NCBI RefSeq assembly: GCF_000238775.2
Contig: NZ_AFEJ02000002.1
Span: 1,597,501-1,661,500 of the forward strand
DNA length: 64,000 nucleotides
Direction: 5' to 3'
Origin: Acaryochloris sp. CCMEE 5410
GTDB lineage: Bacteria; Cyanobacteriota; Cyanobacteriia; Thermosynechococcales; Thermosynechococcaceae
Shown: positions 1 through 64,000 of the stretch, piece by piece
How positions within the stretch are numbered: the first letter of the stretch is position 1
Layout: each line of letters begins with the position of its first letter
The notes under the pieces: generated by a model
What the model was told of the DNA's origin: nothing
Seen by the model: only the letters and a program-made list of their open reading frames with translations
The model's database searches: none
Made by a program: the position numbers and the translations under genes

Positions 1-392
1 ACTAATGCGTCAAAGGTCACAGGTTTGGTGATGTAGGTATTGGCCCCCAAGTCATAACTGCGATAAATATCAATATCCGTATTAGAGGTGGTTAAGACTA
101 CAATCGGAATGCGGCGAAGTTCAGGATTCGCTTTAATCTCCTGCAAGGCTTCTCGTCCGTCTTTCTTCGGCATATTGAGATCCAGTAAGATCAGACCAGG
201 GCGAGGCGACGTTTTTGGGTCGGTATATTGACCTCGACGAAATAAGTAATCCATCAACTCTTCGCCATCTTTGACAAAGCGAAGATCATTACTCAGTCGG
301 CTCTCCTCTAGAGCTTCGGCCGTAAGCATCCGATCATCTTCATCATCGTCAGCCATCAAAATCGTGATTGGGGCAGCATTGACTGAGGTCAT
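1..392 (-). CDS. Rcp1-type response regulator (3' end outside window)
   Basis: This is a CheY-like receiver domain reading leftwards out of the window, so its C-terminus is missing. The translation starts MTSVNAAPITILMADDDEDD, giving the acidic cluster that binds Mg2+. The phospho-acceptor aspartate lies in GLILLDLNMPKKDG. The conserved Thr follows in IPIVVLTTS and the Lys in TYITKPVTF. There is no sign of an output domain before the window edge, and the family (Rcp1-like, partner of phytochrome-type kinases) is normally a stand-alone receiver of about 145 residues. Its ATG overlaps the stop of the upstream kinase gene in an ATGA junction, so the two are almost certainly co-translated and form one phosphorelay pair. 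The signal sensed is not known. Confidence 0.92.
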   Translation of the reverse strand, partial: MTSVNAAPITILMADDDEDDRMLTAEALEESRLSNDLRFVKDGEELMDYLFRRGQYTDPKTSPRPGLILLDLNMPKKDGREALQEIKANPELRRIPIVVLTTSNTDIDIYRSYDLGANTYITKPVTFDAL

Positions 393-1861
393 GATTGGGG
401 CTCCATGGAGGTTTGGGTAAGCGGTAAGGTGATGAAAAATGTTGCGCCTTGGCCCGGTGAGCTTTCAGCAGTGATGGTGCCACCATGATGCTCGGCAATT
501 TTGGCACAGACCGCTAGGCCAATGCCCGTGCCATCATATTCATTGCGACTATGTAAACGCTGAAACACTCGAAAAATACGGTCCGTATACTTTTGCTCAA
601 AGCCAATTCCATTATCTTCAACGCTAATTTGGTACAGGCTCTCGGTCTCAGTACTTTCATTAACCGACTGCCCGCCAATCGTGATGCAGAGGGGCTGATC
701 CGGCTGACGAAACTTGAGAGCATTACTAATCAGGTTTTGAAACAGTTGGCGAATTTGCATCGGTTCAGCATCAATCGTAGGTAACGCAGTCACCTCAACC
801 TGGGCCTCCGTTTCCTGAATCCGAATTTCCAGATCATCTAAAACGCTGCCCACCACTTCATTGAGATCAACTTCAGTAAAGGGTTGTGACTTTGACGTCA
901 CTCGAGAAAAAGCCAATAGGTTCTGCACCAGTTGCCGCATGCGGCCCGCCGCTTTTTGCATGCGGTCCACATAATCTTTCCCCCGATCGCTCAGATCATC
1001 TCTACATTTCGTTTGTAATCGATCACCAAAGGCCTCAATTTTGCGGAGGGGCTCTTGTAAATCATGGGAGGCTACATAGGCAAATTGTTCTAATTCCTTA
1101 TTGGAGCGGAGTAAGGCTTCATTCGAACGAGCTAACGCCTCAGACTCTTCTGCTAGCTTGGCTTCAGCTTCCTGCTTGGCTTTTTCCTGCCGTATCAGAA
1201 CGGCTTGAGCATAGCCAACGATAATGACGAGTACCCCATATAGCCCGACAAAGATAACGATAACGGCGATCAGCCCTTCTTGCTGAGCGTCTTCTACCTG
1301 TTGTACGAGCGGTGTGACATTGCTATAGACCTCGATCACACCTTCAATCTCTGAATCAGCACCCTGAGGCCGCAGGGGTAAATAGCTGGAAATCAGTTTT
1401 TTTTCTGTCAGGAGTCCCTGTACACTCCGAAATTTCTTTCTATGGGACAGCTTAGTGATGGTTTCACCAGAACGCGCTGTCAGGAATCCAGAATATTTCG
1501 ATTTATCCTGACCAATTTGTTTGGCGTTGGTCGAAAACACCACTCGACCGTTTAAATCGAAAATTTTGAGTTTGGCGATGGACGTTCCTTGAATCAGACG
1601 ACGAACGGTGTCATCGATATCTTCAATCTGAGGGTGATTTTGTAAGTCTTTCCTAGATAAGGACTCCGTAGAACTCAAGAAAGATTTGTGCTGAGGCCAT
1701 ACCGAATTAGCAAAGACTTGGGTAATTTCAACATTCTTTTGCTCACTCGCACTAATCAGTTGGGCCGTTGTCGTTTGCTGATTATAGTGCCGCAAGAAGA
1801 GGGTGGCGCTCCCACAGGCAACTAAACTCGCAATCGAAAAATATCGCAGTAACTTAAACAA
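389..1861 (-). CDS. membrane sensor histidine kinase, phytochrome-type HisKA
   Basis: A 490-residue two-component sensor kinase. A membrane segment near residues 5-22 is followed by a roughly 170-residue extracytoplasmic region, which contains a predicted sensor fold with LKIFDLNGRVVFSTNA. A second membrane segment follows at about 198-220. A charged coiled coil replaces a HAMP domain. The phospho-acceptor His lies in VASHDLQEPLRKI, the form seen in cyanobacterial phytochrome-like kinases. The ATPase domain shows the N box (QNLISNALKF), the G1 box (VEDNGIGF) and the G2 box (GTGIGLAVC). The gene ends by overlapping the response-regulator start by 4 bases, so the receiver is the likely phosphate acceptor. 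It lies 158 bases downstream of mnmE on the same strand and may share its transcript. The ligand is unknown. Confidence 0.92.
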   Translation of the reverse strand: MFKLLRYFSIASLVACGSATLFLRHYNQQTTTAQLISASEQKNVEITQVFANSVWPQHKSFLSSTESLSRKDLQNHPQIEDIDDTVRRLIQGTSIAKLKIFDLNGRVVFSTNAKQIGQDKSKYSGFLTARSGETITKLSHRKKFRSVQGLLTEKKLISSYLPLRPQGADSEIEGVIEVYSNVTPLVQQVEDAQQEGLIAVIVIFVGLYGVLVIIVGYAQAVLIRQEKAKQEAEAKLAEESEALARSNEALLRSNKELEQFAYVASHDLQEPLRKIEAFGDRLQTKCRDDLSDRGKDYVDRMQKAAGRMRQLVQNLLAFSRVTSKSQPFTEVDLNEVVGSVLDDLEIRIQETEAQVEVTALPTIDAEPMQIRQLFQNLISNALKFRQPDQPLCITIGGQSVNESTETESLYQISVEDNGIGFEQKYTDRIFRVFQRLHSRNEYDGTGIGLAVCAKIAEHHGGTITAESSPGQGATFFITLPLTQTSMEPQS

Positions 1862-2019
1862 AAGCTAAATTCCAAAGGCAATACATCCTGGTGCCCTGAT
1901 CCTTTTGTCAGGTTCCCTTTGGTTAGAATTCCCAGGATTTCCTACCTTTGGAACAAATCATTGATGGACATCACAATAAACGCGATATGTGAAGTTTTAA
2001 AAAGTATTCTAATTACGAC

Positions 2020-3387
2020 CTATTTACCAATACAAAAACGGCTAAATATTCGGTCGAGCACTGATTCTGTGATGTCTTCTCCCGTGATTTCGCCTAAGGC
2101 CTGAATTGCCCCTCTCAAGTCTATGGTCCAGAAATCTAGGGGGAGCTGATCTGCGATCGCAACCTGAACATGCTCCAAAGCGGTTTGGGCTTTCTGCAAA
2201 GCGGCGGCCTGTCGCTGATTAATCGCCCAATCTAAATTGGCAGCTTGCAGAGACCGAGTTTGCACCGTTTCCAATATTGCCGTTTCCAATTCAGAGATGC
2301 CCTGGTTTTGGGCGGCAATGGTAGACACCACCTGAGCAATTGTTTCAGGGTAAATCACCTGCTCTTGGGGGACTAAATCCACTTTATTCACAATCAAAAT
2401 CATCGGCAGCCCTTGAAACACCTGATAGAGCTGCTGATCTTCGGAAGTCCATCCAGCAGAGGCATCGATGGTGAGCAAGACCAGGTCAGCTGATTGAGCT
2501 GCTCGATGTGATCGCGTAACGCCAATTTGTTCAACCTGATCTTTGGTCTCGCGAATACCTGCGGTATCTAAAACCTGAATGGGAATGCCTCCCACCACTA
2601 ACTGGGATTCCACCACATCTCGTGTGGTGCCGGGGAGATCCGTAACGATGGCGCGATCGCATCGACACCACGCATTCAATAAACTCGACTTCCCCACATT
2701 CGGACGACCAACAATCGCCACCTTCAAACCATTGCGCAGCAATTCCCCCTGATCTGCCGTCGCCAAGATCGCTTGAAGGGTAGTATGAATCTCTTGCAAT
2801 TCAGCCTGAACACTGACTTCATCCAAGGGCGGTAAATCATCCTCAAAATCGACCCTAGCCTCTACTTCTGCTAGGGTATCCAGACAGCGCTGCCGCAGCA
2901 CTCGAATGGGGGATGCCAGCTTGCCCTGCACACCTGCTAAGGCTGCCTGTGCCGCCTGGGGAGAACGCGCCCCCACCAAATCTGCTACCCCTTCAGCCTG
3001 GGTCAAGTCCAAGCGGCCATTCAAAAAAGCTCTGAGGGTAAATTCTCCCGGCTGTGCCAGCTCAGCCCCCGCTTGCAAGCACGCTTCTAACACCTGCTGC
3101 ACCGGAATCATACCCCCATGGCAATGGAATTCCACCACATCTTCCCGGGTATAGGAGCGAGGGGCCAACATCAACAGCAACAAAGCTTCATCAATCACCT
3201 GCTGAGTCGAAGGCTGTTGAATATACCCATAAAGCACCCGATGGCTCTCCCATAGCTGGTTTCCCGGTGTATGAAACAGCTGCTTTGCAATCGATACTGC
3301 ATCTGCCCCCGACAAGCGAACGATACCAATACTGCCCTGTTGGGGCACAATAGCGGTTGCGATCGCAGCAATCGTAGTTTGCTTCAT
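2020..3387 (-). CDS. mnmE: tRNA modification GTPase MnmE
   Basis: MnmE (TrmE) works with MnmG to place the carboxymethylaminomethyl group on U34 of certain tRNAs. The N-terminal folate-binding domain begins [21 protein letters not shown] central helical domain carries an inserted G domain with G1 [10 protein letters not shown]3 DTAG and G4 NKVD. The protein ends in the catalytic FCIGK tail that is diagnostic of the family. Length is about 455 residues, as expected. The frame is open 10 codons further upstream to a TTG at 3417. I prefer the ATG at 3387 because [11 protein letters not shown] matches the family start. No mnmG is in the window. Confidence 0.97.
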
Positions 3388-3609
3388 AAGCGGTCCGGGA
3401 GATGTCTGTTTATACAAGCAATGTCAACCAGTTTATGGTGAGACCTTTGGCATTGTCCCTTCCTTATCGGCCCTCCGTCCTCAAATCGATTGATGCTGAC
3501 TCTTAAGGTCTTCGTCAAATTGTTAGCCTTCTAGCCAAGCTATACTGGCCTGCAGGCTCGCCGTCCTGAAGCAAACCGAGCCTCTTACTGTTACCTGTCA
3601 TCCATACCC

Positions 3610-4602
3610 ATGCCCAGTCAAGTTGAATATAAAACAACACGCCGGTTTATGAACATTTGGGTTTACTTGGCCCTTGGCGCTGTTGGCATGATCATTTTGG
3701 CCGGATTGAGTTCCATTTTTTTCGTCAAGCCGTTAGCCTCCAAAACCCTGCAGGCCCGGGAAGGTCAACCTGCACGATTACAGCCGTTTAAAGTTAAGCC
3801 TCAAGCCATTGGCGCGGTCCGAGTAGATGTCACGGCCCGAATCCCCACCAATCGCTACCTCGCCTATGAGGTGCAAATTCGCGACCAACAAGACAAAATC
3901 TTGGCAGCCGGTCTCAAAAATGCCTGGAATGAGTCAGGGATTTGGCGCGAAGAAGGGCAAACAGGCACCTGGCAAGAAGATGATTTAGACGCAGGTTTAG
4001 ATGTCAGTAGTGCCAAAGCGGAACCCCTAACTGTTGTGGTCGAGGTGCTGGAGTATGGCACCTCTCGTAACCAGACCCTCACCGAGTCCGTTTCCTTCCG
4101 CATTAAAGTCAATCAAGGCATTATCGACACCCGCTATCTATGGCCTGGGTTTTGGGGTGGCTTACTGATGGCGGGTTTAACCTGTCTCTTTTCCAAGTCG
4201 GCTGGAGCCACCTTAAGCGATAAAAGCATTGGGGATAGTGACTTAGGGGACCGAGTCAATGCCGGGGGGCCAAACAAACTGATCAAAGTCATCGTCAAAA
4301 CTGTGGCCGACGAAACCTCTCCTCCTTCTCTCAACTGCCGACTAATGGTCAGAGACGGCAATGGTGATGAGCTGTTTAATGCCTCGGAAGTGATGCCCCT
4401 CAAATTCAAGCGGGATGAAGACGGCGATATCGACAGTACCCATGGTCAAGCCACCTTTTTTCTGGTGCTGGAAAAACCCAGTTCCTACGGGTTTTATGTA
4501 GAAGTCACCCCCGATGCTCCTGTCGATTCAACGCGGCTGATCATCAAGCAAGGTGCTGTGACTTTAGGGGCCGTCAAAGTCGCCCATATTGGCGCAGCCT
4601 AA
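3610..4602 (+). CDS. conserved membrane-anchored protein of unknown function, spermidine-synthase-like cluster
   Basis: A 330-residue protein I cannot assign to a named family. A membrane segment spans about residues 17-40 (WVYLALGAVGMIILAGL). A region that looks all-beta follows (DVTARIPTNRYLAYEVQIRD), then a second hydrophobic stretch near 178-195. The C-terminal half is also predicted beta-rich. It is the first gene of a plus-strand run with a small secreted-type protein, a membrane spermidine-synthase-like enzyme and a DUF4178 protein. It is divergent from mnmE across 222 bases that should hold both promoters. Context suggests an envelope role linked to the enzyme. Function is unknown. 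Confidence 0.8.
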   Translation: MPSQVEYKTTRRFMNIWVYLALGAVGMIILAGLSSIFFVKPLASKTLQAREGQPARLQPFKVKPQAIGAVRVDVTARIPTNRYLAYEVQIRDQQDKILAAGLKNAWNESGIWREEGQTGTWQEDDLDAGLDVSSAKAEPLTVVVEVLEYGTSRNQTLTESVSFRIKVNQGIIDTRYLWPGFWGGLLMAGLTCLFSKSAGATLSDKSIGDSDLGDRVNAGGPNKLIKVIVKTVADETSPPSLNCRLMVRDGNGDELFNASEVMPLKFKRDEDGDIDSTHGQATFFLVLEKPSSYGFYVEVTPDAPVDSTRLIIKQGAVTLGAVKVAHIGAA

Positions 4603-4673
4603 ATCCAGCCCCCTTCTCAAAGATGCAACTCGATTTTTTCTCATTTAGGATGGCAGTAGAAACCTTTTAAACT

Positions 4674-4904
4674 ATGCTGACAAAACTTTTTTCAGTCGCA
4701 ACAGTCGCCATTGTAGTCGCTTCTATCTTGGCTGCATACACCCAACGCTCCGCCTTTCAGCTCCGACAAGAAAATCAACCCCATTACTGGACCCGTCACG
4801 GCACCCGAACGTCTGGGCGCTATCGGGGAGGTGTTTGGATCGTCTCTCCGGCCCGGTCTTCCTACAGTGGATTTCGGGGTGGCAGTCTGGGCGTGGGTAA
4901 ATAA
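4674..4904 (+). CDS. small Gly/Arg/Ser-rich protein with N-terminal membrane or signal segment
   Basis: A 76-residue protein. The first 22 residues (MLTKLFSVATVAIVVASILA) are a signal peptide or membrane anchor. The rest is rich in Gly, Arg, Ser and Tyr and ends GFRGGSLGVGK. It sits 71 bases after the preceding membrane protein and only 8 bases before the spermidine-synthase-like gene, so it is very probably expressed with it. Small exported proteins recur next to DUF350/DUF4178/spermidine-synthase-like gene sets in other bacteria. A role as partner or substrate of the enzyme is possible but is inference from position. I found no known domain. Confidence 0.65.
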   Translation: MLTKLFSVATVAIVVASILAAYTQRSAFQLRQENQPHYWTRHGTRTSGRYRGGVWIVSPARSSYSGFRGGSLGVGK

Positions 4905-4912
4905 GCTGCGGT

Positions 4913-6481
4913 ATGGCCGAGTCAGAATCAACTTCTGGGGCAGTCCAGAGGCCTGAATCTATTCCTCTCAGCTCTAGTCAGCAACGCTGGTTACTGGCAG
5001 CCGCTGCCATCTCTTCCAGTGTGGGCCTCGCCGCAGAATTACTCTTAGGAACCCTAGCCAGTTATTTAGTCGGCAATACTGCCTTAGCTTACGGTGTAGC
5101 CGTAGGGGGCTTTCTAGCTGCCATGGGATTAGGGGCCTATATCAGTCAATTTATTGCCGTAGACAATCAACAAAGCCAGTTAATCAAAGTTTTCTTACAA
5201 ATTGAGTTGTGGGTTGCCCCATTAACCGCTGGCTTACCCATTGGACTGTTTGTCGTTTTTGTCGCCGATGGACCGATTTGGCTAGGGCTCTTTCTTGTCA
5301 CCCTCATTTTGGGTATTCTTTCGGGCCTAGAAGTCCCCATTTTGACTCGCATTATTGAACAGGATCGGGACGTCAAGTTCGCCCTTGCTGGCGTCTTGGC
5401 CTTAGATTATGTTGGCGCTTTAATCGGTTCTTTGGCGTTTCCAGTCCTACTTCTGCCCCTGTTGGGATTATTTCCCACCGCCGTGCTGATCGGGTCTTTA
5501 CCCGCTTTTATGGTCTTTCGGTTAGGACGCTTGTTTCGAGGCATGCGGTCCTGGAGTTATTGGGGCCTCTGCATCGGCGTTGGCTTATGTGTGTTTGCTC
5601 CGTTCGTGATACCGTTTAGCGATCGCTTAGAAAATACCCTGTACAGAGCCCCCATTGTTAGTCGTATTCAGTCCACCTACCAGCGCATCGTCCTCACCCG
5701 CTCTGGCAACGATACACGACTGTATCTCGATGGTGACCTCCAGCTATCCACCGTCGATGAATACCGCTATCACGAAGCCCTGGTCCATCCAGCCCTGAGC
5801 ACCCATCCCCAGCGACGCCAAGTGCTGGTGCTCGGCGCTGGAGACGGCATGGCCGTGAGGGAAATCCTTAAATGGCCGGAAGTTGAAAAAGTGGTGCTTG
5901 TTGAGCTAGATCCTGCCGTCGTGAAACTCGCCCGTCAGTATCCGGTGCTCGTCGATCGCAACGCCCATGCCCTAGACGATCCTCGGGTAGACGTGGTGTA
6001 TGGAGATGCCTTTAAGCTCGCCCCTCAACTGCCGGATACCTTTGACATCATCATTGCCGATTTCCCAGATCCCGATCGCCCGGCCCTCGCCAAGCTCTAC
6101 TCTCAAGGGTTTTATCGACAACTGTTCGCTCGCCTCGCCCCCAACGGCATCTTCGTCACCCAGGCATCCAGTCCTTTTTTTGCTCCAAAGGTTATGGACT
6201 GTATCGCCACAACCCTGACAGCTACTGATTTGCAAGTTTATCCCTACACCGTCAATGTGCCGAGCTTTGGTCCCTGGGGGTTTGTCTTGGCGTCGCCGAA
6301 GCCAGTCCAGTTTTCATCCCAAAGCCTAACGGTTCCCACTCAGTTCCTGACCCCGGCCCTCCTCCCTGAACTCTTTCAACTTCCCAAAGATATTTCTATC
6401 GGTAACGCCAAGATCAATCGGCTCACCGATCCAGTTATAGTTCAGTACCAAGCCGATCCACGCTGGTCGGCCTATTATTGA
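4913..6481 (+). CDS. membrane-fused spermidine synthase-like aminopropyltransferase
   Basis: A 522-residue two-part protein. Residues about 25-235 contain some six or seven membrane helices. Residues about 245-522 form a spermidine-synthase-type Rossmann domain. Motif I is VLVLGAGDGMAVREILKW, followed by VVLVELDPAVVKLARQ, which holds the acidic residue for the adenosyl group. The catalytic-loop region is FDIIIADFPDPD. Housekeeping spermidine synthases are soluble and about 280-300 residues. The membrane fusion and the DUF4178 neighbour point instead to an aminopropyl or related transfer at the membrane, acting on a lipid, a peptide or an exported polyamine. The substrate cannot be read from the sequence. 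Neighbour spacing is 8 bases upstream and 19 downstream. Confidence 0.88.
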   Translation: MAESESTSGAVQRPESIPLSSSQQRWLLAAAAISSSVGLAAELLLGTLASYLVGNTALAYGVAVGGFLAAMGLGAYISQFIAVDNQQSQLIKVFLQIELWVAPLTAGLPIGLFVVFVADGPIWLGLFLVTLILGILSGLEVPILTRIIEQDRDVKFALAGVLALDYVGALIGSLAFPVLLLPLLGLFPTAVLIGSLPAFMVFRLGRLFRGMRSWSYWGLCIGVGLCVFAPFVIPFSDRLENTLYRAPIVSRIQSTYQRIVLTRSGNDTRLYLDGDLQLSTVDEYRYHEALVHPALSTHPQRRQVLVLGAGDGMAVREILKWPEVEKVVLVELDPAVVKLARQYPVLVDRNAHALDDPRVDVVYGDAFKLAPQLPDTFDIIIADFPDPDRPALAKLYSQGFYRQLFARLAPNGIFVTQASSPFFAPKVMDCIATTLTATDLQVYPYTVNVPSFGPWGFVLASPKPVQFSSQSLTVPTQFLTPALLPELFQLPKDISIGNAKINRLTDPVIVQYQADPRWSAYY

Positions 6482-6500
6482 AACACTCTAGAGGCAGACT

Positions 6501-7094
6501 ATGGCTTACCTTTGGCTATTTATCATCATCATGGGCGTACTGGGTGTTGTTCTCTATATGAGACAACAGTCTGGCAAATCCCTCCCCTTCGCCTCCCAGC
6601 CCCAAGCATTACCGTCCCTCGAACGCACTGTTTTTACCCTAGAAGTGGGGGATATTGTCCAACATCTAGGAATTGATTGGGTGGTTGAAGGCAAACTCGT
6701 CTATGACGATCAAGGCTACTCCTGGTTAGAGTATCTACTCCAAGACGGCAACCGCCGTCAGTGGCTCTCCGTTGAAGAAGATGATGTGGTTGAAGTAGCG
6801 CTTTTAGAGGTCACCACAGCCTTAGAAGTCGGCACCAATCCGCCCCCAGAACTGACCTTCGCCAATGAGACCTACCGCCATAAGGGATCTGGCATGGCCC
6901 AAATGACCCGCAAAGGGTCGACCCTGAATCGCAATGCCGAACGATGCCACTATTTTGACTATCAGGGACCAGACAACAAAATTCTCTCCATCGAGAACTG
7001 GGATGGCGATATTGAAGTGACGATTGGTCAAAAAATTCATCCCTCCATGCTGACCTTACTCCCAGGAGATGGTCGTCGCATTTACGGGGCTTAA
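6501..7094 (+). CDS. DUF4178 domain protein, membrane-anchored
   Basis: A 197-residue protein with one N-terminal membrane helix (LWLFIIIMGVLGVVLYM). It is followed by a DUF4178-type beta domain, recognisable from LEVGDIVQHLGIDWVVEGKL, the following WLEYLLQDG and RRQWLSVEEDD. DUF4178 is repeatedly found beside membrane spermidine-synthase-like proteins and DUF350 proteins, so the pairing here supports both calls. It lies 19 bases downstream of the synthase and is the last gene of the run. No biochemical activity is established for the domain that I can state. Confidence 0.82.
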   Translation: MAYLWLFIIIMGVLGVVLYMRQQSGKSLPFASQPQALPSLERTVFTLEVGDIVQHLGIDWVVEGKLVYDDQGYSWLEYLLQDGNRRQWLSVEEDDVVEVALLEVTTALEVGTNPPPELTFANETYRHKGSGMAQMTRKGSTLNRNAERCHYFDYQGPDNKILSIENWDGDIEVTIGQKIHPSMLTLLPGDGRRIYGA

Positions 7095-7177
7095 TGTTGC
7101 GCAACGTTTGGTTCAGACCAGATACGCAATAGGATATTCTGACTAAGTTACACCGTTAGGGAAGTCAGAGGTCAAGT

Positions 7178-8254
7178 ATGGGCAGCGATTTCAGTGAGTG
7201 GGTCAGAATCGCCTTGTCAGAAGAGACTTTCCCCCAAGCTTCAGCCTTAACCCTTTTATCGGACCCCAATATCGACCTACTGTCCTTGGTTGCGGCAGCC
7301 GGAGAGGTGCGCATGACCTATTTTGGTCGGCAAGTAATGCTACACCGCATCAATGATATTCAAAACGGCCTCTGCCCAGAAGATTGTGGCTATTGCGCCC
7401 AGTCTAAAATTTCCGATGCCCCGATCAAAAAATATCCGCTCAAAAGCGAAGAGGACATTATCCAAGAGGCCTATGAAGCCAAAGCGAAGGGGGTATATCG
7501 GTACTGCATGGTGTCGAGCGGTCGAGGACCGACTGCCGAACGGACCCAGCATTTAGCCCATATTATTCGCCGCATCAAAACTGAAGTGGGGATTCAAACC
7601 TGTCTTTCTGCCGGTTTAATGGACCAAGAACAGGCTGCTGTCCTCAAGGAAGCAGGACTAGACCGTCTCAACCACAATCTCAATACCAGCGAGTCACACA
7701 CACCTGATATCGTCACCACCCATACATTTCAAGATCGAATTAACACGTTAAAAGCAGCTCGGTCAGCTGGACTAGATTTATGTAGCGGCATGATTGCAGG
7801 CATGGGCGAAACGGACCAGGATATCGTTGACGTAGCCTATCAACTACATGAGTACCAGGTCCCCTCGATTCCCATTAACTTCCTGATACCCATTTCTGGG
7901 AATCCCATTTATGACTGTAACCAGCTCACGCCCCAACGCTGCTTACGGATTCTGTGTCTATTTCGATTCGTGAACCCCAAAGCTGAGATTCGCATTGGGG
8001 GTGGCAGAGAAGGACATTTAAGAAGCTTGCAAGCTCTGGCACTTTACCCCGCCAACTCTCTTTTTGTGGAAGGCTATCTAGCCACAAGAGGCCATAGTGT
8101 CGACCAAGTCTACCAGCTCATTCATGATGCAGGTTTCGAGGTTGCCGGAGAGACTTCGTTGACAGGCGATCTGAGTGCAACATCCCAATTTCAGTTGGAT
8201 GACAATCCCAACATTTTGAATCCACAAACCACCATCAGTTGTTCCAACTCATAA
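7178..8254 (+). CDS. bioB: biotin synthase BioB
   Basis: A radical SAM enzyme that inserts sulfur into dethiobiotin in the last step of biotin synthesis. The [4Fe-4S] motif is C66-C70-C73 in NGLCPEDCGYCAQSK. Further family signatures are MVSSGRGP, AGLDRLNHNLNTS and IRIGGGREGHLR (BioB-type Arg/His region). The length of 358 residues is usual. The gene is preceded by an 83-base gap after DUF4178 and followed by a perfect 14-bp hairpin. No other bio genes are in the window, as is common in cyanobacteria, where the pathway is scattered. Confidence 0.97.
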   Translation: MGSDFSEWVRIALSEETFPQASALTLLSDPNIDLLSLVAAAGEVRMTYFGRQVMLHRINDIQNGLCPEDCGYCAQSKISDAPIKKYPLKSEEDIIQEAYEAKAKGVYRYCMVSSGRGPTAERTQHLAHIIRRIKTEVGIQTCLSAGLMDQEQAAVLKEAGLDRLNHNLNTSESHTPDIVTTHTFQDRINTLKAARSAGLDLCSGMIAGMGETDQDIVDVAYQLHEYQVPSIPINFLIPISGNPIYDCNQLTPQRCLRILCLFRFVNPKAEIRIGGGREGHLRSLQALALYPANSLFVEGYLATRGHSVDQVYQLIHDAGFEVAGETSLTGDLSATSQFQLDDNPNILNPQTTISCSNS

Positions 8255-8275
8255 GGGAAAAACATTAATCAACAG

Positions 8276-8308
8276 AAATGCCTTGAAGACTTTTTCTTCA
8301 AGGCATTT
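8276..8308. terminator. strong hairpin between convergent bioB and PEP-CTERM gene
   Basis: A perfect 14-bp inverted repeat: AAATGCCTTGAAGA at 8276-8289 and its complement at 8295-8308, with a 5-base loop. It lies 22 bases after the bioB stop and 81 bases from the end of the convergent gene, so it can serve both directions. The U-tract is short on both strands, so it may act partly as an RNA-stabilising stem. Confidence 0.7.
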
Positions 8309-8388
8309 ATTAAGGATCGAATTTTGATCCACAACCTGAATAATCGAATATAATCACCCAGGCTATGAGAGTTTGCAGTCTGAGAATA

Positions 8389-8988
8389 TTAGCGAGAACG
8401 GTTCATCTTCCGTTTAGCCAACACACCAACAACGCCCAAGCAGGCAAATAAACCAGCGGTAGCCGCTTCAGCAGGCTCAGGAACGCTAGGAGGAGCTGGA
8501 TCAGGGGGGTCAATGACTGGAGGTGCAGGGTCAGCGGGATCATCATCACCGCCAACAACGAACGGAAGTGCTGCCGCTGCCGCACCTGCTGGAATTAATG
8601 CAGCCGCCAAAGGAAAACCTGCGGCAGCGGGTAAACCCCCTTCAGGAGCGACACCGCCAATGCCACAATCAATCAACCCATTCTCTGCAATGAGGGTCTG
8701 AGAGGACAGCAGCCCGGTTGGCACATCCGAGGTGGTCGCATTAGCCAGCAAGTTGGGACCTAAATCTTGGCTTAATGGGCCAGAAGACTCTTGCAAAGCT
8801 TCAGGGGAAATAATGGGCTCTTCTTCGCAAACATCGCTTTGAGCGGTCTCTGTATTGAGCTTTGAGTCAGCCTCAATCGAATCCCCAAGACCAAGCTGAG
8901 CAGCATGGCTGAAGGGAGTATTTATAGCGTTATACAAAACGACCAGCGATAAGGCAGTCAATGAGCCACATGTCTTTAACAATTTCAT
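8389..8988 (-). CDS. secreted protein with PEP-CTERM sorting signal
   Basis: From the ATG at 8988 the protein begins MKLLKTCGSLTALSLVVLY, a good signal peptide ending near SHAAQ. The frame is open to an earlier ATG at 9048, but that would put 20 charged residues ahead of the signal, so I prefer 8988. The middle is low-complexity, with an Ala-rich hydrophobic block and an Asp/Pro-rich stretch (DDDPADPAPPVIDPP). The C-terminus is SVPEPAE, then AGLFACLGVVGVLA, then KRKMNRSR. This PEP motif, hydrophobic helix and basic tail define an exosortase-type PEP-CTERM signal. The mature function is unknown. No exosortase is in this window. Confidence 0.75.
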   Translation of the reverse strand: MKLLKTCGSLTALSLVVLYNAINTPFSHAAQLGLGDSIEADSKLNTETAQSDVCEEEPIISPEALQESSGPLSQDLGPNLLANATTSDVPTGLLSSQTLIAENGLIDCGIGGVAPEGGLPAAAGFPLAAALIPAGAAAAALPFVVGGDDDPADPAPPVIDPPDPAPPSVPEPAEAATAGLFACLGVVGVLAKRKMNRSR

Positions 8989-9504
8989 AGTTGAGATTCG
9001 ATCCTTAGATGGTTTTCCCCGCTTGATATTCGAAGACGAAGTTACCATAAATCTGCGAAATAAGCTGTGTAAGCCAATACTTATGCAAATTTTCAGGTAC
9101 TCGCTACATTATGCCAAACAACTCCGAAAAAGCAACTAGAGTCAGTTGAAATTAGGATGGAAAATTATTCCCTGGACAAATTTTAGAGCCCTCACTCCTT
9201 TGGATTGGAAAAATTCAGCAAACCTTAATCTCTTGAAACAGAATCCAAATTTTTCCCAGAGGGGAACCGTAATACCTGTGAGAGCAACACATCCACAGCA
9301 GTGGAAATCCCTTCGCCTTAAAAGTTTAAGGTTTGTGAACAATCTCTTCTGGTATTCTCTCAATCCAGAGATCATTTGCGTAGTTCCGATAAATAAAGCC
9401 TAGTCAAGAATTTAGAATATTCTGTCATGCCTATGCCGCTTTAACCCTAATGATTCAAAATTCTCTGAACTTAAGCAAATCGAGTAAAACGCTTTAAAGC
9501 AGCA

Positions 9505-9536
9505 ATGCCCTCTGCAACAGATATTGCAGAGGGCAT
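9505..9536 (-). terminator. perfect 13-bp hairpin, possible terminator
   Basis: ATGCCCTCTGCAA at 9505-9517 pairs with its complement at 9524-9536 around a 6-base loop. On the minus strand it is followed by a weak T-containing stretch (TGCTGCTTTAAAGCGTTTT). It has no protein gene directly upstream on either strand, which is the main reason to suspect a non-coding transcript reading leftwards from about 9820. Confidence 0.5.
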
Positions 9537-9820
9537 CCACTGAGATTAAGGAAAGTCCCTTCGACACTAGCAGCATCCATACCCCGTAATGCTTGGATTT
9601 TAGGCCTGCTAATCTGCGCCTTACCCTTTCGGTGCAAGTTGCCATTTCGGGGACTTGAACTGGGCTTATGCGGGGGGTATGACAGCCCAATGAACCTAAC
9701 ATAGCTGGAAACACCCGATAGGCTAAACCGCAGAACTACTGAACTTGAAGGATATTTTTGGGGAAAATTTTCCGTACTATTTCGGATTTTTTTGAAGGAA
9801 TCGCTAAAATCCTCTGAGCG
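9505..9820 (-). ncRNA. candidate structured non-coding RNA
   Basis: On the minus strand, GGATTTTAG at 9812-9804 is perfectly complementary to CTAAAATCC at 9603-9595, which would close a domain of about 218 nucleotides. The interior is GC-rich relative to its flanks. It holds local stems such as GGGCT/AGCCC and a GAAA-loop stem around CACCGAAAGGGTAAG. About 60 nucleotides further on is a perfect 13-bp hairpin that could end the transcript. The size and closing-stem layout would be compatible with a 6S-like RNA, but I could not match a known consensus, so the family is open. Confidence 0.35.
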
Positions 9821-9999
9821 CAAGATAATCAAACTTTGACTGCCCCTCTGATCTCTTTAGAACAATATCCGTGCTTACACGGATGCATCAACATCAATAT
9901 TGAGTTCTATAAAAACCTCAAGAGCGAGCAGACAGAAGCTATGTCACACTAGATCACTGTGCAGATTGCATTGTGATCAACGATTCAAACATTTAAAGC

Positions 10000-11010
10000 A
10001 TGGGTAAGCAACGTGTTCTTTCAGGTGTCCAACCCACTGGCACCCTTCACTTAGGTAATTACTTGGGAGCCATTCGGAATTGGGTCGAAGGACAGAGCAA
10101 CTATGAAAACTATTTTTTTATTGCGGATCTCCATGCCATCACTGTTCCCCATGATCCTCAACAACTAGCCGATAATACCTATTCCCTTGCTGCCCTGTAT
10201 TTGGCCTGCGGCTTAGATCCTGAACACACTACAATTTTTGTTCAGTCTCATATCTCTGCCCATGCAGAACTGGCCTGGCTATTTAACTGTATTACACCGC
10301 TGAATTGGCTCGAGCGCATGATCCAGTTCAAAGAGAAGGCCCTTAAGCAAGGAGAGAACGTCAGCATTGGCTTACTCGACTATCCCGTTTTGCAAGCCGC
10401 CGACATCCTGCTGTATCAAGCGGATCTAGTGCCCGTGGGGGAAGACCAAAAGCAGCATCTAGAACTCACCAGAGATATTGCAGCCCGTCTGAACTTTCAG
10501 TATGGAACCGAAGAGAATCCTATTCTCAAGGTGCCAGAGCCTCTTATTCGCCCGGAGGGAGCCCGGATCATGAGCCTGACAGACGGCACCAATAAAATGT
10601 CCAAGTCAGATCCCTCGGAACAAAGTCGAATTACCTTGCTAGACACTCCCGATCAAATTCGCAATAAAATTAAGCGATGCAAAACTGATCCCGTCCGAGG
10701 ACTAAGTTTTGATGATCCAGACCGCCCAGAATGCCAAAATCTGCTCACCTTATATCAGTTAATGTCAGGGCAAGCTAAAACGGCAGTCGCAGAGGAATGT
10801 GCAGAGATGGGCTGGGGACAGTTCAAGCCCCTGCTGACTGAGGTAATGATTGAGGGCCTGCGCCCCATCCAAGACCGCTATACAGCGTTAATGACGAATA
10901 AACAAGATTTGGAGGGGGTTCTCCAACAGGGCAAAGACCAAGCCAGTGAGATTGCCAACAAGACCTTAACGAAGGTCAAGGATGCCTTGGGTTATTCTCG
11001 GCCCCTCTAA
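10000..11010 (+). CDS. trpS: tryptophanyl-tRNA synthetase
   Basis: A class I aminoacyl-tRNA synthetase that charges tRNA-Trp. The HIGH-type signature is TGTLHLGNYLGA near residue 13, and the KMSKS loop is NKMSKSDPSEQ. VLQAADILLYQADLVPVGED is the typical Trp/ATP-pocket region. The length of 336 residues is usual. It ends overlapping the convergent sensor kinase gene by 4 bases. Confidence 0.97.
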   Translation: MGKQRVLSGVQPTGTLHLGNYLGAIRNWVEGQSNYENYFFIADLHAITVPHDPQQLADNTYSLAALYLACGLDPEHTTIFVQSHISAHAELAWLFNCITPLNWLERMIQFKEKALKQGENVSIGLLDYPVLQAADILLYQADLVPVGEDQKQHLELTRDIAARLNFQYGTEENPILKVPEPLIRPEGARIMSLTDGTNKMSKSDPSEQSRITLLDTPDQIRNKIKRCKTDPVRGLSFDDPDRPECQNLLTLYQLMSGQAKTAVAEECAEMGWGQFKPLLTEVMIEGLRPIQDRYTALMTNKQDLEGVLQQGKDQASEIANKTLTKVKDALGYSRPL

Positions 11011-12974
11011 GGGTGACTGGTTTGGGTAACCGGCATTAGATCTTGGGAGTCACTAGGCGCTTCTAAGGGCAGCGTGAAATGAAAGGCACTGCCTTGATCG
11101 CGTCCGGCAGATTCCGCCCAGATTCTGCCCTTCATCCCTTGAATCACTTGTCGGCAAATGGCTAATCCCAAGCCCGTACCACCTTTACTACGCCGCAGAA
11201 AGTCTTCTTCTTGATAGAAAGAATCAAAGATAGATTCCAATCGGCTCGGCTCAATGCCTCTCCCGGTATCGGCGACAATGACTTCCAAACAGTCATCGTC
11301 TGGGGAAATATGGGCTTGAATGGTCACTTCCCCATCCACCCCTGTGAACTTACAAGCATTGTCCAGAATCCGATTAAGCACTTCTTCTAGGCCTTCCGCA
11401 TCGACCTGAATGGTGGGTAGATGCGGATCAACCTCCACGCTGATGGTGGGTAGATCTTTACTGTTGTTGCTCGATCGCATGGAACTCAAGGCCAGCTCTA
11501 GGGTTTCTTGAAATTCAATGGACTCGATTTGGTTATAGATTTGTCCCCCCTCTAACCGAGAGAGAATCAGAATATCTTGAATCAAATCCCGCAAACGACC
11601 TAAGTCTTCTAGGGCCGTGCTCAGGAGGGCTTGACGAAAGACTGGCGAAATATCCGGTTCACTATCCAAACTTTCTAAACAAACCTGGATAGTAGACAGG
11701 GGAGTCCGCAGTTCATGGCCGACAATGGCAATCAAATTACTCCGGGTTTGTTCGAGAGCAGCCAAGTTGCGGTTGAGGGATTCAGAATCTGAATAGGCTT
11801 GAGCTTGGGTGAGGGCAACCCCGGCTTGGGCAGCAATGGCTTCGACTAGGGCAATATCATTTTCATGCCACTGATAAATCAGGGGTCCACCATGGTGCAA
11901 CTCTAAGACCCCCAACAATTCTCCCTGATGTCGAATGGGGGCAATCAACCAGGAATGAATTTGCCATTGTTCTAACTTGGCTGCAAATTTTTTATCCTGG
12001 CGCAGGTGTTGAACCTCAAAGACATCGGCAATGGCAATGGCCCGTTCTTGGGCTAGAGCAACAGATAAGAGAGGATTGGTGCTAATGGGCCAGGGGGTTC
12101 CTTGTAAGGAGGGCAAGCCTGGGGCCACAAATTCATACTCGATTTCAACGGCTTCATCGGTGCGATCGCAACAGTAGAGAATACACCGACAATGCTCGAA
12201 TACTTTACCTAACTCATTGACGGCAACCGCCAACACTTCTTTCGGGTCAAGGGATTGGCGGATCGCAGCCGTCATGGCATTAGCAAACCGCTCTTTTCGT
12301 TCTTTGGCTGATAGGGCTCGATAGGCTTTGAGTAATTTATATTGACTCGCCTGTAAATAGGTCACCAGTCGTTGGCCAAACACCCGCGACTGCAAGACAG
12401 GCAAAGGCGGAATGGAAGCGGCCGAGGTTAAACAGTATTGCTTCTTGGCCTTTTTGACTTTGGACGCTAGCTCAGGACGATATTGGGCAATCCGATCCAA
12501 TAAAAGGTTGGCGGCATGCAGGCATACGTCTCGCTCAAAGGTCCAAATGCCTTCATATCGTTGAGACTGTTCTACGGAAGTGAGTACTTTTTTCTGTTCT
12601 TGGCAGGCCAAGCAGGCCGTGTAGTCTTGACCAACAATAATCAAATGTTTTTCGTTGGCCAAACTATCCTCAAGATCGAGGGGAATGGTTTCGTATTGAT
12701 CCGATGCGATCGCAAAACTGGATTCCGGCTCGGGGGCCGCCAGGACATAGACATGATCTGTCTTTTGAGCAATACGCTGGTATCGACGGGTTTCTTGGCG
12801 ATAAAAGCGCTCCTGTTGAAAACTAGCGATGACGAGGGGGGCTTCATTTCCCGCCAACACAACATCTTCAATGGCCCGACAGAGAGCATTGAGAGACGAC
12901 TTAAAATACATCTGTGGATGCAGATCTGGTAAGTCCGTTAACAGAGTCTGCAACAAAGAGTCTAAATTACTCAC
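11007..12974 (-). CDS. sensor histidine kinase with DICT and GAF domains
   Basis: A 655-residue soluble sensor kinase. Residues about 20-165 resemble the DICT sensory domain common in cyanobacterial signalling proteins. A GAF domain spans about 230-395 (AMTAAIRQSLDPKEVLAVAV to IAAQAGVALTQAQ). A short coiled coil leads to HisKA with the phospho-acceptor in IAIVGHELRTPLSTIQ. The ATPase domain has RILDNACKF, VADTGRGI and GTGLGLAICRQ. No transmembrane helix is seen. The cognate regulator is not adjacent. Its 3' end touches trpS and its 5' side faces a 405-base intergenic region. The signal is unknown. Confidence 0.9.
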   Translation of the reverse strand: MSNLDSLLQTLLTDLPDLHPQMYFKSSLNALCRAIEDVVLAGNEAPLVIASFQQERFYRQETRRYQRIAQKTDHVYVLAAPEPESSFAIASDQYETIPLDLEDSLANEKHLIIVGQDYTACLACQEQKKVLTSVEQSQRYEGIWTFERDVCLHAANLLLDRIAQYRPELASKVKKAKKQYCLTSAASIPPLPVLQSRVFGQRLVTYLQASQYKLLKAYRALSAKERKERFANAMTAAIRQSLDPKEVLAVAVNELGKVFEHCRCILYCCDRTDEAVEIEYEFVAPGLPSLQGTPWPISTNPLLSVALAQERAIAIADVFEVQHLRQDKKFAAKLEQWQIHSWLIAPIRHQGELLGVLELHHGGPLIYQWHENDIALVEAIAAQAGVALTQAQAYSDSESLNRNLAALEQTRSNLIAIVGHELRTPLSTIQVCLESLDSEPDISPVFRQALLSTALEDLGRLRDLIQDILILSRLEGGQIYNQIESIEFQETLELALSSMRSSNNSKDLPTISVEVDPHLPTIQVDAEGLEEVLNRILDNACKFTGVDGEVTIQAHISPDDDCLEVIVADTGRGIEPSRLESIFDSFYQEEDFLRRSKGGTGLGLAICRQVIQGMKGRIWAESAGRDQGSAFHFTLPLEAPSDSQDLMPVTQTSHP

Positions 12975-13379
12975 ACCAACAGTTTGCTGAATCTTGCTTA
13001 GATTAGGGACAACGGCCTGACACGAGTAGGGAAAGTTAACAGCAGAAAAAAGCGAACTGAGGCTCGTTTTGGCATAAAGCCAAGGATGCGCCCCCCCTTA
13101 TGGCTAAAAAGGTTCGGATAACCAACAACATATAAATTCAGAAATATGAATTTATGATTGACCCAGTACTAGCCAGCATAGCGCAGGACGGTGCCCTTAA
13201 TGCTGTACTTCACTAGACTTAGCCAAGTTCTACCCCTCGATAATTAGGCCTTATTTTTATCCCAGATCTAGAGTTAATCCATTTTGCGTCCAAGCGGCAT
13301 TGGAACAAAGTCACGAGAAAAGGATTCGGATCAGCGTAAACTGTTACTCAATATTTTCTGACAAGCGATCGCATAACCC
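12975..13379. other. 405-base divergent intergenic region with AT-rich inverted repeat
   Basis: This region should hold promoters for the sensor kinase (leftwards) and the binding lipoprotein (rightwards). An 8-bp inverted repeat, ATAAATTC (13132-13139) and GAATTTAT (13148-13155), could be an operator or a small hairpin. A HIP1-type GCGATCGC octamer ends a few bases before the ATG at 13380. No gene is seen. Confidence 0.5.
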
Positions 13380-14660
13380 ATGATTCAACGAAAAACTTGG
13401 CAACGCTTTGGCCTGTTAACCTTACTCGGGATATTCCTGAGTTGGTTAATTAGCTGCACACCAGCCCCCCAAAGTAATGGCAATACCCTGGATTTTTGGA
13501 CGATGCAGCTCTCGCCCAAATTCGACGCCTATTTTGAGCAGGTTATTGACCAGTTTGAAAAAGATAATCCAGAGATCAAGGTGAAGTGGACGGATGTGCC
13601 CTGGGCGGCCATGCAAAGCAAAATTCTCGCGGCTGTCGCTGCTAAGACGGCTCCCGATGTCGTCAATCTCAATCCTGACTTTGCCTCTCAGCTAGCCAGT
13701 AAAGGGAGTTGGTTGGATTTAGATGAAGCCATCGACCAAGCCGATCGCGATCGCTATCTCTCTAATATTTGGGATGCCAGTTCCTTGAACGGCAAAACCT
13801 TTGGCATTCCCTGGTACTTAACGGCCCGGATCGCCATTTACAACAAAGAAATTTTTGATGAGGCTGGCATTTCAGAACCTCCTAAGACCTATGCAGAATT
13901 GGCAGCTGCAGCCAAGAAAATCAAAGATAAAACAGGGAAATATGCCTTCTTTGTAACCACGGTGCCCACGGATTCTGGAGAGTTAATGGAATCCTTTGTC
14001 CAAATGGGGGTCAAGCTAGTGGATCCTGCAGGTAAGGCCGCCTTCAACTCCCCGGAAGGGAAAGCCGCCTTCCAATATTGGGTGGATCTCTACAAACAAA
14101 AACTAATCCCCCCCGCAGTCTTGACCGAAGGACATAAGCGAGCCGTTGATTTATATCAATCAGGGGAAGTGGCCTTGCTGTCTTCCAGCCCTCAATTTTT
14201 GAATAGTGTTAAAACCAATGCCCCTAACATTGCCAAAAACTCTGTTGCGGCCCCTCAAATTACAGGCTCCACGGGCAAAAAAAATGTGGCGGTCATGAAC
14301 CTGATCATCCCTAAAGATACGGATAAAGCAGAAGCCGCCCTTAAATTCGCCCTGTTTGTCACCAACCCTGAGAATCAGCTCACCTTTGCTAAAGAAGCTG
14401 ATGTTCTGCCTTCTACCACAGAGTCTTTAGCAAATCCTTATTTCAGTGAAGTAAAAGACGGCGATGATATCTCCCAAGCTCGGGTCGTCAGCGCCCAACA
14501 AATGGAGGATGCTGAGATCTTGATTCCGGCCATGAAGGACATCAAAAAACTGCAGAAAATCCTCTATGAGAATCTGCAGCAGGCCATGCTCGATAAGAAG
14601 TCGGTAGATCAAGCCATCACCGATGCCGAGAAAGCCTGGAATCAAACCGTAGGAGCATAA
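13380..14660 (+). CDS. ABC transporter substrate-binding lipoprotein, carbohydrate type (family 1)
   Basis: A 426-residue extracellular solute-binding protein of the MalE/UgpB class. The N-terminus is a lipoprotein signal with lipobox LISC (MIQRKTWQRFGLLTLLGIFL, then SWLISCTP). The mature part shows the family pattern: FDAYFEQVIDQFEKDNPEIKV, VVNLNPDFASQLASKGSWLDL and FGIPWYLTARIAIYNKEIFDEAG. It delivers a sugar or a related solute to an ABC permease. No permease or ATPase genes are adjacent, so it must work with components encoded elsewhere. Its last 19 bases overlap the convergent folC gene. The substrate is not readable. Confidence 0.9.
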   Translation: MIQRKTWQRFGLLTLLGIFLSWLISCTPAPQSNGNTLDFWTMQLSPKFDAYFEQVIDQFEKDNPEIKVKWTDVPWAAMQSKILAAVAAKTAPDVVNLNPDFASQLASKGSWLDLDEAIDQADRDRYLSNIWDASSLNGKTFGIPWYLTARIAIYNKEIFDEAGISEPPKTYAELAAAAKKIKDKTGKYAFFVTTVPTDSGELMESFVQMGVKLVDPAGKAAFNSPEGKAAFQYWVDLYKQKLIPPAVLTEGHKRAVDLYQSGEVALLSSSPQFLNSVKTNAPNIAKNSVAAPQITGSTGKKNVAVMNLIIPKDTDKAEAALKFALFVTNPENQLTFAKEADVLPSTTESLANPYFSEVKDGDDISQARVVSAQQMEDAEILIPAMKDIKKLQKILYENLQQAMLDKKSVDQAITDAEKAWNQTVGA

Positions 14661-15922
14661 GTTTGCAGATAGTGTCCCACGAGATATAACGAACCACATA
14701 ACACATGCATTGAGGGTGTCTCGGGCTCAGGTCTAAAGGCATCCTCTAATGCTTTTTCTAGGCTGGGAAAGCACTGACAACACGCCAACCTAGGACAAAC
14801 CGTCTTCGCCAATTCTGCTAAGGCTTGGGGTTCAGCGCTACTGTGGCCGGGAACTGGAACTAGGGATAGGGTATCCCCTGGCTGCAGAAGAATCTCCAGA
14901 ATATCTTGGTGATCCTTAGTGGATAACATGCCCATGAGCCAATGGACCTGAGGCGGTTGCTGGCTATCCACATGCTGTCGTAAGCCCCGAGCTGCTGCTA
15001 CATTATGGGCACCGTCAATCAGTAATGGGTGCTGTCGCCAGTGAACCCACTGCAACCGTCCCGGCCAACGGGTATTCGCCATCCCGGTGATAATGGCTTC
15101 ATCTGAAATCTGCCAGCCTTGGAGTTGAAGCTGTTGGAGGGTTGCGATCGCAACCGCCGTATTCGTCAATTGAATCTCCCCCGGCAAGCTGAGGGGAAAT
15201 ATCACACCCGCCGATTCTGCCCAAGGCAACGTATCAGGAGTGGCATGGGGAGCCTTAACTCGCCGAGCCGGTTGAGGCCAGGTCGCCGGGCAGTTAAGCT
15301 GTTGAATTTTGGCCTGGACTACTGCTGCAGCTTCGGGGGGTAGGGGACCCACCACCGCGGGCCGCTGGGCCTTTAGAACTCCTGCCTTTTCCCCAGCGAT
15401 ATCGGCCAAAGTCGGTCCTAAGCGCTGCCAATGTTCGCGACTTAATGAGGTAATCACGCTGACTAAGGGCTGCTCACAAACATTCGTCGCATCTAAGCGT
15501 CCCCCCAACCCCACTTCAATCACCGCCAGATCCACCTGCTGCTGGGCAAAATACTGCCAAGCCAGGGCAGTGATCACCTCAAATTGGGTGAGCGGAGATG
15601 GTAAGGAAATCGAGGCCATCTCTGCCTCTAAATCCACTAAAAGCTTTGTCAGGGCTGAGGTCTCAATGGGCTGATTATTAATACAAATTCGTTCAGTCCA
15701 GTCCACCAAATGGGGAGAGGTATAGCGGCCGACTCGATACCCAGCCGCTGTTAATACGGACGACAGATAGGCACAAACAGACCCCTTGCCATTCGTACCG
15801 GCCACATGAATGATCGGCACCTGCAGGTGAGGTTGCCCAATTTGATCAAGCAGATACTGGATCCGCTCTAGGCCCAGATGTATACCAAACCGCTCGTAAC
15901 GACTAATTAGAGATGAAAACAA
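14642..15922 (-). CDS. folC: folylpolyglutamate synthase / dihydrofolate synthase
   Basis: A Mur-ligase-fold enzyme adding glutamate to dihydropteroate and folates. The P-loop is VAGTNGKGSVCAYLSS. The family signature RVGRYTSPHLVDWTERI follows, then EVGLGGRLDATNV and, near the C-terminus, LIDGAHNVAAARGL. The length of 426 residues is usual. The frame opens with a TTG at 15922 (FSSLISRYERFGIHLGLERI matches the family N-terminus). No in-frame ATG is nearby, so a TTG start is accepted. It follows the ferredoxin gene by 32 bases on the same strand. Confidence 0.95.
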   Translation of the reverse strand: MFSSLISRYERFGIHLGLERIQYLLDQIGQPHLQVPIIHVAGTNGKGSVCAYLSSVLTAAGYRVGRYTSPHLVDWTERICINNQPIETSALTKLLVDLEAEMASISLPSPLTQFEVITALAWQYFAQQQVDLAVIEVGLGGRLDATNVCEQPLVSVITSLSREHWQRLGPTLADIAGEKAGVLKAQRPAVVGPLPPEAAAVVQAKIQQLNCPATWPQPARRVKAPHATPDTLPWAESAGVIFPLSLPGEIQLTNTAVAIATLQQLQLQGWQISDEAIITGMANTRWPGRLQWVHWRQHPLLIDGAHNVAAARGLRQHVDSQQPPQVHWLMGMLSTKDHQDILEILLQPGDTLSLVPVPGHSSAEPQALAELAKTVCPRLACCQCFPSLEKALEDAFRPEPETPSMHVLCGSLYLVGHYLQTYAPTV

Positions 15923-15954
15923 TGAGAGCAGCCATTAGAAACAAACGGAAGGAC

Positions 15955-16458
15955 TCAGAGCCCTGGCCCCGAATTATCCAAGGAAATTGGGCGAGGTTTG
16001 CGTCCTGCTTTTTTGGGTACCACCCGCTTAGTATAGGTCGCCGGAATTTGGGAGCCAAGAATATTCACCTGTTGATATTTCCGATCGGCTTCTAGCTGCT
16101 GCAGCTGCGTATAGTCGACCCAATGAATACAATCTACAGGGCAAGTATCAATCGCTTCTTGGACAATCTCAAACGCATCACCATCCTGCCGAAACACCCG
16201 TGACCGCCCATATCCTGGCTCGATATAAAATGTGTTTCTCGCAACGTGGGCACAATGCTTACAGCCAATACAGGTCGGTTCATCTACATAAACCCCTTTT
16301 TGGCGAATCACACCGCCCAGCTCAGGTTCTAGACCAGTACGCTCATTTTCAGTACGAAACCCACCCCCCAGTTCAGGCTCTAAGCCTGAGCGTGAGGAAG
16401 CAGGTTGAGTAGATTTTGGCGTCCCGTCGGGGACGCCAGCATTTTTTAAATCAGTCAT
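15955..16458 (-). CDS. single-cluster 4Fe-4S ferredoxin with duplicated N-terminal motif
   Basis: A 167-residue ferredoxin-like electron carrier. The cluster ligands are in CIGCKHCAHVA and CPVDCIHWVD, giving one [4Fe-4S] site. The N-terminal extension carries two copies of GLEPELGG, in SGLEPELGGGFR and TGLEPELGGVIR. The C-terminus is basic (KRVVPKKAGRKPR). The ATG at 16458 forms a TGATG junction with the ycf35 stop, so the two are translationally coupled. A GTG one codon upstream is an alternative. The trio DUF2997, Ycf35 and ferredoxin recurs in cyanobacteria, but I know of no proven joint function. Confidence 0.9.
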   Translation of the reverse strand: MTDLKNAGVPDGTPKSTQPASSRSGLEPELGGGFRTENERTGLEPELGGVIRQKGVYVDEPTCIGCKHCAHVARNTFYIEPGYGRSRVFRQDGDAFEIVQEAIDTCPVDCIHWVDYTQLQQLEADRKYQQVNILGSQIPATYTKRVVPKKAGRKPRPISLDNSGPGL

Positions 16459-16844
16459 CACGCATTCCAGCGCTGAACCACTAGGCGAATGGAGCCATCT
16501 TCATTATTGACTTGCTCGGCGACCTGGAAGCCTTGCTGAGCAGTGGTATTAATCACAGTGTGGTACGCATAGCGCTGAGTCACTTGCTCTAAGAAGCGAT
16601 CAACGGACCAAGCCTGCTGCCAAAAGTCCATGTCAGCAACAAGCTCATACGCTTCGTCTGTTTTGCTGAAGCCAATGTCATAGCCGTTGTCTTGTTCAAT
16701 CACCAACTCAGCAGATTGGGTTTTGCCTTTGTAGCCTCTAATGGGCTGAGGGCCAGCTTTCCAGTCTAAACCGAGATCGTTTAAAGCTGCCTGCAATGAA
16801 GGCAGGTTACGAATTTGAGTTTTGATTTGGCTGAAATGAGACAT
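16458..16844 (-). CDS. ycf35: Ycf35 family protein (DUF1257)
   Basis: A 128-residue protein matching the Ycf35/DUF1257 family of cyanobacteria and some algal plastids. It starts MSHFSQIKTQIRNLPSLQAA and has the internal ELVIEQDNGYDIGFSK and the YAYHTVINTTAQQGF region. The family has no clear biochemical role that I can state. It is followed by the coupled ferredoxin gene and preceded, 66 bases upstream, by a DUF2997 gene. This suggests a co-expressed unit, perhaps involved in redox or Fe-S chemistry. Confidence 0.9.
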   Translation of the reverse strand: MSHFSQIKTQIRNLPSLQAALNDLGLDWKAGPQPIRGYKGKTQSAELVIEQDNGYDIGFSKTDEAYELVADMDFWQQAWSVDRFLEQVTQRYAYHTVINTTAQQGFQVAEQVNNEDGSIRLVVQRWNA

Positions 16845-16910
16845 AGTGACTTAATTTTTGTGAGTGATATGAACAATTAGGAGAGGAAACTTGAGCCTAA
16901 AACCCAGGAT

Positions 16911-17120
16911 TTACCATTGGCTATGGCCAACTTGATTGACAGCAGTCTGCTGCAAGGTATCTGGTTGAGTAAAAAATTCTGAGGTGGGTTGATGGCTCAC
17001 CACTTTGCCAAGTTGGGCTTCAATAGCGGCAGTCACTTCTGCACAGGACGCGCCTACGATGCCGGTCACCATTTCTTGCACCCGACCATCTGGGTAAATG
17101 ACAAACTCAAGGGTTTCCAT
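16911..17120 (-). CDS. DUF2997 family small protein
   Basis: A 69-residue soluble protein. METLEFVIYPDGRVQEMVTG and the following region containing CAEVTAAIEAQLG match the DUF2997 family, which sits next to DUF1257/Ycf35 in many genomes. It is the first gene of the minus-strand set DUF2997, ycf35, ferredoxin, so its promoter should lie within 17121-17300. The function is unknown. Confidence 0.82.
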   Translation of the reverse strand: METLEFVIYPDGRVQEMVTGIVGASCAEVTAAIEAQLGKVVSHQPTSEFFTQPDTLQQTAVNQVGHSQW

Positions 17121-17629
17121 GCTTTATAAACCACCGAAGACTAGAGGAGCTGGGCAAGATCCAATGCACTCCAGCATCGAACCTATATAAGTTGTCTTAA
17201 TGAACCGTTATCAATTTAGGACAAATTATAACAAAAGTTCTTGATCGAGAGAGTAACGACTTGAAATTAGTTTCTAAGAAGACTCAAAAGGCGTCAAGTC
17301 TTGATATGTAAAATTTTGTAGAGGCATCAAGAGGCCTGCAGCCTAAAGGATTAACGCTAGTTTCGAAGAACTAACATCCAACCTTTTTTCTATTCCAGCC
17401 CTGGACTAAGCCCTTCTTTAAATCTTGGTAAAAGGCATATTAGTAAAGACTTAACCGCAATATTGGGCAAGGGATACCGCCGCTCCGTTAAGACGGTAAC
17501 GTAGTTGTGCGAAGAAAGTCATTCATTTATCCATTCTCTTAATAAGAAAGATAAAGAAACGTATCTCTCTTTACAAAACAGACACAAAAAGACTAGGCCA
17601 ACCTGCCTCCCCATCTGAACAGATGAGAG
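17121..17629. other. 509-base intergenic region, nothing assigned
   Basis: It lies between the DUF2997 start and the end of the outer-membrane barrel gene, both on the minus strand. It is AT-rich. I see no protein frame, tRNA or strong hairpin. The DUF2997 promoter is expected at the left end. Confidence 0.5.
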
Positions 17630-18982
17630 CTAAAACGCTTTCTGCCAACCCAGGGTTAACACCCAATCTGTTTCTAACTGGGGACCATCCAGGGACTGAT
17701 AAACCGGCAGGGCAAACTCTACGGCTAACCGATGGCCTGCCAAGACTCCCTGATTAACGAGAAAGTTGAGTCCCAAGCCCACATCCAAACGAGTTCCCCC
17801 TCGGAGATTGGGGTTGGCGGTCGGGATAATCGCCGGATTCAGGCGAGGATCGGCACCTGTAATATTGCCCCAGGTCGCCCCTTTCAACCGTATCGAGGTA
17901 CTCAACCAGTTATTCCAACGGCGGGCTCCCCATCCTGTTAGATTGAAGCGATTACCGAGCCGATAACTATTACCATTTGTTCCTAGACGAAGGGTGCCTA
18001 AGGCCTGTCCGCCCCAGGACCAATGATCGGATTGGCCTAAATAGGTGATCCCAGGGTGTAAATCAAAGGTGCCTGATCCCAACTGCATGGGATAGGGAAG
18101 GACTTGATTTGGACCTGCAGGGGTATCGTCTCTGCTGTTAGTCGATCCAGTTGGGAAGCTGATCCCCGCGTTGAAGTGAATCCGCTGCCGATCTTGGTCG
18201 AGAATTTTGTACAGCCCCATCAACTGAATATCCCCAAAACCATCGGACTGAGTGGTAAACCGTGTCCCCATACGGGTGACATGTTCCATACTTTTGAAGA
18301 TATAGGGAGCCATCACACTCAGAGTGAGTTCATCAGTAGGGGCATACATGGCTCCTAACATGTGCATGTCCGTCGTCATTTCGGTGGGGGTGACTGGAAA
18401 CTGTTGCAGTACTTGAGCAGGCGTCAAATCAGTTGTGCCACCTCGATTGCCCGCCATCTCCATCCGCATAAAGCGGTAGGAAAACATCACTTCGCCTGCT
18501 CCATGGGTATGATCGCCCATGACACCAATCGGTGCATGGCCGTCGGGACGCCCTGAACGCCACAGGTTATCTGAGGATTCTGCCGGTTCCGACTGATCAT
18601 CCTTCTCAGCAGACGGTTCTTCCTCAGATGAGTCACTCTCTAGACGATCGGCAATATGTAGGGGGGCATCTCCTGAGGCAATAACGCCCCAATCTTGAGG
18701 ATGATCAACCGATTTTGGTTGTAGTTCAGCCATGGTCTGGAGACTCGATTTAAACCCCGTTTGTGGATCATCAGAAGCCTCGTTTTGGAGATCAGATTCT
18801 AAAACAACAGGTTGCGCTTCAGAACCCTTGCGAGAAAACAGCTCTGAAACTTCTAGCAGTTGGGGCTGCTGTACTTTGAAATCTTCAGCCATGCAGGGTT
18901 CTATTCCTAGGAGAATAGTGAGGATCATGGCACTAGAAGACTGTAATGCCTGGGGAGAACACCAAAGGAGGTTAACTTTCAA
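17630..18982 (-). CDS. outer-membrane beta-barrel protein, Met/His-rich
   Basis: A 450-residue protein with a signal-like N-terminus, an acidic linker (about residues 60-140) and a C-terminal barrel. The barrel begins HAPIGVMGDHTHGAGEVMFS and contains MTTDMHMLGAMYAPTDELTL. It ends in alternating strands, with the final aromatic residue in LGWQKAF typical of outer-membrane barrels. The pattern resembles proteins annotated as transporter or phenol-degradation MetA-like barrels that often sit near metal-resistance genes. The Met/His clusters would suit copper binding, but no copper gene is adjacent, so the substrate is open. Confidence 0.75.
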   Translation of the reverse strand: MKVNLLWCSPQALQSSSAMILTILLGIEPCMAEDFKVQQPQLLEVSELFSRKGSEAQPVVLESDLQNEASDDPQTGFKSSLQTMAELQPKSVDHPQDWGVIASGDAPLHIADRLESDSSEEEPSAEKDDQSEPAESSDNLWRSGRPDGHAPIGVMGDHTHGAGEVMFSYRFMRMEMAGNRGGTTDLTPAQVLQQFPVTPTEMTTDMHMLGAMYAPTDELTLSVMAPYIFKSMEHVTRMGTRFTTQSDGFGDIQLMGLYKILDQDRQRIHFNAGISFPTGSTNSRDDTPAGPNQVLPYPMQLGSGTFDLHPGITYLGQSDHWSWGGQALGTLRLGTNGNSYRLGNRFNLTGWGARRWNNWLSTSIRLKGATWGNITGADPRLNPAIIPTANPNLRGGTRLDVGLGLNFLVNQGVLAGHRLAVEFALPVYQSLDGPQLETDWVLTLGWQKAF

Positions 18983-19165
18983 AACAAATCCTATTTTTTC
19001 GCAGATAAAGATAACTCGGTATTCTCGTCAAATCCCTTTATGGCGTCAAAAGACCAGCCGTCTTAGTTCGACTGCGAGTCAAAGAGGGAAGTCACGCCTA
19101 AAAACTCAGCATCAGGGGTGAGCTGAGTCGGCAGCGAAGATGTCCCCGTCAACCCTACGACTTGA

Positions 19166-20911
19166 TTACTTCAACTGCTTGGCATAAAGACTGGCATAGC
19201 GAGACAGACCATTCGCCATCAGCTGTTGATGGGTGCCAGATTCGACAATTTGGCCGTTTTCCACGACAAAAATTCGATCCGAGTTCAGAACGGTTGTCAG
19301 ACGATGAGCAATCAGGATAACGGTGCACTGACCCGAGGCAGGCCCGCCCATCAGATTCTCCAAGGCGGCCTGAACCAATGCTTCCGATTCTGTGTCCAAG
19401 GCAGATGTGGCCTCATCCAATACCAAAATACGGGGATTACGAAAGACGGCTCGGGCGATCGCAATTCGCTGACGCTGTCCCCCTGAGAGGGTGGTACCTT
19501 GTTCTCCTAAATAGGTATGAAAACCTTGAGGAAGCTGCTGAATAAATTCGCTAGCATTAGCAATATCAGCGGCTTTCTGGACCTGGGATAACTCAAAGTC
19601 AGCCTGACCATAGGCAATATTCTGGCTGATCGTACCTGAGAATAAATAGGTGTGCTGTGGCACGATACCAATCTGCTGATACCAACTCTGGCGAGAGACG
19701 GATTGTAGATCAATCCCATCGACCAAAATTTGGCCTGCTGTCGGCTGATACAGGCGCAACAACAGATGAGCCAAGGTGGATTTGCCTGCACCGGATGGGC
19801 CAATTAGAGCGATGGTCTCTCCGGGTTGCACCTGAAAACTCAGGTTCTTTAACACCGGTTGCTGAGGGTGATAGGCAAAAGAAACATGCCGGAATTCCAC
19901 CGCCCCTTTGATGTAGGGCAATGGTTTGGCATTCTGAGGCTCAGGGTGACGAGGTAACTCAAGGAGAGCCTGAATGCGATCAATAGAGGCTTGTCCCTGT
20001 TTGAATTTGTTGTAGTTTTCGGTAATCAGATTAATCGGATCGATAAGTAAGACTGCGGCAGCCACAAAGCTAATAAATTGACTGGGGGTCAACTGTCCCA
20101 AACTGATTTGCCAGCCACCTAAGAGAAAGAGTAGCGAGACTGCGATCGCTTCAATAATGCCAACAATCGGATACTGAATCGCTTTAATCCGCTCGACGGC
20201 AAACGTAGCCTGACGGCTTTGTCGAGCCACCTGCATAAACCGCTCCATCTCATAGTCTTCAGCACCATAGGCTTTGACCACTGCCATACCCCTGAGGGTC
20301 TCCGTCAGGAGGCTAGCCAAGCTGGCCACTTGGGTCTGACTTCTGCGAGCAAAGGCTAACAGGCGTTCACCAAACCAACCAATCACCCAGCCCACCAATG
20401 GCGCTAAGACCAAAGCAGCAACGGTCAAGGTCCAGTTGAGGTAAATCATATAGGCCAGAACCGCCACTAGCTGTAGGGCACAGGGCACAGATTGATGAAA
20501 CAACTGGTTGAGAATCTCACCAATGCGATCAATATCTTCCGTCATTCGATAGACTAAATCGCCTGTAGCAGCTTGCTGAAAATAGGGCAGTTCTTGCTGC
20601 TGAAGCTGGGTATAGACACGGCGACGAAGATTCAAGGTGATATCAAAGGCGACTTGAGCCATCAACACATCTTGGCCATATTCAAACCCACCTCGAATCA
20701 CAAAGAACAGGCCAACGACACCCGGTAAATAAAGGAGGGCCTCGAGGTTTTGGTCCCCCACATACTGGGCGGCCTGACCAATCAGGACGGCAATCATCGG
20801 CATGGACAGCACGTAGACCACCGTACAGATCAATGCGAAGGTCAATGATCGTCGATACACCCGGATATGGGGGAAAAGTGCTAAATAGGAGAGACGAGAG
20901 TTCAATAGCAA
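19166..20911 (-). CDS. ABC exporter, fused membrane and ATPase domains (MsbA-like half transporter)
   Basis: A 581-residue type IV ABC exporter half-molecule. Six membrane helices lie within residues 25-300. The nucleotide-binding domain has Walker A GPSGAGKS, the Q-loop IGIVPQHTYLF, the signature LSGGQRQR, Walker B ILVLDEATSALD and the switch His in IAHRLT. It would act as a homodimer or with a partner elsewhere. No accessory gene (HlyD, peptidase, lipid enzyme) is adjacent, so lipid, peptide or drug export cannot be distinguished. It is divergent from the penicillin-binding protein gene. Confidence 0.93.
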   Translation of the reverse strand: MLLNSRLSYLALFPHIRVYRRSLTFALICTVVYVLSMPMIAVLIGQAAQYVGDQNLEALLYLPGVVGLFFVIRGGFEYGQDVLMAQVAFDITLNLRRRVYTQLQQQELPYFQQAATGDLVYRMTEDIDRIGEILNQLFHQSVPCALQLVAVLAYMIYLNWTLTVAALVLAPLVGWVIGWFGERLLAFARRSQTQVASLASLLTETLRGMAVVKAYGAEDYEMERFMQVARQSRQATFAVERIKAIQYPIVGIIEAIAVSLLFLLGGWQISLGQLTPSQFISFVAAAVLLIDPINLITENYNKFKQGQASIDRIQALLELPRHPEPQNAKPLPYIKGAVEFRHVSFAYHPQQPVLKNLSFQVQPGETIALIGPSGAGKSTLAHLLLRLYQPTAGQILVDGIDLQSVSRQSWYQQIGIVPQHTYLFSGTISQNIAYGQADFELSQVQKAADIANASEFIQQLPQGFHTYLGEQGTTLSGGQRQRIAIARAVFRNPRILVLDEATSALDTESEALVQAALENLMGGPASGQCTVILIAHRLTTVLNSDRIFVVENGQIVESGTHQQLMANGLSRYASLYAKQLK

Positions 20912-21063
20912 TTCAGTCCATCACGGCAGCTTTCGGCATCCGCCCAGTAGGATAGAGAAATAGCCCGCTGGGCCAAGCACAGCTTATACGATCAAACCTG
21001 GCGCCCCCCTGTACGACGAATTGGTACTCACCGAGCCATCAACCTGACGATTGAGATTTGCCC

Positions 21064-23307
21064 ATGACATCTCCTAAACCTTCTCCGTCAAAGACCTTTC
21101 TAGGGAATGTGACGCAGGTGGTTCGTACCATTCAAGCAAAAGCAGATCTGTCAAAGCTTACCCTGAAGCGGAATGCTCGGGTGCCAGAGCTAAAAATTAA
21201 TTCCGGTGAAGGGGAACCCCAAAGCTATCCCCTGATTAGCGATCGCTATATTATTGGCCGCAGTGCCCGCACCTGTGACATTGTGATTCGTAATCCCATC
21301 GTCAGCCAGGTACATGCCTCGATTCAGCGGGATGGCAAACACCGCACCTTTTTGATTCGGGATGAACAATCCACCAACGGCATCTTTCGCCGCAAACGCC
21401 GGGTGGACTCCCATGCCTTGCGCCATAAAGATGTCCTCACCCTCGGACCCGCCGCTTTAGAAGCTGCGGTCAGTGTCGAATATATCGATCCACCACCCTG
21501 GTACGTGCGAGGGATGCGCTATCTCCTCTATGGCACTGCAGGCGTCGTGGGTTTAACTCTCCTCGTCGTCGCTGCAGAATGGCAAAAATTCACTGTTCGC
21601 CCCTTACCCACCACCAACCAAGGGCCGATCGTGGTCCTGTCTCGGGACCAAACGCCATTAGCACGACGCCGAGATACGGTTCATGGCGAGTTGAAAAGTC
21701 TGGATGATTTTTCTCCCCATATTGTGAATGCCCTACTAGCCTCTGAGGACAGTCGATTCTATTGGCATATGGGCGTCGATCCCATTGGTATTGTCCGGGC
21801 GGTGGTTACAAACGTCGCTGGAGGTAGCCTAAGAGAAGGGGCCAGTACGATTACCCAACAGCTGGCCCGTAGCGTTTTTCGTAGCTATGTCGGCAGTGAA
21901 GATACCCTGGATCGGAAATTCCGAGAAGCTGTCGTCGCCTTAAAGTTAGAGACCTACTACAGCAAAGACTTTTTGTTGTTGACCTATCTAAATAAGGTCT
22001 ATTTAGGCATCTATGCCAATGGGTTCGAAGACGCAGCTCGCTTTTACTTTGATAAGTCTGCCAAAGACTTAAGCATTGCCGAATCTGCCACCCTCGTAGG
22101 CATTTTACCTGCCCCTAACGCCTTTAACCCTGTCCAGGATTACAATGCGGCCCTAGAATTCCGCAATCGAGTCATTACCCGTATGGCTCAGCAAGGTCGA
22201 ATTAGCCAGGAAGACGCCAATCGCGCCCGTCGCTCTCGCATCGAAATTAGCCCCAAAGCTCGGGAAGAACTGCAAAGTGTAAAGGCCCCTTACTATTACA
22301 GCTATGTCTTTGATGAGTTAGAGGAATTGTTAGGGGCCAGTCTGGCCCAAGAAGGCAATTTTATTGTCACGACTAATTTAGATCTGGCGGTTCAAAACAC
22401 GGCAGAACAAACCCTGGCCAATGCCGTCGCCACCTCTGGCTCAACCTTTGGCTACTCCCAAGGGGCATTACTCACCGTGGATTATGAAGCGGGAGAAATT
22501 ATTGCATTAGTGGGCGGCACCGACTTTAGTAAAAGTCAGTTTAACCGGGTCACCCAAGCCCAGCGGCAGCCAGGGTCAACTTTTAAGCTATTTGGCTATA
22601 CGGCAGCCGTGGATGCCAACATCTCCCCCAATAAAACCTATTCCTGCTCTCCGTTGGCGTGGCAAGGACAGACCTTTACTGGCTGCCAGAATGGCGGCAG
22701 CGGCAATATTGATATGTTTCGGGGATTTGCCCTGTCCGAGAACGTAGTAGCTTTGCGCGTAGCCCAAGATGTGGGTATTTCCCGAGTGATCCAAACCGCT
22801 CGCCAATTAGGAATTACCTCTCCCTTGCAGGCAGTTCCAGCCCTAGTATTGGGACAAAGTGAAGTAACGCCCCTGGAACTCACCCGGGCGTTCGCCATTG
22901 TGGCCAATCGCGGTCGTCGCCATACTCCTCGTGCAATTCGTCAGGTGCTCGATGCCGGAGACTGCAAAGATTCCCGTTCTATTTCTACCTGCCGAGTCAT
23001 TTATGACGGCACCCAAAATGCCAGCACTCAAGTGATCGATCCTGGGGTTGCTGTGGTGATGCAAGACATGATGCGCCAAGTGGTCCAATCCGGTACAGGG
23101 CGAGGCGCTGCGGTTGCCTCTGGGGCTGCAGGGAAAACAGGCACCACGAATTTGGGCCGAGATTTATGGTTTGTCGGTTATGTGCCTCGCCGCAATTTAT
23201 TGACGGGAATTTGGCTCGGCAATGATGACAATAGCCCTACTTCAGGGAGTAGTGCCCAAGCGGCGGCCGTATGGGGCGATTATATGCGGCAAATCGTCAA
23301 TCAATGA
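21064..23307 (+). CDS. class A penicillin-binding protein with N-terminal FHA domain
   Basis: A bifunctional peptidoglycan glycosyltransferase and transpeptidase of about 747 residues. An FHA phosphothreonine-binding domain comes first: IIGRSARTCDIVIRNPIVSQ to STNGIF. One membrane helix follows near residue 160. The GT51 glycosyltransferase has ALLASEDSRFYWHMGVDPIG, EGASTITQQLARS and TYLNKVYLG. The transpeptidase has the catalytic Ser in GSTFK, the SxN motif SEN and KTGTT. The FHA fusion is typical of cyanobacteria and implies control by Ser/Thr kinases. A TTG two codons upstream is an alternative start. Confidence 0.93.
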   Translation: MTSPKPSPSKTFLGNVTQVVRTIQAKADLSKLTLKRNARVPELKINSGEGEPQSYPLISDRYIIGRSARTCDIVIRNPIVSQVHASIQRDGKHRTFLIRDEQSTNGIFRRKRRVDSHALRHKDVLTLGPAALEAAVSVEYIDPPPWYVRGMRYLLYGTAGVVGLTLLVVAAEWQKFTVRPLPTTNQGPIVVLSRDQTPLARRRDTVHGELKSLDDFSPHIVNALLASEDSRFYWHMGVDPIGIVRAVVTNVAGGSLREGASTITQQLARSVFRSYVGSEDTLDRKFREAVVALKLETYYSKDFLLLTYLNKVYLGIYANGFEDAARFYFDKSAKDLSIAESATLVGILPAPNAFNPVQDYNAALEFRNRVITRMAQQGRISQEDANRARRSRIEISPKAREELQSVKAPYYYSYVFDELEELLGASLAQEGNFIVTTNLDLAVQNTAEQTLANAVATSGSTFGYSQGALLTVDYEAGEIIALVGGTDFSKSQFNRVTQAQRQPGSTFKLFGYTAAVDANISPNKTYSCSPLAWQGQTFTGCQNGGSGNIDMFRGFALSENVVALRVAQDVGISRVIQTARQLGITSPLQAVPALVLGQSEVTPLELTRAFAIVANRGRRHTPRAIRQVLDAGDCKDSRSISTCRVIYDGTQNASTQVIDPGVAVVMQDMMRQVVQSGTGRGAAVASGAAGKTGTTNLGRDLWFVGYVPRRNLLTGIWLGNDDNSPTSGSSAQAAAVWGDYMRQIVNQ

Positions 23308-23397
23308 CAGGGAGTAAAGCTGAAAGTTATATTAAGATATGTTATCTATTCTTACAAAAAATCTTAAGATTAAGCCGTAATAACCCTTGCCACGCTT

Positions 23398-23790
23398 TTG
23401 GAAGATCCTGCACTTAAATCAGAGCAAACCTTAAATCCTGACCTCAATGTTCAAAAAGCATTACTGGTCGCCCTCAGCTGGTTCCTAGTGATCGCAGTCA
23501 TCATCGGTGCTGTCTATCAGCTCCGCTTATCTGATCCCTATGTGCGAGATGTCTTGCATCAAGAAGGAGACGTGTCTCAAGGGAATGCTATTTTCCAACT
23601 CAATTGCTCTGGCTGTCACGGCACTTCAGGGGACGGAAAAGTTGGCCCCAGCCTGCATCGAGTCGCCGCCCATCGGTCGCAGGTCGGTTTAATTTATCAA
23701 ATTACGAGCGGTAAAACGCCGCCAATGCCTAAGTTTCAAGCTAGTCCCCAAGAAATGGCTGATTTATTGGAATATTTAAAAACCCTCTAA
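23398..23790 (+). CDS. cytM: cytochrome cM
   Basis: A membrane-anchored monohaem c-type cytochrome of 130 residues. One N-terminal helix (ALLVALSWFLVIAVIIGAVY) precedes the haem motif CSGCH (C70, C73, H74). The Met ligand lies in TPPMPKF. This is the layout of cyanobacterial cytochrome cM, a carrier of debated role in respiration and in stress. No in-frame ATG precedes the haem region, so translation probably starts at the TTG at 23398. Its stop overlaps the convergent DUF3593 gene by 4 bases. Confidence 0.87.
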   Translation: MEDPALKSEQTLNPDLNVQKALLVALSWFLVIAVIIGAVYQLRLSDPYVRDVLHQEGDVSQGNAIFQLNCSGCHGTSGDGKVGPSLHRVAAHRSQVGLIYQITSGKTPPMPKFQASPQEMADLLEYLKTL

Positions 23791-24083
23791 TCTGCTTCCT
23801 GGCGGGCTTGCAAAATAGCCTGACGAAATCCCAACACAATCACGATATTAGAGAGGGTCAAAAAGACTTCGGCTGAGCCATGCAGCCAGTCGACATTGGC
23901 TAAGGATACCCCATAGGTCTTGAGGGCATAAATACCTGCCGGGATGGTGACGGCAATAAATAGCAAGGTTAGGTAAAACCCAATCAACGCTAACCGAGGA
24001 GCTTGACCGGAGCGAGTCAAAAACCACAGAAACCCCAGATAAGGAATCAGAGAAATCGCAAATAGTGCGTCTTTAGTAGCCAT
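23787..24083 (-). CDS. DUF3593 family membrane protein
   Basis: A 98-residue protein with three membrane helices (ALFAISLIPYLGFLWFL, ALIGFYLTLLFIAVTI and a C-terminal helix near VFLTLSNIVIVLGF). It matches the DUF3593 family found in cyanobacteria and plants. It lies 11 bases after the DUF2499 gene on the same strand, and the two are regularly paired. The paired conservation suggests a thylakoid or plastid membrane function that is not defined. Confidence 0.85.
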   Translation of the reverse strand: MATKDALFAISLIPYLGFLWFLTRSGQAPRLALIGFYLTLLFIAVTIPAGIYALKTYGVSLANVDWLHGSAEVFLTLSNIVIVLGFRQAILQARQEAD

Positions 24084-24094
24084 AATTCAACAGG

Positions 24095-24403
24095 TTAAGC
24101 ATCGGGGTTGGGTTGACGTTGGGACCAGAGCAGGGCAGCTACACCACAGAGAGTGACATTGCCGAGAACGGTCATAGACGCTTGCAGGGTCACAAGCCAT
24201 TCCAGCTCAACGGGATTATCGAAAAAATGCCAAGTGCAGGCACACATGGCCCCCACTAAGGCGGGTAACATGGCCAGGGAAAACCACCGCCAGGTCGGGT
24301 TTTGACTGACTTCGCTATAGGTCCAGATCAGCCAAATGGCCATAATCCACTCGATCACGCTGGAAACGTGAATAATCCAGGTGGGAATTGAGAGGGCGTG
24401 CAT
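24095..24403 (-). CDS. ycf49: Ycf49-like DUF2499 membrane protein
   Basis: About 102 residues, starting MHALSIPTWIIHVSSVIEWI from the ATG at 24403. A TTG two codons upstream is also in frame. Three membrane helices are visible, and CTWHFFDNPVELEWLVTLQ matches the DUF2499 (Ycf49) family, conserved in cyanobacteria and some plastid genomes. It forms a two-gene unit with DUF3593. The function is unknown. Confidence 0.85.
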   Translation of the reverse strand: MHALSIPTWIIHVSSVIEWIMAIWLIWTYSEVSQNPTWRWFSLAMLPALVGAMCACTWHFFDNPVELEWLVTLQASMTVLGNVTLCGVAALLWSQRQPNPDA

Positions 24404-24474
24404 AACCAATACATGAATAAGGGGCGGTCTAGGATAATCTTACAAAAGATTGGATTGGGAGAGGTCTGAAACCG

Positions 24475-25515
24475 ATGCGGGCAATTTTAAGTGGCTACTA
24501 TGGTTTCGGCAATGGCGGTGATGAGGCCTTGCTTGCGACCCTGCTGCAAATGCTGCCGAAGGAGGTGTCGCCCCTGGTTTTGTCTTCGAATCCCAAACAG
24601 ACCGCGCGACAGTATCAGGTGGAGACTTGCGATCGCAACCATTCGATCCGCGTATTTCAGGCCATCCAACAGTCGCAAGCCTTTATTTGGGGTGGCGGTA
24701 GCCTCATCCAAGATGCCACCAGTGCCCTTAGTCCGGTCTACTACATTGGCCTAATGGGATTGGCCCAGGGATTAGGCTTAAAAACCATTGCCTGGGCGCA
24801 GGGGATTGGCCCTCTCAAACGCAAAAGCACTCAAATTCTGGCTCGACGAGCATTTCGCAACTGTTCTGCGGTGAGCGTGCGCGATCAGGCGTCTGCTAAA
24901 TATATCGAAGATTGGGGGATTCCTTACCAAATCGCCCCTGATCCAGTTTGGAATTTAGCGGCAAAGCCCGTGGGATGGGTGGATAAACTGCCATCGCCAA
25001 AGGTGGCATTGGTGTTAAGGTCGCACCCCCAACTCACTCCCCCTCGTTTGCAAAACCTAACTATAGCCCTGGTAAAGTTCCAGGCCCAAACCCAAGCCCA
25101 TATTTTGATTATTCCGTTTCAAGCCACTCAGGATTTGGAGATTGCCCAATCTATTCACGACCAAATCCCTGACCATAGTTCACTCATTCGTCTGACCAAC
25201 CCCAGCGACCTGAAAGGGGTGTTCCAAACCGTCGATATGACCATTGCTATGCGGTTGCATGGGCTAATTATGGCTGCAGCTGAAGGCAACCGTTGTTTTG
25301 CTTTGAGCTATGACCCCAAGGTTCGCCAGTTTATGCAGGCTCAACAGTGTCCTGGCTGGGATTTAGTTCAAATCCCTGATGACCCAGAGGTGATTTGCCA
25401 AAGCTGGCTGGAGCATTTTCAAAAAGGAACGGCCTTGCCGAGGGACGAAATAGCCAATCGCACTCAACAGGCCCTTAGCCACCAACAGGTTTTGCACGAG
25501 ACCCTACTCTCATGA
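24475..25515 (+). CDS. csaB: polysaccharide pyruvyl transferase CsaB
   Basis: A 346-residue pyruvyl transferase that puts a ketal pyruvate on cell-wall polysaccharide. In other bacteria this creates binding sites for SLH-domain proteins. The N-terminus ILSGYYGFGNGGDEALLATL and the SQAFIWGGGSLIQDATS segment are characteristic. The Arg/His-containing AMRLHGLIMAAAEG near the C-terminus matches the CsaB family. It overlaps the following glycosyltransferase gene by 4 bases (ATGA), so both probably act in the same surface-polysaccharide pathway. Confidence 0.93.
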   Translation: MRAILSGYYGFGNGGDEALLATLLQMLPKEVSPLVLSSNPKQTARQYQVETCDRNHSIRVFQAIQQSQAFIWGGGSLIQDATSALSPVYYIGLMGLAQGLGLKTIAWAQGIGPLKRKSTQILARRAFRNCSAVSVRDQASAKYIEDWGIPYQIAPDPVWNLAAKPVGWVDKLPSPKVALVLRSHPQLTPPRLQNLTIALVKFQAQTQAHILIIPFQATQDLEIAQSIHDQIPDHSSLIRLTNPSDLKGVFQTVDMTIAMRLHGLIMAAAEGNRCFALSYDPKVRQFMQAQQCPGWDLVQIPDDPEVICQSWLEHFQKGTALPRDEIANRTQQALSHQQVLHETLLS

Positions 25516-26771
25516 CAAAAATCACTATCCTGACGATCGGCTCCCGAGGAGATATTCAACCTTTTTGTGCCTTAGCCCTAGGTCTGATGGCCAAAGGTTA
25601 TTCGGTGACGTTAGCGGCTAGCTTTAACTTTGCAGATTTTGTTCAAGAGCTGGGCATCCCCTTTGCCCCCATTGCAGGTGACTTTCGACAGCTTCTATCC
25701 ACACCCGATGGGCTGGCCTTGCTCCAGGGCAATACGAATGTCACTTTAATAGATGATCAATTGCGATGGCAGCAATATCACGATGCCTGGAATGCCTGTC
25801 AGGGAAGTGACTTACTCATTTTTGCCCCCTTAGCGGCTTGGGGATATCACTTGGCTGAAGCGCTCAATATTCCAGCGATTCTGGTCACGCCAATTCCTGT
25901 TACCGCCACCCGTTCTTATCCGTTTCTCAAATTTGCAGATTCTTCCCAAGGGAAATTAGCCAGTTATTTCAACGTCTTTACATTTCGATTGGTAGAGTTT
26001 CTCTCTTGGCAAAAAAGCCGATTGCTGATGAATCAGTTTAGACAAGAGGTACTGCAGTTGCCTCCTATCTCACGGATGGGAACACGCTATCGTCGCTCCC
26101 ACCCACCCCACCTATCACCACTCCCTGTTCTCAACTGTTACAGCCAGGCAGTCTTGCCACCACCCTCGGATTGGCCATCCCATGTGCATCAGGGCAGTTA
26201 TTTATTTCTGGATAATTCAACTCCCTACACGCCCTCTCCTGAGCTACAAGCATTTCTCCAAGCTGACCCCAAACCTTTCTACATTGGCTTTGGTAGCATG
26301 ATGGCCTGCAATCCTGAAATAATTGTTGACACCATTGTTACGACTCTCCGAAGAACTGGACAGCGCGCTATTTTCTGTACGGGTTGGGGTGGATTTACAA
26401 CTTCGGAAGTACCGGATTTCCTTTATGTAACCCAGGAGGTACCTCATGATTGGCTTCTACCCCAGGTGACTGCTGCCATCCACCATGGTGGCTCGGGGAC
26501 CACTGCCGCCACACTGAGGGCTGGAACGCCTTCTATTGTGGTGCCATTTTTTGCCGATCAGCCTGCCTGGGGTAAGCGGCTAGAACAGTTAGGGGTTGGA
26601 ACTGCACCGCTTCCTTTTGCTGAGTTAACAGCTGAAACTTTGGCAGACAGAATTCAGACTATCCTTGACACTCCATCCATGCAGCACAAAGCCCAAGACC
26701 TCAGCCGACAAATTCAAAGTGAAGATGGAGTGGCTATGGCAATTGAAGTGATTGAACATTATCTTCAATGA
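25512..26771 (+). CDS. glycosyltransferase family 1 (UGT/MGT-like, GT28-type N-terminus)
   Basis: A 419-residue GT-B fold glycosyltransferase. The N-terminal acceptor domain begins ILTIGSRGDIQPFCALALGL. The C-terminal donor domain shows KPFYIGFGSM and the signature AAIHHGGSGTTAATLRAGTP followed by PFFADQPAWG. These match sterol, lipid or macrolide glucosyltransferases that use UDP-sugars. It is translationally coupled to csaB, so a lipid-linked or envelope glycoconjugate is the most likely acceptor. That is inference from context. Confidence 0.9.
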   Translation: MTKITILTIGSRGDIQPFCALALGLMAKGYSVTLAASFNFADFVQELGIPFAPIAGDFRQLLSTPDGLALLQGNTNVTLIDDQLRWQQYHDAWNACQGSDLLIFAPLAAWGYHLAEALNIPAILVTPIPVTATRSYPFLKFADSSQGKLASYFNVFTFRLVEFLSWQKSRLLMNQFRQEVLQLPPISRMGTRYRRSHPPHLSPLPVLNCYSQAVLPPPSDWPSHVHQGSYLFLDNSTPYTPSPELQAFLQADPKPFYIGFGSMMACNPEIIVDTIVTTLRRTGQRAIFCTGWGGFTTSEVPDFLYVTQEVPHDWLLPQVTAAIHHGGSGTTAATLRAGTPSIVVPFFADQPAWGKRLEQLGVGTAPLPFAELTAETLADRIQTILDTPSMQHKAQDLSRQIQSEDGVAMAIEVIEHYLQ

Positions 26772-26877
26772 ACTAAGTCATTTGAATGCCAGTCAAATCC
26801 CCAAACTTCTTCGGCCTTCTATCGTTTGTTTCCTGTTAATTCGCCAATAACATAGATGGGTAACGATAAAACTCACG

Positions 26878-29800
26878 ATGACTTCTAATGCAGCATTTCA
26901 GGTAGCTAAGCAACGGATTGCAGAGGCAAAGAGGATAGCAGCACCTACCCTTGATCTTTGTAGTTTAAAACTAACAGAAGTCCCCAAAGAAATTGGGCAA
27001 CTTACCAATCTGATAGCACTTTCCTTATCCGGCAACCAACTAACAGAAGTCCCCAAAGAAATTGGGAAACTTACCAATCTGATAGCACTTTCCTTATCCG
27101 GCAACCAACTAACAGAAGTCCCCAAAGAAATTGGGAAACTTGCCAATTTAACCCAACTTCGTCTCCACCAAAATCGACTAACGGAAGTTCCTGAAGAAAT
27201 TGGGCAACTTGCTAGCTTGACAGAGCTTAGCCTCTTTCAAAATCAACTAACAGAAGTTCCTAAAGAAATAGGACAACTCATCAACCTGACGGAACTTTAC
27301 CTCTCCCAAAATCAGCTGATGAAGATACCCAAAGACCTTGAACGACTCATCAGTCTAACAAAACTTTACCTCTCCCAAAATCAACTAACAGAAGCCCCGA
27401 AAGAACTTGGGAAACTCATCAATCTAATGGAGCTTTACCTCTCCCAGAATCAACTAACAGAAGTACCCAAGGAATTCGGACAACTCACCAGCCTAATAAA
27501 GCTGAACCTCTCCCAAAATAGACTGACAGGGGTTCCACAAGAACTTGGAGAACTCAAAAGCCTGACGGAACTCCATCTCTCCCAAAACAAACTCATGGAG
27601 GTACCAAAAGAACTTGGAAAACTTACCAACTTAACCTGGCTTCACATCGACCAAAATCAACTAACAGAGATTCCTGAAGAAATCGGACAACTTACCAAGC
27701 TAACAGAACTTTCCCTCTCCCATAATCAATTAAAAGAAGTACCTAAAGAACTCGGACAACTTGCTAGGCTTACTCGTTTTTCCCTCAGCCAAAATCAACT
27801 AATAGAGATACCAAAAGAAATCGGGAAAATCGCCAAATTAATCTGGCTTCGCATCGACCAAAATCAGCTAACAGAGGTTCCCAGAGAACTTAGTCAACTC
27901 GTCAATTTAACTCGACTCCACCTCCACCAAAATCAACTAACGAAAATTCCTAAAGAGCTTGGGAAAGTTACCAAGCTAACAGAACTTTCTCTCTCCCAGA
28001 ACCAACTAATAGAAGTACCTAAAGAACTTGGGCAACTCATCAATCTAGTGGAGCTTCGCCTCAACCAAAATCAATTGACTAAGGTTCCCAAAGAACTTGG
28101 AAAACTCACCAATCTGACTCGACTCCACCTCTCCTATAATAAGCTGATAGAAGTCCCCAAAGAACTTGGAAAACTCGCTAGCCTGAGGGAGCTTGACCTC
28201 GACCAAAATCAATTGACTAAGGTTCCCAAAGAACTTGGAAAACTTGCCAAGCTGGTGATACTTGACCTCAGCAATAACTCACTCAACCCTGAGCTGTCAG
28301 CAGCGTATGAGCAAGGACTAGAAACCTTTTTTGCCTATTTACAGGCGCAGGATGAGAACCAAATTATCTTGAATGAAGCCAAGCTCATCTTGATTGGTGA
28401 AGGGGAAGTCGGTAAGACTAGCTTATTGGGCGCACTTCGGGGTGATCCGTGGGTCGAAAATCGAGAAACGACGCATGGTGTCGAAGTCGATATCAAGTCC
28501 CTAGCTGTTCAAGATACTAATAGCGGCACCGACATCACCTTTAATGGCTGGGATTTTGGGGGCCAAAATATCTATCGCCATACCCACCAACTTTTCTTTA
28601 CTGCCCCAGCAATTTATCTTGCCGTTTGGAATCCTCGCCGCGGCCCAGAGCAATGCCGGGTCGATGAGTGGATCAAAATGGTCAAACATCGTGCCTATGA
28701 TGATGCTCGGCCTGATGTAAAGCCCTATATTTTTGTTGTAGCAACCCATGGTGGCCCCAACGAGCGGCTTGATCATATAGACGAACAAGCCCTCCGAGAT
28801 GAATTTGGGGATTTAACTGTCAGATTTCACCATGTGGATAGCAAAACTAAGTTTCAGCTTGATGACCTTAAACAGTCCATTACCAAGACTGCTGCCCAAA
28901 TCCCGCAAATTGGACGGGCTGTACCTGCGAGTTGGCAGCAAGTGCTAGAGGCGATTCGTGAGCGCAGCCAAACCGAACCCTGGATTACTTACGAACAGTT
29001 TCAAATTCTCTGCACCGAACAGCAGGTGGATTTAGCCTTAGCCAAAACCTACGCAGCCATCCTCAACGAATTAGGGCATCTGATTCACTACAACACAGAT
29101 CCGACCCTCAAAGATACCGTTATCCTCAAGCCCGAATGGCTAAGTAAAGCCATCAGCTTTGTTTTAGAAGATCCTCAAGTCAAAGCTCAGAATGGCCTGG
29201 TCCGCCATAGCCGTCTCAGCCATTTATGGAATGACCCAGCTAGAGGCGATGATCGCTATCCTCTCGAACTGCATCCCGTCTTTTGCAAGCTGATGGAACG
29301 ATTTGATCTGTCCTATCAAGTCGAACTGCCCGATGTCGATGCCCAAACCACCAGCTTAATTGCCCAACTGGTCCCCAGCAAACGACCTGAGAACTGGGAA
29401 CAAGCTTGGATACTACAACCCGGTGATACAGAACGAACCCAAGTCTGTCGTCTGCTCGATAAAGAAACGGGACGCACCGTAGAAGCTGAAGGATTAATGT
29501 ATCGGCTAATTGTCCGCTTACATCGCTATTCCCTGGGCCGTCAAAATTACTACGATAGCCGTCACTGGAAAAATGGCCTGATTCTAGACGATGGTTTTAA
29601 CGGTCGCGCCTTTATTGAAGAAATTGGAGGTGACCTCTATGTCACCGTCCGCGCCGCCTACCCCACAGGCTTCCTCGGGCATCTCTGTGCCGAAATTATA
29701 TGGCTCGTCAAATCCTTCTGGAAAGGCATTGACCCTCGCCTCTATATTCCCTGCCCTACCGAAAACTGTAAAGGCTTGCTAGAGCGGGAGGAAATCCTAG

Positions 29801-30585
29801 AGTTCAAGAACCAGGGCATGCCCAAGGTGCGCTGTGCCGTCTGCAAAACCTTCCACCCCATTGATGGTTTAATGGCCACCACTGTTGCCAAACCGGAATG
29901 GCAAGACGCTGTATCGGAACTAAAGCAAGGACAGCAACAGATCCTCACCGCCTTCAATACCAACTTTGATGCCCTTAGCGTTCAGCTCAAGATCCTAATG
30001 AGCCAAGCTGACGAGCAATTCCAAGCCCTCCTCACCACTCTGACTGATCCAGCTAAAGACGGTCCTCGCCTCTTTAGCTTTGAACCCGTCGATCCAGGCT
30101 TTTGGGATAAACCCAACTGGATAGCGCAAAAATTCCGGCTCACCCTCTGGTGCGAACATAGTCGGTTGCCCTTACCAGTAATCAGTGGTGAAGCCAAGAC
30201 AGGTGTTTACGAACTAGAAATCACTCACGATTGGCTGAAACGAGCCTCTCCCTTTCTCCGAATTCTGTCGGTTACCCTCAAACTAGCCTTACCCATCGCC
30301 ATTCCCGGCACCAAGCTTGCCACCGATGACGACGAGTACAAGGCCATCACCGAACAGCTAGAATTTGGCATCAAATCATCCACCTCGTTAATTTCAGGCA
30401 GCGAAAAAGTGGGCGATTGGTTAGTGGCAGGGGACGCCACCGAATTAAACCAGGCCAGTACAGCAACCCAAAACGTAATTCGTGCCCAAGGCTCAGTTCT
30501 ACGAGAGCTTCATGCATTACTCAGGGAGAAAGATCCAGCCAGTAGCTTTGGTGGCCTCGAACGAGTCCAAAATAGGGTTTGCTGA
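26878..30585 (+). CDS. ROCO protein (LRR-Roc-COR), 3' end truncated by insertion sequence
   Basis: A 1235-residue predicted signalling GTPase. Residues 32-468 are leucine-rich repeats, then a Roc GTPase domain begins near 499 with P-loop GEGEVGKTS and G3-type WDFGGQ. A COR domain follows at about 680-900. A CxxxxC...CxxC cysteine cluster lies near residues 959-990 (CPTENCKGLL, RCAVCKTF), then a C-terminal helical/beta module. Bacterial Roco proteins are GTPases that cycle between monomer and dimer, and the LRRs bind unknown partners. The last three codons (RVC) and the stop come from the terminal repeat of the insertion sequence beginning at 30575. The native tail KRREFLWVHPNYVSEY is found intact after the element. 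The protein is otherwise complete and may still fold. Confidence 0.93.
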   Translation: MTSNAAFQVAKQRIAEAKRIAAPTLDLCSLKLTEVPKEIGQLTNLIALSLSGNQLTEVPKEIGKLTNLIALSLSGNQLTEVPKEIGKLANLTQLRLHQNRLTEVPEEIGQLASLTELSLFQNQLTEVPKEIGQLINLTELYLSQNQLMKIPKDLERLISLTKLYLSQNQLTEAPKELGKLINLMELYLSQNQLTEVPKEFGQLTSLIKLNLSQNRLTGVPQELGELKSLTELHLSQNKLMEVPKELGKLTNLTWLHIDQNQLTEIPEEIGQLTKLTELSLSHNQLKEVPKELGQLARLTRFSLSQNQLIEIPKEIGKIAKLIWLRIDQNQLTEVPRELSQLVNLTRLHLHQNQLTKIPKELGKVTKLTELSLSQNQLIEVPKELGQLINLVELRLNQNQLTKVPKELGKLTNLTRLHLSYNKLIEVPKELGKLASLRELDLDQNQLTKVPKELGKLAKLVILDLSNNSLNPELSAAYEQGLETFFAYLQAQDENQIILNEAKLILIGEGEVGKTSLLGALRGDPWVENRETTHGVEVDIKSLAVQDTNSGTDITFNGWDFGGQNIYRHTHQLFFTAPAIYLAVWNPRRGPEQCRVDEWIKMVKHRAYDDARPDVKPYIFVVATHGGPNERLDHIDEQALRDEFGDLTVRFHHVDSKTKFQLDDLKQSITKTAAQIPQIGRAVPASWQQVLEAIRERSQTEPWITYEQFQILCTEQQVDLALAKTYAAILNELGHLIHYNTDPTLKDTVILKPEWLSKAISFVLEDPQVKAQNGLVRHSRLSHLWNDPARGDDRYPLELHPVFCKLMERFDLSYQVELPDVDAQTTSLIAQLVPSKRPENWEQAWILQPGDTERTQVCRLLDKETGRTVEAEGLMYRLIVRLHRYSLGRQNYYDSRHWKNGLILDDGFNGRAFIEEIGGDLYVTVRAAYPTGFLGHLCAEIIWLVKSFWKGIDPRLYIPCPTENCKGLLEREEILEFKNQGMPKVRCAVCKTFHPIDGLMATTVAKPEWQDAVSELKQGQQQILTAFNTNFDALSVQLKILMSQADEQFQALLTTLTDPAKDGPRLFSFEPVDPGFWDKPNWIAQKFRLTLWCEHSRLPLPVISGEAKTGVYELEITHDWLKRASPFLRILSVTLKLALPIAIPGTKLATDDDEYKAITEQLEFGIKSSTSLISGSEKVGDWLVAGDATELNQASTATQNVIRAQGSVLRELHALLREKDPASSFGGLERVQNRVC
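26971..28281 (+). repeat. 19 tandem 69-bp units encoding leucine-rich repeats
   Basis: The 1311 bases equal exactly 19 x 69, so every repeat encodes 23 residues with no insertion or deletion (consensus LTEVPKELGKLTNLTxLxLS, then xNQ). Units 1 and 2 (26971-27039 and 27040-27108) are nearly identical in DNA, and the start of unit 3 keeps the same sequence. This indicates a recent in-register duplication by slippage or recombination. Confidence 0.92.
30569..30574. repeat. target-site duplication, left copy (AAAATA)
   Basis: AAAATA here and again at 32268-32273 flanks the insertion sequence. Removing the element together with one copy restores the reading frame GTC CAA AAT AAA CGC, which continues into the native ROCO tail. 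The match extends two further bases (CC) on the outer/left side, but those bases also belong to the right terminal repeat. Confidence 0.85.
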
Positions 30586-32267
30586 AAAAGTAAATTGAGC
30601 TAATTCCTGGCATCAAATCGTACAATCAACCCAGTTGTGACGGCCAGGGCCATATTCCTTCACTGGCCCTAGAAAAGCCCCAAGGCAGCCCTGGCAGCTC
30701 CATAACGCTTTCCAACACCAGCAATCCCACCCAAAAATGAATGATAAAAGGTGGCGGAGCCACCGCTCTAGATTCATCACCAAGAACGTGATAGCAATCG
30801 CACTAGCAGCCGTATCCGCTAACTTCGCCATCACTCGATTCAAGCCAAATCTTCGCTTGGCCTGCCCAAACTTGCCCTCAATTTGGACTCTCACCTTTTC
30901 GTCCTCCCGTGCTTGTTGCTTGAGTTGGCCCTGCACCTGGGGTCTTGTTGAGGTCTTCCTAACGGTGGTCCACTCAATCGGATACCTCGAGCTTTACACC
31001 ATCGTCGATTAGCTCGGGTTCGATAGATTTGGTCGGCATGGACTGAGAGAGGATAATGGCCAAAGCGACGATGAAAAGCTTCCACTTGATATTGAAGATG
31101 CTGGGATTCATTGAACGCATCCCAGCTTAAACGTTCCAGAAACACACATCCGTTGACACAACTGAGGGATAGCTTGGCCCCAAACTCAACAGGTACTCCA
31201 GCTTTGCCTCGGACCATCGGTCGGACATGAGGCTGAGTGAGGCTGACAATACGGTCATCTACTCGACGCACGTGCTGTTGATACATCCACTCTTGCTGTC
31301 GAAAGACTTCATGAATCACCAGCAACAGACGGTACTGTCGCCGGGACAGTCGGGACAGAGACGCTCCTAAAGCTATCAATCCATCAATGTGGGCTAGATT
31401 CCGACGCACATAGCCCAACTGCTGACGAATCCCTTTACGAATCAGCTTGCGACTCGGTTGACGTTTCTTGGCAATGGCCAGATAAGCTTTGCGGGCCTTT
31501 TGGCGGTAGGTGCGAGGTTTGCCCTTGAGAGACAGCATGACTTGAGCATATAAAGCATCAAGGATGGCTTCACTCGCTTTGCGGGCATCATTGAGCAGAT
31601 CTAAGTCTGTCGGATAGCGAATATCGGCTGGCGCACAGGTCGCGTCTATCAACAATTGGCCCTGGTTGGGAGGGGCAGGAGGCTCATCTTCGTCATCTTC
31701 AGGAGAAGGAGATGACTCAGGGGACATCACAACAGGAGAACCCTCAGATGCGAGCACTGATTCCACGACTGCGTCGTTGACTTGAGTCAGCAGCTCTAGA
31801 TTCAACCGTTGGCGAAAGTGAACCAGCATGGAGGCATCAAACGGAGCACTCTCTCGATATTCACTAAACCCAGAAAGTACTGCAAGTAGGGGTTCTCTCG
31901 AATCTGTTCTACGGTCTCTGCGTCGGATACACCCAATTTCTCTTTGATGATTAAGGTCCCTAAGGCCACACGAAAGGGTTTGGCAGGTGCCCCATGGTCT
32001 GACTGAATTGGTCTGCATATTCTGATTCAAAGCTTTCCCAGGGAATCAGCTCGGCGAGTTTGACCCAGCGATTCTCTTCTGATAGTTTGCCTCCGAAGGG
32101 CAAGTAGAAGTTCTTAAAGGACAGTTGACCGGGGGATGGGCGACGATACATTGGGGTGCATGTGCAAAGGTTTTGAGTATTTTGAACGATTTTCCTTGCA
32201 CTTCTCAAGGGCGCTCAACACTTGGATACACTGCAAATATTCAACCTTAGACTTTCGAAGCAAGCCC
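30575..32267 (-). mobile_element. insertion sequence, 1693 bp, IS5/IS1182-like, decayed, inserted in the ROCO gene
   Basis: The ends are imperfect 17-bp inverted repeats: GGGTTTGCTGAAAAAGT at 30575-30591, and GGGCTTGCTTCGAAAGT as the complement of 32251-32267, with 13 of 17 positions identical. A 6-bp direct repeat AAAATA borders both ends. The single transposase frame reads leftwards and is broken by several frameshifts, so this copy is not autonomous. The boundaries are unusually secure because the host gene reads across them. Confidence 0.88.
30613..32151 (-). pseudogene. DDE transposase remnant with at least three frameshifts
   Basis: The fragments align to one transposase in order. Frame 1 begins MYRRPSPGQLSFKNFYLPFG. 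After a shift near 31990 the sequence continues as APAKPFRVALGTLIIKEKLG and RENPYLQYFLG. After a second shift near 31865 comes SEYRESAPFDASMLVHFRQR through IRLSGPPLGRPQQDP. After a third near 30940 comes QQAREDEKVRVQIEGKFGQA to ITFLVMNLERWLR. The conserved N-terminal domain and the IEGKFGQ(A/G)KRRFGLNR region fit IS5/IS1182-type DDE enzymes. The exact family name is uncertain. Confidence 0.87.
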
Positions 32268-32323
32268 AAAATAAACGCAGAGAATTCCTATGGGTACATC
32301 CCAATTACGTCAGTGAATATTAG
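32268..32323 (+). pseudogene. detached 3' end of the ROCO gene
   Basis: Directly after the insertion sequence the frame reads N-KRREFLWVHPNYVSEY-stop (TAG at 32321-32323), beginning inside the right target-site copy AAAATA. Joined to the interrupted gene at VQN it gives a tail of the form seen at the end of related cyanobacterial ROCO proteins. No start codon or ribosome site serves this fragment, so it is not expressed on its own. Confidence 0.85.
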
Positions 32324-32368
32324 TACCTCTGAATCTCAATTCGGCACAAACAACTCATTAGGTTCTCT

Positions 32369-32938
32369 TTACGGATCATTGGCATATCCCTCTGGAATAC
32401 TTACCAATTGTCGAACCTCTATTGGCTTACCTGGAAAAGCAACAGGACACACGATTCCGTCACTCACGACATTCTGAGTCGAATAATCACCATCCCATAA
32501 GTCTCTAAACATTGTCATTTCCCTTCCAGCCACATCAATGACCCAATACTCCGCAATACCTGCTTCCGCATAGAGCTTTCGTTTAGTGTTCAAATCGTAA
32601 GCCAGAGTAGAATCTGCAACCTCCACTAACCAATAAATATCTTCTGGATAGGGATGATGCTGTAGATAACGAGTATCCGGTCGACGCACAATCGCAATAT
32701 CTGGCTCAGGTTCAGACTTAGCCAGGGTAATAGGATGGCCCTCAAAAACGACTGCTTGCTTTTGAAGTATTTGTCTCAGGTAACCAGCATCGCGATCAGT
32801 AAAAAATCGATGAAGCTCCCGCTCTGGCGTGATATCCCAAATTTCTCCATTGATCAGTTCACAGCGCCGATGGTCAAGAATACCCAACTTTCGCATGCGC
32901 TGATAGTCTGCAACTGACCATTGGGTGGGTGTCCGCAC
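32369..32938 (-). CDS. Uma2 family (DUF820) predicted nuclease
   Basis: A PD-(D/E)xK-fold protein of the Uma2 family, which is greatly expanded in cyanobacteria. Family features are SVADYQRMRKLGILDHRRCE, LINGEIWDITPE, the metal-site region PEPDIAIVRRPD, and the EVADST..YDLNTKRKLYAEAG core with IAEYWVIDVAGRE. The frame is open to an ATG at 33034, but the extra 32 residues are not family-like. I prefer the GTG at 32938, which has a GGAG-type site just upstream (VRTPTQWSVADYQ). The role of the family is unclear. It lies next to the mobile-element scar. Confidence 0.82.
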   Translation of the reverse strand: MRTPTQWSVADYQRMRKLGILDHRRCELINGEIWDITPERELHRFFTDRDAGYLRQILQKQAVVFEGHPITLAKSEPEPDIAIVRRPDTRYLQHHPYPEDIYWLVEVADSTLAYDLNTKRKLYAEAGIAEYWVIDVAGREMTMFRDLWDGDYSTQNVVSDGIVCPVAFPGKPIEVRQLVSIPEGYANDP

Positions 32939-33050
32939 AACTGAACTCTCCCTTACAGGCCGAAGGTGTATCCATATCCTAACTTCACCTGACAGCCGAC
33001 TCAGAGATCTATCAACATACGAGATAGTGAACAACCCCAGCCATTTTTAT

Positions 33051-33608
33051 TCACTCTGCAAGATATTGATGCAGCAACTCATTACGATTTTTCTGCCGGG
33101 CAGGTTCCAAGCAAGGAACGATCTGCCATTGAGTATCTAAACGTTCTAGCGATGCCACCAATAGCATCGTCACACCCTGCCATTGAGCATTAGACAAAGA
33201 ACACTGCAACAACACCTCTTGGTTGGCATCATTCAAAATTCGCCAAAACGCATTTTCAGTCTGACTAAAATCTTGCTTCTGGGTTTCCCCACAATCAATC
33301 GAAACCACAAACAACAGCTTGGCGATATCTGTTGGTAACATCAGCAGATAAACTAACAACTCCTCATCATCCCCTTCCCCCTCACCCGTCAAGTTGTCAG
33401 CGAGCAACTTAATCGCGCCAGACGGATGGCGAGGACGCCCCGCGTAAATCATGCCCTCATTTCCATCCATTAACGTTCCATCCACTCCCAGGGCCAAAAC
33501 CGTCAGATCCAAATCCAGTGATGATTCTTCCTGGGCATCCCAACCCAAACCACAACGGAGTTGAGAAATATGAGGTGGTAAAGCTCGCGGGCCAGAAGCG
33601 GGAGTCAT
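33051..33608 (-). CDS. TerD family stress protein
   Basis: A 185-residue protein with the TerD/TerZ pattern: RCGLGWDAQEESSLDLDLTV and the acidic metal-binding segment after it, ADNLTGEGEGDDEELLVYLL and a C-terminal region with FWRILND. TerD-type proteins bind Ca2+ through acidic residues and occur in tellurite/stress operons. Here it stands alone, with no terB/terC neighbours. The Uma2 gene follows on the same strand. A general stress role is likely, but tellurite resistance cannot be inferred from one gene. Confidence 0.78.
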   Translation of the reverse strand: MTPASGPRALPPHISQLRCGLGWDAQEESSLDLDLTVLALGVDGTLMDGNEGMIYAGRPRHPSGAIKLLADNLTGEGEGDDEELLVYLLMLPTDIAKLLFVVSIDCGETQKQDFSQTENAFWRILNDANQEVLLQCSLSNAQWQGVTMLLVASLERLDTQWQIVPCLEPARQKNRNELLHQYLAE

Positions 33609-33751
33609 GCCATAGTGTTGCGTTAACGTATCCTACACAATATCAAGATCAGGGCTCGTCCATGCTCAACCTTTAATAGACCGACATGCAGCATGAAAAA
33701 GCCCCCCAGCAAACCAGCAGACTCAATTCTTTACGGTTAATGTCCTTGCCC

Positions 33752-34687
33752 CTAAGACAGCAACTGAATGCCACTACTACAAAATTTAGTCACCAAAATT
33801 TCTAAATCTGGATCTGGGAGTGCCGTTTGTAGCTGGGTCGCCATCAACTCGGCTTTTGAGCGCGAATCCACTAACCCAAACACCGTTGGTCCTGACCCCG
33901 ACATCATCGTTCCCAAGGCTCCAAAAGATTGGAATAAGTCGCGAATTTCCTGCACCTGAGGATGTTCAGGCAAGACCACTTTCTCCAAATCGTTATATAG
34001 ATATTGAGGCACTTTTTGGGAGTCGCGATGGGAAATTGCGGCTAACAGTTCCACCGAATGTCCTTCACGTCGCCGCTTTTCTAACGCTTCTGGATCACGA
34101 GCATAGGACTCACTAAATTGTTGCCGATAGGTCTTATAGGCCCAAGGCGTGGCAACGGACAAACTGCGATACTTGGCCAACACTGCATAGAGCTGATCCA
34201 AGTCAGGAAGGGGCGTCAATTCTTCCCCTCGCCCTAAAGCCAAGGCCGTTCCCCCCGACACACAAAAAGGAATATCAGACCCCAACTTGGCCGCATAGGT
34301 ATGGAGTTCAGCTTGGGTTAATCCCAACCCCCACATCAGATCCAAGCCCACCAACACCGCTGCTGCATCTGCAGAACCTCCCGCCAGACCCGCACCAATG
34401 GGAATTTTTTTATCAATCGTAATGGCAACACCGCCTTTGCCGGGGAACTGCTCCTGCATCAGCCGCGCAGCCCGATGGGCCAAGTTCGACTCGTCGCAAG
34501 GCACTTGAGGGTGATTACAAAACAGCTGAATCCGGTCACCACTGAGAGGCTGTAACTCCACGATATCCGCCAGGTTAACGCTCTGCATCACCATCACCAA
34601 TTCATGGAACCCATCCGGTCGATCGCCAATAATTTCCAACAATAGATTGATCTTGGCGGGAGCCTTCAGCGTATAAGCATGCATCAT
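33752..34687 (-). CDS. ispE: 4-diphosphocytidyl-2-C-methyl-D-erythritol kinase
   Basis: A GHMP kinase of the MEP isoprenoid pathway that phosphorylates CDP-methylerythritol. It starts with LKAPAKINLLLEIIGDRPDG. The ATP loop is KKIPIGAGLAGGSADAAAVL, and the C-terminal motif is GTMMSGSGPTVFGLV. Length is 311 residues. It follows rsmA by 45 bases on the same strand, and the rsmA-ispE order is common in bacteria. Two Met codons open the frame and either could be used. Confidence 0.96.
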   Translation of the reverse strand: MMHAYTLKAPAKINLLLEIIGDRPDGFHELVMVMQSVNLADIVELQPLSGDRIQLFCNHPQVPCDESNLAHRAARLMQEQFPGKGGVAITIDKKIPIGAGLAGGSADAAAVLVGLDLMWGLGLTQAELHTYAAKLGSDIPFCVSGGTALALGRGEELTPLPDLDQLYAVLAKYRSLSVATPWAYKTYRQQFSESYARDPEALEKRRREGHSVELLAAISHRDSQKVPQYLYNDLEKVVLPEHPQVQEIRDLFQSFGALGTMMSGSGPTVFGLVDSRSKAELMATQLQTALPDPDLEILVTKFCSSGIQLLS

Positions 34688-34732
34688 AAGTTAGAGGCCG
34701 GATGAACCAGTGCAATCAACACTCTACCTCGT

Positions 34733-35542
34733 CTATACCTGGCTTGGATGCACAGAATCACTTAAGGCAATCCACTGGGCCACACTCAGGTCTTCTGCAC
34801 GAGCCTGGAGACTGATATTGAGGGTATTCAAACACTCTGATAACTGGTCTCGATCCACGAGTGACTTGAGGTTATTGCGCAACATCTTGCGGCGACTGCT
34901 AAATCCTACTTTTAGTAAGGTTGAAAGCCATTGCGGATTTTGGGCAGGTTGGGGATAGAGACGAGGGGTCAGTCGCACCACCGCCGACTCTACTTTAGGG
35001 GCAGGCTTAAAGGCAGAGGCGGGGACTGGACAAATCAATTCGCAGTCTGCGAGATATTGCGATCGCACCGACAATCCATTAAAGATCTTTGAACCCGGCT
35101 CAGCCACCAATCGATCCGCTACCTCTTTTTGGATCAGCAAGACCACCGTTTCATAAACAGGTTGAGCAGGGGCATCAATACGGCCCAGCAGCTTACTCAG
35201 AATCGGACTCGTAATGTTATAGGGAATATTGGCAACGACTTTATTCGGGAGCGGCTCTGCTAGTTCTGCCGCCACATCCAAGTTGAGAAAGTCAAGTTCT
35301 AGTAATGTGAAATTTTCCTGGTCATTAAAGGTGTGACGCAAGGATTTACATAGGTCTCGATCTAGCTCAACGGAAACCACGGACTGAGCTTGGGCCAGCA
35401 GTTCTCGGGTCAAGACCCCTCTGCCCGGACCGATTTCAAGAATGCGATCGCATCCTTGTATCTTGGCTGCAGCAATAATCTGCCGGAGCACAGCCTGGCT
35501 TTTTAGCCAATGCTGAGCAAAACGTTTACGGGGCCTGGGCAT
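34733..35542 (-). CDS. rsmA: 16S rRNA dimethyladenosine transferase
   Basis: KsgA/RsmA dimethylates two adjacent adenosines near the 3' end of 16S rRNA. The start PRPRKRFAQHWLKSQAVLRQ is typical. Motif I is ILEIGPGRGVLTRELL, and the catalytic motif is VVANIPYNITSPIL. At 269 residues it has the usual length. It is followed by ispE. Upstream lies a long AT-rich intergenic region. Confidence 0.96.
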   Translation of the reverse strand: MPRPRKRFAQHWLKSQAVLRQIIAAAKIQGCDRILEIGPGRGVLTRELLAQAQSVVSVELDRDLCKSLRHTFNDQENFTLLELDFLNLDVAAELAEPLPNKVVANIPYNITSPILSKLLGRIDAPAQPVYETVVLLIQKEVADRLVAEPGSKIFNGLSVRSQYLADCELICPVPASAFKPAPKVESAVVRLTPRLYPQPAQNPQWLSTLLKVGFSSRRKMLRNNLKSLVDRDQLSECLNTLNISLQARAEDLSVAQWIALSDSVHPSQV

Positions 35543-36269
35543 TGTAGATTTACCGAAATACCATCAATATTAGCCTGAGATCCAAGCTTTAGCTCCGTAC
35601 ATTCTTAAGCTTTTCATAATAATCGTCCCAAACCACCAAGGCATCCACTAACAAACACATTATTATTTAGGAAAAATGTATTTAACGATACATTCTTGTG
35701 ATTCGGATCACTTATCCAGGTGATGCGAGTCCGTACTGTACTGACAAGTAGGTGATAGATTCTGTGTTTCTCCAACTCAACTGATTGAACCAAGGGTTGA
35801 GTCAAAAAGTATGTTGTTGTGTCCGTCTTTGACGAGAATGAGCACAACAACCGTATGGTATTGGTATACATCCTTTTTTAGCAATAAAAATGACAACTTT
35901 TCCCACTCACCTGAGAAACCGGACCTCGAACACCACATTATTTTTCATAAGGAATAACTGATATCACCACAGTTTTAAAATAATTGACTCTCGACTGCAT
36001 AGACTGTATTCAACGTAGATATCAAACGAACAAAGAATACAGAAGTCAGAATAATTGTTTTCCTTATCAGCAAGCAGAAGAGTTTCTGTCTTGCCAAAAA
36101 GGTGCTGGATTTTTTTAAGATCTAAAAGACTCATTATCAGATCTTGCGAAAAATTGGCAACCAACCTATACCACTTAAGAATATTTCCAGTATCTAGATA
36201 GCTTTCTCCAATAGTCCTTGTGTTATGGAATCAAACCTAGATTCTGGGCATATATTTGCACCAATTTAC

Positions 36270-36345
36270 TTAAAGGCCAGCACTGTAAGACGGAGACTCT
36301 GAACGGAGACAGCTCTGTCCTAACTGCCCAGTGAGTCAGGAGTTA
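36270..36345 (+). ncRNA. possible small RNA with twin ACGGAGAC motifs
   Basis: A GC-rich island in AT-rich DNA carries two ACGGAGAC copies (36290-36297 and 36303-36310). The second lies in a short stem GGAGACAG/CTGTCC (36305-36320). Twin purine-rich loop motifs are a feature of the cyanobacterial Yfr2 RNA family, but the exact Yfr2 motif is not confirmed here. Strand and ends are uncertain. Confidence 0.2.
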
Positions 36346-36610
36346 AAGCTGAGCTATCATAAGCTATTCACTGCATTTTAATCCTCATAGCTTTGTCAAT
36401 GCATCAACAGCAATGAAAAAAAATCAGATATAAAGAAAATATTTAGAAGAAAAATAATAACGCATCTAGATGTGTATCATCAATTTAGATACGCATACTG
36501 TAGGAATAAAATATATCTCCTATATACACTTCTAAAAACTAAAAAACTAAATATCCATAGATAGTGCAGTTGCAATAATCCACTATCTACACAATTCAAA
36601 CCTGAATATA

Positions 36611-36663
36611 GTCCAAGAATACCAAGATTCAAAGCGATCAAAAAAATCTTAGTATTCCTGGAC
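36611..36663 (+). terminator. terminator-like hairpin with no gene upstream
   Basis: The arms 36611-36629 and 36645-36663 pair at 17 of 19 positions (GTCCA, GAATAC and AAGATT blocks with two mismatches). They are followed at once by TTTTATATTTTATA. This is a good intrinsic terminator for the plus strand, yet no protein gene ends before it. It either ends an unrecognised RNA or marks a lost gene. Confidence 0.55.
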
Positions 36664-36763
36664 TTTTATATTTTATATTCACATCAATATAGATTTAAAA
36701 TAAAGCTCTCATATATCACTTGCAGACAATATTTCAATATTAATTTTTTTTCACAAAAAAAGC

Positions 36764-36792
36764 TTGACTTGAAATAATTACTACTGTATTAA
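36764..36792 (+). promoter_or_regulatory. sigma70-type promoter candidate for the peptide cluster
   Basis: TTGACT (36764-36769), a 17-base spacer and TATTAA (36787-36792, overlapping TAATAT) match a housekeeping promoter. Transcription would start near 36800, giving a 5' leader of about 135 bases before the first precursor gene. Confidence 0.5.
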
Positions 36793-36916
36793 TATAACAA
36801 GCGATGAAAAGTATCCAACGGGAGCAAAATTAAATACTTTTCCAAACTCTAAACAAACAGACTTTATTTTCAATCCAAAAACAAAGTCTGTTCAACGTAA
36901 ACGATTAAATACCTTA

Positions 36917-36929
36917 GTGCAAGTGAGGT
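36917..36929 (+). promoter_or_regulatory. conserved translation-start element GTGCAAGTGAGGT (copy 1 of 4)
   Basis: The identical 13-mer precedes precursor genes 1, 2 and 3 at 36917-36929, 37424-37436 and 37827-37839, each time 6 bases before the ATG. GAGGT is the ribosome-binding core. Identity beyond that core reflects duplication of gene plus leader, or a shared control site. A fourth copy at 38521-38533 has no gene behind it. Confidence 0.85.
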
Positions 36930-36935
36930 CATATC

Positions 36936-37169
36936 ATGTCTGAATTATTTACTGACTTGTCTGATCAACAGCAAGAACTCGTTGCTGGTGGTTCAGTCAC
37001 TCTACTCAACGTCAACGCGACCAACTTCTACTCAAATACTGAAATCCTTGGGGCTGCTGGAGCTGCTGGCTCTACTCCAGGTGGATCAGTTGCTGTTGGT
37101 GAAATTGCTGGTGCGAACCAAGAAATTTATACCAATGCTCTTGGTGTTCAATTTGGTAATGTTTCCTAG
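36936..37169 (+). CDS. double-glycine leader peptide precursor 1 (bacteriocin-like)
   Basis: A 77-residue precursor. The leader MSELFTDLSDQQQELVAGG (residues 1-19) has the hydrophobic/acidic pattern and the Gly-Gly that C39 peptidases cut. The mature part would be 58 residues, beginning SVTLLNVNATNFYSNTE and ending VQFGNVS, with Gly/Ala-rich middle parts and no Cys. The lack of Cys excludes lanthionine or disulfide bridges. It resembles cyanobacterial small proteins annotated as bacteriocins of this leader type, and the cognate HlyD and C39 exporter lie downstream. Activity (antimicrobial, signal or surface fibre) is not shown by the sequence. Confidence 0.88.
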   Translation: MSELFTDLSDQQQELVAGGSVTLLNVNATNFYSNTEILGAAGAAGSTPGGSVAVGEIAGANQEIYTNALGVQFGNVS

Positions 37170-37442
37170 GTACAGACTAACTCTAGTTTAATCATTACCA
37201 ACATTCCGTTGTATTGAGAACAACCAAGAGCTGGTCTTAATTGTGAACCTAGTACTCCACCACATAGAAGACGACAGGTTCCTAAAAGCTAAGATGCATT
37301 GACATCAAGCATTTTGCTTGCGGTGATTTTATCGAAATCACTGTGGCACAGTCCTAGGATATTCACAATTGTTTTGATCCCAGCTTTTGGTTAGTTCCAA
37401 GCATTATTCACATTCATTTTTTTGTGCAAGTGAGGTTACATC

Positions 37443-37676
37443 ATGTCTGAATTATTTACTGAATTGTCTGATCAACAGCAAGAGCTTGTAGCTGGTGGTT
37501 CAGTCACTCTACTCAACGTCAACGCGACCAACTTCTACTCCAATACTGAGATCCTTGGGGCTGCTGGGGCTGCTGGCTCCACACCAGGTGGATCAGTTGC
37601 TGTTGGCGAAATTGCTGGTGCGAACCAAGAAATTGATACTAAAGCACTTAGTGTTCAATTCGGTAACGTTGCTTAG
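37443..37676 (+). CDS. double-glycine leader peptide precursor 2 (near-copy of precursor 1)
   Basis: Also 77 residues. It differs from precursor 1 at only five positions: D7E in the leader and Y65D, N67K, G70S and S77A in the last 13 residues of the core. The GG cut site, the N-terminal core and the Gly/Ala block are unchanged. The preceding 13-base start element is conserved too, so gene and leader were duplicated together. It is separated from precursor 1 by 273 bases that contain two small hairpins (37306-37320 and 37323-37341), which could attenuate or process the message. Confidence 0.88.
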   Translation: MSELFTELSDQQQELVAGGSVTLLNVNATNFYSNTEILGAAGAAGSTPGGSVAVGEIAGANQEIDTKALSVQFGNVA

Positions 37677-37845
37677 GCATCATTTTTTGCCCTAACAACA
37701 TAGTTCTATTTTGTAAGACTACTGAAAGCAAGTGTATACAATACCGAACAAACTAACAATAATTCTTTTTTAGTTTGAAATTAAGCTTTTCAGCAGTACT
37801 TACATCTAATTCCATTAATCTCTTAAGTGCAAGTGAGGTCATATC

Positions 37846-38079
37846 ATGTCTGAATTATTTACTGAATTATCTGATCAACAGCAAGAACTCGTTGCTGGTG
37901 GTTCAATCACATTGATCAACGCCAATCTAACCAGCTTTAAATCCAATACTGAAGTCCTTGGGGCTGCAGGTGGAGCTGCTTCTGGCCCTGGTGGATCTGC
38001 CGCAGTTGGTGAAATTGCTGGTGCCAACCAAGAACTTCATACCACTGCCATTAACTTTCAGTATGGCAACGTACTATAG
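37846..38079 (+). CDS. double-glycine leader peptide precursor 3 (diverged paralogue)
   Basis: 77 residues. The leader MSELFTELSDQQQELVAGG is identical to that of precursor 2, but the core is diverged: SITLINANLTSFKSNTEVLG, then a Gly/Ala block, AVGEIAGANQELHTTAINFQ and YGNVL. Leader conservation with core divergence is the usual signature of a family processed by one peptidase and diversified at the product. There is no Cys. The same GTGCAAGTGAGGT element precedes it. It lies 169 bases after precursor 2. Confidence 0.88.
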   Translation: MSELFTELSDQQQELVAGGSITLINANLTSFKSNTEVLGAAGGAASGPGGSAAVGEIAGANQELHTTAINFQYGNVL

Positions 38080-38236
38080 TCATCCATTTGACTGAGTTTT
38101 AAGTTTCAAAACCACACGATTAGGGCTGTATAAATTGCATGAATTCTTTGAGTGAACAATGCTTGTCAAGTTCATTATGGAATCACAATTTCATTCAGCC
38201 CTATTCCAGTTTGTCCCAACGTTCCAATCACCCATT

Positions 38237-38482
38237 ATGTCTGGTCAATCCTCTGAGTTATTTATAGAGCTATCTGAACATGAGCAAGAAGGTGTTGCAG
38301 GGGGCACAACAACACTATTCAACTTAAATCAGACGGAATTCTTCTCTCAGTTAAACCTATATCAAGCGAGTGGCGTAGCCACTGCTGGCCCCAGCGGTGC
38401 TAGCGCATCTGGGTCAATCACCCACATGAACCAAACCATAGACACTAAGGCATTCAACTTCGCCTTCGGCCAGATTGATTGA
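38237..38482 (+). CDS. double-glycine leader peptide precursor 4
   Basis: About 81 residues from the ATG at 38237. In-frame ATGs at 38177 and 38159 would add 20 or 26 residues, and none has a strong ribosome site. The leader is SELFIELSEHEQEGVAGG and the core begins TTTLFNLNQTEFFSQLNLYQ. The C-terminal block MNQTIDTKAFNFAFGQID aligns with ANQEIDTKALSVQFGNV of precursor 2, so it is a true family member. Unlike 1-3 it lacks the 13-base start element upstream. A copy lies just after it instead. Confidence 0.82.
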   Translation: MSGQSSELFIELSEHEQEGVAGGTTTLFNLNQTEFFSQLNLYQASGVATAGPSGASASGSITHMNQTIDTKAFNFAFGQID

Positions 38483-38520
38483 TACAAAAAATCGGGAAGG
38501 CAGGTATCTCAATCATCCCA

Positions 38521-38533
38521 GTGCAAGTGAGGT
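38521..38533 (+). promoter_or_regulatory. orphan copy of the GTGCAAGTGAGGT element
   Basis: Identical to the three elements before precursors 1-3, but followed by TTTTGGATATATCC with no ATG or precursor frame. The next gene (the HlyD homologue) starts 175 bases later. It may be the scar of a deleted precursor gene, or a site with a role beyond ribosome binding. Confidence 0.75.
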
Positions 38534-38708
38534 TTTTGGATATATCCTGCTTTCCCTTAAGTGGCTAAAACATTGAGATTCCAGTGTTTTAGCTATTCAG
38601 AGAGCTTTTAGCTTCTCAAGGATTTAATTATAACAGGCATTAAAGATTAGCCCGTTTCTTGACCTAACCCCTTATCAATCTCCTTAATGCATAGCCCCAT
38701 AAGATTCC

Positions 38709-40013
38709 ATGAATACCCTCCAACCTGATCAACTTCACTTTGTTCAGGAAGATGAATTTTTACCCTCCATTAGCCCGTGGATTTCAATGGGGGGAATGGT
38801 TTTGGTGCTGGTATTCGGTGCCGCTGTTGCCATTTCCTCTACCCTCAAATTCAGCATTACTGTCAAAGCCCCTGCAGCCATTCGGCCTGCAGGTGGCCTG
38901 AGTATCGTCCAAAGTGGCATTGACGGCACCATTACTCATATCAACGTGGAGGAAAACCAGGTCGTCAAAAAAGGCGATCTGTTTGCACAGCTAGACGATT
39001 CAGGGTTGCAAACCCGCAAAAGCCAACTGCAAGGAGATATCCAATCTATTACTCTGCAGAGATATCAGATCAATGCTCAACTCAGAGCGTTAGACCATCA
39101 AATTATTGCTGAAACCCGGTTAGTCAGCCGTTCCATCGCCGCCGCAGAAGCCAACTTAACCTCACACCGTCGTCGCTACCAAGATCTTAAAATCAGTACC
39201 GAAGCAGACCTAGAAGAAGCCCAAGCCGGGTACCACCTGGCTTCTGAAGAGTATCTACGCTTCAAAGAACTCGAGGAATCAGGAGCCATTGCCAAGCTGC
39301 AGGTCAAAGAGAAAGAAGCCTCTTTGAAAGCAGCATCCGCCAGGATTAAGCGTCTCAAGGCTGCAACCAATCCGTCAGACGCCACTATTGATCAAGCCTT
39401 AGAACAAATTGCCCAGGAGAAAGCCAGAGGTAGTGTCACCCTTGCAGGCCTCAATCAACAAAAAGAACAGCTGATGCGCACCCGCATCGAAGCCCAAAAG
39501 CAGCTCCAACGGACTCAAAAAGAGCTACAGCAAATCGATAACGAACTCAAAGGCACTAAAATCCGGGCTCCCATTGATGGCACCGTTTTACAGCTCAATC
39601 TGCGCAATCCCGGCCAAGTGGTGCAGCCTGGAATCCCCATCGCTCAAATTGCCCCCCGCAACGCTCCTTTGATTATCAAGGCTAGGGTCAACGCCCAAGA
39701 TATCAACCAGGTGAAAACAGGGCAGATGGTTCAAATGCGCGTTTCAGCCTGCCCCTACACGGACTACGGCACCTTACAAGGAACCGTTATGAAGGTGTCA
39801 CCGGATGCCATTCCGGTGAATGATGCTAGCGGTCCAGCCACCAGTCCAGCTTTTTATGAAGTTACCGTTCAACCTCGAACCTTATATATGGGCAATCAAC
39901 AGCGCTGGTGCCGCCTGCAATTCGGGATGGAGGGTCGAGCCGATATTGTGTCACGCCAAGAAACCGTTCTCCAATTTGTATTGAAAAAAGCCCGCTTAAT
40001 GTCCAACTTTTAA
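38709..40013 (+). CDS. HlyD-family membrane fusion protein (peptide export adaptor)
   Basis: A 434-residue adaptor for a peptide ABC exporter. One N-terminal membrane helix (about residues 28-48) is followed by a lipoyl-like half-motif (IVQSGIDGTITHINVEENQV). A long alpha-hairpin coiled coil follows at about 100-280, then the second half (KIRAPIDGTVLQLNLRNPGQ) and a beta-barrel domain. This is the HlyD layout, linking the inner-membrane exporter to an outer-membrane channel. It lies 28-34 bases before the C39 exporter gene, and the two are almost certainly co-expressed. No TolC-type gene is in the window. Confidence 0.92.
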   Translation: MNTLQPDQLHFVQEDEFLPSISPWISMGGMVLVLVFGAAVAISSTLKFSITVKAPAAIRPAGGLSIVQSGIDGTITHINVEENQVVKKGDLFAQLDDSGLQTRKSQLQGDIQSITLQRYQINAQLRALDHQIIAETRLVSRSIAAAEANLTSHRRRYQDLKISTEADLEEAQAGYHLASEEYLRFKELEESGAIAKLQVKEKEASLKAASARIKRLKAATNPSDATIDQALEQIAQEKARGSVTLAGLNQQKEQLMRTRIEAQKQLQRTQKELQQIDNELKGTKIRAPIDGTVLQLNLRNPGQVVQPGIPIAQIAPRNAPLIIKARVNAQDINQVKTGQMVQMRVSACPYTDYGTLQGTVMKVSPDAIPVNDASGPATSPAFYEVTVQPRTLYMGNQQRWCRLQFGMEGRADIVSRQETVLQFVLKKARLMSNF

Positions 40014-40047
40014 ACTTGCCTGATCAAACGATAAAGGCACCTTGTCC

Positions 40048-42237
40048 ATGCCCTCTTTAATGCTCCTCAATCCCCTACTCAAATCACGCAAAAGCTACCA
40101 GTGTGTCAAGCAATGGAGCGAAGAAGATTGTGGAGCCGCCTGCCTAGCCTCAATCTGCAAGTATTATGGCCGTCTACTAAGCATTACCCGTAGTCGGGAA
40201 GTGGTGGGAACAGGACAACTTGGCACCACCCTTTTAGGTCTAAAAAGAGGCGCTGAAGCTTTAGGGTTCAATGCCCGTTCTGTGAAAGCATCAGAAGCTT
40301 TGATTGATCGGCTGCAGGAAATCCTACTGCCAGCCATTATCCACTGGAAAGGCTATCACTGGGTCATTCTCTATGGCAAACGCGGTCGCAAGTATGTTGT
40401 GGCCGATCCAGGCGTGGGGATTCGGTATCTCACCAAACAGGAACTTCTCGAATCATGGAATGGCATCATGCTCTTACTGGAGCCTGATATCGATCGGTTT
40501 CATGATCGAGGCGAAGACGAGGAAAAGTCCGGTGGATTTTCTCGCTTCCTGGGTCGAATTTGGCCCTATCGTACGATTCTGAGCCAAGCCCTTTTGATCA
40601 ATATTGTCCTGGGATTATTGGCCCTCTCCAGTCCTTTCCTCATCCAGATTCTAACCGATGATGTCTTGGTCCGTCAGGATATGGAGTTGCTGACGGTCGT
40701 AGTAGTGGGGGTTGTCATCTCCCAAGTGTTCAGTAGTAGCCTACAAATCATGCAGTCGAACTTGATAGCTCACTTTAGCCAGCGGCTGCAGCTAGGTTTA
40801 GTCTTAGAATTTGGTCGCAAAATCCTGCAACTCCCCTTGAACTACTATGAATCGCGCAGAAGCGGGGAGATTGTCAGCCGTTTGCGCGATATTAACGAAG
40901 TCAATCAACTCATATCGCAAATCGTCGTTCGGGTGCCCAGTCAAGTTTTTGTTGCCTTGATTTCCATTGGCTTCATGCTATTTTACAGCGCAAGTTTAAC
41001 CCTTGTTGCTGCAGTGATTGCCATGATCATGGCAATCTCAACCTTGCCATTTTTGCCGATATTGCGAAAGAAAACTCGCAATTTACTGATTCTATCTTCT
41101 GAAAATCAAGGGGTCTTAGTTGAGACGTTCAAAGGAGCGTTAGTCCTGAAAACGACTAACGCAGCGCCCCAGTTTTGGGAAGAGTTTCAATCTCGATTTG
41201 GCCGACTAACCCACCTCACCTTCAGCACCATCCAACTGAGTGTCCTCAACGGTACCTTTACTCAGTTGATTTCTAGTATTGGCAGTGTCGCCCTTTTAGC
41301 CACGGGTAGTTTGCTAGTCATCAGGGAAGAAATCAGTATTGGCCAGTTGCTGGCCTTTAACACCATGCAAGGCAATCTGCTGGCCTTGATGACGACCATC
41401 ATTGGCCTAACGGATGAATATTTTCGGGCTCAAACGGCAATTGGCCGTATTTTAGAGGTCATTGATGCCACACCAGAATCCGTCGGAGAGGCTAACAAAC
41501 CCTTTGCCCAGCTCTCTGGAGACCATGATATTACCTGCTCCCATTTAAACTTTCACCATGCCGGGCGAGTCGTTCTCCTGGATGATTTTTCCTTGACACT
41601 ACCTGGGGGGAAGGTAACCGTCATCATTGGGAAATCCGGCTGTGGTAAAAGCACCCTGGCCAAGGTGATCGCAGGCCTTTATCAAACCCAGTCTGGAACC
41701 GTCAGAATCGGTCCCTATAATTTACAGGATTTATCTATCGTCGCTCTCCGGCAGCAAGTCTCGTTTGTCCCCCAAGAACCTCATTTTTGGAGTCGCTCCA
41801 TTATCGAGAACTTTCAGCTAGGCAACCCGCAAGTCTCGTTTGAACAAATCGTAAAGGCCTGCCAAATTGCGGATGCTGACAGCTTTATCAGCGAATTACC
41901 CAATACGTACCAGACCGTTTTAGGTGAGTTTGGTGCCAACTTATCGGGTGGGCAGCGGCAGCGGTTAGCCATTGCTCGGGCCATTGTTAACGATCCACCC
42001 ATCTTGATTTTGGATGAATCCACTGCAGGCTTAGATCCCGTGAGCGAGGCCGAAGTCCTAGATAAGTTACTGGCCTATCGCCAAGGCAAAACGACCATCA
42101 TGATTTCCCACCGCCCCAGCACCATTAAACGAGCAGAGTGGTTGATTCAAATGGAAAAAGGCCAGCTGCTTTTGGAAGGAGACTTTGCCTCCCTAGCTAC
42201 TCAACCTGGAGAACATCAGAAGTTTTTAAACCACTAA
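40048..42237 (+). CDS. C39 peptidase-containing ABC exporter (bacteriocin/peptide type)
   Basis: About 729 residues. The N-terminal C39 protease has the catalytic Cys in WSEEDCGAACLASICKYYG (Cys28 from this start), the His in GYHWVILYG and the Asp in VADPGVG. It would cut leaders after Gly-Gly while exporting the core. A six-helix membrane domain follows at about 165-450. The ATPase domain has Walker A GKSGCGKST, signature LSGGQRQR and Walker B ILILDESTAGLD. A TTG two codons upstream is an alternative start. Its position between four precursor genes plus HlyD and the fifth precursor identifies its substrates. Confidence 0.94.
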   Translation: MPSLMLLNPLLKSRKSYQCVKQWSEEDCGAACLASICKYYGRLLSITRSREVVGTGQLGTTLLGLKRGAEALGFNARSVKASEALIDRLQEILLPAIIHWKGYHWVILYGKRGRKYVVADPGVGIRYLTKQELLESWNGIMLLLEPDIDRFHDRGEDEEKSGGFSRFLGRIWPYRTILSQALLINIVLGLLALSSPFLIQILTDDVLVRQDMELLTVVVVGVVISQVFSSSLQIMQSNLIAHFSQRLQLGLVLEFGRKILQLPLNYYESRRSGEIVSRLRDINEVNQLISQIVVRVPSQVFVALISIGFMLFYSASLTLVAAVIAMIMAISTLPFLPILRKKTRNLLILSSENQGVLVETFKGALVLKTTNAAPQFWEEFQSRFGRLTHLTFSTIQLSVLNGTFTQLISSIGSVALLATGSLLVIREEISIGQLLAFNTMQGNLLALMTTIIGLTDEYFRAQTAIGRILEVIDATPESVGEANKPFAQLSGDHDITCSHLNFHHAGRVVLLDDFSLTLPGGKVTVIIGKSGCGKSTLAKVIAGLYQTQSGTVRIGPYNLQDLSIVALRQQVSFVPQEPHFWSRSIIENFQLGNPQVSFEQIVKACQIADADSFISELPNTYQTVLGEFGANLSGGQRQRLAIARAIVNDPPILILDESTAGLDPVSEAEVLDKLLAYRQGKTTIMISHRPSTIKRAEWLIQMEKGQLLLEGDFASLATQPGEHQKFLNH

Positions 42238-42261
42238 TCAATCATCATTAGGAGAAAGATC

Positions 42262-42579
42262 ATGGCTCAATTACAAAACAGTCCGCAACTTCCGCAAATC
42301 ATCGATCCACCATCAGACTTATTTGTTGAATTATCTGATCCAGAACAGGAGACCATTTCAGCTGGATTTGGCTTAACCTATCTCTATTTTGAGCAGGAAA
42401 TCATTTCGTCGTCATCGTCCAATACGACGGAAATTGACAATCTATCTCCTGGCTCCGGTAGCGGTCGTACCTCTCAGCAAGCCAACTATGATTCGAAACG
42501 CACCACGTTTGCCTTCGGCGGATTAATTCCCATTCGTTCGGTTTCTTCGTTTATTGCCTCCATTCTCAAATTGTTTTAG
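42262..42579 (+). CDS. divergent fifth precursor-like peptide downstream of the exporter
   Basis: 105 residues with a strong ribosome site (AGGAGAAAGATC before the ATG). The leader PSDLFVELSDPEQETISAG aligns with the family, but the cut site is Ala-Gly instead of Gly-Gly. The core keeps the family pattern (LTYLYFEQEI, then the C-terminal ANYDSKRTTFAFGG) and then adds about 17 residues, including IRSVSSFIASILKLF, likely an amphipathic helix. It is 24 bases after the exporter. It may be a specialised product, an immunity-type or a regulatory peptide. No Cys is present. Confidence 0.75.
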   Translation: MAQLQNSPQLPQIIDPPSDLFVELSDPEQETISAGFGLTYLYFEQEIISSSSSNTTEIDNLSPGSGSGRTSQQANYDSKRTTFAFGGLIPIRSVSSFIASILKLF

Positions 42580-42660
42580 CGGGGTCGCGCTGAAGCTGCA
42601 TCATTGCGTAAATTGGCTATTCCGGTTGCAAGACTACTTCCCTATGAGATTGAGTTCAAC

Positions 42661-44001
42661 ATGACTAAGACGCTGGTGACAAATACTGTTTTAAGGCAGG
42701 ATAGTGGAGAGAGTGACGTTTCATCTCATCAGGTGATCCGATTGGATCGCTCCCTGAGTTCTTTGAGCACAGGTGAAGCGTCTGTATCATTAGGCCCCAT
42801 CATGTTGCAGTCTCTTGGACAACTTGTTTACACCAGTTTTCCTAACGTCGGGTTTAGGCACTTATCGAGTCCCCACATCCCGCAAGAGATTCAACATGCA
42901 TTTGTTCATCAAGTCGTCTACTTACGCTGGAACTCGTACAATCCCCCAGCTGCTGACTATCGGGCGGCCTACCTCTATCAAATTAATACAGACAATACCT
43001 TATTCGGGTGGTTGTATGGCGATGCCACCGATGATGTTGGTCGTCATGTTCCCTATTTTATTGGCTACCACCTGGCAGAACCGTTGACGGAAGATTATCT
43101 AAATAGTATCTATATCTGCCTACAGCGAGGACCAACAGCGATTTCTAGCAAGGAAGAGCTGAGTCAGGGGGTTTTAGAAAATATCTCTATTCCCGATATT
43201 CGCGGTTATCCCCCTGCTCGGATTGGCGTTGATATCCCCGATGATATTCGCAACTACAGCTGCACGTTTTTGCAAATGCAAGAGTTGCTGAATATCTTTG
43301 TGCCAGCCAGTGAACGTCAGTCCAGACTTTCCTCCCCGGCTGTCCCCTCTGAAGAAGTAGACCTCACCCAATCCCTCTCCAAGCAAAAAACCGTTATTCA
43401 GCCCCAGAAAAATCAGCCTGGGACGACGCTTCAACCCCGCCAATCTCAGCCGGCCCAACCTCAGTCGGCCCAGCTTCAACCGGCCCAGCCTCAGCCGGCC
43501 CCCATGAACTATCTAGAGCAAATTCTCTATGAATTAATTGCCAAACCCATTGGGATTCAAAGCGCATTTTTAGTGTCCATAGAAGGACTACCCATCACCT
43601 CTCCCATTGGTATTAGCGAAAATAGCGCCCTGATTATTGCTGGTACTATGCTGTATCTCGCTAGAAGTACTCACGAAGAATTGCAGTGGCAAGGCATTGA
43701 GAAAATTTCAGTCCAGGCCCAAGAAGGATACGTCATTTTAGCGAACTGTACATCAGATATTTTTCTGCTGGTCAAAGCAGCTAAGGCTTTAACGGGCTTA
43801 CTAGATGGCGAGATCAACCGCACGATCAAGCGTCTCCAAACCGCCCTCCAAATTGAACATTTGGATAAAGATACTGAGTTATCTCCAGAAGCCCAGCATG
43901 AGTTAGTGACCCAACTTAATTTAGATCAGGCCGCCTCAGACTTCTTAGAGGAATCCACCGATAACTTTGACATGCAATATCGGGGCAACTCTATCCAATA
44001 G
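42661..44001 (+). CDS. Roadblock/LC7 domain protein with novel N-terminal domain
   Basis: 446 residues from the ATG at 42661. A TTG at 42604 is in frame, but the ATG gives the better N-terminus. Residues 1-220 form a domain I do not recognise (ADYRAAYLYQINTDNTLFGW, AEPLTEDYLNSIYICLQRG). A Gln/Pro linker with repeated QPAQPQ units follows at about 240-280. A Roadblock/LC7 fold spans about 282-400: LVSIEGLPITSP, ALIIAGTMLYLARST and YVILANCTSDIFLLVKA. Roadblock proteins such as MglB bind and activate small GTPases. The next gene encodes a GTPase-like protein, so a functional pair is likely. Confidence 0.8.
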   Translation: MTKTLVTNTVLRQDSGESDVSSHQVIRLDRSLSSLSTGEASVSLGPIMLQSLGQLVYTSFPNVGFRHLSSPHIPQEIQHAFVHQVVYLRWNSYNPPAADYRAAYLYQINTDNTLFGWLYGDATDDVGRHVPYFIGYHLAEPLTEDYLNSIYICLQRGPTAISSKEELSQGVLENISIPDIRGYPPARIGVDIPDDIRNYSCTFLQMQELLNIFVPASERQSRLSSPAVPSEEVDLTQSLSKQKTVIQPQKNQPGTTLQPRQSQPAQPQSAQLQPAQPQPAPMNYLEQILYELIAKPIGIQSAFLVSIEGLPITSPIGISENSALIIAGTMLYLARSTHEELQWQGIEKISVQAQEGYVILANCTSDIFLLVKAAKALTGLLDGEINRTIKRLQTALQIEHLDKDTELSPEAQHELVTQLNLDQAASDFLEESTDNFDMQYRGNSIQ

Positions 44002-44155
44002 AGACTCGCTTTAGCCCTCCATGGGTATCGGTTTTCCCATGACTCTTCTATCATCCATGTCGAATCGTAGCCTCTTTAGGCTTCTATTTTTGGCATTTCA
44101 TCACATTCAATTTTCTAGTCCCCCCTTAATTTCTAGTCGTTAAATCGTTAAGACC

Positions 44156-45523
44156 ATGAGCTTATTATTTGGAGATGATCCTAAAACCCTGAATTTGCTG
44201 AGCATTGGTGAGCGGGGCGTCGGTAAAACTGTTTTTTTAGTCGGTAGCTATACCGAGTCAAACCATCGCTACGAAGGAGATCAGCCCAAAAAACGATGGT
44301 TTGACTGTGACGATCACGGTGCTCATAAAAATATCCAAGGGGTCTTGAACTATATTGCGCAAACGGGCCATTATCCCCCTCCCACCATGAAGATCGCTGA
44401 CTTCACCTTTAGCTTGAAGCAGAAACGGCTGTGGGGGACACAAACCCTCTGTCACTTCCGGTGGTGGGATATGCCCGGAGAAATCTGTGATTTGAACAAC
44501 CGTCAATTTCAATCGATGGTGTTGAGTTCCCAGGGTTGTTGCGTCTTTATCAATGCTTATTCCCTGATTCACGAACCGGCCTATTTAGAATCGGTCAAAG
44601 ACATGATCGAATTGGTGACTGCGATCTCATCTTTGATCAAACATCACAACCTGCAGTATCCGATGGCCCTGATCTTCACCCAATGCGATCGTTTAGAGGC
44701 AGGCCCCTTAGGCCAATTGCAAATTGAGAAATGTCTAGAACCCCTGATTATTCGCCTAGAGAATGCCCGCACCAACTATCGACGGTTTTACTCCTCTATC
44801 CCGATTGTGCGCATCGACGGCACCCCCGTTCTACGGGCCAGTGGCTCTGCCGATGGCCTGGTGTGGGTCACCTCTGAACTGTGTAAAGCTCGGTCAGTCC
44901 AATCTGGACAAGATTTGGCCACGAGTTTATCCCAAAGTACCTCCCTCGATCATCAATTTGTCCCTACAGTGCGACGCCCCGGCTTTACTCTGGGACTTAT
45001 TTCAGCTGGCGTGGTTGGCTTCTTAACCGTGGGGTTTGCCCTGACATCCCTCTGGTCCACCCAACCTCCCCAACAGGCACAAGCGACCCAAAGAACGCTC
45101 CAAGATCACCACAATGTGTTGACCCGAGATCCGAATAATTTAGACTCCCTGATTTCGGTCTACGACCATTATGTAGAGGTGGGTCAACTGGCTAAAGCGG
45201 TGCCGTTATTAGAGAAAATTGTGGCTCAAAAGCCGACCCATCTCGATTTAAAATTTAACTTGGCCGACCTCTATGAATTAACCGGAGAAAAGCAAAAAGC
45301 CGAAGCGACCTATGATGGGATTCTGACAGCCCAGCCCCAGGATGTTAAAGCCATTGTGGGGAAAGCAATTCTCAGGGGCGAAGCAGGCGATTTATCCACC
45401 GCTCAATCCCTATTTCAGCAGGCCGAAAACATCGCAGCGACTCAAGAGGCCAAAGGCAAAATCAAAGAGATTGCAGCCCAAACGCTGCAGACACAAGCGC
45501 CCGTCAACCCCAAAACGGAATAA
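44156..45523 (+). CDS. membrane-anchored GTPase-like protein with C-terminal TPRs
   Basis: 455 residues. The P-loop is GERGVGKT (residues 18-25), the switch-II-like motif is WWDMPGE (103-109) and the base-recognition motif is FTQCD (174-178), a variant of NKxD. A single membrane helix (about 278-300) is followed by tetratricopeptide-type helices (about 310-440, with LDSLISVYDHYVEVGQLAKA and LKFNLADLYELTGEKQKAEA). The order GTPase, membrane anchor, TPR is unusual. It lies 154 bases after the Roadblock gene, on the same strand as the peptide export genes. It could couple energy state or cell polarity to peptide secretion; this is inference. Confidence 0.82.
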   Translation: MSLLFGDDPKTLNLLSIGERGVGKTVFLVGSYTESNHRYEGDQPKKRWFDCDDHGAHKNIQGVLNYIAQTGHYPPPTMKIADFTFSLKQKRLWGTQTLCHFRWWDMPGEICDLNNRQFQSMVLSSQGCCVFINAYSLIHEPAYLESVKDMIELVTAISSLIKHHNLQYPMALIFTQCDRLEAGPLGQLQIEKCLEPLIIRLENARTNYRRFYSSIPIVRIDGTPVLRASGSADGLVWVTSELCKARSVQSGQDLATSLSQSTSLDHQFVPTVRRPGFTLGLISAGVVGFLTVGFALTSLWSTQPPQQAQATQRTLQDHHNVLTRDPNNLDSLISVYDHYVEVGQLAKAVPLLEKIVAQKPTHLDLKFNLADLYELTGEKQKAEATYDGILTAQPQDVKAIVGKAILRGEAGDLSTAQSLFQQAENIAATQEAKGKIKEIAAQTLQTQAPVNPKTE

Positions 45524-45886
45524 TGTTCTCACCGTCTCCATTCGGCGTTGAGGATAAGGGGCTATCCATCGCCCTGCAAACACAACATATTGCCGATGGG
45601 ACTGCTTAACCCTGCATCACTTGTTTAATTCCTACGATTTTTGGTACACACTAAAAAAGCAAAGATTCATCATCTTTTCTGTTGATGATAATCACAGCGT
45701 TTGATAATCACAGCGTTTGTCATCAAGACAAGCTATCTTAGTGGCGTTTGGCCTTTCAGGTGATTCAATCTAAGTGGTTAACCCTTCGGATTGTAGCTCA
45801 GACTGAGCGGTCCCCAAGGGTAAAGCCCCCACCCTCTTGAGTTCTCAAGCCAACTATCCTCAAAATAATCGTGGAGAAAGCATCTT
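45524..45886. other. 363-base intergenic region with a tandem 16-bp repeat
   Basis: GATAATCACAGCGTTT occurs twice head-to-tail at 45687-45702 and 45703-45718. No gene is seen. The repeat lies about 170 bases before the next start codon and could be a regulator site or a slippage product. Confidence 0.6.
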
Positions 45887-46231
45887 ATGTCCTGGAGAAA
45901 AATTGTTGAGATCCTAGCTGGTGGACTCGCAGGATATTTGTTAGGGAAATATGCCAGTCTAGCCTTATACACCACCGTTGTTGGCCCGATCAAACTCGGC
46001 AATACAGGTCTCTTTCCAATTCTTATCTCTACGGTACTCGGATTAATTTTTTGTCTTATTCCTTTACTCCTCGGCAATGGCTTATTGCTGTCGTTCCTAC
46101 CGAAGGTAGGGCTCTGGTCAACGGGAATCTCGGTGGTGATGAGTTTATATACGTTGGCCCTGGTGATCATTGCCATCGCCTTTGGCGTTTTTGGTAATAA
46201 TTCGCCTTTGCCTTTGCCATTCTGGTTATAA
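45887..46231 (+). CDS. small integral membrane protein, unknown
   Basis: 114 residues, mostly membrane: helices near 7-28, 40-65 and 75-103, the last reading STGISVVMSLYTLALVIIAI. The start MSWRKIVEILAGGLAGYLLG has an acceptable upstream purine stretch (GGAGAAAG). I do not recognise the family. It stands alone between the TPR GTPase and the next membrane gene, and whether it belongs to either unit is not clear. Confidence 0.65.
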   Translation: MSWRKIVEILAGGLAGYLLGKYASLALYTTVVGPIKLGNTGLFPILISTVLGLIFCLIPLLLGNGLLLSFLPKVGLWSTGISVVMSLYTLALVIIAIAFGVFGNNSPLPLPFWL

Positions 46232-46339
46232 TTCTCTTCAATTTAGGGCTGGGGCTCAGCCCTTGCTGTAACCCCCGAGTATCAGGCGCTGAACATCAAT
46301 GTTTTAGGATAGGGGTATCAACACGCCAGCGCTAACGCT

Positions 46340-46717
46340 ATGGAAGATTCTCGCGACGTTTTAGAAAATAGAACTTTAAAGCGTCTTTTTCTATTCATTT
46401 ATTTGGTCCCTGTGTTTGGCGTCGTCCCGGCCCTCTGGACCCTCAGTCGACGAGATAGCGATCGCAAGCAGCGAGAAGTGAGCCGAGTAGCCACCCTGAT
46501 CGGCTTGGCCTGGCTGATCGGCACCCTACTTCTGACATCCGGTGTCGCCATTACTAGCGGTGAGAATGCCCAGAGTATGGGGATTTCGCAATTATTGTTC
46601 AACAGCTTATTTACATCCAGCTATTTTCTCAGCAACCTCTGGCTGATGGTGCGAGTTTGGCGACGTCAGTCCCTCGACCTTCCAGGGCTAAAACGCATTA
46701 CTAAATATTTACCCTAA
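46340..46717 (+). CDS. conserved small membrane protein, operon with DUF697-type GTPase
   Basis: 125 residues with an N-terminal helix (LFLFIYLVPVFGVVPALWTL), a basic loop (SRRDSDRKQREVSRVA) and two further helices. It ends 2 bases before the GTPase gene start, so the two are surely co-transcribed. It resembles cyanobacterial hypothetical membrane proteins found at this position. No function can be named, but a membrane partner for the GTPase is a fair inference. Confidence 0.78.
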   Translation: MEDSRDVLENRTLKRLFLFIYLVPVFGVVPALWTLSRRDSDRKQREVSRVATLIGLAWLIGTLLLTSGVAITSGENAQSMGISQLLFNSLFTSSYFLSNLWLMVRVWRRQSLDLPGLKRITKYLP

Positions 46718-46719
46718 CG

Positions 46720-48273
46720 ATGGCCTGGCCCCGCCTCCTTATTCTGCTATTAGGCCTCGCTATTATTTTGGGGCTGATGCTCTGGCTGATCAGCTCACTG
46801 CAATGGCTATACGCCCAAGTGGCCCTGACCTCGCCTTTTTTAGCCAACTTACTGGTGTTCTGCCTGATTGCCTTAATGGCCGTTCTGATCGGGGTTTTTA
46901 TCTATTACGGTTGGCAGTTTCGAGGCCGAAAAAAGCCCAAGCAACAGCGTCCGCCTCAAGTCCCCACGGATAAGGTCGATGCCGCTGCCTCCAATCTCCG
47001 TGCCGTGCATCGTCAGATCCAGCAGATCCAAGACGAAGTCACCCGCCAAGCCCTACTGAAAGAAACGCGGCAAATGGCGAAGACCTTTACCCGCCGGGAA
47101 CTCAAAATCGTCGTCTTTGGCACGGGGTCCGCAGGCAAGACCTCTTTGGTCAATGGGATTGTGGGACAAATGGTGGGGGAAGTCGGCGCAACCATCGGCA
47201 CCACGGCGATAGGACAAACCTTTCGCTGTCAGCTACGCAGTGTTGATCAGGCGTTACTGGTTACGGATACCCCAGGATTATCTGAACCGGGCGTTGCCGG
47301 TACCGAGCGAGAACAGGCTGCCCGGAAGCTAGCAACAGAAGCCGATTTACTGCTGTTTGTGGTTGATGGTGATTTAACCCAGTCTGAATATCAGCCCCTA
47401 AGGGCCTTGGGCCGAATGGGTAAACGGTCTCTGTTAGTGTTCAATAAAACAGATTGCTATACCCAAACCGACCAAGACCTGATTCAGAAACGCCTGCATG
47501 AGCGTGTCCAGAACTGGATTCAGCCGGAAGACGTGGTTGCGATCGCAGCCCGTCCCCAACCCATCCGATTAGCCTCTGGGGAGATCCTAGAACCGGAGCC
47601 AGACCTCAAAGCGCTTCTCCAACGCATCTCTCGAATTCTGCGGCAAGAGGGAGAGGACTTATTTGCCGATAATATTCTGCTTCAATCCCAACGTTTAGGG
47701 GCAGAAGCTCGACAGCAGATCGATCAAGAACGTCGTCAGCAAGCCGACCAAATTGTCGATCGGTTTCAATGGATCGGCGCTGGCGTGATTTGGGTCACCC
47801 CGGTCCCCGTCATTGATTTGCTAGCAACCGCTGCCGTCAACACCCAAATGGTGATTGAGATTGCCAAAATTTATGGCTGCGATCTGACCCTCGATCGAGC
47901 CAAAGACTTGGCCCTCTCCCTCGCGAAGACCATGGTCAGTTTGGGCATAGTCAAAGGTGCGATTGAAGTATTTGCCCGGGCCTTGCAGTTTAGTGTGGTG
48001 GGATTTGTCGTCGGTAAAACCATTCAAAGCGTGGGAGCCGCCTATCTAACGCGAATCGCGGGTAAGAGCTTTATTGAATATTTTCGCAACGATCAAGAGT
48101 GGGGAGATGGCGGTATGACAGAAGTCGTCCAGCGCCAGTTTCAACTCCATCGCCGTGATCGGTTCGTCAAAGCCTTTATCCAAGAGGCGATCACCAAACT
48201 TCCAGCCGAATTCGGCCGTCGCGTCCAGGAGCAGTTAAGCCCGACTCGTTCTGAGCCGACCGACCATCCTTAA
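46720..48273 (+). CDS. membrane-associated GTPase with DUF697-type C-terminus
   Basis: 517 residues. Two N-terminal membrane helices (about 3-28 and 38-65) are followed by a coiled region and a TrmE/Era-like G domain: G1 GTGSAGKTS, G3 DTPGLSEPG and G4 FNKTD. The C-terminal part (about 340-480) contains GAGVIWVTPVPVIDLLATAA and further hydrophobic helices, matching the DUF697 domain of YcjF/YcjX-related proteins. Such proteins occur widely in cyanobacteria, and the cell role is not settled. It is preceded 2 bases upstream by its small membrane partner. Confidence 0.87.
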   Translation: MAWPRLLILLLGLAIILGLMLWLISSLQWLYAQVALTSPFLANLLVFCLIALMAVLIGVFIYYGWQFRGRKKPKQQRPPQVPTDKVDAAASNLRAVHRQIQQIQDEVTRQALLKETRQMAKTFTRRELKIVVFGTGSAGKTSLVNGIVGQMVGEVGATIGTTAIGQTFRCQLRSVDQALLVTDTPGLSEPGVAGTEREQAARKLATEADLLLFVVDGDLTQSEYQPLRALGRMGKRSLLVFNKTDCYTQTDQDLIQKRLHERVQNWIQPEDVVAIAARPQPIRLASGEILEPEPDLKALLQRISRILRQEGEDLFADNILLQSQRLGAEARQQIDQERRQQADQIVDRFQWIGAGVIWVTPVPVIDLLATAAVNTQMVIEIAKIYGCDLTLDRAKDLALSLAKTMVSLGIVKGAIEVFARALQFSVVGFVVGKTIQSVGAAYLTRIAGKSFIEYFRNDQEWGDGGMTEVVQRQFQLHRRDRFVKAFIQEAITKLPAEFGRRVQEQLSPTRSEPTDHP

Positions 48274-48468
48274 CCTACTGCGCTCAAATTAAACAGGACA
48301 AGGTTATCCAGCTTACCCCCCATCCTGGGAAATCCACATTAGAATGGATTTTATATTCTCTTTATATTCTCCAGTGGATCAAGAATTGGGTAATGAGTGC
48401 CTCAATGTGAATGCATTTAGATCTAAGTCAGAGTTCCACCTCCTGTCCCGCCACAGTAGCGTCGCCTT

Positions 48469-49836
48469 ATGGAAACATCTGAAACCTCAAATTTACAAGA
48501 ACCCGTTGAAGCACAAATTGCAGTCGCGGAACGATCGTTCAACTCCACCATCAAATCCTTGAAACAACGTAGCAGTCGGAATTGGATCATTGCCGGTGTC
48601 GCCCTTGTGGGGACGGGACTCGTGGTCTGGCAGTTTTGGCCCAAAGGGGCACAACCCACGGCTCCCCAAGGACCACCACCGACGCTGGTCAAAGTTCAGA
48701 CCGTCCAAACCAGTCCAGTCAAGCAAACCTCCGCCTTCCTTGGCACTTTAGAAGCCAAGCAGGGAGTGGTACTACGCCCCGAAACAGAAGGGCGAGTCAC
48801 TCAGATTTTTGTCTCATCGGGGTCGAGGGTGTCCCCTGGCCAGCCTATTGTTCAACTCAGTCCAGAGAAATCTCAAGCAGACTTCGGCGCAGCGGTGGCC
48901 AATATCAACGTAGCCACCGCCGCCAGCAGTAATGCCCAAGCCCAACTTCGAGCCGTCCAAGCCGATCGCGCTAGGGCAGTTGCTGAGTTGGAGTTGCAAA
49001 ATACAGAGTTTCAGCGCACCCAGACCTTGGTCAAACAAGGGGCACTGGCCAAGCAAGTATTGGATCAAGTCCGCCGCGACCGCGCCTCTGCCCAAGCGGC
49101 TCTCAGAGCAGTAGATGAGCAAATTCGTGCGGCTAAAGCCAACTTAACCCAATCTAGAGCCAGCCTCAATCAAGCCAAAGCCAGCGCCTTATCGGCTAGA
49201 GAGGATGTACAAGATACACGCATCACAGCTCCCATTGCGGGGATGGTGGGGGATATTCCCATTAAGTTGGGTTCCTTTGTACAGGCCGGTGACACCCTTA
49301 CCACCATTATTCAAAATCAAACCTTAGAGATCAATCTCAATATTCCAATTGAGAAGCGCGAGCAGCTCGCAGTGGGATTACCAGTCGAACTCAGCCAAGC
49401 CCAATCCCAAGACATCCTGGCCCAGGGACGCATTAGTTTCGTCTCACCCACGGTCAATAACGAGAGTCAATCCGTCTTAGCCAAGGCCACCTTCGCCAAC
49501 CCCAAAGGCACATTACGGGATGGTCAACGGGTCGAAGCTAACGTGGTTTGGCAAACCCGTCCGGGGGTATTAGTGCCCACCACCGCTGTGACACGATTGG
49601 GAGGTAAAGCCTTTGTCTTTATCGCCGATCAGCCACAACAACCAGACGGTCAAGTACCTGGGATGGTGGCTCGCCAGCAACCCGTTGAGCTAGGCAGCAT
49701 CCAGGGCAACGACTACCAAGTGTTGGAGGGTATCCAAGCCGGTGAAACCATCGTTGTTTCTGGCCTGCAAACCATCAGGGATGGGGCCCAACTGCGCCTC
49801 GACACCGGCAAACCCAGCGGCAAACCGCCCCAGTAA
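48469..49836 (+). CDS. RND efflux pump periplasmic adaptor (AcrA-like)
   Basis: 455 residues. A membrane anchor lies at about 40-62 (WIIAGVALVGTGLVVWQFWP). The lipoyl domain halves are GVVLRPETEGRVTQIFVSSG and DTRITAPIAGMVGDIPIKLG. An alpha-hairpin (about 145-240) and a beta-barrel/membrane-proximal region complete the fold. It is the adaptor for the RND pump encoded 113 bases downstream. No outer-membrane channel or regulator gene is adjacent. Confidence 0.94.
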   Translation: METSETSNLQEPVEAQIAVAERSFNSTIKSLKQRSSRNWIIAGVALVGTGLVVWQFWPKGAQPTAPQGPPPTLVKVQTVQTSPVKQTSAFLGTLEAKQGVVLRPETEGRVTQIFVSSGSRVSPGQPIVQLSPEKSQADFGAAVANINVATAASSNAQAQLRAVQADRARAVAELELQNTEFQRTQTLVKQGALAKQVLDQVRRDRASAQAALRAVDEQIRAAKANLTQSRASLNQAKASALSAREDVQDTRITAPIAGMVGDIPIKLGSFVQAGDTLTTIIQNQTLEINLNIPIEKREQLAVGLPVELSQAQSQDILAQGRISFVSPTVNNESQSVLAKATFANPKGTLRDGQRVEANVVWQTRPGVLVPTTAVTRLGGKAFVFIADQPQQPDGQVPGMVARQQPVELGSIQGNDYQVLEGIQAGETIVVSGLQTIRDGAQLRLDTGKPSGKPPQ

Positions 49837-49949
49837 GCTGTTTGCACTCCTGATTGCCTGATTCGATAGTCTCTCCCATTTAGCCTCTCTCCTTGGCCGT
49901 GCCTGTTGATTCCTAGCCTCCCCCCTCGCAACCGTCCTTCCCCCCTCTT

Positions 49950-52900
49950 ATGCTTGTCAATTTTTTCATTAAGCGGCCCGTCCTGACGACCGTTTGTGCC
50001 CTCCTTATCCTGCTGATGGGCCTTGTTTGTCTCCCCACCTTACCCATTGCCCAATATCCAGATATCAGCCCAAAACAGGTCAGTATTCAGGCCAACTTTA
50101 TTGGTGCCGATGCCGCCACTGTCGAAGATGGCGTGACGAGCATTCTGGAACGGGAGATTAACGGGGTCGAAGGTCTCCGCTACATGACCTCAAGCAGCAG
50201 CAACAGCGGCTCTAGCTCTATCACCGCCACCTTTGAGAATAATCGTGACCAAGATTTAGCAGCGGTGGATGTGCAGAATCGCGTCTCCAGTGTGGAGTCC
50301 CAGTTACCTGCGGCCGTCCAACAGACCGGGGTTCGGGTAACGAAACAATCCAGCAGCATTCTCATGGGCTTTGGCCTCTTCAGCGAGGATGACGAGTACG
50401 ACAGTATTTTCCTGAGTAACTATGCGGACCTATATCTAACCAATGCCCTGAAGCGAGTTAATGGCGTCGGCAATGTCACTATTTTCGGGGAACGGAAATA
50501 TGCCATGCGCCTTTGGCTCGACCCTGAGCGGTTAGCCAAGCGCAATCTAACCGGACAAGATGTGGTGGATGCCCTACAAGAACAAAATATTCAAGTGGGG
50601 GCGGGGCAAATTGGTCAACCGCCAGCCCCAGAAGGTCAGCAGTTCCAAATTGATATTCGCGCCGAAAGCCGATTAAATACGATTGAAGAATTTGAAGCGT
50701 TAGTCGTTGACTCCACCGACGGTAATCTGATTAAGCTCCAAGATGTCGGGCGGGTTGAATTGGGGGCTGAAAATTATGGTTCATTCTTACGGTTTCGCGG
50801 TAAAGAAGCCGTCGGTCTCGGGATTTCCCAAATCCCTGGGAGTAACGCCCTAGACGTTGCCCGAGGCGTCAAAGAAACCATGGCAGCCCTGTCTGAAGAC
50901 TTCCCCCCAGGGATGACCTATGACATCGGTTTTGACACCACAGATTATGTGGAGCAGTCCCTAACGGAAGTGATCTGGACCTTAATTCAAGCCGTTGGTT
51001 TGGTGGTCCTGGTGATCTTCGTCTTTCTACAAGATTGGCGCACCACCATTATTCCCGCCGTCACCATTCCCATTTCCCTAATCGGGACGTTTGTCTTTGT
51101 AAAGCTGTTTGGCTTTTCCATCAATAGCTTGACCCTATTTGGTCTCACCCTGGCCACAGGCATGGTGGTGGATGATGCCATTGTGGTGGTCGAAAATGTC
51201 GCCGCCAAAATTCAGAATGAGGGCATCGAGCCTCGCCAAGCTGCCATTGTTGCCATGGAAGAGTTAACGGGAGCGGTCATCGCCACCTCCCTAGTATTGA
51301 TGGCGGTGTTTGTACCTGTAGCCTTTTTCCCCGGTACAACCGGGGCACTATATCAACAGTTTGCCTTAACGATTGCATTTGCGATCGCACTCTCCACCTT
51401 CAACGCCCTCACCCTGACTCCCACCCTATCCGGATTACTCCTCCGTCAAAATCCCAGCATTCCTGGCTGGATAGCACCAGCCTTCAATTGGTTTAACCGC
51501 CAACAAGATCGGCTGAGTCAGAGTTACGGCAACATTTTGGACTGGATGAATCGGTTTAAATATTTCATCTTGGCGATTTTTGCGGCCCTGCTAACCTTTA
51601 CTGCCTGGATTTATACCACCGTTCCTTCAGCCTTTCTACCGGAAGAAGACCAAGGGTATTTCCTCACCATTGTCGGCGCCCCCGATGGCGTATCTCTGGA
51701 ATACACCAGCGATGTCATGAAAAAAATCGAAGAGGTCATGCTTCCTCTACCTGAAGTGCGGGCAACCTTTGCGGTAGGTGGATTCAGCTTTGGGGGCAAT
51801 GCGTCCAATAAAGGGATTGTGTTTACCACCCTCAAACCTTGGTCAGAGCGGCGTAGTGCCGAACAATCTGCTCCAGCCATTATTAATCGAGTTCGCGGTC
51901 AATTATTCCAAATTCCCGAAGCCCGCATTCTAGCCATCAACCCACCCGCTATTCGGGGTCTTGGTAGCTATGGGGGATTCACCTTCCAACTCCAAGACCG
52001 CTCAGAGAATTTAAGCCTCGATGAGTTTGTCAGCAACTTGGGACCAATCTTGGGAGCCGCTAACAGCAATGACGCCCTCGAAGGGGCATTCACCACCTAT
52101 GGGGCCAATACACCGCAACTCAAGGTCGAAGTCAATCGTCAGCGAGCCAAAGCCTTACAAGTCGATGTGGACGAAATTTTCAATACCCTGCAAATCTATT
52201 TAGGGTCTCGGTATGTCAACGATTTCAATCTAGGTCGCCGCACCTATCGGGTCTATGTGCAAGCCGATCAGCAGTTTCGCTCCAATCCCGATGACATTGG
52301 CAAGCTATACGTGCGCTCTGGCACGGACCAAATGATTCCCCTCAGTAACTTAGTCACCATTACGTCCGTAACGGGTGCTCAAACGATTAATCACTATAAT
52401 CAATTCCGGTCCATTGAGATTAACGGAGCCGCCAAGGCAGGCGTAAGTTCGGGGCAAGCCTTGCAAGCCATGGAAGAAATTGCCGCTAAAGTTCTCCCAC
52501 CTGGGCTAGGGTTTGAATGGTCCGGTATCTCCCTAGAAGAAATCGAGTCTGGGGGTCAAGCAACGATTATTTTCAGTTTGGGTTTGGTACTCGTTTTCCT
52601 AGTTCTGGCTGCCCAGTACGAGAGTTATGTGGACCCAGTTATCATCATGCTCTCCGTTCCCCTAGCAGTGTTAGGGGCGTTGGGAGCTCAAGTCTTACGG
52701 GGCTTTTCCAACGATATTTACTGCCAAATTGGTCTCGTAATGTTGATTGGTCTCGCGAGTAAAAACTCAATTCTGATCGTTGAGTTTGCCAACCAACTCC
52801 GCGAGGAAGGACTCCCCATTCCTAAAGCCGCCCTGCAAGCAGCCCAACAACGACTCCGACCCATTTTAATGACCGCTATTTCCACCCTCAGCAGTATTTT

Positions 52901-53126
52901 CCCCCTCGTGGTGGCGTCTGGAGCTGGGGCTGGCAGTCGGCAATCCTTGGGAACAGCCGTCTTTGGCGGCATGTTTGTGGCCACATTTCTAAGTCTCTTT
53001 GTTGTGCCTATCCTGTACATCATCATTAAGGGCTTTAGCGATCGTATCTCTCCCAAAACAGCCGAACTAACGCCAACAACAGAGGTGCTAGGGGCAGAAG
53101 AAAATCTAACCGTCATTCGCAAATAA
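49950..53126 (+). CDS. RND multidrug efflux transporter (HAE1/AcrB-like)
   Basis: 1058 residues, full length for the hydrophobe/amphiphile efflux-1 family. It begins FFIKRPVLTTVCALLILLMG. The proton-relay Asp pair is in GMVVDDAIVVVENV of helix 4, and the other family blocks FNALTLTPTLSGLLL and LVFLVLAAQYESYVDP are present. The repeated 12-helix layout with two large periplasmic loops is visible. It works with the upstream adaptor and a TolC-type protein from elsewhere. The substrate is unknown. Confidence 0.96.
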   Translation: MLVNFFIKRPVLTTVCALLILLMGLVCLPTLPIAQYPDISPKQVSIQANFIGADAATVEDGVTSILEREINGVEGLRYMTSSSSNSGSSSITATFENNRDQDLAAVDVQNRVSSVESQLPAAVQQTGVRVTKQSSSILMGFGLFSEDDEYDSIFLSNYADLYLTNALKRVNGVGNVTIFGERKYAMRLWLDPERLAKRNLTGQDVVDALQEQNIQVGAGQIGQPPAPEGQQFQIDIRAESRLNTIEEFEALVVDSTDGNLIKLQDVGRVELGAENYGSFLRFRGKEAVGLGISQIPGSNALDVARGVKETMAALSEDFPPGMTYDIGFDTTDYVEQSLTEVIWTLIQAVGLVVLVIFVFLQDWRTTIIPAVTIPISLIGTFVFVKLFGFSINSLTLFGLTLATGMVVDDAIVVVENVAAKIQNEGIEPRQAAIVAMEELTGAVIATSLVLMAVFVPVAFFPGTTGALYQQFALTIAFAIALSTFNALTLTPTLSGLLLRQNPSIPGWIAPAFNWFNRQQDRLSQSYGNILDWMNRFKYFILAIFAALLTFTAWIYTTVPSAFLPEEDQGYFLTIVGAPDGVSLEYTSDVMKKIEEVMLPLPEVRATFAVGGFSFGGNASNKGIVFTTLKPWSERRSAEQSAPAIINRVRGQLFQIPEARILAINPPAIRGLGSYGGFTFQLQDRSENLSLDEFVSNLGPILGAANSNDALEGAFTTYGANTPQLKVEVNRQRAKALQVDVDEIFNTLQIYLGSRYVNDFNLGRRTYRVYVQADQQFRSNPDDIGKLYVRSGTDQMIPLSNLVTITSVTGAQTINHYNQFRSIEINGAAKAGVSSGQALQAMEEIAAKVLPPGLGFEWSGISLEEIESGGQATIIFSLGLVLVFLVLAAQYESYVDPVIIMLSVPLAVLGALGAQVLRGFSNDIYCQIGLVMLIGLASKNSILIVEFANQLREEGLPIPKAALQAAQQRLRPILMTAISTLSSIFPLVVASGAGAGSRQSLGTAVFGGMFVATFLSLFVVPILYIIIKGFSDRISPKTAELTPTTEVLGAEENLTVIRK

Positions 53127-53400
53127 AACCGCTAACTGCCAGGTCAAATCGTCAAAAAGTGGGCTCACCCTAGTTTTATTGACATTGGTATTGCCATCAA
53201 AAAATTCTGTTTTATTTGTATTTCATGACACAAGGGATTCCAGCCGCCTAGATCTACTGGACCATCACTCATTTTTAGAGGCATTAAGCAGATTTCTCTC
53301 ATTAAAGTCTTGAAAAAATGCACAACATGTGATCCATAGAAGAAAACATTGGGAACATTCAGTAGTATTCCAATGCTGTTCGTAATTTCAAGGAGAAATT

Positions 53401-53565
53401 ATGCCGCAACGATATCGAGAGGAAGTTGAAGCATTAGCTAAAGCTTTATTAAGTAGTCACGAAAAAGATGGCCTGATTTATAGTGGGATTGCAACGCTAC
53501 TTATGGTTGCCTTAACCATTTATTGGGTGGATGGACTCATTAGGCTAGGATTGATTGGTGGATAG
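53401..53565 (+). CDS. 54-residue single-span membrane protein
   Basis: A short frame with an excellent ribosome site (AAGGAGAAATT directly before the ATG). The N-terminal half is charged and amphipathic (MPQRYREEVEALAKALLSSH), followed by a membrane helix (IYSGIATLLMVALTIYWV) and GLIRLGLIGG. A hairpin terminator follows 29 bases after the stop. Start site, helix and terminator together make a real gene likely. I do not recognise a family. It lies alone, 274 bases after the RND pump. Confidence 0.7.
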   Translation: MPQRYREEVEALAKALLSSHEKDGLIYSGIATLLMVALTIYWVDGLIRLGLIGG

Positions 53566-53594
53566 GGTTTGAGAGTGCAAGATGATCAATTACG

Positions 53595-53628
53595 AAGCCC
53601 TGAGAGATCTTTCTTAAAGGGCTTTTAT
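53595..53628 (+). terminator. intrinsic terminator of the 54-residue gene
   Basis: AAGCCCT (53595-53601) pairs with AGGGCTT (53618-53624), with partial pairing inside the loop (AGAGA/TTTCT) and TTTTA following. Typical Rho-independent layout. Confidence 0.7.
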
Positions 53629-53802
53629 ACACTTATTTATATCGATTTATATATAAAAAATTCAGGTCAGCAAGAAATCATTAGCTACCCTTCATCAACG
53701 GGAATCAATCAATTATTTTTTTAGCTCAGATTGTCCACAGTACTCTCCAATTTTTCTCTCGCTGTGGAATGAGTAAAGCTATCAATCTCTCCCTAAGAGT
53801 TG

Positions 53803-54291
53803 TTAGAGTACCCCTTGATCATAGGTTGAGTACTCTAATCCTAAAATATTGCGCAAGGCGGGTAGTTGATGAGTTTGTAGAAACTCAAAGTTAGAATAAT
53901 TCAAGCTCTTAAAAGGGACTTGCCGCCCATGTTCAACACCTGCACTAAATTCTTCTAGTTCCCTTTGACTTAAACAATAGGGGCTAGGGTAAAGAAACCG
54001 AGCGACAAACTGGAAGAGCACAAGATGAAACCAATGGGTATTAGGGTCATTACCCATGGCAAATCCAAGGACATAGGCTTCACCAAAGGAGTCGAATCCT
54101 TTTTTCAACAAGAGGTGTAGACAGTCATGCTGGTACAAGTCAATTTTGCCGGGTAGCGCCAAGGGACTCCTAGGATTTTCAAAAAGCCACACGAAGAATG
54201 GGATCTTCGAAGGGGGATCTCCAGCTAACGTTAAATATGCATCATGCAGAGTTAATACTTCAAGTTCTTCTGGATAGATATCCCAAAGCAT
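53803..54291 (-). CDS. Coq4-like protein
   Basis: 162 residues. Residues 55-71 read HDCLHLLLKKGFDSFGE, an exact HDxxH-x11-E motif (H55, D56, H59, E71), the metal-site signature of the Coq4 family. Flanking helical segments (AYVLGFAMGNDPNTHWFHLV, LSQRELEEFSAGVEHGRQ) also fit the all-helical Coq4 fold. In ubiquinone-making organisms Coq4 acts in coenzyme Q assembly and C1 decarboxylation/hydroxylation. Cyanobacteria make plastoquinone, so the role here is unknown. It lies 38 bases after a small membrane protein on the same strand. Confidence 0.75.
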   Translation of the reverse strand: MLWDIYPEELEVLTLHDAYLTLAGDPPSKIPFFVWLFENPRSPLALPGKIDLYQHDCLHLLLKKGFDSFGEAYVLGFAMGNDPNTHWFHLVLFQFVARFLYPSPYCLSQRELEEFSAGVEHGRQVPFKSLNYSNFEFLQTHQLPALRNILGLEYSTYDQGVL

Positions 54292-54329
54292 TGACTCCTC
54301 CTATTTGAAATGTCAAAAATTTACTCATG

Positions 54330-54584
54330 TTAATTGAGAATCCAGCGAAAAATTCCTAAACAGTCCACACACAGAAAAAGGGACGCCGAATAAAGCACCA
54401 TCGACTGGTCTCGAAGCAACATGCTAGAGACCAGCATTTGGCTTGAGCTAACAGCCAGAAAGAGAAAGCCATAACCACTGATCTCAGTATTCGAGGCAAG
54501 GATAATTCCTCCCGTTATGGCAAAAGCTGTACTAGAGAATTTTAATCGCCGAGCCCACCTCAAATGATTCCGAAGTAACACCAT
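54330..54584 (-). CDS. small membrane protein upstream of the Coq4-like gene
   Basis: 84 residues. A basic N-terminus ([18 protein letters not shown]) is followed by about three hydrophobic segments, including [20 protein letters not shown] and [16 protein letters not shown]. It is 38 bases upstream of the Coq4-like gene on the same strand, suggesting one transcript. No family is recognised. A membrane partner role is inference. Confidence 0.6.
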
Positions 54585-55210
54585 TCGTCATTCTCTAAAT
54601 AGACAATATCCATGCCAGTATGAACAGTTAAAAATATGCATTGTTTTTATCTGATTTTACAAAAAACAACTCAATCCTCTATTCACAAAAACACTAGTAC
54701 AGCTATCACCTAATAGAATAAACATAGCCAGAATAGCTTTCTCAGAAATCATTTCTGATAATCTTACTATTCGGAATAAAAACTATTCACTCACACAAAA
54801 ATATAATATTCAGCAAAGAAATTCGTCTGTAACACCACAATATTTTCATAAATCAATATTATGTGGGTGTATCTAATTTTAGGCTAATCACTTTGTATCA
54901 TAATTTACAAAATTTTTCTCCGCTTTTTTTAGATTTTCCAGTTCAATCCCAACAAAATAGTCTGTTTTTCTAGCTCAATATTATTGAAGCCATTCCTATG
55001 AACATAAGTCCTGAACTATTTTTCGCAATCAAGACAAGAACAGCCACAATATTTTTATTAACTTTATTTACATAAATATCTATTTTTTTAGAGAAAAATT
55101 CAATAATCATCACTAGATAAAATCCCTGGCACAAAATCTAGAACTTCAGACAAAAAAGAGATCCAAGATAATCCATAAAAAACCTGATAAGTCAATACTC
55201 TAGAACTAAT
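54585..55210. other. 626-base AT-rich intergenic region, nothing assigned
   Basis: Very AT-rich with poly-A/T runs and no convincing frame, tRNA or strong hairpin. The promoter of the small membrane/Coq4-like pair is expected at the left end. The right end follows the stop of the oxidoreductase gene. Confidence 0.5.
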
Positions 55211-57508
55211 TCACGGCAAACTTTCTTCCAAGCTTGCTGCCCTCGCCATATCAATGGGCCTTAATCTCACAGGTACATTTTTATGGAAAGGGGTGGCACT
55301 GATGGTGTCGCAATGTTGGGCGTCGGTCAACAAATTTAAGAGTGGGCCGTAGCGGGTGCGCTTTCCATTCGCATCGGGATAGTCCAATCCATAGCCGTGG
55401 GGCAAACTGACCACCCCCGGACGGAGGGTATCGCAAAGTTTGACCTGTACCGTCACCTGTCCCCAGGGGGATTCACAAACTGCCTTTTCGTCTTCAGCTA
55501 GCGCTAACGCTTTAGCATCAACGGGATGGATCTTGAGTACCCCTTCAGCGTCATTTCGCCGCCATTGGGGATTGCGGTAGATGGTGTTGGCGTTATACAT
55601 GCGGCGCTCACCTGCTATCAGCATCAAGGGATACTCTGGCCAGGAATGGTGGGAGGGGAGTGTCCGTAACTCTGCCAGTAATTCAGGAATCGCTAGCCGC
55701 ACTTTTTGATCTTTGTAGCCCATCAATGACCAGGTCTCTTCATAGCGATGTTGGCTAATAGTTGTGCCACTATGGCCATGCAAAATCCGCTGAAATAATG
55801 CTTCTGCCAATTGCCCCCCTCGTCCGGGCAACCCCGTCCGAGCCACTGCTTCGCCATGGTGCTGGACATAAAGCTGGCTCACCCCCCAAAACGGTGCAGT
55901 GCTAGCATCGGGTAAGGTTTTACCTAAGGATCCTTGCAAGGCAAAAGCAACGGTACGCCGCAGTTTGGGGTTTAGAGCCATAGCTGTCACCAAAGCTAAC
56001 CTAAACAGACCGAGCTGAGGCCACCGCCCATGCCAACGGGCCACCTGTTCCAACACTGGATAGCGTTCAGGAATCGCCCCAATCGCAACCGCTAATCGCC
56101 GATAGATTTCTGACTCTGGCAGAGTATCGGCTAAAGGAGCAAACAGAGGCTTTCGTAAATGAAAGGCATTGGTGGGAAACTCCAAATTAAAAAAGGCGGC
56201 TTCCCATTTTTCAAACTGCGACGCAGCGGGCAGGATATAGTCGGCATAGCGAGCCGTCTCCGTCATCGCCACATCTACAACCACCAGCAGATCCAGCTGG
56301 GGAAAGGCCCGCTGATAGGCTTGGGTATCTGCCCCTGACACTACTGGATTAGCGCTATCGACGATTAAACCCCGAAGCCGCTGGGGATGATCGGATTCAA
56401 TTTCAGCGGGCAACACATTGGGGGGAAATAGCTGGGCAATTTCTGTGATACCCGTGGCCTTCGTTTGGCATAGCGGTTTAGCCTCGGCATCGGAATGACC
56501 GACCCAGGGCAGGAAAAAAGTATGGAAGTTGTTGCCACCAGGTTTGCCTAAATTGCCCGTTAGCAGCAAGAGCAGTTTCTCTAGATATGAATTGAGGGTA
56601 CTGTTGAGGCTTTGCTGTAATCCTAAATCCACCCGGACCGTGGCAGACTTCGCGGTGGCAAAACGGCGCACAGCCTCATGGACCTGCTCAGCATCTACCC
56701 CAGCCCGTTCAATATGGTCCGCAATGGGAATGGTTTGGAGACAAGCCCGTACATCTGCAAATCCAACGGTATGCTCCTGGAGAAAGGCTCGGTCTTCCCA
56801 ACCTTCCTGCACCAAAATTGCCAGCATGGCTGATAGTAAAAACGCATCGGTTCCAGGCCGCAATTGCAGATGGATATCCGCCAACTCCGCCGTTTCGGTC
56901 CGGCGCGGATCGATCACAATCATGGTTCGTTGATCGTCCTGGGCCAGCTGTTTGAGGGTGGGGCGGGCATTGCGGATGCCGTGGGCCTGCCAGGGATTGG
57001 TGCCAATAAATAGCACGCACTCTGCCTGTTCAATATCTTCGGTGGTATGGCAGTTTTGGCGGCCAAACAGCTTGCCATTGACCCAGAAGTCCCCCGGTTT
57101 TTCCTGGGCTAGGGCGGAATAGTAGTAGGGAATCTCCAAGGCATCGCGAAAGGTACTGCTATACATGGAGCCAAGGTGATTGCCTTGACCGCCCCCACCA
57201 TAAAAGGCGAGACATTCTTTGCCATAGGTCTGCTTTAGATCCAGCAAGCGATCGGCAATTTCAGTAATGGCGGTTTGCCAGTCAATGAGCTGATAAGATC
57301 CATCCTCCTGACGTTTAAGGGGTTGGGTAAGGCGATCGGCATTGTTTTGATAGTGATCGAGTTGGGCGGCTTTTTGGCAAATATAGCCTGCACTAACGGG
57401 GTGATTTTTGTCACCTCGAATCTTGGTGAGATGGCCGTCTGCGACTTGGACCTGGAGGCCACAGTTTCGGGAACATAAAATACAAGCCGTTGGCTGCCAA
57501 TCGGTCAT
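55211..57508 (-). CDS. molybdopterin oxidoreductase with N-terminal 4Fe-4S site
   Basis: 765 residues of the DMSO-reductase superfamily. The [4Fe-4S] ligands are C9, C12, C16 and C44 (ACILCSRNCGLQV and YICQKA). Cofactor-binding segments include ECVLFIGTNPWQAHGIRNAR, MIVIDPRRTETAELADIHLQ and LRPGTDAFLLSAML. The C-terminal molybdopterin-dinucleotide domain contains YNANTIYRNPQWRR and VSLPHGYGLDYPD. It is somewhat formate-dehydrogenase-like, but no selenocysteine or adjacent subunit gene is seen, so the substrate is undefined. It is divergent from the protease gene. Confidence 0.9.
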   Translation of the reverse strand: MTDWQPTACILCSRNCGLQVQVADGHLTKIRGDKNHPVSAGYICQKAAQLDHYQNNADRLTQPLKRQEDGSYQLIDWQTAITEIADRLLDLKQTYGKECLAFYGGGGQGNHLGSMYSSTFRDALEIPYYYSALAQEKPGDFWVNGKLFGRQNCHTTEDIEQAECVLFIGTNPWQAHGIRNARPTLKQLAQDDQRTMIVIDPRRTETAELADIHLQLRPGTDAFLLSAMLAILVQEGWEDRAFLQEHTVGFADVRACLQTIPIADHIERAGVDAEQVHEAVRRFATAKSATVRVDLGLQQSLNSTLNSYLEKLLLLLTGNLGKPGGNNFHTFFLPWVGHSDAEAKPLCQTKATGITEIAQLFPPNVLPAEIESDHPQRLRGLIVDSANPVVSGADTQAYQRAFPQLDLLVVVDVAMTETARYADYILPAASQFEKWEAAFFNLEFPTNAFHLRKPLFAPLADTLPESEIYRRLAVAIGAIPERYPVLEQVARWHGRWPQLGLFRLALVTAMALNPKLRRTVAFALQGSLGKTLPDASTAPFWGVSQLYVQHHGEAVARTGLPGRGGQLAEALFQRILHGHSGTTISQHRYEETWSLMGYKDQKVRLAIPELLAELRTLPSHHSWPEYPLMLIAGERRMYNANTIYRNPQWRRNDAEGVLKIHPVDAKALALAEDEKAVCESPWGQVTVQVKLCDTLRPGVVSLPHGYGLDYPDANGKRTRYGPLLNLLTDAQHCDTISATPFHKNVPVRLRPIDMARAASLEESLP

Positions 57509-57706
57509 GATTCAGGTCAAGTAGAGGAGAACTACTGCCAGCATAGGGGCCTTTGGGCTGCAATCCAATGCCCTGTGATAAGCCTCTTGCCGGGTCACCG
57601 AGACAGATCACAGTGGCGCTTATGGTAACGATGATTCAATGGAACTGAAGTCGTCATCTGAATAAACTTCGCCGATAATGAATTCAAGTGAGTGAGGGTT
57701 ATCCCC

Positions 57707-58966
57707 ATGCAGCGATTTAACGTTCTATTGCCTGCTTTAACCGTGGGTACTGCTTTGGTCATGGTGCAGCCAGCCCAGGCATTGTCTGGGGCTGAGGTGA
57801 ATCAAATTGCCAAGGAGTCCACCATTTTGGTGAAAGGTCAAAATCCTGGCTCTGGGGTGCTGGTGGGGAAAAAGGAAAATACCTACTATGCCCTGACAGC
57901 AGAACATGTGGTCGCCACGCCGGATGAGTATGACATTGTAGCTCCCGATGGGACGGAATATGCCTTGAATTATCAATCGGTGCAGAAGCTGCCGAATGTG
58001 GATTTAGCATTGGTGAGTTTTACCAGCCAGAAGTCGTATCAGTTAGCAAAACTCGGCAACTCGGATCAGTTAACGGAAGGCGATAAGGTTTTTATTGCAG
58101 GTTGGCCGTCTTCGGGGGTTGCGCTCCCTCATATCTATCAGTTCACTTCTGGCGAAATTTCCGGTCTGCCGCCCCAATCCATCGGCAAGGGCTACAAGAT
58201 GGTCTATACCAACGTCACCCGCGCAGGGATGAGTGGCGGACCTGTGTTTAATGATGATGGCAAAGTAGTGGGGATTCACGGTTTAGCCGAAGGCAGAGAG
58301 GTGGTTTTACCGGGCTATCAAGGGGACCGCAGCGTGATTAAGGCTGGGTTCAATTTGGGCATTCCCATCAATACGTTTGTGCGGCTCTCTAAAAAGATGG
58401 AGGCCAAGCCCCAGGCGACTCCACAGCCAACGCCTAAGCCGATTCAAGAGTCAACGGCGGTGGCACAAGTGATTGATGCCCCCGCTCTTCCAGCTCTCCC
58501 CAGAGGTCCAAAGGTTACCTTTGATCGCCCGCCTCAACTTGTCGGTACTTCTACAACAAATCGAGATGCCCGATCTTTAGGAGCCACGTACTTCTTTACG
58601 ATTGATATTCCACAAGATGCAGCTCAACCATTGCAAAAAGTGGAGTTTATTCTGAAGCAAGGGGTGCAATATCCCCGTTTTAAGGCAACCTCTGTGAAGG
58701 CGTTTGAGGGGACAAAGCGGGATAAGGGTGAGGCATTGCCGATTAATATTGTGGTCAGTGACCCATCAATTCGGACATTGACAGTCACATTTGATCAACC
58801 TGTTGCCCCAGGACGGACGATTACAATGGCCGTTCGCCCGGTGCGGAATCCTTCAGTGGGAACCTATATGTTTGAGGTACGGGGAACGCCTGCTGGCTCA
58901 ACTGCTGAAGGTCAATATTTAGGGATTGGTCGTTTAGATTTTTCACGCAGCTCCTTGGGCAAATAA
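57707..58966 (+). CDS. secreted trypsin-like serine protease with DUF2808-like C-terminus
   Basis: About 419 residues from the ATG at 57707 (GAGGG upstream). An in-frame GTG at 57692 is an alternative. A signal peptide ends near QPAQA. The protease has the triad H67 (LTAEHVVAT), D99 (NVDLALVSF) and S176 (GMSGGPVF). After a Pro/Gln linker, residues about 270-415 form a beta domain (TYFFTIDIPQDAAQPLQKVE, FKATSVKAFEGTKRDKG) like the DUF2808 proteins of cyanobacteria. It is likely a periplasmic or extracellular protease. The substrate is unknown. Confidence 0.88.
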   Translation: MQRFNVLLPALTVGTALVMVQPAQALSGAEVNQIAKESTILVKGQNPGSGVLVGKKENTYYALTAEHVVATPDEYDIVAPDGTEYALNYQSVQKLPNVDLALVSFTSQKSYQLAKLGNSDQLTEGDKVFIAGWPSSGVALPHIYQFTSGEISGLPPQSIGKGYKMVYTNVTRAGMSGGPVFNDDGKVVGIHGLAEGREVVLPGYQGDRSVIKAGFNLGIPINTFVRLSKKMEAKPQATPQPTPKPIQESTAVAQVIDAPALPALPRGPKVTFDRPPQLVGTSTTNRDARSLGATYFFTIDIPQDAAQPLQKVEFILKQGVQYPRFKATSVKAFEGTKRDKGEALPINIVVSDPSIRTLTVTFDQPVAPGRTITMAVRPVRNPSVGTYMFEVRGTPAGSTAEGQYLGIGRLDFSRSSLGK

Positions 58967-59283
58967 ATCGTGTCTAGTACAGCACAAAGAGTTGAGGGGT
59001 TAAAGCCATGATCATCGAGGCAGAATGCCCTCAGAAGGTGATTAACTTCTACCAAATAGTTGGTAACTTCGTCATTACCGAGTCTTCATGGTTATCCAGG
59101 AGCTACAAAAAAATTGTTCTGGTAGGGATCAGACCGTCTTAATTTAGGATTTTTGGGTGATTTTGAGTTGCTATCTTGCAAACATAATGGACATAGAAAG
59201 TTTGCACTGTTTCATTTATAGGTCGATATCAGACAGTAAAAATTATTCAGAATCTAATTGTATGGTAGTTAGGTGGGATTATC
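58967..59283. other. 317-base intergenic region, nothing assigned
   Basis: Between the convergent protease and caspase genes. It is AT-rich, and I see no gene or strong terminator. Confidence 0.5.
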
Positions 59284-60921
59284 TCATCTCCTATTCAGAA
59301 AACAGGTACAAATATATGGAAATAAATTGTGAAAGCTATCTCTCCAATTATCCCATCTCTGTAGCGCATACCCACAAGTTGGAAGATGTCCCGCTGGAGC
59401 TTTTACACTGAAATTGAAGTCATCATATCCTGACAACCAATTGTCGTTTTTTCGCCATCCTACATGGTCGCTAAATTTTCGGAACACTGAATTGCTAAAT
59501 TTGCCTGCCTGTCCACCTACATCATTACTGCACCATATTTTCTGCTGTACGCAAAAGCCAAATTTCTGTTCGCTATTGTCAAACCACAATTGGTTAATCG
59601 CAAAGATAACTGCGCAAGGCAACTGCAACTGATCACTAGCAGTAAAACAAGATTCTGAATCCTTCCCAACTGCCTCGAGGATTAACTGATATGTTACGGA
59701 ATCAGCTTCTCTCCAATTTGAATTTTTAAACGCACGCTTTAAGTCGTTATAATCAAGTACTTCTTGTATAACAGTTCTTTCACCAGTGGAAAGAGTTTGA
59801 TCAGGATTTAGATCTCTTTCAGGTAAAGAACAAGAAATATTACCTGACTGAAAACTACTCGGATTTTTTAAGCTTTTACAATTATTTTTAGAGGTCTGAT
59901 TTATATGACTTAAAAAATCATTTAATCTATATTTTTCACTATATTTCAATGATTCATCTTTTTTCAATTCCATCATTTTAATTCCCAGCCGTTGAATCGC
60001 CTTTATTGCATCATTATCTTGACCTGCAGTAACAGCATTCACTTGAAGCCAGCATTGCTCTGCTAATTGCAGAGATATAAGTTGGTTCTCTATATCTAAT
60101 TGCTCAATATATTCAGCACGATAAGCATCATTCTTCAGCGCTGATATATCTAGTGGTGTAGCATATTTAGGCATCAAAAGGGCATGAGAACGCTCAATTG
60201 GTTCGGCAATAATATAGGGAATTTGTTGAGAGCTAGCAGAACTATAAATCTCCAAAATTGTAGGAACTTGCCTTTTTAAAAAATGATTTAACTGCTTTAC
60301 AGTAGCACATCTGCCTTTAGCTCCCAATCCTTCTAAAAGAGCAAAAGTAAAAGCTCCTTGCTGAAGCGTATCAACCTCGTATGATGACTGATTAGGCTGA
60401 CAAGAAAAAATACTAATGATGCCTGTACTACGTACTTCTGTTTCAGTCTGACGACCTATTCCTTCTCCTTTGATACCTTGACTACGGCAAGCATCCAGAA
60501 TTAAGACAACATTACCGACATTACAATGTCGTAAATAATCAGTAATGTCATGAATAGAGATACCTGTATTTTCTACGTCTTCTGGATCTCCGTCTAAAGG
60601 CATTAGATAATCCCGATCACAATGCCTAATTCCATGACCACTGAAGAAAAACCAGAAGTTATCATCCTCTTTTAAGGAAAATTGAGATAACCTATCAGAA
60701 ATCTGTCGCAAAACTCGTACTAAGTTCGATCTAAAAGGCTTAGTAGATTTTCCATCAAGATTGGGCGAATTAGAAGTAAAAAGGAAAATATTCTCTTGCG
60801 TAAAACCCGCTTCAGTAGCAAGAAAACTTGAAAAGAGTTTCGCATCTCTTTCTGCATATTTCAAAGGCTGCAAAAAATGATATTTATTAATGCCAATGAC
60901 AATTGCTCTATTATCTGCCAT
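59284..60921 (-). CDS. caspase-like peptidase (C14) fused to a GUN4 domain
   Basis: 545 residues. The N-terminal caspase/orthocaspase p20 domain (1-250) starts RAIVIGINKYHFLQPLKYAE and has the dyad H96 (FFFSGHG) and C145 (LILDACRS). A helical middle (about 265-390) follows. Residues about 395-535 match the GUN4 porphyrin-binding fold: LKRAFKNSNWREADSVTYQL, QKFGFCVQQ, HVGWR and FSVKAPAGHLPTCG. Caspase-GUN4 fusions occur in cyanobacteria. The GUN4 part could sense a tetrapyrrole or act as an effector module. The next gene, 8 bases upstream, is Pepco-like and co-transcribed. Confidence 0.9.
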   Translation of the reverse strand: MADNRAIVIGINKYHFLQPLKYAERDAKLFSSFLATEAGFTQENIFLFTSNSPNLDGKSTKPFRSNLVRVLRQISDRLSQFSLKEDDNFWFFFSGHGIRHCDRDYLMPLDGDPEDVENTGISIHDITDYLRHCNVGNVVLILDACRSQGIKGEGIGRQTETEVRSTGIISIFSCQPNQSSYEVDTLQQGAFTFALLEGLGAKGRCATVKQLNHFLKRQVPTILEIYSSASSQQIPYIIAEPIERSHALLMPKYATPLDISALKNDAYRAEYIEQLDIENQLISLQLAEQCWLQVNAVTAGQDNDAIKAIQRLGIKMMELKKDESLKYSEKYRLNDFLSHINQTSKNNCKSLKNPSSFQSGNISCSLPERDLNPDQTLSTGERTVIQEVLDYNDLKRAFKNSNWREADSVTYQLILEAVGKDSESCFTASDQLQLPCAVIFAINQLWFDNSEQKFGFCVQQKIWCSNDVGGQAGKFSNSVFRKFSDHVGWRKNDNWLSGYDDFNFSVKAPAGHLPTCGYALQRWDNWRDSFHNLFPYICTCFLNRR

Positions 60922-60929
60922 TTAAAACT

Positions 60930-61304
60930 TTATTTTACGCTTCGCTTAAATTTCAAATTTATCACTCCATTAATTCCTGTTTTTAGCCCTGCTATCAACT
61001 TAATTTCACCTTCAGCACTAATACTAACTGATAAATCCACCTCATCAAGTTGTAGGTTGTTTTTATTAGTTGAGTATTGCTGTGACTTTTGTTCAGCTTG
61101 TTGAAACAGACGACCAACAACTGTTAAGAACGCAGCCATTCTTTGCTCTAATTCTAGAGCATTTATTTTGACCCCCTTTCCTCGTTTAATATCTGGGCTG
61201 ACCGCATCACCCCAACTCCCTTTCTGAGTATCATTGACTACATACTCAGATAAATCATCTGGCACGATCCAAATGAATTCTTCTTGCATGTCATGGATTG
61301 TCAT
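60930..61304 (-). CDS. Pepco-like (peptidase co-occurring) small protein
   Basis: 124 residues. FIWIVPDDLSEYV near the start, the central GVKINALELEQRMAAFLTVV and the C-terminal LDEVDLSVSISAEGEIKLIA, ending INLKFKRSVK, fit what I know of the Pepco domain. This domain was described beside caspases and trypsin-like peptidases in predicted NTP-dependent conflict systems. It ends 8 bases before the caspase-GUN4 gene, so the two form an operon. It probably serves as a regulator or recruitment partner of the peptidase. The family call rests on pattern memory and deserves a profile search. Confidence 0.65.
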   Translation of the reverse strand: MTIHDMQEEFIWIVPDDLSEYVVNDTQKGSWGDAVSPDIKRGKGVKINALELEQRMAAFLTVVGRLFQQAEQKSQQYSTNKNNLQLDEVDLSVSISAEGEIKLIAGLKTGINGVINLKFKRSVK

Positions 61305-61679
61305 ATTTTAAATACTATGGCTATAAATTTCTTGATGGCCAAATAATATTCCTGGAGAAATTATTCGAACAGGATAAAGTAGTATTATGGTTAATATCTA
61401 AGCATTTTAGATATTAAATTCTATCTTTTTTAGGTTTACTTCAACACAACCCTTCCAATCAAGATTTGGCTTGAACTAGGTTTTCCTGCACTGATAAGTT
61501 TCATTGCTATCCATCTAGAATTTATGTTTAAACGAAGTATTAGATATAAGCTTCTCTCCGCAGGTTCATATCCCGTATGTATGAATTTTCCGAATGATGA
61601 TATCACTAAGCTTTTTCGATCCCAAACAAGGCTCCAAATTTCATATGTTACCTAATAGGAATCAACCTCTTTAAAAAAT
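61305..61679. other. 375-base divergent promoter region of the Pepco/caspase and SPFH genes
   Basis: AT-rich, no gene seen. It must hold the promoters of both divergent units. I could not define convincing -35/-10 pairs. Confidence 0.45.
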
Positions 61680-63950
61680 ATGAAGTCCCTTCATCGTGCA
61701 TTCCGTTCATCAGCGCTGGCAGGCCTATTTATGGCTATATCTATGTGCAGCTTAGGCCTATGGCAGAGCTTGAGGGTATATGCTAACGTGCCAAGTTCAA
61801 AAATTTCGCCTGAAGAAACAAATCTTGAAAAGCAGCCTTTTGACTATTGGAAGCTTGGTAGGCAGATCGTCTTGGTGTTTGGGGTTATTGGAACAGTTTG
61901 GTTTGCAATAGTTTTTTTTCAAAAGGGATGCGTTGTAATTGGAGAAGATGAAGTTGGTATCAAGTACAAGAAATTCAGTCTTAATCCCTTTCAGCCAAAG
62001 TCTTCTCGCAGACAATTAATTTCTAGGAATAAAGAGCCAGGATATCAACCCGATACCATTGATAGTGGTTGGACATGGTTGTTTCCTGGCATGTATACCA
62101 TATACAAGGAGCCTGTAGTTGAGGTACCTCCTGGAGAAATTGCTCTTGTTTTTGCCCATGATGGAGAAGATATTCCTAATGAACGCATACTAGCAAAATA
62201 CGTTAAATGTAATAGCTTTCAAGATGGTGATATCTTTTTACAAAAAGGTGGTGAAAAAGGACGGCAGTTAGGTATTTTAACAGGAGGGACTTCTTATCGA
62301 ATTAACACGAAACTATTTACGGTAATTACTCGCTCTAACTTAGCTGACCATGATTCAACACTAAAGCCTGAAGACCTACTAGTTTACAAGATAGACTCAG
62401 ATAAAATTGGGATTGTAACTACCTCAGACGGTGCACCCCTCGAAACCGGAGAGATAGCAGGTCCTACTATCTCAGGTCACGATAATTTTCAAAGTCCCCA
62501 AAAGTTTATCGATGGAGGAGGTAATAAAGGACTGCAAGAAGATGTTCTCTCTTCTGGACCATGGAATTTAAATCCTTGGTTTGTGAAAGTAGAACAAGTG
62601 CCCCTAACGGAGATACGCGAGGGAACAGTCGGTGTTGTAGTTTCATTAATTGGTGAGGGGAAAATGGGGAGGAGCATTGAAAACTCTTCCTCTGAGTTGA
62701 GCCTATTTACCAATAGATATGATTTAGTTGATCGAGGAAAGAGAGGTGTTTGGAAAGAACCTCTTGATGTTGGTTCATACCCAATTAATACGAAAGTCAG
62801 GCGAATTGTGCTTGTTCCAACACATCAAATCACTTTAGATTGGTCAAACGATGAAAGCAAGCCGGATGAAAACTACGATAAATCGCTGGGCACCTTAACT
62901 CTGCGACTTAAGGATAGAATTCCTGTAGATATAGTAGTAAGACAGCGCTTTAGAGTACCTAAAGAGAACGCGCCTCTTATGGTTTCACAAATCGGCTCCC
63001 CAGGAGACATAACTACAAACTCGATAATCACTGATTATAGTGCGACTGTCCAAAAATATAAATCTATTCGAGATCTCATCGTCAGAGTGTTAGAGCCAAC
63101 AGTCAGGAGCTATTTCTATAATGCGGTTCAAGACTGTGAGGCGGAGGATTTTTACATTCACCGAAGCGACCAACAGAAAGATGCTGCTCAATATCTAAAG
63201 GGAGTCTTGAGAGAGCATGGAGTGGAGGCAATTGACACGCTAATAGGCGAGATAGATCTGCCAGATGTATTCGATAATCTTGAAATTAAGCGCAAGTTAG
63301 AGGAAAAAAAGAGGAATCTGATAGAACAAGAAATATTAACTGAGGATCTCAAACGGAAGTTGGCTTATTTGAAGGCAGTTACAGGGAAGCAAGAAGAACT
63401 AGTTAATTCTCAAATGAGTTTAGAATTTGCCGAGCGAGAGGCTCAGGTCAAACTTCAAAAAGCACTTGCTGACGCGAAAGCTATGCGAGAACAGGGACGA
63501 GCTCAAGCTGATGTGGAACTAGCTCTTAGACAAGCAATTAGTGACGCTCTTGGTCAAAGGGCTTATATCGAGATAGAAAAACTAAAGGAGATAAGTAAGT
63601 TTAAGCTGCCTCCCATTGTTGGAGGAAATGAAGGCTCCGGTGCTGGATTATTGATTGATACGTTGTTGGCTTCAGTAATGGAGAACTTAACAAGTGGCAA
63701 TTCCGAAGCAATCAGTGGAAGCATTATTGAACAGGTTGCAGCTTTATTTTCGATAGATTTGAATGAACCAGAATCTAAGCAGCTTAAAAGTTCGTCAGAT
63801 ATACAAGTTGTTAACTCTGAGACGACGGCTTCATTGTCTGAAGATACTTCAGTTGTTTGCAACAGCTGCGGAACTCTGAATCCTCCTAACCATAAGTTTT
63901 GCTTTGAGTGTAGTAGTCCTTTGGTATACTCCTCAGACTCAAAAAAGTGA
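61680..63950 (+). CDS. SPFH/band-7-like membrane protein with C-terminal zinc ribbon
   Basis: 756 residues. A signal or first membrane helix (about 10-30) and a second helix (about 62-84) precede an extended domain containing VGIKYKKFSLNPF. A split band-7-like region follows (VEVPPGEIALVFAHDGEDIP, VPLTEIREGTVGVVVSLIGE and RLKDRIPVDIVVRQRFRVPK). A long charged coiled coil spans about 535-625 (LEEKKRNLIEQEILTEDLKR), as in flotillins. The C-terminus is a zinc ribbon, CNSC...CFEC (CNSCGTLNPPNHKFCFECSS). Flotillin-type proteins scaffold membrane assemblies. It is divergent from the Pepco-caspase unit and may be the membrane arm of the same system. Confidence 0.82.
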   Translation: MKSLHRAFRSSALAGLFMAISMCSLGLWQSLRVYANVPSSKISPEETNLEKQPFDYWKLGRQIVLVFGVIGTVWFAIVFFQKGCVVIGEDEVGIKYKKFSLNPFQPKSSRRQLISRNKEPGYQPDTIDSGWTWLFPGMYTIYKEPVVEVPPGEIALVFAHDGEDIPNERILAKYVKCNSFQDGDIFLQKGGEKGRQLGILTGGTSYRINTKLFTVITRSNLADHDSTLKPEDLLVYKIDSDKIGIVTTSDGAPLETGEIAGPTISGHDNFQSPQKFIDGGGNKGLQEDVLSSGPWNLNPWFVKVEQVPLTEIREGTVGVVVSLIGEGKMGRSIENSSSELSLFTNRYDLVDRGKRGVWKEPLDVGSYPINTKVRRIVLVPTHQITLDWSNDESKPDENYDKSLGTLTLRLKDRIPVDIVVRQRFRVPKENAPLMVSQIGSPGDITTNSIITDYSATVQKYKSIRDLIVRVLEPTVRSYFYNAVQDCEAEDFYIHRSDQQKDAAQYLKGVLREHGVEAIDTLIGEIDLPDVFDNLEIKRKLEEKKRNLIEQEILTEDLKRKLAYLKAVTGKQEELVNSQMSLEFAEREAQVKLQKALADAKAMREQGRAQADVELALRQAISDALGQRAYIEIEKLKEISKFKLPPIVGGNEGSGAGLLIDTLLASVMENLTSGNSEAISGSIIEQVAALFSIDLNEPESKQLKSSSDIQVVNSETTASLSEDTSVVCNSCGTLNPPNHKFCFECSSPLVYSSDSKK

Positions 63951-63952
63951 AA

Positions 63953-64000
63953 TGTGAAGTGGTCCCCACTGATTGGACAATTTTAGAGGGGAGCTAAGCT
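63953..64000. mobile_element. possible edge of another insertion sequence
   Basis: Right after the SPFH stop the sequence TGAAGTGGTCCCCACTGATT, then GGACAATTTTAGAGGGGAG, has the look of an IS3-type terminal repeat (TG-start with CCCC and GGAC blocks). The window ends before any transposase, so this is only suggestive. Confidence 0.25.

What the first reader, a model, noticed from the sequence alone, without database searches (positions are those of the whole stretch)
36936..42579. Multi-peptide, cysteine-free double-glycine secretion cluster
Seen: four precursors with almost invariant leaders ending VAGG and variable cores, an HlyD adaptor, a C39 exporter with an intact Cys/His/Asp site, and a fifth precursor-like gene, all on one strand. 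Known: C39 exporters cut after Gly-Gly and export the core. The cores have no Cys and there is no modification enzyme in the window, so these should be unmodified peptides. Inference: a family of secreted Gly/Ala/Asn-rich peptides sharing the C-terminal pattern NQxxxTxAxxxxFGxx, possibly antimicrobial, signalling or fibre-forming.
Basis: partly seen in the sequence, partly recalled or inferred. Interest (0 to 1): 0.85.

Follow-up and report, generated by a model that had tools for sequence, protein, structure and literature searches.

The report
Secreted-peptide cluster with conserved RNA hairpin
An Acaryochloris cyanobacterium carries a known kind of peptide-secretion gene cluster (related to one that builds biofilms in Synechococcus), and its peptide genes share a ribosome-binding sequence that recurs in the loop of a conserved RNA hairpin in front of the exporter genes, which points to an undescribed RNA control circuit.

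Summary
In detail: four double-glycine precursors, HlyD, a C39 exporter with Cys28/His104/Asp120, and a fifth precursor-like gene, all without cysteine. The cluster itself is a known kind. Precursors 1-4 pass NCBIfam NF038167 'CTB family bacteriocin', the layout is Wang's group III, and the exporter is 54% identical to PteB, which secretes the biofilm peptides EbfG1-4 in Synechococcus elongatus. The cores are not recognisably related to EbfG. (1) Gene 5 is a conserved companion directly 3' of the exporter in 6/6 Acaryochloris and about 35 other cyanobacterial loci. (2) A block, AGTGCAAGTGAGGT, before precursors 1-3 recurs in the loop of a hairpin between array and hlyD (38488-38558). Nostocales have the equivalent hairpin (covariation supported) with their own precursors' block in its loop. 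Rfam has no such family. (3) An element in all seven Acaryochloris genomes examined, absent from about 380 others, carries two antisense copies of the block; G-U pairing suggests the antisense strand is the RNA. Best reading: secreted, beta-rich, probably matrix-forming peptides whose production is matched to export by an RNA circuit. Export is near certain; circuit and peptide function are inferred.

The parts
36916..36929 (+). block AGTGCAAGTGAGGT at the ribosome-binding site of precursor 1
36936..37169 (+). precursor 1, 77 aa, leader MSELFTDLSDQQQELVAGG, CTB family
   Evidence: NF038167 54.6 bits, cut-off 32
37423..37436 (+). block (TGTGCAAGTGAGGT) of precursor 2
37443..37676 (+). precursor 2, 77 aa, CTB family; low-confidence model of the core is one long beta-hairpin
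37826..37839 (+). block AGTGCAAGTGAGGT of precursor 3
37846..38079 (+). precursor 3, 77 aa, CTB family
38237..38482 (+). precursor 4 (start corrected from 38159); distinct core type next to hlyD, conserved at this position in L039, L040, L041; no block before it
38488..38558 (+). conserved RNA hairpin between array and hlyD; its loop carries the block
   Evidence: covariation in four Acaryochloris and 34 Nostocales; CM R1 recovers it
38520..38533 (+). copy of the block in the hairpin loop, with no gene behind it
38709..40013 (+). HlyD-type periplasmic adaptor; 38% identical to the HlyD next to PteB
40048..42237 (+). C39 peptidase ABC exporter (PCAT, short type), Cys28 His104 Asp120
   Evidence: PF03412 E=9.6e-33; 54% identical to PteB; tree
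42262..42579 (+). gene 5: conserved post-exporter companion precursor; leader ends SAG|F; low-confidence model beta-hairpin plus C-terminal helix
42661..44001 (+). roadblock/LC7-like protein (likely start 42661); linked to the cluster in Acaryochloris and in L043, L076, L086, L093
   Evidence: PF03259 E=5e-4, below cut-off
44156..45523 (+). GTPase-like protein (P-loop GERGVGKT) with TM and TPR repeats; linked as above

Best explanation
This is an Acaryochloris member of the cyanobacterial group III double-glycine secretion systems, the group that holds PteB/EbfG. The C39 domain cuts each precursor after Gly-Gly and, with HlyD and an outer-membrane channel encoded elsewhere, exports a small acidic Gly/Ala/Asn-rich core without cysteine. 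I infer that the cores are beta-rich peptides that assemble outside the cell as surface or matrix material, as EbfG1-3 do, and that gene 5 (beta-hairpin plus C-terminal helix) is a conserved partner or anchor. I further infer that peptide synthesis and export are matched by an RNA circuit. A trans-acting RNA binds the block that overlaps the ribosome-binding site of precursors 1-3, and the same block, shown in the loop of the hairpin between array and hlyD, acts as a second target or decoy. In Acaryochloris the candidate RNA is the conserved element at G000:C1:4024696-4024851 (minus strand), with two antisense copies of the block. Shown here: the genes, their families, the hairpin, the block-loop identity, the antisense element. 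Inferred: transcription, pairing in the cell, peptide function.
For: Export: PF03412 and NF038167 above cut-offs; exporter 54% identical to PteB over 712 aa and in one clade with it against long-type C39 exporters; PteB's cysteine is needed for efficient EbfG secretion and EbfG1-3 form amyloid (PMC4997328, PMC9981879). Hairpin: 34 Nostocales sequences, 95.4% of cells paired, 14 double changes against 3.6 in shuffles, 0/500 as high; four Acaryochloris, 2 pairs with compensatory change; one strong hit per genome in 14 of 388 cyanobacterial genomes, all Nostocales family f32, most of them on a contig where CTB precursors were listed; no Rfam match. Block: longest word shared by loop and precursor upstream region averages 11.4 nt in Nostocales and 12-14 nt in three of four Acaryochloris, against 5.5 for shuffled loops and 6.0 for control upstream regions; across lineages 8-10. 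Of 29 sites of ACGTAAGTGAGG in 13 of 20 Nostocales genomes, all but about one lie before a double-glycine precursor or in the hairpin. Antisense element: 7/7 Acaryochloris genomes, absent from about 380 others apart from one marginal hit; stem pairs 109/112 as minus-strand RNA, 90/112 as plus-strand; terminator-like site on the minus strand at its 3' end; predicted duplexes -38.8 to -50.9 kcal/mol with precursors 1-3 and hairpin, about 3-6 SD beyond shuffles, none for precursor 4, gene 5, hlyD or C39.
Against: No expression data. EbfG and CTB profiles match only over the leader, so a matrix role is by analogy. AlphaFold models have low confidence (pLDDT 64-65) and no significant Foldseek match. 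No promoter consensus at the antisense element. No antisense counterpart was found in Nostocales. In G188 the dispersed precursors lack this block although the antisense element is present. Loci such as L065, L069 and L091 have the block but no hairpin. Hairpins were first collected by the AAGTGAGG word, so loop invariance is partly by selection; the model search afterwards gave 41 of 42 with it.
Confidence: 0.5

Rival explanations
1. The peptides are bacteriocins that kill related cyanobacteria, for instance by forming pores, as the NCBI family name says.
For: NCBIfam name 'CTB family bacteriocin'; weak Bacteriocin_IIc similarity of precursors 2 and 3 (18.4 and 22.5 bits, below cut-off 27.1); Foldseek's weak hits for precursor 2 are mostly beta-hairpin stems of pore-forming proteins (E>=0.09); many similar precursors per genome.
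Against: No antimicrobial activity is shown for the family in the papers found; no immunity gene seen; cores acidic (pI 4.1-4.7) with 0-1 Lys/Arg in precursors 1-4 and no beta amphipathicity above shuffles; microcin E492 model at 14 of 50 bits required; the exporter's characterised relative serves biofilm peptides.
Confidence: 0.25
2. The hairpin is only a terminator or mRNA-stabilising stem between array and exporter, the block is only an extended ribosome-binding site, and their identity is a relic of duplication.
For: Nostocales hairpins are followed by a T-rich stretch; related hairpins without the block lie 3' of other precursors; the block contains GAGG.
Against: Loop block in 41 of 42 model hits at this position; the loop follows the lineage form of the block; stems change in compensation while the loop stays fixed; Acaryochloris hairpins have no T run; a conserved antisense element exists.
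Confidence: 0.3
3. Block and hairpin are recombination sites that shuffle precursor cassettes, in the manner of integron cassettes.
For: Arrays vary in number and core between species; orphan precursors are dispersed in G188 and in Nostocales; the block stands at the 5' edge of each gene.
Against: No recombinase in the cluster; G188's dispersed copies do not share the block; compensatory stem changes suit an RNA.
Confidence: 0.07
4. The exported cores are intercellular signals.
For: C39 exporters also process pheromones; HetC, a C39 exporter, is needed for heterocyst differentiation (PMC10986499).
Against: Cores of about 58 aa in several near-identical copies, no receptor gene seen nearby.
Confidence: 0.1

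Closest known systems
EbfG1-4 / PteB / HlyD of Synechococcus elongatus PCC 7942 (PMC4997328, PMC9981879)
   Same: four small precursors next to a C39 exporter and HlyD; exporter 54% and HlyD 38% identical
   Different: cores unrelated beyond the leader; EbfGs do not hit NF038167; gene order PteB then HlyD; no post-exporter gene 5 and no AAGTGAGG hairpin found
CTB family bacteriocin, NCBIfam NF038167
   Same: precursors 1-4 score above the curated cut-off
   Different: gene 5 is below it (20 bits); no antimicrobial activity known to me
Cyanobacterial bacteriocin cluster group III (Wang et al. 2011, PMC3140520)
   Same: short-type C39 ABC exporter, HlyD, several precursors, no second ABC exporter seen; A. 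marina and S. elongatus each have one
   Different: hairpin, block, gene 5 and the roadblock/GTPase pair were not found in the passages read
HetC of Nostoc PCC 7120 (PMC10986499)
   Same: C39 peptidase ABC exporter
   Different: long type with a cNMP domain, no HlyD nearby, substrate unknown
Yfr1 sRNA (RF01116)
   Same: present in this genome; its CCUCAC could pair with GUGAGG of the block
   Different: only 6-7 nt pairing; duplex energies near shuffles for most targets

Membership tests
CTB family bacteriocin (NF038167) | score above curated cut-off 32 bits | tested here: met
   precursors 1-4: 54.6, 57.9, 54.7, 61.5 bits; gene 5 not met, 20.1
CTB family bacteriocin (NF038167) | antimicrobial activity implied by the name | not testable with these tools
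   no activity data found
C39 peptidase-containing ABC exporter (PCAT) | C39, membrane and ATPase domains, with catalytic Cys, His, Asp | tested here: met
   PF03412, PF00664, PF00005 above cut-offs; Cys28, His104, Asp120 in the sequence
Wang group III cluster | short-type C39 exporter + HlyD + precursors, without LanM, SurA or a second ABC exporter | tested here: met
   other window ORFs were read by eye, not scanned
PteB/EbfG biofilm system | exporter related to PteB | tested here: met
   54% identity; one clade against long-type C39 exporters
PteB/EbfG biofilm system | precursor cores homologous to EbfG | tested here: not met
   profile match confined to leader, probability 38%
PteB/EbfG biofilm system | required for biofilm | not testable with these tools
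   needs mutants
E492 group microcin (NF051486) | score above cut-off 50 bits | tested here: not met
   14.3 bits for precursor 3
Known structured RNA (Rfam 15) | hairpin or antisense element matches a family | tested here: not met
   only chance-level matches
Trans-acting antisense sRNA | conserved RNA with terminator and complementary seed | tested here: inconclusive
   conservation, strand asymmetry and complementarity met; no promoter consensus, transcription untested

The most novel reading that the evidence does not exclude
Group III double-glycine precursors in Acaryochloris and Nostocales form an RNA-controlled regulon: a shared block at the ribosome-binding site of clustered and dispersed precursors is mirrored in the loop of a conserved hairpin before the exporter genes, and in Acaryochloris a dedicated antisense sRNA with two seeds reads both.
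Probability: 0.4. Interest if true: 0.78.

Novelty: new variant of a known kind. Interest (0 to 1): 0.6.

Why it matters
How cyanobacteria match many secreted peptide genes, some scattered over the genome, to one exporter is not known to me. A shared translation-start block with a mirror copy in a conserved hairpin beside the exporter would be a simple answer, testable in Nostoc or Acaryochloris. It also gives a sequence tag for finding secreted-peptide genes of unlike core. Gene 5 and the linked roadblock/GTPase pair name further parts of a system now annotated only as 'bacteriocin'.

Tried and rejected
Yfr1 as the factor that reads the block: present, but pairing is short and duplex energies lie near shuffles for most targets. 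A double-block element in Nostocales: pattern search gave hits at chance level and tandem repeats only. EbfG-like amyloid motif by DNA pattern: useful only for locating the S. elongatus ebfG locus. Block after precursor 4 as a relic of a lost precursor: rejected, since it is the loop of a conserved hairpin. Transmembrane beta-barrel stem: no amphipathicity above shuffles. The BLAST extent of dispersed cassettes was spoilt by tandem neighbours and is not used. Group V/NHLP exporters did not enter the tree (the pattern missed them), so the tree separates PteB and this exporter only from long-type C39 exporters.
Full report
OBSERVATION. The window lies in an 8.09-Mb genome whose nearest exporter relatives are Acaryochloris genomes (89-95% identity). 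The genes are as described. Precursors 1-3 share the leader MSELFT(D/E)LSDQQQELVAGG; precursor 4 has SSELFIELSEHEQEGVAGG and most likely starts at 38237. Cores have no Cys. Precursors 1 and 2 are nearly the same peptide (4 of 58 residues differ), 1 and 3 differ at 19 of 58. Gene 5 ends its leader in SAG|F.

KNOWN FAMILY. Precursors 1-4 exceed the NF038167 'CTB family bacteriocin' cut-off and gene 5 does not. HlyD and the C39 exporter are clear, with Cys28, His104 and Asp120. NF038167 is found over its cut-off in 46 of 388 cyanobacterial genomes. The layout is group III of Wang et al. (PMC3140520), where A. marina MBIC11017 and S. elongatus PCC 7942 have one such cluster each. The genome has three C39 loci; the other two lie in longer open frames (994 and 1052 codons).

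LINK TO A CHARACTERISED SYSTEM. The S. elongatus ebfG locus was identified in G031 by the mature N-termini published in PMC4997328. PteB is 54% identical to the window exporter over 712 residues, the HlyD 38%, and the two exporters fall in one clade against long-type C39 exporters. EbfG peptides are needed for biofilm, PteB's cysteine for their efficient secretion (PMC4997328), and EbfG1-3 form amyloid (PMC9981879). EbfG cores are not recognisably homologous to CTB cores: the profile match is confined to the leader, and EbfGs do not hit NF038167. So: works like, exporter related, but not the same peptide family.

PEPTIDES. Across Acaryochloris the array differs in number and core, while the peptide next to hlyD (precursor 4 type) is kept in L039, L040 and L041. 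AlphaFold gives a long beta-hairpin turning at PGG for precursor 2 and a beta-hairpin plus C-terminal helix for gene 5, both at low confidence, without significant structural matches. No beta amphipathicity beyond shuffles. I read these as beta-rich secreted peptides; matrix is the better analogy, bacteriocin the main rival.

GENE 5. A precursor-like gene lies within about 100 bp 3' of the exporter in all six Acaryochloris loci and in about 35 further loci, mostly Nostocales. Its core differs from the array peptides (profile match confined to the leader); it has no Pfam family and hits NF038167 only weakly, in 21 of 22 members. Acaryochloris and L043, L076, L086 and L093 also keep a roadblock-like and a GTPase-like gene next to it.

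BLOCK AND HAIRPIN. AGTGCAAGTGAGGT (one mismatch for precursor 2) precedes precursors 1-3 and overlaps the ribosome-binding site. A fourth copy at 38520 has no gene behind it but forms the loop of a hairpin, 38488-38558. With up to one mismatch the 14-mer occurs six times in the genome, four of them in this cluster. The hairpin is at the same place in L039, L040 and L041, with an invariant loop and two compensated stem pairs. In Nostocales the array genes are preceded by (A)CGTAAGTGAGGC, and between array and hlyD there is a hairpin whose loop holds CGTAAGTGAGG. Its stem covaries: 14 double-change cells against 3.6 in shuffles, 0 of 500. A covariance model finds 42 such hairpins at that position, 41 with AAGTGAGG, and recovers the Acaryochloris hairpins at the right place with 16-20 bits. 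In 388 genomes it gives one strong hit per genome in 14 genomes, all Nostocales family f32, most of them on contigs that also carry listed CTB precursors. Related hairpins without the block lie 3' of other precursors. Loop and precursor upstream region share words of 11.4 nt on average in Nostocales and 12-14 in three of four Acaryochloris, against 5.5 for shuffled loops and 6.0 for control upstream regions; across lineages only 8-10. In Nostocales the 12-mer also marks orphan precursors with unlike cores: of 29 sites all but about one are precursors or hairpins.

ANTISENSE ELEMENT. The only other exact copy of the 14-mer in this genome lies in an intergenic element (G000:C1:4024696-4024851) with two copies of its core 22 nt apart. 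It is conserved in all seven Acaryochloris genomes, its flanks are not, and it is absent from the other roughly 380 genomes scanned apart from one marginal hit. Its 16-pair stem pairs 109/112 as minus-strand RNA but 90/112 as plus-strand RNA, because the changes are G-U on the minus strand. That strand is antisense to the block, carries the seeds 5' of the stem, and ends in a terminator-like site. Predicted duplexes with precursors 1-3 and with the hairpin stand about 3-6 SD beyond shuffles; not so for precursor 4, gene 5, hlyD and C39. G195 (L038/L201), where no MSELF-type array gene or hairpin was seen next to the exporter, has a changed seed. No Rfam match to hairpin or element, and no paper found.

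READING. Export of processed cores is near certain (about 0.9). That block, hairpin and antisense element belong to one control circuit is about even for Acaryochloris and open for Nostocales, where no reading factor was found. That the peptides build surface or matrix material is an inference from PteB/EbfG (about 0.5).

LIMITS. No expression data. Hairpins were first gathered by the AAGTGAGG word. Relatedness among Nostocales inflates counts. Absence from Rfam and from an open-access library does not prove novelty.

Noticed in passing
L129-L138 (genome G188): At least a dozen CTB precursors with near-identical leaders are scattered, singly or in pairs, over about ten contigs far from the exporter; their ribosome-binding region (CTTTGAGGT in many) differs from the window's block.
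   Followed up: partly
L170, L175, L178, L182, L192, L193, L195, L196, L197: Orphan double-glycine precursors with unrelated cores in Nostocales share the ACGTAAGTGAGG block before the start codon.
   Followed up: partly
L049 13076-14097, L078 13242-14081, L080 13189-14035: Downstream of the exporter, Nostocales loci carry further precursors, many followed within about 60 nt by a related hairpin whose loop lacks the block.
   Followed up: partly
L039 196-1134, L142 25-267: A second core type (FSLRNINETDFTQK...) under the same invariant leader in one Acaryochloris.
   Followed up: no
window 42661-45523: Roadblock-like and GTPase/TPR-like genes stay next to the cluster in Acaryochloris, a Leptolyngbyaceae and some Nostocaceae; might place or gate secretion.
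   Followed up: partly
window 26878-30585: Long leucine-rich-repeat protein with a GTPase-like domain.
   Followed up: no
window 8389-9048: Protein with a PEP-CTERM-like tail (VPEPA...TM...RKMNR).
   Followed up: no
window 59284-60921: Caspase-like (C14-type) protein by eye.
   Followed up: no

Follow-up and report, generated by a model that had tools for sequence, protein, structure and literature searches.

The window, i.e. the whole stretch of 64,000 nucleotides of Acaryochloris sp. CCMEE 5410 that was analysed, comes from the 8.1 Mb genome of a cyanobacterium and carries on its + strand, at 36936-45523, four tandem precursors of the CTB type, an HlyD protein, a C39 peptidase-ABC transporter (C39-ABC), a fifth precursor, a Roadblock protein and a GTPase-membrane helix-TPR protein. 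The parts, with the evidence for each, are as follows:

36936..37169, +, CTB-family precursor 1 (NCBIfam NF038167, 54.6 bits; leader ...LSDQQQELVAGG)
37443..37676, +, CTB-family precursor 2, a near copy of precursor 1 (sequence and leader motif)
37846..38079, +, CTB-family precursor 3 (NF038167, 54.7 bits)
38159..38482, +, CTB-family precursor 4 (NF038167, 61.5 bits)
38709..40013, +, HlyD-type membrane fusion protein (Pfam HlyD_3, 1e-23; TIGR01843, 181 bits, below its cut-off of 208.65)
40042..42237, +, C39 peptidase-ABC transporter (Pfam Peptidase_C39, 1e-32; ABC_membrane; ABC_tran)
42262..42579, +, fifth precursor, its leader ending in SAG and not GG (NF038167, 20.1 bits; alignment of 13 homologues)
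42661..44001, +, partner protein, consisting of N-domain, linker and Roadblock (ATG start; alternative TTG at 42604)
42805..43320, +, N-domain of the partner, residues 49-220 (alignment of 35 relatives; pLDDT mostly >90)
43501..43863, +, Roadblock/LC7 domain of the partner, residues 281-401 (PDB fold match of the predicted model)
44156..45523, +, GTPase-membrane helix-TPR protein (ORF, Pfam and predicted model)
44156..44905, +, G-domain, predicted to be of the DO-GTPase2 kind, residues 1-250 (paralogue in the same genome; fold match)
44987..45043, +, single hydrophobic helix, residues 278-296 (hydropathy scan)
45071..45490, +, TPR region, residues ~306-445 (Pfam TPR_19, 2e-10, and predicted model)

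Other Acaryochloris genomes conserve the reading frames of the exporter, of the fifth precursor and of the pair (partner and GTPase) at the protein level, with 50-95% identity, and these ORFs are therefore not products of chance. The fifth precursor is separated from the partner gene by 81 bp and the partner gene from the GTPase gene by 154 bp, a looser spacing than in locus L077 (see below); scans for promoters and terminators gave matches at chance level only and are uninformative on operon structure. Upstream of the cluster lie a Roco-type protein (26878-30585, +), in which a long leucine-rich repeat array is followed by a Roc GTPase and COR-A/COR-B, a DDE transposase (30891-32030, -) and a Uma2-type nuclease (32369-33034, -). 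Just downstream of the pair is a second GTPase (46720-48273, +; MMR_HSR1 and DUF697); other Acaryochloris genomes conserve it along with ORF 46340-46717 and an RND efflux pair.

The export part of the locus shares with known CTB clusters (NF038167; genome mining by Wang et al. 2011, PMC3140520) the HlyD protein, the short C39-ABC and the tandem GG-leader precursors, and differs from them in the attached GTPase pair and in the fifth precursor, which falls below the family cut-off and has a leader ending in AG. Precursors 1, 3, 4 and the fifth were scanned with NF038167, the NCBIfam model of CTB family bacteriocins (cut-off 32 bits), precursor 2 being left out; the first three score above the cut-off (54.6-61.5 bits) and the fifth below it (20.1 bits). 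The AG ending is found in all six of six Acaryochloris genomes and GG is kept in other lineages; the homologues share a core end conserved around RTTFAF and a hydrophobic tail. At the exporter-linked loci examined, a homologue of the fifth precursor sits between C39-ABC and the pair; at exporter-free pair loci, the pattern used found no CTB-type leader peptides except isolated chance-like matches. The word GTPase is absent from the text of the 2011 survey (Wang et al., PMC3140520) and, as had been anticipated in the preliminary description of this DNA, the literature searched (subscription papers not covered) yielded no bacteriocin system described as having such a pair; it likewise describes neither the N-domain, nor the cyanobacterial pair, nor its link to peptide export.

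The gene behind the fifth precursor had been read as a Roadblock protein with an unrecognised N-terminal domain, and this is borne out by the analysis of ORF 42661-44001: the N-terminal 220 residues have no Pfam match in the window protein (sporadic sub-threshold matches occur among 35 relatives), and the Roadblock domain of the predicted model matches 9jue_A with Z 16.4 and MglB (6hjm) with Z 15.2, the fold matches spanning residues 282-398. The Pfam model Robl_LC7 falls near residues 312-392 of the longer, TTG-start form of the partner, with 20.1 bits in hmmscan (below the cut-off of 23) and 23.9 bits in a genome search (above it). Judged from the predicted model, the partner's Roadblock domain is genuine. 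The N-domain (~170 aa, residues 49-220) is confidently folded in the model and common to the 35 relatives; it is the constant part of a partner family whose variable modules are Roadblock, seven-bladed WD40, caspase (with or without WD40), pentapeptide, PBP-like and V4R. A profile search of the N-domain against PDB sequences gave nothing significant. Its elements in the predicted model follow the order b-b-a-b-b-b-a, i.e. that of longin domains; since the full-length fold search was filled by matches to the Roadblock domain, a longin-like N-domain is at this point a lead only.

Two other identities of the N-domain were considered and rejected. That it is a divergent Roadblock domain finds no support (hhalign against a Roadblock profile, probability 0.2%), and negative Pfam searches rule against GAP1-N2 (PF20013), which had no match among the N-domain relatives and in the window's own genome only an unrelated match of 15 bits. 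GAP1-N2 was above its cut-off in 0 of 292 cyanobacterial genomes, with the positive control, C. glutamicum, detected; the partner is thus not established as a member of GAP1. At L083 and L093-L098, N-domains combined with Roadblock, caspase or PBP-like parts are encoded without an adjacent GTPase, and several of these loci are in genomes where no GTPase of the pair's family was found.

The second protein of the pair (ORF 44156-45523) has all the features first noted in it, i.e. the motifs GERGVGKT, DMPGE (Walker B) and TQCD, one membrane helix and TPRs. Across 54 GTPase relatives, residues S16, G18, R20, G21, G23, K24, P107, G108, E109, T175 and D178 are invariant and D105 is kept in at least 90%; the Walker B glutamate (DxPGE) that characterizes DO-GTPase2 is present. 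Pfam matches of the window protein itself are limited to TPRs, with neither DO-GTPase2 (PF19993) nor Ras/Arf/Roc listed at E<1. PF19993 is matched by 21 of 26 GTPase relatives (best 3.4e-7), the GTPases of L081, L087, L099 and L146 lie above its cut-off of 27 bits, and a paralogue in the window's own genome scores 48.7 bits and has 35% identity to the window G-domain (5e-61). On the strength of these relatives and of the above-cut-off paralogue, the window GTPase is, by transitive homology, a member of the DO-GTPase2 family; its predicted G-domain structure matches the fold of Ras/Arl/Rag GTPases and YcjX with Z 14.5-16.4.

These assignments bear on the MglA/MglB analogy drawn in the preliminary description; read in this way, the pair would be a polarity switch that places the exporter at a pole, with the Roadblock protein as GAP. 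As in MglA/MglB and the Streptomyces conservons (PMC4316618), a Roadblock/LC7 domain adjoins a GTPase gene, and the domain is a real one whose fold matches that of MglB. However, the window GTPase is not recognised as a single-domain Ras-like GTPase of the MglA family, its fold match showing only the general Ras-like fold; the window GTPase is of another family than in MglA/MglB and the conservons (not MglA, Ras or Arf by Pfam) and is membrane-anchored with TPRs, and the window partner has the extra N-domain. A further difference from the conservons is that the window genes read around the pair include no histidine kinase of the conservon type. Roadblock is, moreover, one of several interchangeable modules and is replaced by WD40 in the exporter loci outside Acaryochloris. 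The MglA/MglB-like reading is not supported, and we consider a polarity switch highly improbable.

The hydropathy scan places two K/R just before helix 278-296 of the GTPase and none after it, which makes an N-in/C-out orientation likely; in the GTPases of both exporter-linked groups, K/R are more numerous ahead of the single helix than behind it. Partners of the WD40 type have one helix between the N-domain and the propeller; some of them show a clear charge bias and others none. Under the positive-inside rule, the G-domain and the N-domain would thus be cytoplasmic and the TPR or WD40 region periplasmic; for the window protein, the TPR region probably faces the periplasm.

Acaryochloris has other GTPases of this family. 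A paralogous pair in the window's own genome (G000:C2:32547-37069; L091 7547-12069) consists of a GTPase-TPR protein and an N-domain-caspase-membrane helix-WD40 protein, and is conserved in at least five Acaryochloris genomes. At L211 6585-9650, a third, helix-free DO-GTPase2 stands directly before a CHAT-TIR-AAA_35 protein that resembles a defence effector; in the window genome, the third DO-GTPase2 is present (L209) and the CHAT-TIR-AAA_35 neighbour is absent.

A scan of 84,980 genomes with a GTPase pattern gave 59 loci, all but two of them in cyanobacteria-named records. The two others (L109, L152) are labelled Candidatus Gracilibacteria SU_1_2; their pair genes are nearly identical to those of Hydrococcus, adjoin them in the tree, and probably come from a mis-binned assembly. 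A plasmid search returned no relatives of the window pair. An N-domain gene lies <=6.5 kb from the GTPase for 50 of 65 distinct GTPases, with Roadblock, WD40, caspase plus WD40, pentapeptide or other tails; the pairing is not obligate, since G080 and G168 have the N-domain and no recognisable GTPase of the pair's family. A C39-ABC exporter is found <=9 kb away for 14 of the 65, in Acaryochloris and in Leptolyngbyales- and Nostocales-type genomes. Because the remaining 51 are away from exporters, the pair is a general and mostly exporter-independent module. The window pair is one member of a family of cyanobacterial switch modules that is widespread and has no published description. The gene-neighbourhood check thus finds homologues regularly apart from exporters; of the initial proposal of a GTPase pair in an exporter locus, the recurrent link stands and the specificity for exporters falls together with the MglA/MglB reading.

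The gene order of the exporter-linked loci is conserved and tightly packed. Six Acaryochloris genomes share the order exporter, fifth precursor, N-domain-Roadblock and GTPase-TPR; in the other linked loci (Myxacorys, Pseudanabaenaceae LEGE 13415, Leptolyngbyaceae MO_188.B28, Dendronalium, two loci of Desmonostoc, G211 and G115) the order is exporter, fifth-precursor homologue, GTPase without TPR and N-domain-WD40. The attachment of the pair to a C39/HlyD exporter with CTB-type precursors, noted at the outset for the window, is thus conserved well beyond Acaryochloris. Genes of L077 and L134 lie 5-11 bp apart or overlap by 1 bp, the gaps of L077 from HlyD through the partner gene being 5, 11, 5 and -1 bp, which is operon-like. 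That the same kind of pair is present in several cyanobacterial exporter operons suggests GTPase control or sensing of peptide export.

How often this link arose was read from trees. A first tree, in which all linked exporters formed one clade and each readable member had the pair, proved to be a sampling effect: with 20 more exporters, 15 unlinked ones of Nostocaceae type split the linked exporters into two groups, and one clade for all linked exporters is rejected (AU p = 0.003). Exporters of the close clade without an adjoining pair number 16, i.e. the 15 of Nostocaceae type and that of G037, which has the exporter and the fifth-precursor homologue; G161 has an exporter of this clade and no recognisable GTPase in its genome. 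The GTPase tree separates the exporter-linked GTPases, and a topology joining them with their nearest relatives is not rejected (AU p = 0.137), so that this tree alone does not show two origins. The history of the pair was either two gains, or one gain with loss in Nostocaceae; two gains are probably the case, given the different pair types, the opposite gene order and the separate places in the GTPase tree.

The same observations bear on whether the pair and the exporter work together at all, for the pair might be an independent module that travels with the exporter operon or was inserted behind it, the neighbours having no shared function. Most homologues are elsewhere, many close exporters have no pair, and the gaps in Acaryochloris are the larger ones, all of which agrees with such a module; but probably two attachments, with different pair types, were made to the same exporter subfamily, the genes overlap in L077/L134, and no Acaryochloris genome with the exporter cluster lacks the pair. 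We consider independence unlikely.

In the literature searched, DO-GTPase systems rest on essentially one comparative-genomics paper (Kaur et al. 2020, eLife 9:e52696, PMC7159879), which describes DO-GTPases with a Walker B glutamate and an adjacent GAP1 partner as predicted conflict systems, some of which have ligand-binding domains that follow a C-terminal membrane helix and lie outside the cell. The window pair is like these DO-GTPase/GAP1 systems (PF19993, PF20013) in that its GTPase is of the same family, as judged above, with Glu in Walker B (DxPGE), and in that an adjacent gene encodes a partner whose N-terminal domain is constant and whose C-terminal modules vary, an analogy of layout and not homology of the partners; membrane helices with extracellular domains behind them are common there too. 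It differs in its N-domain, unmatched by GAP1-N2, and in that the zinc ribbons, FNIII and GASH protein are not seen in the cyanobacterial pair; cyanobacteria are absent from the phyla given for GAP1-N1 or GAP1-N2, and a peptide exporter is nowhere mentioned in that paper (PMC7159879).

This kinship raises the alternative that the pair is a defence or conflict switch of the DO-GTPase kind, which would sense invasion or envelope damage and have as its output peptide release, or self-protection of the producer. The GTPase family is that of predicted conflict systems (Kaur et al., PMC7159879), caspases are found in partners elsewhere, the third DO-GTPase2 of Acaryochloris adjoins a CHAT-TIR-AAA protein, and a separate immunity gene was not recognised in the exporter loci (no dedicated search). 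However, no exporter-linked partner carries a caspase or TIR, PADLOC gave no match for the window pair, and CTB peptides are not known to be toxic; in Synechococcus, peptides with the GG motif have a part in biofilm formation (PMC4997328). We regard a defence switch, in which control would run from a danger signal to the exporter and not from export status to the GTPase, as somewhat unlikely.

The reading that we prefer, and hold tentatively as possible rather than probable, is that the pair is a transmembrane two-protein GTPase switch that gates or senses CTB-type peptide export, the direction of control being conjectural. The GTPase domain and the partner's N-domain and Roadblock would lie in the cytoplasm, on the membrane side that the charge bias points to, and the GTPase would be anchored by its one helix with the TPRs probably in the periplasm; in the exporter-linked form of the WD40 type, the partner's propeller would take the periplasmic place of the TPRs. 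The periplasmic repeat domain may touch the HlyD conduit, the exported peptides or the envelope, and this putative contact would change the nucleotide state of the GTPase. The N-domain (with Roadblock in the window) could bind the GTPase and serve as its regulator or effector platform, and the state of the GTPase would determine how active the neighbouring C39-ABC/HlyD exporter is, or how it assembles, notably for the fifth peptide. A broader version, which we find quite improbable as a whole, is that membrane GTPase switches of a class peculiar to cyanobacteria use a longin-like N-domain, joined to Roadblock or another module, as the platform for an anchored DO-GTPase, and that such switches were recruited on at least two occasions to govern the type I secretion of bacteriocin-type peptides.

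The findings extend DO-GTPase systems to cyanobacteria, with a partner domain that lacks a Pfam model. If the longin-platform reading is true, the locus would hold the first peptide exporter gated by a GTPase, and would parallel in bacteria the longin/Roadblock platforms of Rag and Rab GTPases. GG-leader peptides and C39 exporters are common in cyanobacteria, and what triggers release of the peptides is largely unknown; a GTPase switch with interchangeable sensor domains, which joined one exporter subfamily probably on more than one occasion, makes the question of the release trigger directly testable.
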